Assembly: GCA_016930435.1 (NCBI GenBank)
Contig: JAFGGQ010000025.1
Coordinates: 1 to 11,757, forward strand
DNA length: 11,757 nucleotides
Direction: 5' to 3'
Source of the DNA: a bacterium
GTDB lineage: Bacteria > UBP14 > UBA6098 > JAFGQG01
Shown here in pieces: positions 1 to 11,757 of this stretch. The notes beneath the pieces were generated by a model. The model saw nothing but the letters and a program-made list of their open reading frames with translations, was not told the origin of the DNA and made no database searches. How positions within the stretch are numbered: position 1 is the first letter of the stretch; every line of letters starts with the position of its first letter. A program made the translations under genes and the position numbers.

Positions 1-36
1 ATAAGGAATTATAATAATCTTTTAATACTATACATT

Positions 37-56
37 ATATCATATAATTATGATAT
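37..56. other. Short AT-rich inverted repeat downstream of the UspA gene
   Basis: Bases 37-43 (ATATCAT) and 50-56 (ATGATAT) form a perfect 7-bp inverted repeat around a 6-base centre, in the very AT-rich 119-base stretch after the UspA stop codon. No T-tract follows on the minus strand, so it does not look like an intrinsic terminator. It could be an operator or promoter element for a gene beyond the window, or chance in AT-rich DNA. The rest of 1-119 shows nothing recognisable. Confidence 0.2.
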
Positions 57-119
57 CGTATATAAATCAGGATTAGCAGCGGTTTAGATACTATTTTTGC
101 CGGGTTCGTTATACAGGGT

Positions 120-572
120 CTATTTTACCACAAAAACCGGACACTTAGCCTTACGCAATACCTTTTCGCTAGTGCTCCCTAAAAGCATTCCGGAAACCAG
201 GCTTTTACCATGAGAACCGATCACGATGCAGGAAACCTTCTCGTTCTCGGCGACCTCGACAATCGCTTCAAAAGGCACCCCATACATCAATCTTAATTCG
301 ATCTCGAAGCCTTCGTGGCGCAGTTCATGAGCCATTTTGTCCAGTTCTTTCTCAGCCCTTTTATGGAGCTCTGCCTTGATATCCTCAAAGATATCCAGGT
401 AGTGTACTGAGGAGAATCCTTCCATGGTCGCCATGGTGCTTACTTCACGGCGGTCCACCACATGCATCAGAAGTATCTTTTTGGTTCCCGCATCCTTCAT
501 TTTAACCAGGTATTTAAAGGCTTTCCTGGATGGTTCTGAAAAATCGGTCGGATATAGTACATAATCAAACAT
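120..572 (-). CDS. Universal stress protein, UspA family, ATP-binding type
   Basis: The 150-residue product has the length and motifs of a single-domain cytoplasmic UspA protein. Residues 1-12 give the first beta strand and the conserved Asp (MFDYVLYPTDFS, D10). Residues 119-133 carry the full nucleotide-binding signature G-x2-G-x9-G-S (G119, G122, G132, S133), followed by the usual closing strand CPVFVVK. Family knowledge: proteins with this motif bind ATP, dimerise and help cells survive starvation or other stress, usually with no defined enzymatic substrate. The ATG at 570-572 is supported by AGAGGAG (578-584) five bases upstream. It starts only 15 bases after the stop of the secreted-protein gene at 588-1586, so the two are probably co-transcribed. 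No terminator hairpin is visible after the stop. Family assignment is firm; the specific stress is unknown. Confidence 0.93.
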   Translation of the reverse strand: MFDYVLYPTDFSEPSRKAFKYLVKMKDAGTKKILLMHVVDRREVSTMATMEGFSSVHYLDIFEDIKAELHKRAEKELDKMAHELRHEGFEIELRLMYGVPFEAIVEVAENEKVSCIVIGSHGKSLVSGMLLGSTSEKVLRKAKCPVFVVK

Positions 573-587
573 TTCGGCTCCTCTGAA

Positions 588-1586
588 CTATTTAAGATAT
601 AGTAAACGGCTTACTTTTTCCTGATTTGAAGTGGACATTTTACATAGATAAATACCGTGTGCCAACGACCTTCCTGCTGAATCCCTTCCTTCCCATCTAA
701 CCGAGAAGCTTCCCGCATTATGGAAGTTATCCCTTAGTATATCTATCTGGCAGCCCCTGAGGTCATAAATTGTGATCATAACCTGTCCCGGGCGGTCAAC
801 TGTATAGGCGATGGTGGTCGCCGCATTAAAGGGATTAGGATAGGCACAAATAGCGTTTGTGGTCGGGAGTAAATCGATCTCCCTTACCCCTGAAACATCC
901 AAATCCATGGTAACATCGTCGAATGCTGCTCCACCACCGGCAAAAAAGATATCCGAAAGGGTTGATCTGGCAGTATCCCTAATTTCATACAGGTCAAGCG
1001 TTTCGTTTGCATTTTCATCCAGAAAAGCCACCAATTTCTTGGGTCCTGATGTTACCAAAATTTCGAAATCGGGGCCATCAATATCTATGGTTTCTTCAAG
1101 TTCCAGACCTCCGTCTCCCATACCTACCAGTGCCAGGATCATGGGATAAGCGTCATATACATTGATAAAGACATCATCATAATTCCCGGACCAGGTTATA
1201 ATACCGGAAATAGTACAGATTGTATCCAGAGGGATGTTAATACCTGATGCATTTCCTCCCGATGTATGAAAGGGGTTATCCGGATATTGTCCTGCGGGAT
1301 CTCCGGGAAAGGGTACGAAGCCTCCAGCCGGCATTCCTGCCACTGCAAAATAGCCCAGAAGATCCGAGAAGGTATGTTCGATCTCATAAGGTCCAGCCGT
1401 AAAAAAAGAAGCAAAGGGTATATCCTCCGGATTGACAGTATCGGCATCCAGAAGCGAGCTCTCCAGGATGATGACAAATCCAGCTCCGGAGCCCCCGAAT
1501 TCAATATTCCCTGATACTATTCCGGCTTCTGAAAAACCTATAGTACTCACCAACAGCAAACAAAACAAAACCAAACGTTTCAACAT
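588..1586 (-). CDS. Secreted beta-rich protein with EF-hand-like loop and NPFN sorting domain
   Basis: The 332-residue product begins with a signal peptide (MLKRLVLFCLLLVSTIGFSEA). Two beta-sandwich-like units follow, roughly residues 23-121 and 122-230, each opening with an 'SG.I...G' strand as in carboxypeptidase-regulatory-like domains. In the second, residues 190-201 (DENANETLDLYE) match the 12-position EF-hand calcium loop at positions 1, 3, 5, 7, 9 and 12. The last ~84 residues, from YPNPFN at 249-254, are a type IX-type sorting domain (IYDLRG, RWEGRD, HGIY, LLYLK), implying export to the cell surface or medium. The frame also allows a GTG start at 1610, but a strong ribosome site (AAAGGAGG, 1594-1601) lies 7 bases before the ATG at 1584-1586, so that ATG is chosen. 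It sits 54 bases after the upstream 622-residue gene and 15 bases before the UspA gene. The specific function is not recognisable. Confidence 0.88.
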   Translation of the reverse strand: MLKRLVLFCLLLVSTIGFSEAGIVSGNIEFGGSGAGFVIILESSLLDADTVNPEDIPFASFFTAGPYEIEHTFSDLLGYFAVAGMPAGGFVPFPGDPAGQYPDNPFHTSGGNASGINIPLDTICTISGIITWSGNYDDVFINVYDAYPMILALVGMGDGGLELEETIDIDGPDFEILVTSGPKKLVAFLDENANETLDLYEIRDTARSTLSDIFFAGGGAAFDDVTMDLDVSGVREIDLLPTTNAICAYPNPFNAATTIAYTVDRPGQVMITIYDLRGCQIDILRDNFHNAGSFSVRWEGRDSAGRSLAHGIYLCKMSTSNQEKVSRLLYLK

Positions 1587-1593
1587 CTCCAAG

Positions 1594-1601
1594 CCTCCTT
1601 T
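1594..1601 (-). promoter_or_regulatory. Ribosome binding site that fixes the start at 1586
   Basis: On the minus strand this reads AAAGGAGG, close to a perfect anti-16S match, 7 bases before the ATG at 1584-1586. It lies inside the 8-codon extension that the upstream GTG would add, so the longer start is very unlikely. The signal peptide also begins properly at the ATG. Confidence 0.85.
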
Positions 1602-1640
1602 AAAGGTCACTCACTAATAAATTTCCCAAAAAACAAGATT

Positions 1641-3509
1641 TTATTCGAGTTCCAATCTGAAAATACATTCAGGATTGAATAGTACCCAATGCGCTTTTCC
1701 GGGATGGAAGAGCGTATCACTGAAATAACTTCGGGTTTCAGTATCGTAGTAGTAAGTTCTTTCTATCCGTATAGCCCCGGCGGGATAGGTCAGGGCGCTT
1801 GAAATAGGCACAGGGTTAAAACTGGAAAGCGATCCGATGAGATTCCAGCCCCTCTGGCATTCGATATCAAATCCGGTAATGGGTGTTCCTGTCAGAATCA
1901 GGCTGGTGTCTCCGGCAGCATTAAAAACAAAATAACCTCTTCCTGGAGTAATATCATCTTCACCCACGTATCGGCCCAAATCGGAATCATAATAATAGGC
2001 AGGAGGAATAATAAAAGGCAATAACTCCTCGATCCCGGTCTCCTCAGGCAATACCGTAAAGGAAATCATGTTCCAGCCTTCCGCCAGATGAACGTATTCT
2101 TCATTGCTATTATACTGGATCACTGCCCTGATATAATATGCGGTATCGCTAACGTTATGCCATATACCGGAATTATAATCCCAGGACCAGTCGGCATCCA
2201 TGTTCCTTTCCAGGGATATTGACAGAAAGGCATCTGCGAATCCACATGAAACCACAAAATCATCATAGAGCAGTATATTCAATCCGGAGACATTCTCATT
2301 GTGCCACCCTATAGTAGTGATTTCGCGGGAGAAGGGATACACGAATATAGGGTCGCCAGGTTGCTCTCCATCCCATTCAAAAACCCCCGGATAAAATCTT
2401 CCGATATGGTAAAAACGATAATGCAACTGCCTTAACCTGCAGGGTTTATCCAGTTCAAACTTCACGGACGAGCGCGCGCCCGGCCGCCAGCTTACAGCCG
2501 CGGTGGCACTATCATGATCGTATTTCAGGGTATCCAGGTATGTAGTGATATCCCCTCCACGCGGAATTCCAGAGGCTATCTCGCAAGGTTCACTCTCCCC
2601 TTCCGGGTAAGTTGCAGTTACGTAATAGTAATAAGTACGCCCATTATCAACGGCATAATCATCATAATTCAAAGAGGTGGTAATATGGGCCAGGTCGAAA
2701 GGAACCGATGGGCTATCATTTTTATAGATCCGGTATCCGGTTACTTCATGGAAAGCGAACTGTCGTGGGGGCAACGCGCCCCATTCCGCGGGTAAGGGAA
2801 CCAGTTTGTAGGGTTGACTATCATCCAACGGGAGACTGTGCACAATTCTCGTTCCCGAGGCTCTCAGAAAGCCGGTTGGTTCATAGGGCACCACCATAGC
2901 CCGTATCATAAAATCCCCATCAGAAGGATAAAAACCCAGTTCGCTTACATCAAAAACATAACTTCTGCGAGGAGTAACTGCTTCTGAATCAGCTAATAGA
3001 AAGTAAAAAGGATAGAATATGGTATCCCTTTTTTCGATACTGATATGGAAATCTTCACCAGGACTGAAGGTTAAGTGATAGGGTGTGAGATCGACTTCCA
3101 ACCAATCGTATGCCACTGAAGTATTGAGGTTAATCGGGGGGCAAAGGGCTCCACCGTAATCAGGACGACCATAACCGTTGTCTTCCCAAACCCGTATTTG
3201 CACAGAATGATCCCCGCCAATGAAAAACATGAAGAAACGTGCGGTGATAAGCGAGCAGGTTTCCAGTGGGGTAAATCTTACGCTCATGCGGTCATAAGCT
3301 TCGGTAGAATCACTGCTATGGGCAAATCCATCATCGTAAAACAATTCAACGATATCCCTGGGGGGAAGGGGTTCCATCCAGGAAAGTGGGACATGTCCGT
3401 CCAGATTACTTACGGTGTTAAGGCTATGTGGGGGATTCAACACCTGCGCGATCAGTCCGAAAGCGGATAATAAAACAACAGTGATAAAAATAAAGGTAAT
3501 TTTGTTCAT
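1641..3509 (-). CDS. Large secreted protein with FN3-like and repeated GWN domains, no sorting tag
   Basis: The 622-residue product starts with a signal peptide (about residues 1-21, ending LIAQ). Next comes an FN3-like fragment (25-50) and then a beta-sandwich unit beginning ELFYDDGFA (about 55-208). A second FN3-like segment follows (about 255-315, GYRIYKND ... YYYYVTATYPEGESEP). A second beta-sandwich unit (about 325-466) resembles the first; both end with 'IRA' plus a hydrophobic strand. The C-terminus has two ~70-residue units starting EGWNMIS (477) and RGWNLIG (553), each with YYYD and a PG-aromatic turn. It ends in FRLELE with no NPFN-type tag, unlike the other exported proteins here, so it may be periplasmic or use another route. 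The ATG at 3507-3509 has GGAGGT (3516-3521) six bases upstream, and a strong promoter lies just before it. Such architectures occur in FCB surface proteins; the ligand or role is unknown. Confidence 0.87.
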   Translation of the reverse strand: MNKITFIFITVVLLSAFGLIAQVLNPPHSLNTVSNLDGHVPLSWMEPLPPRDIVELFYDDGFAHSSDSTEAYDRMSVRFTPLETCSLITARFFMFFIGGDHSVQIRVWEDNGYGRPDYGGALCPPINLNTSVAYDWLEVDLTPYHLTFSPGEDFHISIEKRDTIFYPFYFLLADSEAVTPRRSYVFDVSELGFYPSDGDFMIRAMVVPYEPTGFLRASGTRIVHSLPLDDSQPYKLVPLPAEWGALPPRQFAFHEVTGYRIYKNDSPSVPFDLAHITTSLNYDDYAVDNGRTYYYYVTATYPEGESEPCEIASGIPRGGDITTYLDTLKYDHDSATAAVSWRPGARSSVKFELDKPCRLRQLHYRFYHIGRFYPGVFEWDGEQPGDPIFVYPFSREITTIGWHNENVSGLNILLYDDFVVSCGFADAFLSISLERNMDADWSWDYNSGIWHNVSDTAYYIRAVIQYNSNEEYVHLAEGWNMISFTVLPEETGIEELLPFIIPPAYYYDSDLGRYVGEDDITPGRGYFVFNAAGDTSLILTGTPITGFDIECQRGWNLIGSLSSFNPVPISSALTYPAGAIRIERTYYYDTETRSYFSDTLFHPGKAHWVLFNPECIFRLELE

Positions 3510-3554
3510 CCTTGCACCTCCATGCGCATATATAGTAACCGTTATCTTTTTGGG

Positions 3555-3583
3555 AATATATTATGTAATATATATTTTGTCAA
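3555..3583 (-). promoter_or_regulatory. Strong sigma70-type promoter overlapping the dapB stop codon
   Basis: On the minus strand TTGACA (3583-3578) is followed by exactly 17 bases and then TATATT (3560-3555): a perfect consensus -35, optimal spacing and a five-of-six -10. The -35 shares bases with the TGA stop of dapB (3580-3582). Transcription would start near 3548, giving a leader of about 40 bases before the ATG at 3509. This would let the secreted-protein/UspA genes be transcribed independently of dapAB. No experimental evidence is available. Confidence 0.75.
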
Positions 3584-4395
3584 TGCAAATTAACTTCTTC
3601 CAGTAAATCCAGCCCCCCATAATACCCATTATCTTTCCCGGCAAGCAATAAAATGCCCCGGATTACCCCATCCGTGAATGCATCCCGACTTTGAGCCTGG
3701 TGCCCTATCGTAATGTTTTCTGAAGGTAAAGCAAATAGTACTAAATGTTCCCCAATGATCTCTCCAGCCCTGATGGAATGAATTCCAATCTCATTTGGTT
3801 TTCTTTTGCCTACTTTGCCCTGACGACCATGGACAATATGCTCTACACCTTTCAATCCAAGGGAAGAGGAGATAATCTGGCTCAGCTTCAGGGCCGTCCC
3901 GGAGGGAGCATCTACCTTATTGTGATGGTGCTTTTCGATTATCTCCACTTCGGCATCGGGAATCACCTCGGCTATCTCGCCTGCCAGCTTGAATAACAAA
4001 TTAACACCAATACTCATATTATAGGATTGCAGGATTGCAATATTTTGACTCGCCTTTTTAAACTCCCCCAATTGGTCAGGATTAAAACCTGTGGTCCCGG
4101 TCAATAGATTAACACTATTCTGGTGAGCCCACCTAAGAGCTTTCATTGAAACTTCTATAGTCGAGAAATCAATCAATACACCGGGTTTATCTGTTAATTC
4201 ATCCAAAGAATCCGTTACAAGGATTTTCTCCTTTTCCAAACCACAACAACTCTCCAGACTAACCCCTATCCAGGGGTGCTGATGCCGTTCGACAGCCCCA
4301 ACTATCCGAAATCTCTGGTCATTTGTTAGCCGGCTAAGGATATTCCTGCCCATTCTGCCTGCAGCACCAATAACTGCAACTTTAATTTTCTCCAT
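3580..4395 (-). CDS. dapB: 4-hydroxy-tetrahydrodipicolinate reductase
   Basis: DapB reduces the DapA product with NAD(P)H to tetrahydrodipicolinate, the second dedicated step of the diaminopimelate/lysine pathway in the cytoplasm. The 271-residue product has the usual length. The N-terminal Rossmann fold carries GAAGRMG (10-16), with an acidic residue, E36, at the end of the second strand where cofactor preference is set. DFST (76-79) and GTTGF (100-104) line the cofactor pocket. The catalytic signature EKHHHNKVDAPSGTA (154-168) contains the proton-donor His156 and Lys160, equivalent to E. coli H159 and K163, and the SGT substrate loop. All key residues are intact. It starts 17 bases after the dapA stop. 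The ribosome site is weak (AAAGG about 14 bases upstream), so translation may depend on coupling to dapA. The stop codon overlaps the -35 of the next promoter. Confidence 0.97.
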   Translation of the reverse strand: MEKIKVAVIGAAGRMGRNILSRLTNDQRFRIVGAVERHQHPWIGVSLESCCGLEKEKILVTDSLDELTDKPGVLIDFSTIEVSMKALRWAHQNSVNLLTGTTGFNPDQLGEFKKASQNIAILQSYNMSIGVNLLFKLAGEIAEVIPDAEVEIIEKHHHNKVDAPSGTALKLSQIISSSLGLKGVEHIVHGRQGKVGKRKPNEIGIHSIRAGEIIGEHLVLFALPSENITIGHQAQSRDAFTDGVIRGILLLAGKDNGYYGGLDLLEEVNLH

Positions 4396-4412
4396 TTCTG
4401 CCGTTTATACCT

Positions 4413-5279
4413 TTATAACAAACCATAATTTTGAAGTTCATGTTTCAAAACGACCCGATTGCTTTCGGAGATGGGTACCAATGGCGCACGCAAATTGCCT
4501 TCGATCATCCCTGCCAATTCCATTGCGGCCTTGAGCGGTACCGGATTCCCTTCCAGGAAAAGAGCCTTGATCAGAGGGAACATTTTCAAATGAAGCTTAC
4601 GGGCGGTATCCAAATCCCCTTCAAAAAATGAACGGATCATCCTGCTCATATCTGCGGGGATAATATTGGCGCAGGTAGAGATCACCCCCCGGCCACCAAC
4701 AGCCAGCATGGGCAGGGTTAAAGCATCATCACCCGAAAGCACTTCAATATCACAAAGCTGACCAATCTGGGTTACCTGGTCAAGATTACCGCTGGCTTCC
4801 TTAATGGCCACGATATGCGGAAAACCCGCCAAACGTGCTACCGTTGCTGGTAAAAGGTTAGTCCCGGTGCGGGAGGGCACATTATACAGAATAATCGGAA
4901 TTTCTGCTTCAGCCAAGCGCTGATAATGCAGCAAAAGAGCATCCTGGGATGGCTTATTCCCAAAAGGAGTGATCACCAGTGCTCCATCCGCTCCAAGCTG
5001 CCTGGCCCGATTGCTCCTTTCAATAACCACCTCGGTACCAGAAGCTCCCGTCCCGGCTAAAAGAAACATATCCCCACTTATTTCCTCACGGGCAACCCGG
5101 ATAATTAAATCCCTTTCCTGTTCAGTAAGAGTAAATGATTCTCCCGTGCATCCAATGACCAATATTCCATCCGTGCCATTTTGACGCTGAAAATCTATCA
5201 ACCGGCGCAATGCTTCTTCATCTACACGGTTATCCTTCGTAAAAGGTGTTACCAGCGCTACTATTGAACCTTTAAACAT
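4413..5279 (-). CDS. dapA: 4-hydroxy-tetrahydrodipicolinate synthase with unusual active-site residues
   Basis: DapA condenses pyruvate with aspartate-semialdehyde, the first committed step to diaminopimelate and lysine. The 288-residue (beta/alpha)8 aldolase has the family length. The Schiff-base Lys160 (AIKEASGN), Tyr132 in LYNVPSRTG, Arg137 (substrate carboxylate binding) and the late-barrel SGDD motif are all present. Two positions differ from the textbook catalytic triad (E. coli T44, Y107, Y133). The usual GTTGES is GCTGES, putting Cys at 44, and the usual TPYYN is TPFGN, putting Gly at 107. Those changes could mean altered kinetics or tetramer contacts, or a related aldolase activity, but the immediate dapB neighbour strongly favours DHDPS. 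The ATG at 5277-5279 is preceded by AAGGAAGG, four bases away. The gene probably heads a dapAB operon, with a TATAAT at 5323-5318 upstream. Confidence 0.92.
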   Translation of the reverse strand: MFKGSIVALVTPFTKDNRVDEEALRRLIDFQRQNGTDGILVIGCTGESFTLTEQERDLIIRVAREEISGDMFLLAGTGASGTEVVIERSNRARQLGADGALVITPFGNKPSQDALLLHYQRLAEAEIPIILYNVPSRTGTNLLPATVARLAGFPHIVAIKEASGNLDQVTQIGQLCDIEVLSGDDALTLPMLAVGGRGVISTCANIIPADMSRMIRSFFEGDLDTARKLHLKMFPLIKALFLEGNPVPLKAAMELAGMIEGNLRAPLVPISESNRVVLKHELQNYGLL

Positions 5280-5317
5280 CGCCCTTCCTTGTATTATTAA
5301 ACTTAACTCTTTACTTG

Positions 5318-5342
5318 ATTATACATAATAAAATGCATTTTA
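5318..5342 (-). promoter_or_regulatory. Possible dapA -10 box with adjoining 14-bp palindrome
   Basis: On the minus strand a TATAAT lies at 5323-5318, about 40 bases upstream of dapA. Immediately upstream of it, 5329-5342 is a perfect palindrome (TAAAATGCATTTTA), sitting where a promoter spacer would be. No good -35 is found at 16-18 bases, so promoter strength may depend on an activator, or the palindrome may be a repressor operator. No lysine riboswitch fits in the short leader. Confidence 0.35.
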
Positions 5343-5395
5343 CTCTTTTATCAACAATAAAATAATGAACTTTAAAATACTTGATAATTTTTCAC

Positions 5396-5423
5396 TTGCA
5401 TCCTTATGCTATCTGTGTATATT
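5396..5423 (+). promoter_or_regulatory. Sigma70-type promoter of the 6S-like RNA
   Basis: TTGCAT (5396-5401) and TATATT (5418-5423) are separated by 16 bases; an alternative -10 (TATTTA, 5420-5425) gives an 18-base spacer. Seven bases after the -10, at 5431, begins the first paired base of the RNA closing stem, just where transcription should start. The promoter points away from dapA, so the two are divergently transcribed from a shared ~120-base region. Confidence 0.65.
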
Positions 5424-5430
5424 TAGCATA

Positions 5431-5612
5431 GAGACAGGAGAGAGGATAAAAGAACCTCTAACACCTAAACAATGAAGGTTGTCCCTCGGGGTTGAGGATT
5501 CAGCCACGACCTCTTCGAGAGCGAGCGAACCTAAGACACCTCAAGCGATGTTAAATCCTTTAATATGTTGTATAGGGAGGTTCTTAACCTCTCGCTCTCC
5601 TGTCTCCTTTTT
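5431..5612 (+). ncRNA. ssrS: Probable 6S RNA (RNA polymerase-binding regulator)
   Basis: A ~180-nt RNA fits a rod with an internal bubble. The ends close by GAGACAGGAGAG (5431-5442) with CTCTCCTGTCTC (5595-5606), 12 perfect pairs. AAGAACCTC (5450-5458) with GAGGTTCTT (5577-5585) adds 9 more. An apical arm forms by AGGTT/AACCT (5476-5480 with 5528-5532), CTCG/CGAG (5485-5488 with 5516-5519) and GAGG/CCTC (5494-5497 with 5510-5513). Between the arms the 5' side (about 5459-5475) is unpaired. The 3' side carries a small 8-bp hairpin (5548-5566, loop TCC), as seen on the 3' side of the E. coli 6S bubble. Length, shape, own promoter and U-tract match 6S RNA, which mimics an open promoter and sequesters the housekeeping RNA polymerase in stationary phase. 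The assignment is by structure, not by sequence match. Another structured RNA class is possible, but a coding role is not. Confidence 0.68.
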
Positions 5613-5614
5613 TT
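5595..5614 (+). terminator. Terminator of the 6S-like RNA
   Basis: The 3' strand of the closing stem (5595-5606) is followed by C and seven Ts (5608-5614). The stem partner is the RNA 5' end, so this works as a terminator by long-range pairing. There is no comparable T-tract on the minus strand, which fixes the direction of transcription as plus. Confidence 0.6.
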
Positions 5615-5775
5615 AAAAATTGCTTCAAAATCATTACTGTCAATTCCACCCTTCAATCCGCCTGCTAATAAACTTATCAGTAGTCTGAGAATTTATTGTT
5701 TAAGGTGAATAAGCATTTATTCATGCTCAGGATGATTACCAAAGAAATTCTATTAAATGCAGTTTGCCTTCGGAG

Positions 5776-7803
5776 CTATTTCAGCAACATGGTCTTTTTG
5801 ATGATCCTGTTTTCGCCGAAATGAAGGACTATGAAATAGAGCCCCGATGCAACAAAGTTGGCGTTTATATTCTCACCATCCCAGACCACCTTGATCAATT
5901 CGTTTCCGGAAGCCCTCCCCTCTCCCAGAGATTTTATTTGATTTCCGAGCAGGTCATAGACCAAGAGGCGGTATTCCCCTTCCGGTGGTTTTGCGCTTAC
6001 GGTGGTCCGGCTATTGAAAGGATTAGGAAAAACCTGAAGCAATTCTATATTACTTGGTTTTTGATTGACGAGCTCTTCAACTGCCAAGGTATATCCGAAC
6101 CATTCCAATATTCTTTGCATCAGTGTACTGCGGCTGCCAGGGCTGTCAATGGCTTCGTATCCAAAAGCAAGATATACCACCTTCGAGATACCGTTATTCG
6201 CCCTAATACCCCCGCAGATCCCGGCAGAGTAATTAAAGATAGGGGTTGCAATGCCCCATGGGTCGATCTCGGAGGGATAAAGCTGGTTATCTGCCCCGTC
6301 GCCACCTGAGATTGTTATATTCAGCCCATCGGTGATGGGATCACCGGGTACTCCGCTCAGGGTATGATCATCGGTATCATCATCAACGAAATCCGCATAG
6401 AGATAGCTGTTCAGAAAATCGCAGGAGCCCGTTCCATAAGCGGTTCCATTAGCATCACAGAGATCCCAGCCGATATCCTGACCGGTAATAAAGAGCTTCC
6501 CACCGCTATCCAGAAAGGTTATCAGAGCCTGACGGTCAAAGGCGGTCAGCGTAGGGAAAGACCATCCAGCGAACCAAATCACTATAGGGGCTGCTGACAG
6601 ATCCTCGCCAGTAGGGGAAGCCATGGCAGTATTCCAAAGCTGATATTCTGCTCCCAGTGCATCCAGAGCATCAGTAAAATAGTGATCATAATCATCATCA
6701 CCATCATCTGAAACCACAAGTATTTCAGGATTATTTAACAAATAATAGGTGATCTCATTGCTATGAGAAGGCATAGTGGAAGATGCTACCGTAACCGAAA
6801 TATACCCCGTTCCCGCAATACCATGCGTATTGAACTTGATTTGGATAGAGTCCGAAGTGTGGCCCGGAATTGTCAATGTAGAGGTACCCGTGAATTCCCC
6901 AGCTCCCGTGATATATGAGAATACCCATCCCGAGGGCACGGAGTGTCCTGTAATGTCGATCTGGTAATCATCACTTGCGCTTCCCATGTTCTGTATATAA
7001 GCCTTGACCAGTTTAATTAGGCCAATATTACAGGTCATTGTTTGCAGTGAAAAATACCGGTGATTTACCAAGGGGACCGCATGGTCGGAAACACATTGCA
7101 CAACTTCCCGGGTATCATCATCCTGTACCCAGGCCACCACATTAAGATTGCCTGCACTCCAACCGGGATTCAGGGTTATTACCCTGTTGAAATACTGGGT
7201 ATCGGGAGCGGCGGAAAGATCAAGTAAAATTCCGGACCCGCTGGGCACCAAATCCCTCATAATATCGTCAAAGTGGGTTAACCCGTTCGGAGCTGAATAA
7301 TTAATATTGCTTTCGGTGACTGCTATACGCAAACGTGTATCGCTGGCTACCGGACGGTCCACATAAATGGACACAAATATAGAGCAAGTGGTACCCGCTA
7401 TATGCTTGTAAGCTTCAAGCCTCAAGGGTGAATCCTTCCCAAATCGGGCAAATAAACCATTTACCATCTCCGAAATATTACCTGCATTAGGAGCATAATA
7501 ACCGTCCTCAATCACGGTAGGGGCAGAATCTACACCATAGTAAGAAATACGGTTTATATTTTCCGATGTATTGGCAGAATAGAACGGATCAGTGGAAGAG
7601 GGCCAGTAAACATGATACTCCAGATGCACCATATCATCGTAGGCATAATCTCCTATAACCGAGTTTATAGAGGGTTGAGCAGAAGCGCAAGGTGCGCAAC
7701 TGGTGTTCGAAAATTGTTCAAAAAGAACGATTCTGGGAAAAGCAAAAGCGTTAACTATCAAGCCTGATATCAGAAGCAATATAGTGGAAAACTTTTTATT
7801 CAC
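5776..7803 (-). CDS. Secreted Omp28/thioredoxin-like and amidotransferase-like fusion with sorting domain
   Basis: The 675-residue product has a signal peptide (1-21, ending NAFA). Residues about 23-240 resemble the Omp28-related thioredoxin-like fold: IVLFEQFSNTSCAPC carries a redox-type C36-A-P-C39 motif, and SAPTV (93-97) supplies the expected cis-proline. A beta-rich linker (about 250-355) leads to a class I glutamine-amidotransferase-like alpha/beta domain (about 360-574). That domain opens ILVVSDDGDDDYD and contains FLDSGGKLFITGQDIG; the usual nucleophile-elbow cysteine is Q442, so amidotransferase activity is not expected. The tail from FPNPFN (592-597) is a type IX-type sorting domain ending TMLLK. 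The start is GTG (7801-7803), seven bases after AGAGGA (7811-7816), which overlaps the stop of the upstream gene and suggests translational coupling. Likely extracellular; the CAPC pair could have thiol-disulfide activity, but the substrate is unknown. Confidence 0.87.
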   Translation of the reverse strand: MNKKFSTILLLISGLIVNAFAFPRIVLFEQFSNTSCAPCASAQPSINSVIGDYAYDDMVHLEYHVYWPSSTDPFYSANTSENINRISYYGVDSAPTVIEDGYYAPNAGNISEMVNGLFARFGKDSPLRLEAYKHIAGTTCSIFVSIYVDRPVASDTRLRIAVTESNINYSAPNGLTHFDDIMRDLVPSGSGILLDLSAAPDTQYFNRVITLNPGWSAGNLNVVAWVQDDDTREVVQCVSDHAVPLVNHRYFSLQTMTCNIGLIKLVKAYIQNMGSASDDYQIDITGHSVPSGWVFSYITGAGEFTGTSTLTIPGHTSDSIQIKFNTHGIAGTGYISVTVASSTMPSHSNEITYYLLNNPEILVVSDDGDDDYDHYFTDALDALGAEYQLWNTAMASPTGEDLSAAPIVIWFAGWSFPTLTAFDRQALITFLDSGGKLFITGQDIGWDLCDANGTAYGTGSCDFLNSYLYADFVDDDTDDHTLSGVPGDPITDGLNITISGGDGADNQLYPSEIDPWGIATPIFNYSAGICGGIRANNGISKVVYLAFGYEAIDSPGSRSTLMQRILEWFGYTLAVEELVNQKPSNIELLQVFPNPFNSRTTVSAKPPEGEYRLLVYDLLGNQIKSLGEGRASGNELIKVVWDGENINANFVASGLYFIVLHFGENRIIKKTMLLK

Positions 7804-7814
7804 TATAATATCCT

Positions 7815-10808
7815 CTACTTTAGTAAAAGTACTTTCTGCTGTTTTGCATATCCATTATAGCTTAATTTCAAAATAAATACTCCCGAAGTAAGTCCGCCGG
7901 CATAGAGCGTTTCTCCATTCCACTGGAAAGTATAGTATCCCCGAGGATGGAATCCTAAATTTTCTTTATAAACAACTTTTCCGCCGAGATCGAATATTTC
8001 AATAGTCACATTACCCTCTTCCGGCAAAGCATAGGATATTGAGGTAGATGGATTAAATGGATTGGGATAATTAGGCCCTACCTCGAATTTCACCGGAAGA
8101 TTATGAGAAACCCTCTTTAATCCAAGGGTAGGATTGCGGAAAAGCACCGTCATGGAATCACCAGGAATACCTTCTTCAGTGAGGGGATAAAGATCGTGAA
8201 AATACTGTAATCCTTCGGTTCCATCAACATTCTCCATCCCGATCGTAGCCTCGGGAATGCTGGCTTCAATATCAAGGAAGTTAAAGAGAATATCGGGATT
8301 CCAATGGCTCTCTCCTAACAATACCACCTGGAAGCTGACCGGATGGGCAACATCCTCTTCGTTGATAACATTTTTCCATTCGATTATTATCCGGTCATTT
8401 CGGGTATCTTCATAAAAAATCACCTTGCCCATAATAGCTCCTGTGCCCCGAATAAGATCGCACCACCAGGGATAGAGAGCCAGATTAGGAGCACCCGGAC
8501 TGGGAACCTGGTTATATACGTAGGGATCGGATATAAGGGCGGTATTGAAGGTTAACCAACCATTCATTGCCACTCTGAGCTGATAATAAAGCGTACCAAA
8601 ATAATTAATAGCGGATGAAAAAGTCAGCACCTCCGAAATTTCATCATCATCTATATCCAGTTCATACCCGTCACCGCCTTCGGATGGGTCTATCTCTATC
8701 CATTCAAACAGTGGCGCCCAGGCACTGTCGGAATAGGAATCGACGTAATAGTACCCTCCCGGACCCGGGCCAAAAAAGTGGGGATCCCTTATCATAATTC
8801 TAAAAACATTTCCCGGTGCGCCATAAGGGAGAGATGACCAATTAAGCGCTTCGCTCAGGTCTTGAGCCTTAAAATAATACTTTAATTCCTGACCGCTTAG
8901 GAAGCCCGTAAGGGTATAATAGAATTGCTCACCCACGGATGAATCTGAACCTACCGAAATATATGGATTCGCTCCGATGCTGTAGCACAGGGAATCCAAT
9001 CCCACACCCGATTCATCCGAAATACGGGCAGAAATCACCAGGGGATCCATACACGGCAAGATCATATCCGGAGGGGTATGGTTGATCACGGGGCCGCTCA
9101 AATCAACCATATCAGGGGGATAGAACATAATAGCAAATTCCGGGAACAGTGGGTTGCTGGGAGGATTGTTCTCACACTGATAAGCCAACCCCACCATACC
9201 TTCCTGGTCCTCAATGCCCACCGTAGCCGATTTCCCGAAGCTATGATCGCTCGCCGAAGGGGTCTCAACATCAGCATAATTCAGTTTGATCCGGCCGTCC
9301 TCATATAATACGATCTCGAAAGTCACCGTTTCAGTAGTGGAACTGAATGGCAAGTAGGCATTTTTGTAAATGATGTGAAATTTCCTTTCCGGTATCAGTC
9401 CGGTAACCTTGGTATAAAGGCCGGGCCGGGGACTTAAAGTAGTATCGAAATTCATATCATCCCATAATCCTGTAATTAGTGCATTTGGGACCGCGGACGC
9501 GGGAAAGCAATAGTTGGTTACCCCGGAAACAGTTAACGGTAAGAAAGATATAAAACCGTTGGTGGATGCGTAAACAGTATCATAAGTCCCCCGGTAAAAA
9601 TGGAATGGAAATGGCAGTGGTATGGAAATCGAATTATCATCACCGTACAGCCCCATCAAAAAGGCTCCGGAAATACTGACAGGGGTGTATTCCGGACCAC
9701 CTGGATGATAGGAATCTTTCCAAAGATAGCCGAGGCTGTCAGGCCCCCCTTCTGTATAATGGATAAACGCAGCAGACCGTTTCCGCAGAGTATCATTAAC
9801 TGGCCAGACATCAAGGGTTGGATCGATAAATGCAGTTATCATCACAGACCCCTCTTCGGCTGCAACCCATTCCCTGAAAGAAACGGTATCGGTGCTTCCC
9901 GCGAACATGTCAAAGACTACCGTATCCGAATATATGCTCTCCCCTCCTTCACCTTGAATAACCAGATAACCGGGGATATTTATCATTTCGTACTCGCCAT
10001 TATTACGGCAGACCATCCGGGGAGTTGTTCCTATACCCACCAATCCGATTCCGGCGGGAAGGTTAATTTCCATAATACCAGCATCATAATGAAAACTGGG
10101 TACACTGAATTTCAGAGCCATATTATTCCTGAGTGTGGAATCATTGTAACTGTATTGAAGTCCGATAATACCATTTATGTTTTCCACCCCGATGGTTGCA
10201 GAACGGCCAAAGGAATTGTCATCCGATGCAGATTCCACATCCAGGTACTGGATCAAAATCTCGCCATCCCCCTCGGAACACTCATACAATGTTACTTCAA
10301 AGCTGAGGGGATTTGTAACGTCCGAATACGGATAATATATATTGGACCAGATAATTGTAAATCGGCGGGAAGGACTGCTTCCTTGCATCTTGGTAAAGAC
10401 CCATGAATTTCCCTCAGAACCTCGGATCCTGCCATCATCCCAATGCGGGTAAACAGCATTATTGGGGAAGTTCGTATGGGGAACTGGCTGGTTTAAATAA
10501 GAAGTCGCGCTGGTATCCGAAAAAGTCAACAGACCATTATCGGTGACATAAACCAGGTTATAGCCCCGTCCATAAAAACGGAAAGTAAAAGGGATAATAA
10601 TCTCGATTTGGATATCATCCCCAACATCAGAGCTGCCAGAAAGCCGGGTTGCCCCTGCAGTATCCACCCAATCGAACTCCACCATAGCTTCCCGGTCATC
10701 ACACCAGACATAACCATAAGCATCGGGTCCGCCGCATTCTCCCCAGAGCAAAACGGGCAGAAGGAAAAACAGAGCGCTCATCAAATAAATAGTCATAATT
10801 CTTTTCAT
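7815..10808 (-). CDS. Large surface protein with three repeated beta domains and NPFN sorting domain
   Basis: The 997-residue product begins with a signal peptide (MKRIMTIYLMSALFFLLPVLLWG). Three homologous ~210-residue beta domains lie at about 27-237, 355-564 and 681-893. Each runs 'G..Y..VD/DS', 'FPF.FY', 'Y..V.ASTNG.I.F', 'P..L..WDD', 'F.I.WKN', 'FEV.LYE.G.I...Y.D.E' and 'SATIGIEN..G..GL.Y'. The segments between them look like CARDB-type (about 240-345) and Ig-type (about 570-672) beta sandwiches. The last 84 residues, from YPNPFN (914-919), are a type IX-type sorting domain ending KVLLLK. A TTG at 10854-10856 could add 16 residues, but the ATG at 10806-10808 is preferred: GGAGGT (10819-10824) lies ten bases upstream and the signal peptide starts there. 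The next gene begins 11 bases after the stop. Probably a surface adhesin, stalk or matrix component; no catalytic motif is seen. Confidence 0.88.
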   Translation of the reverse strand: MKRIMTIYLMSALFFLLPVLLWGECGGPDAYGYVWCDDREAMVEFDWVDTAGATRLSGSSDVGDDIQIEIIIPFTFRFYGRGYNLVYVTDNGLLTFSDTSATSYLNQPVPHTNFPNNAVYPHWDDGRIRGSEGNSWVFTKMQGSSPSRRFTIIWSNIYYPYSDVTNPLSFEVTLYECSEGDGEILIQYLDVESASDDNSFGRSATIGVENINGIIGLQYSYNDSTLRNNMALKFSVPSFHYDAGIMEINLPAGIGLVGIGTTPRMVCRNNGEYEMINIPGYLVIQGEGGESIYSDTVVFDMFAGSTDTVSFREWVAAEEGSVMITAFIDPTLDVWPVNDTLRKRSAAFIHYTEGGPDSLGYLWKDSYHPGGPEYTPVSISGAFLMGLYGDDNSISIPLPFPFHFYRGTYDTVYASTNGFISFLPLTVSGVTNYCFPASAVPNALITGLWDDMNFDTTLSPRPGLYTKVTGLIPERKFHIIYKNAYLPFSSTTETVTFEIVLYEDGRIKLNYADVETPSASDHSFGKSATVGIEDQEGMVGLAYQCENNPPSNPLFPEFAIMFYPPDMVDLSGPVINHTPPDMILPCMDPLVISARISDESGVGLDSLCYSIGANPYISVGSDSSVGEQFYYTLTGFLSGQELKYYFKAQDLSEALNWSSLPYGAPGNVFRIMIRDPHFFGPGPGGYYYVDSYSDSAWAPLFEWIEIDPSEGGDGYELDIDDDEISEVLTFSSAINYFGTLYYQLRVAMNGWLTFNTALISDPYVYNQVPSPGAPNLALYPWWCDLIRGTGAIMGKVIFYEDTRNDRIIIEWKNVINEEDVAHPVSFQVVLLGESHWNPDILFNFLDIEASIPEATIGMENVDGTEGLQYFHDLYPLTEEGIPGDSMTVLFRNPTLGLKRVSHNLPVKFEVGPNYPNPFNPSTSISYALPEEGNVTIEIFDLGGKVVYKENLGFHPRGYYTFQWNGETLYAGGLTSGVFILKLSYNGYAKQQKVLLLK
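8130..8768 (-). repeat. Third internal beta-domain copy of the 997-residue protein
   Basis: Protein residues about 681-893. Shared landmarks with the other copies are YYQLRVAMNGWLTF, NLALYPWWCDL, IIIEWKNV, VSFQVVL and EATIGMENVDGTEGLQY. It is the most diverged of the three and has an acidic insertion (YELDIDDDEI) in the first half. Confidence 0.75.
9117..9746 (-). repeat. Second internal beta-domain copy of the 997-residue protein
   Basis: Protein residues about 355-564. Landmarks are GGPDSLGYLWKDS, LPFPFHFY, TVYASTNGFISF, NALITGLWDD, KFHIIYKNAYLPFSS, VTFEIVLYEDGRI and GKSATVGIEDQEGMVGLAY. It begins about 328 codons after copy 1 and copy 3 begins about 326 codons later, so a beta domain plus linker forms a regular module. 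Confidence 0.8.
10098..10730 (-). repeat. First internal beta-domain copy of the 997-residue protein
   Basis: Protein residues about 27-237. Landmarks are GGPDAYGYVWCDD, IPFTFRFY, LVYVTDNGLLTF, NAVYPHWDDG, RFTIIWSNIYYPYSD, LSFEVTLYE and GRSATIGVENINGIIGLQY. It is closest to copy 2. Confidence 0.8.
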
Positions 10809-10818
10809 ATCGGATATT

Positions 10819-10824
10819 ACCTCC
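10819..10824 (-). promoter_or_regulatory. Ribosome binding site deciding the start of the 997-residue gene
   Basis: On the minus strand GGAGGT lies ten bases before the ATG at 10806-10808, slightly longer than ideal spacing. No comparable site precedes the in-frame TTG at 10856, so the ATG is chosen. Confidence 0.7.
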
Positions 10825-10878
10825 CTGGGAATACTTTCCCTTGATTTATAACCCAAATCACTTATTCGAGATAGATTT

Positions 10879-10912
10879 ATTATACAGGGTTTTATTCAAT
10901 TTAATTAAACCC
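10879..10912 (-). promoter_or_regulatory. Possible promoter and inverted repeat upstream of the 997-residue gene
   Basis: On the minus strand a consensus TATAAT is at 10884-10879. Just upstream is an inverted repeat with ten-base arms (10887-10896 and 10903-10912; nine of ten pair, loop of six). No good -35 hexamer is found at the right distance. The repeat lacks a following T-tract, so it is more likely an operator-like dyad than a terminator for the upstream gene. Low certainty. Confidence 0.35.
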
Positions 10913-10935
10913 ATTTATAGTCAGGCATTAATGCA

Positions 10936-11757
10936 TCAGAATATTTCAATGTAAATTGAAAACGAGTAAAATCCAAAGATATCCAGAAATTTGCCCCATT
11001 CCGGTCCCAACAACGGACTCAGGTCAGAAAGTGAGATGCCCACTCCGAGGTAACCCTGGGGGGAAGCCTTTCTTTCCGTAGCTACTTTTAATTTGCCCGA
11101 ATATCCCAGCCCGACATGCAATGGTATTCGGGACGGATCGGGCTGAAATGTTAACCAGTAGATATAATTATTGGCTTCTTCAAGGGTCATTGCCACTATA
11201 GTAGGGGCATAATAATCCGTTGTTTCCAGTGATAGTTTAAAATCAAATCTCTTGGCGAATTCATATTGATCCCGGAAATAAGCCAGGGCAATGCCTATGT
11301 AATCGAACACCAAATCCGAATATCCTAACCCCTGTTTAGGATTATACGCATCTACGGGGTACTCAACCGCGGTCATCCAAAGAAATGCGCTAGTTGCACC
11401 GATAATCCGGGAGAATTTCGGGGAAAAACCACACCACCCAAATAAACCCTTGCAGGCTTGTGTAAGCTTATAGCTCACCAGCAAATGGCTGATCTCATCC
11501 GTATAGACTAATAGGTCATCATCCCAATCATGCTTTTTTATATGAAACTTGCCTACTGAAGGACCCCATACACCAGGCATGTTATCAAAGGCATAATAGG
11601 TCGCTCCAACCAACAAAGCACCGCTCACTCCGCATCTCCAGGGGATGATATGTGCCGGATGCTGCAGCAAGAGTGGAATGGCACACCCTTTTTCGTGAAT
11701 TAACGGAATACTGTCATGGCTTATATATTCCAGGGAATCTCTGTCTGGTTCTCCATG
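10936..11757 (-). CDS. DUF2279/YfiM-like membrane-associated protein, 5' end outside the window
   Basis: The reading frame is open to the window edge (273 residues visible). A TTG at 11668-11670 could be read as a start, but 29 further codons upstream are stop-free and no ribosome site is seen there, so the gene is treated as partial. Visible residues 41-58 form a hydrophobic segment. Residues 71-98 (FHIKKHDWDDD ... YTDEISHLLVSY) match the DUF2279/YfiM pattern of an aromatic-rich FH/W region followed by D-x3-H (D87, H91). A second hydrophobic helix (117-131) leads to EYPVDAYNPKQGLGYSDLVFDYIG (132-155), matching the family's 'E..DG..PK.GFS..D...N..G' block. The C-terminal ~90 residues alternate like outer-membrane beta strands and end in FYSFSIYIEIF. 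Family members are predicted periplasmic or outer-membrane proteins of unknown function. It lies 127 bases upstream of the 997-residue gene on the same strand. Confidence 0.75.
   Translation of the reverse strand, partial: HGEPDRDSLEYISHDSIPLIHEKGCAIPLLLQHPAHIIPWRCGVSGALLVGATYYAFDNMPGVWGPSVGKFHIKKHDWDDDLLVYTDEISHLLVSYKLTQACKGLFGWCGFSPKFSRIIGATSAFLWMTAVEYPVDAYNPKQGLGYSDLVFDYIGIALAYFRDQYEFAKRFDFKLSLETTDYYAPTIVAMTLEEANNYIYWLTFQPDPSRIPLHVGLGYSGKLKVATERKASPQGYLGVGISLSDLSPLLGPEWGKFLDIFGFYSFSIYIEIF

Follow-up and report, generated by a model that had tools for sequence, protein, structure and literature searches.

RNA gene and control elements

The window, i.e., the entire analysed stretch of 11,757 nucleotides, contains a plus-strand RNA gene at positions 5430-5614, which lies beside dapA and consists of a structured part of about 178 nt followed by a U tail. 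Its features are as follows, all on the plus strand:

5396..5401, plus strand: -35-like hexamer TTGCAT, read from the sequence (CACTTGCAT is kept in G001)
5418..5423, plus strand: -10-like hexamer TATATT, read from the sequence, 16-nt spacer from TTGCAT
5430..5614, plus strand: RNA gene (fold z = -4.04; a single homologue in each of 15/17 and 118/132 genomes)
5431..5442, plus strand: 5' strand of P1, pairing with 5595-5606 (12 bp; cognate-arm energies)
5450..5459, plus strand: 5' strand of P2, pairing with 5576-5585 (double-sided changes in 7/7 modelled pairs)
5460..5472, plus strand: 5' side of the central bubble, opening with a conserved AACA (alignments)
5473..5478, plus strand: 5' strand of P3, UGAAGG, pairing with CCUUUA at 5557-5562 (A-U to G-C in four cells)
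5479..5482, plus strand: 5' strand of P4, pairing with 5545-5548 (88% of cells paired)
5488..5492, plus strand: 5' strand of P5, GGGGU, pairing with ACCUC at 5538-5542 (double-sided changes in 5/5 pairs)
5493..5537, plus strand: apical region, made up of a small hairpin that is conserved (GUUG-G.. element), a second one that differs in length and an AGCGA element (alignments); almost missing in family f2
5538..5542, plus strand: 3' strand of P5, ACCUC, partner of GGGGU at 5488-5492
5545..5548, plus strand: 3' strand of P4, partner of 5479-5482
5557..5562, plus strand: 3' strand of P3, CCUUUA, partner of UGAAGG at 5473-5478
5563..5575, plus strand: 3' side of the central bubble, able to pair with the 3' strand of P2 in some relatives, not in the window
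5576..5585, plus strand: 3' strand of P2, partner of 5450-5459 (covariation)
5595..5606, plus strand: 3' strand of P1, partner of 5431-5442
5608..5614, plus strand: U7 tail (terminator) directly behind P1, T7 read from the sequence

As read from the window sequence, 7 nt (5424-5430) separate TATATT from the first paired base, G5431, so the sigma70-like promoter that an earlier note on this DNA had placed 7 bases ahead of the structure is indeed present (TTGCAT-16-TATATT-7-G5431), as are the 12-bp closing stem, the 9-bp second stem and the 7-T tail that it had described. Most homologues (see below) likewise carry a TATATT- or TATACT-like box upstream, and in 39 of 48 homologues, five or more consecutive T follow within 60 nt of the core, often after a separate hairpin; in a few, the T run lies upstream of the 3' strand of P1. 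The locus is a free-standing, single-copy structured RNA gene that extends from a sigma70-type promoter to a U tail. Its description as the only plus-strand gene is reasonable, since all gene-like long open reading frames read on the minus strand. Three of these minus-strand frames (588-1610, 5776-7803, and 7815-10856) code for large secreted-looking proteins with a C-terminal sorting-like domain (YPNPFN...G.Y..K), which resembles that of type IX secretion cargo.

Homologues and distribution

A BLAST search revealed a single relative from the same family, G001, with 79% identity and also divergent from dapA. Every pair of P1 and P2 is preserved between G000 and G001, including one compensatory change from A-U to G-C. 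A covariance model (R1) that was built from both sequences and had P1 and P2 as its only paired elements gave matches in 15 of the 17 genomes of the window's phylum (best E-values 1e-52 to 0.02), and the two genomes without a match are fragmented assemblies of 83 and 74% completeness. A core model (R2) recovers the same 15 at E-values of 1e-15 to 1e-26 and adds five further carriers among 386 genomes, all of them outside the window's phylum; note that the filters were tighter in searches covering over 40 genomes and that the model E-values stem from short calibrations. Two of the five, G024 and G311, belong to one second phylum, where 118 of the 132 genomes each give exactly one match to model R3; the others, G073 (L071), G152 (L067), and G160 (L072), are lone carriers from further lineages. 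The RNA thus occurs in about 136 genomes from two phyla and three further lineages, and its description as an orphan is refuted. The homologues have a conserved core in common, CUyUAACA...AUGAAGG...GUUG...UAAAaacCCUUUA, and the sequence comparisons identify the dapA-side RNA as a real, old RNA gene family.

Neither R2 or R3 nor the 6S model RF00013 gave a match in 14 genomes of the second phylum, G172 among them, or in G014 and G015 of the window's phylum; these may contain a more diverged copy or may have lost the RNA, a few of the assemblies being about 100% complete. No match to the RNA was found on plasmids. Several matches were discarded: a BLAST match in G004 (L005) is due to chance, lying antisense within a coding region; the exact-pattern matches L050 and L052 (one of them a viral contig) are not the RNA, and L051 is G001's own contig; and the antisense R1 matches L033, L034, and L041 result from the self-complementary stems and disappear with R2.

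The RNA gene is divergent from dapA without overlapping it in G000 and G001 (family f1). A recA-like gene lies convergently downstream, with its 3' end close by, in ten loci of families f2-f4 (L053, L058-L062, L065, L066, L068, and L069), a synteny that has been lost from the window's genome or was never present there. Other neighbours include acpS, pdxJ/coaE, and rho, among others, and only a minority of the homologues are followed by a gene of the same orientation; the names of neighbouring genes, beyond those obvious from motifs, were read from the sequences. These changing neighbours argue against both a leader and a connection with lysine synthesis, and the special link to a lysine-synthesis operon suggested earlier does not hold, since most of the other homologues in the window's phylum are convergent to recA and the rest are found elsewhere.

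Fold and covariation

The minimum free energy (MFE) of the predicted fold amounts to -63.1 kcal/mol, compared with -45.6 +/- 4.3 kcal/mol for 200 dinucleotide shuffles, none of which equalled it (z = -4.04). An open central bubble of 13 x 13 nt lies between two helical arms, and the interior inside the second stem measures 118 nt. The core of P2 (5450-5458/5577-5585) comprises 9 bp and is extendable by U5459-G5576. For the RNA of the window, a fold with P1, P2, and P3 lies at most 2 kcal/mol from the MFE, and the complete fold with P1-P5 is about 5 kcal/mol less stable than the MFE.

In the alignment of 48 homologues, which was fitted to the covariance model and therefore favours the structure of the model, 86.9% of the cells of the 23 core pairs contain a standard pair, compared with 42-55% when the partners are slid by one to three columns. 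Double-sided changes occur in 73 cells versus 34.9 +/- 5.4 in shuffles, and none of 500 shuffles reaches 73; the significance of the covariation is taken from these shuffles, which preserve column make-up but not relatedness. In this alignment, P2 exhibits double changes at all seven modelled pairs, while P3 is paired in 99% of the cells, with four compensatory cells and double changes at two pairs. P4 is paired in 88%, its changes being mostly one-sided between G-C and G-U, and P5 shows double changes at all five pairs, albeit in a weaker part of the alignment (79% paired). P1 lies outside the model and was assessed by arm energies, which are -21.4 kcal/mol with the own arm compared to -14.0 kcal/mol with the arms of other sequences; the values in a set of 20 sequences were -20.0 and -12.6 kcal/mol, respectively. 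As judged from these 48 homologues, stems 1, 2, 3, and 5 are backed by compensatory changes, which include those sought for the two originally proposed stems, P1 and P2.

The small 8-bp hairpin proposed on the 3' side of the bubble (5548-5566) fared differently. It is part of the single-sequence MFE structure and paired in 78% of the cells of the 48 homologues, but its covariation score is reached by 67 of 500 shuffles and is not clearly above them. It also competes with P3 (5473-5478/5557-5562), with its 99% pairing and four compensatory cells, and was dropped in favour of this conserved helix. A small open reading frame at AUGAAGG was rejected as well, because the ends of the frame differ among the aligned relatives; P3 would account for the conservation of this motif.

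Comparison with Rfam families

A scan with 4,227 Rfam families yielded nothing at the gathering threshold in the whole window and only chance-level matches at E <= 10 in the region 5280-5760, and the Rfam models showed no match in 13 further homologous loci at E <= 1. In particular, the RF00013 covariance model of 6S RNA does not match in the window (E <= 10), in the 13 homologous loci (E <= 1) or in the 17 genomes, and in the reverse direction R2 and R3 give no match to E. coli ssrS. The model for 6S-Flavo (RF01685) found nothing in the window, the 13 loci or any of the 17 genomes, although the control genomes were likewise silent in the genome search, and Bacteroidales-1 (RF01693) had no match in the Rfam scans of the window or the homologues. 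The comparison with the 6S and Bacteroidales-1 models proposed in the earlier note therefore gives no membership in RF00013, RF01685, or RF01693, and no strong match to a different RNA family appeared among the 4,227 either. Its expectation that automated tools might miss the RNA was justified, as the annotation lacks it and Rfam does not match it. These searches place the dapA-side RNA in a new RNA family that is absent from Rfam.

Discussion

6S RNA has been described as widespread in bacteria and is apparently missing from some phyla. The new RNA resembles 6S RNA (RF00013; E. coli ssrS, B. subtilis 6S-1) in its length of about 180 nt and in its shape, a rod with a closing stem, an open central bubble and an apical arm within 160-200 nt, and it has its own promoter. 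Unlike 6S RNA, with which it shares no covariance match either way, it contains small side hairpins in an apical arm of strong sequence conservation. Of the 6S interpretation proposed earlier, the conserved RNA gene and the rod-and-bubble geometry have thus been retained, while the match to the RF00013 model has not.

The near-constant presence of a single copy throughout two phyla befits a housekeeping RNA, and the distribution of the two RNAs adds to this picture, the new RNA sitting in genomes without detected RF00013. Of 386 genomes, 198 yielded an RF00013 match (169 of these over the cut-off), yet the 20 carriers of the new RNA in that set were all without one, as were the 132 genomes of the second phylum. 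In the window's phylum, SRP RNA was present in 13/17 genomes and tmRNA, over the cut-off, in 14/17; their presence in most genomes indicates that missing assembly is not the cause of the absence of 6S. Both are separate genes that also occur in G000, which speaks against the new RNA being a divergent SRP RNA or tmRNA. Counted by lineage, there are about five independent cases (the two phyla, G073, G152, and G160), corresponding to an inferred chance probability of only a few per cent, so the mutual exclusion with 6S is suggestive, but no proof.

Within the RNA, the 5' strand of P2 is more conserved than the 3' strand (1.28 versus 0.87 bits), and the same applies to the 5' side of the bubble relative to the opposite side (0.93 versus 0.51 bits), as expected if the 5' strand serves as a template. 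Furthermore, the 3' side of the bubble pairs with the 3' strand of P2 better than shuffled bubbles do (p <= 0.04) in 7 of 20 homologues, for example as UCUCCC-UUAU-GGGAGA in L065. This arrangement, which competes with P2, is the one releasing E. coli 6S RNA once pRNA synthesis unwinds P2 (PMC8876501). A general release hairpin was nevertheless rejected, since the pairing is confined to this subset and is formed neither by the RNA of the window nor by the majority of the relatives tested.

The new RNA family most likely plays the part of 6S RNA in these phyla, a reading to which we assign a probability of about 0.45. The sequence data establish the gene, its structure, its conservation and its distribution; we infer expression, polymerase binding, a product RNA and release, which would proceed as follows. 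The rod, composed of P1-P2, the open bubble and the P3-P5 arm, would mimic an open promoter and hold the RNA polymerase with the primary sigma factor as growth slows. On return of nutrients, the polymerase would copy the 5' side of the bubble and the 5' strand of P2 (...CUCUAACA) into a short product RNA starting approximately with GUUAGAG, which would unwind P2 and so set the enzyme free. The 3' strand of P2, once unpaired, may then fold into the hairpin with the 3' side of the bubble in some relatives.

An Ms1-like or other function is nearly as likely as a 6S-like one. The RNA may be a new structured housekeeping RNA rather than a 6S-type promoter mimic, e.g., an Ms1-like binder of core polymerase, a part of another RNP, or an RNA with a catalytic or ligand-binding apical arm, a serious alternative that we rate somewhat below an even chance. 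Such a role would fit the strongest sequence conservation, which is found in the apical arm and J4/3 (AUGAAGG, GUUG.G, UAAAaacCCUUUA) and not in the bubble alone, as well as the single-copy and near-universal occurrence in two phyla and the lack of a relationship to any of the 4,227 Rfam families. By itself, however, it leaves unexplained both the lack of detectable 6S in all carriers and the added conservation on the 5' side of P2. It is also known that a 6S-like shape can be misleading: the partner of Ms1 is core polymerase lacking sigma, and Str11 associates with neither form of the enzyme (PMC9130861). Ms1 of Actinobacteria is structurally related to 6S and occurs in a phylum without detected 6S (PMC9130861), which parallels the situation described here, but it is about 300 nt long compared to about 178 nt, and no Ms1 match was found. 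6S-Flavo and Bacteroidales-1 are similarly lineage-specific RNAs that were first overlooked by ordinary annotation, although neither model matches the window or the homologues; 6S-Flavo is regarded as carrying out the 6S function (PMC2864571). A categorically new RNA class, whose apical arm would act other than by promoter mimicry and whose presence would exclude canonical 6S, is given close to an even chance. As to the arm itself, in L068 and L069 of family f2, whose core measures 101 nt, only a few bases remain of the apical part between the P5 strands, suggesting that the apical side hairpins are dispensable for the role of the RNA.

A trans-acting base-pairing sRNA, in which single-stranded CUCUAACA or ACACCU stretches would pair as C-rich seeds with the ribosome-binding sites of many mRNAs, appears improbable: the conserved and partly unpaired CUyUAACA at the junction of P2 and the bubble would suit this role, but the C-rich stretches are mostly within conserved helices, and a fixed architecture across phyla is rare for such sRNAs. 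Still far less probable is that the RNA acts in cis on the dapA operon (as a leader or an antisense RNA) or is a mere terminator. The divergent orientation in G000 and G001 would be compatible with it, whereas the lack of overlap with dapA, the ten loci of the phylum convergent to recA, the different neighbours elsewhere and the restriction of a same-strand downstream gene to a minority of loci largely refute it.

The favoured 6S-type reading and its alternatives concern an uncatalogued RNA, one copy of which occurs in about nine out of every ten genomes in two phyla, precisely in lineages that show no Rfam 6S. If it is a true counterpart of 6S RNA, it would illustrate the extent to which such an RNA can diverge in sequence without losing its role, and would close a gap in the transcription control of these lineages. 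Otherwise, it would represent a broadly conserved RNA with another role. Either way, the covariance model enables its annotation in these genomes.
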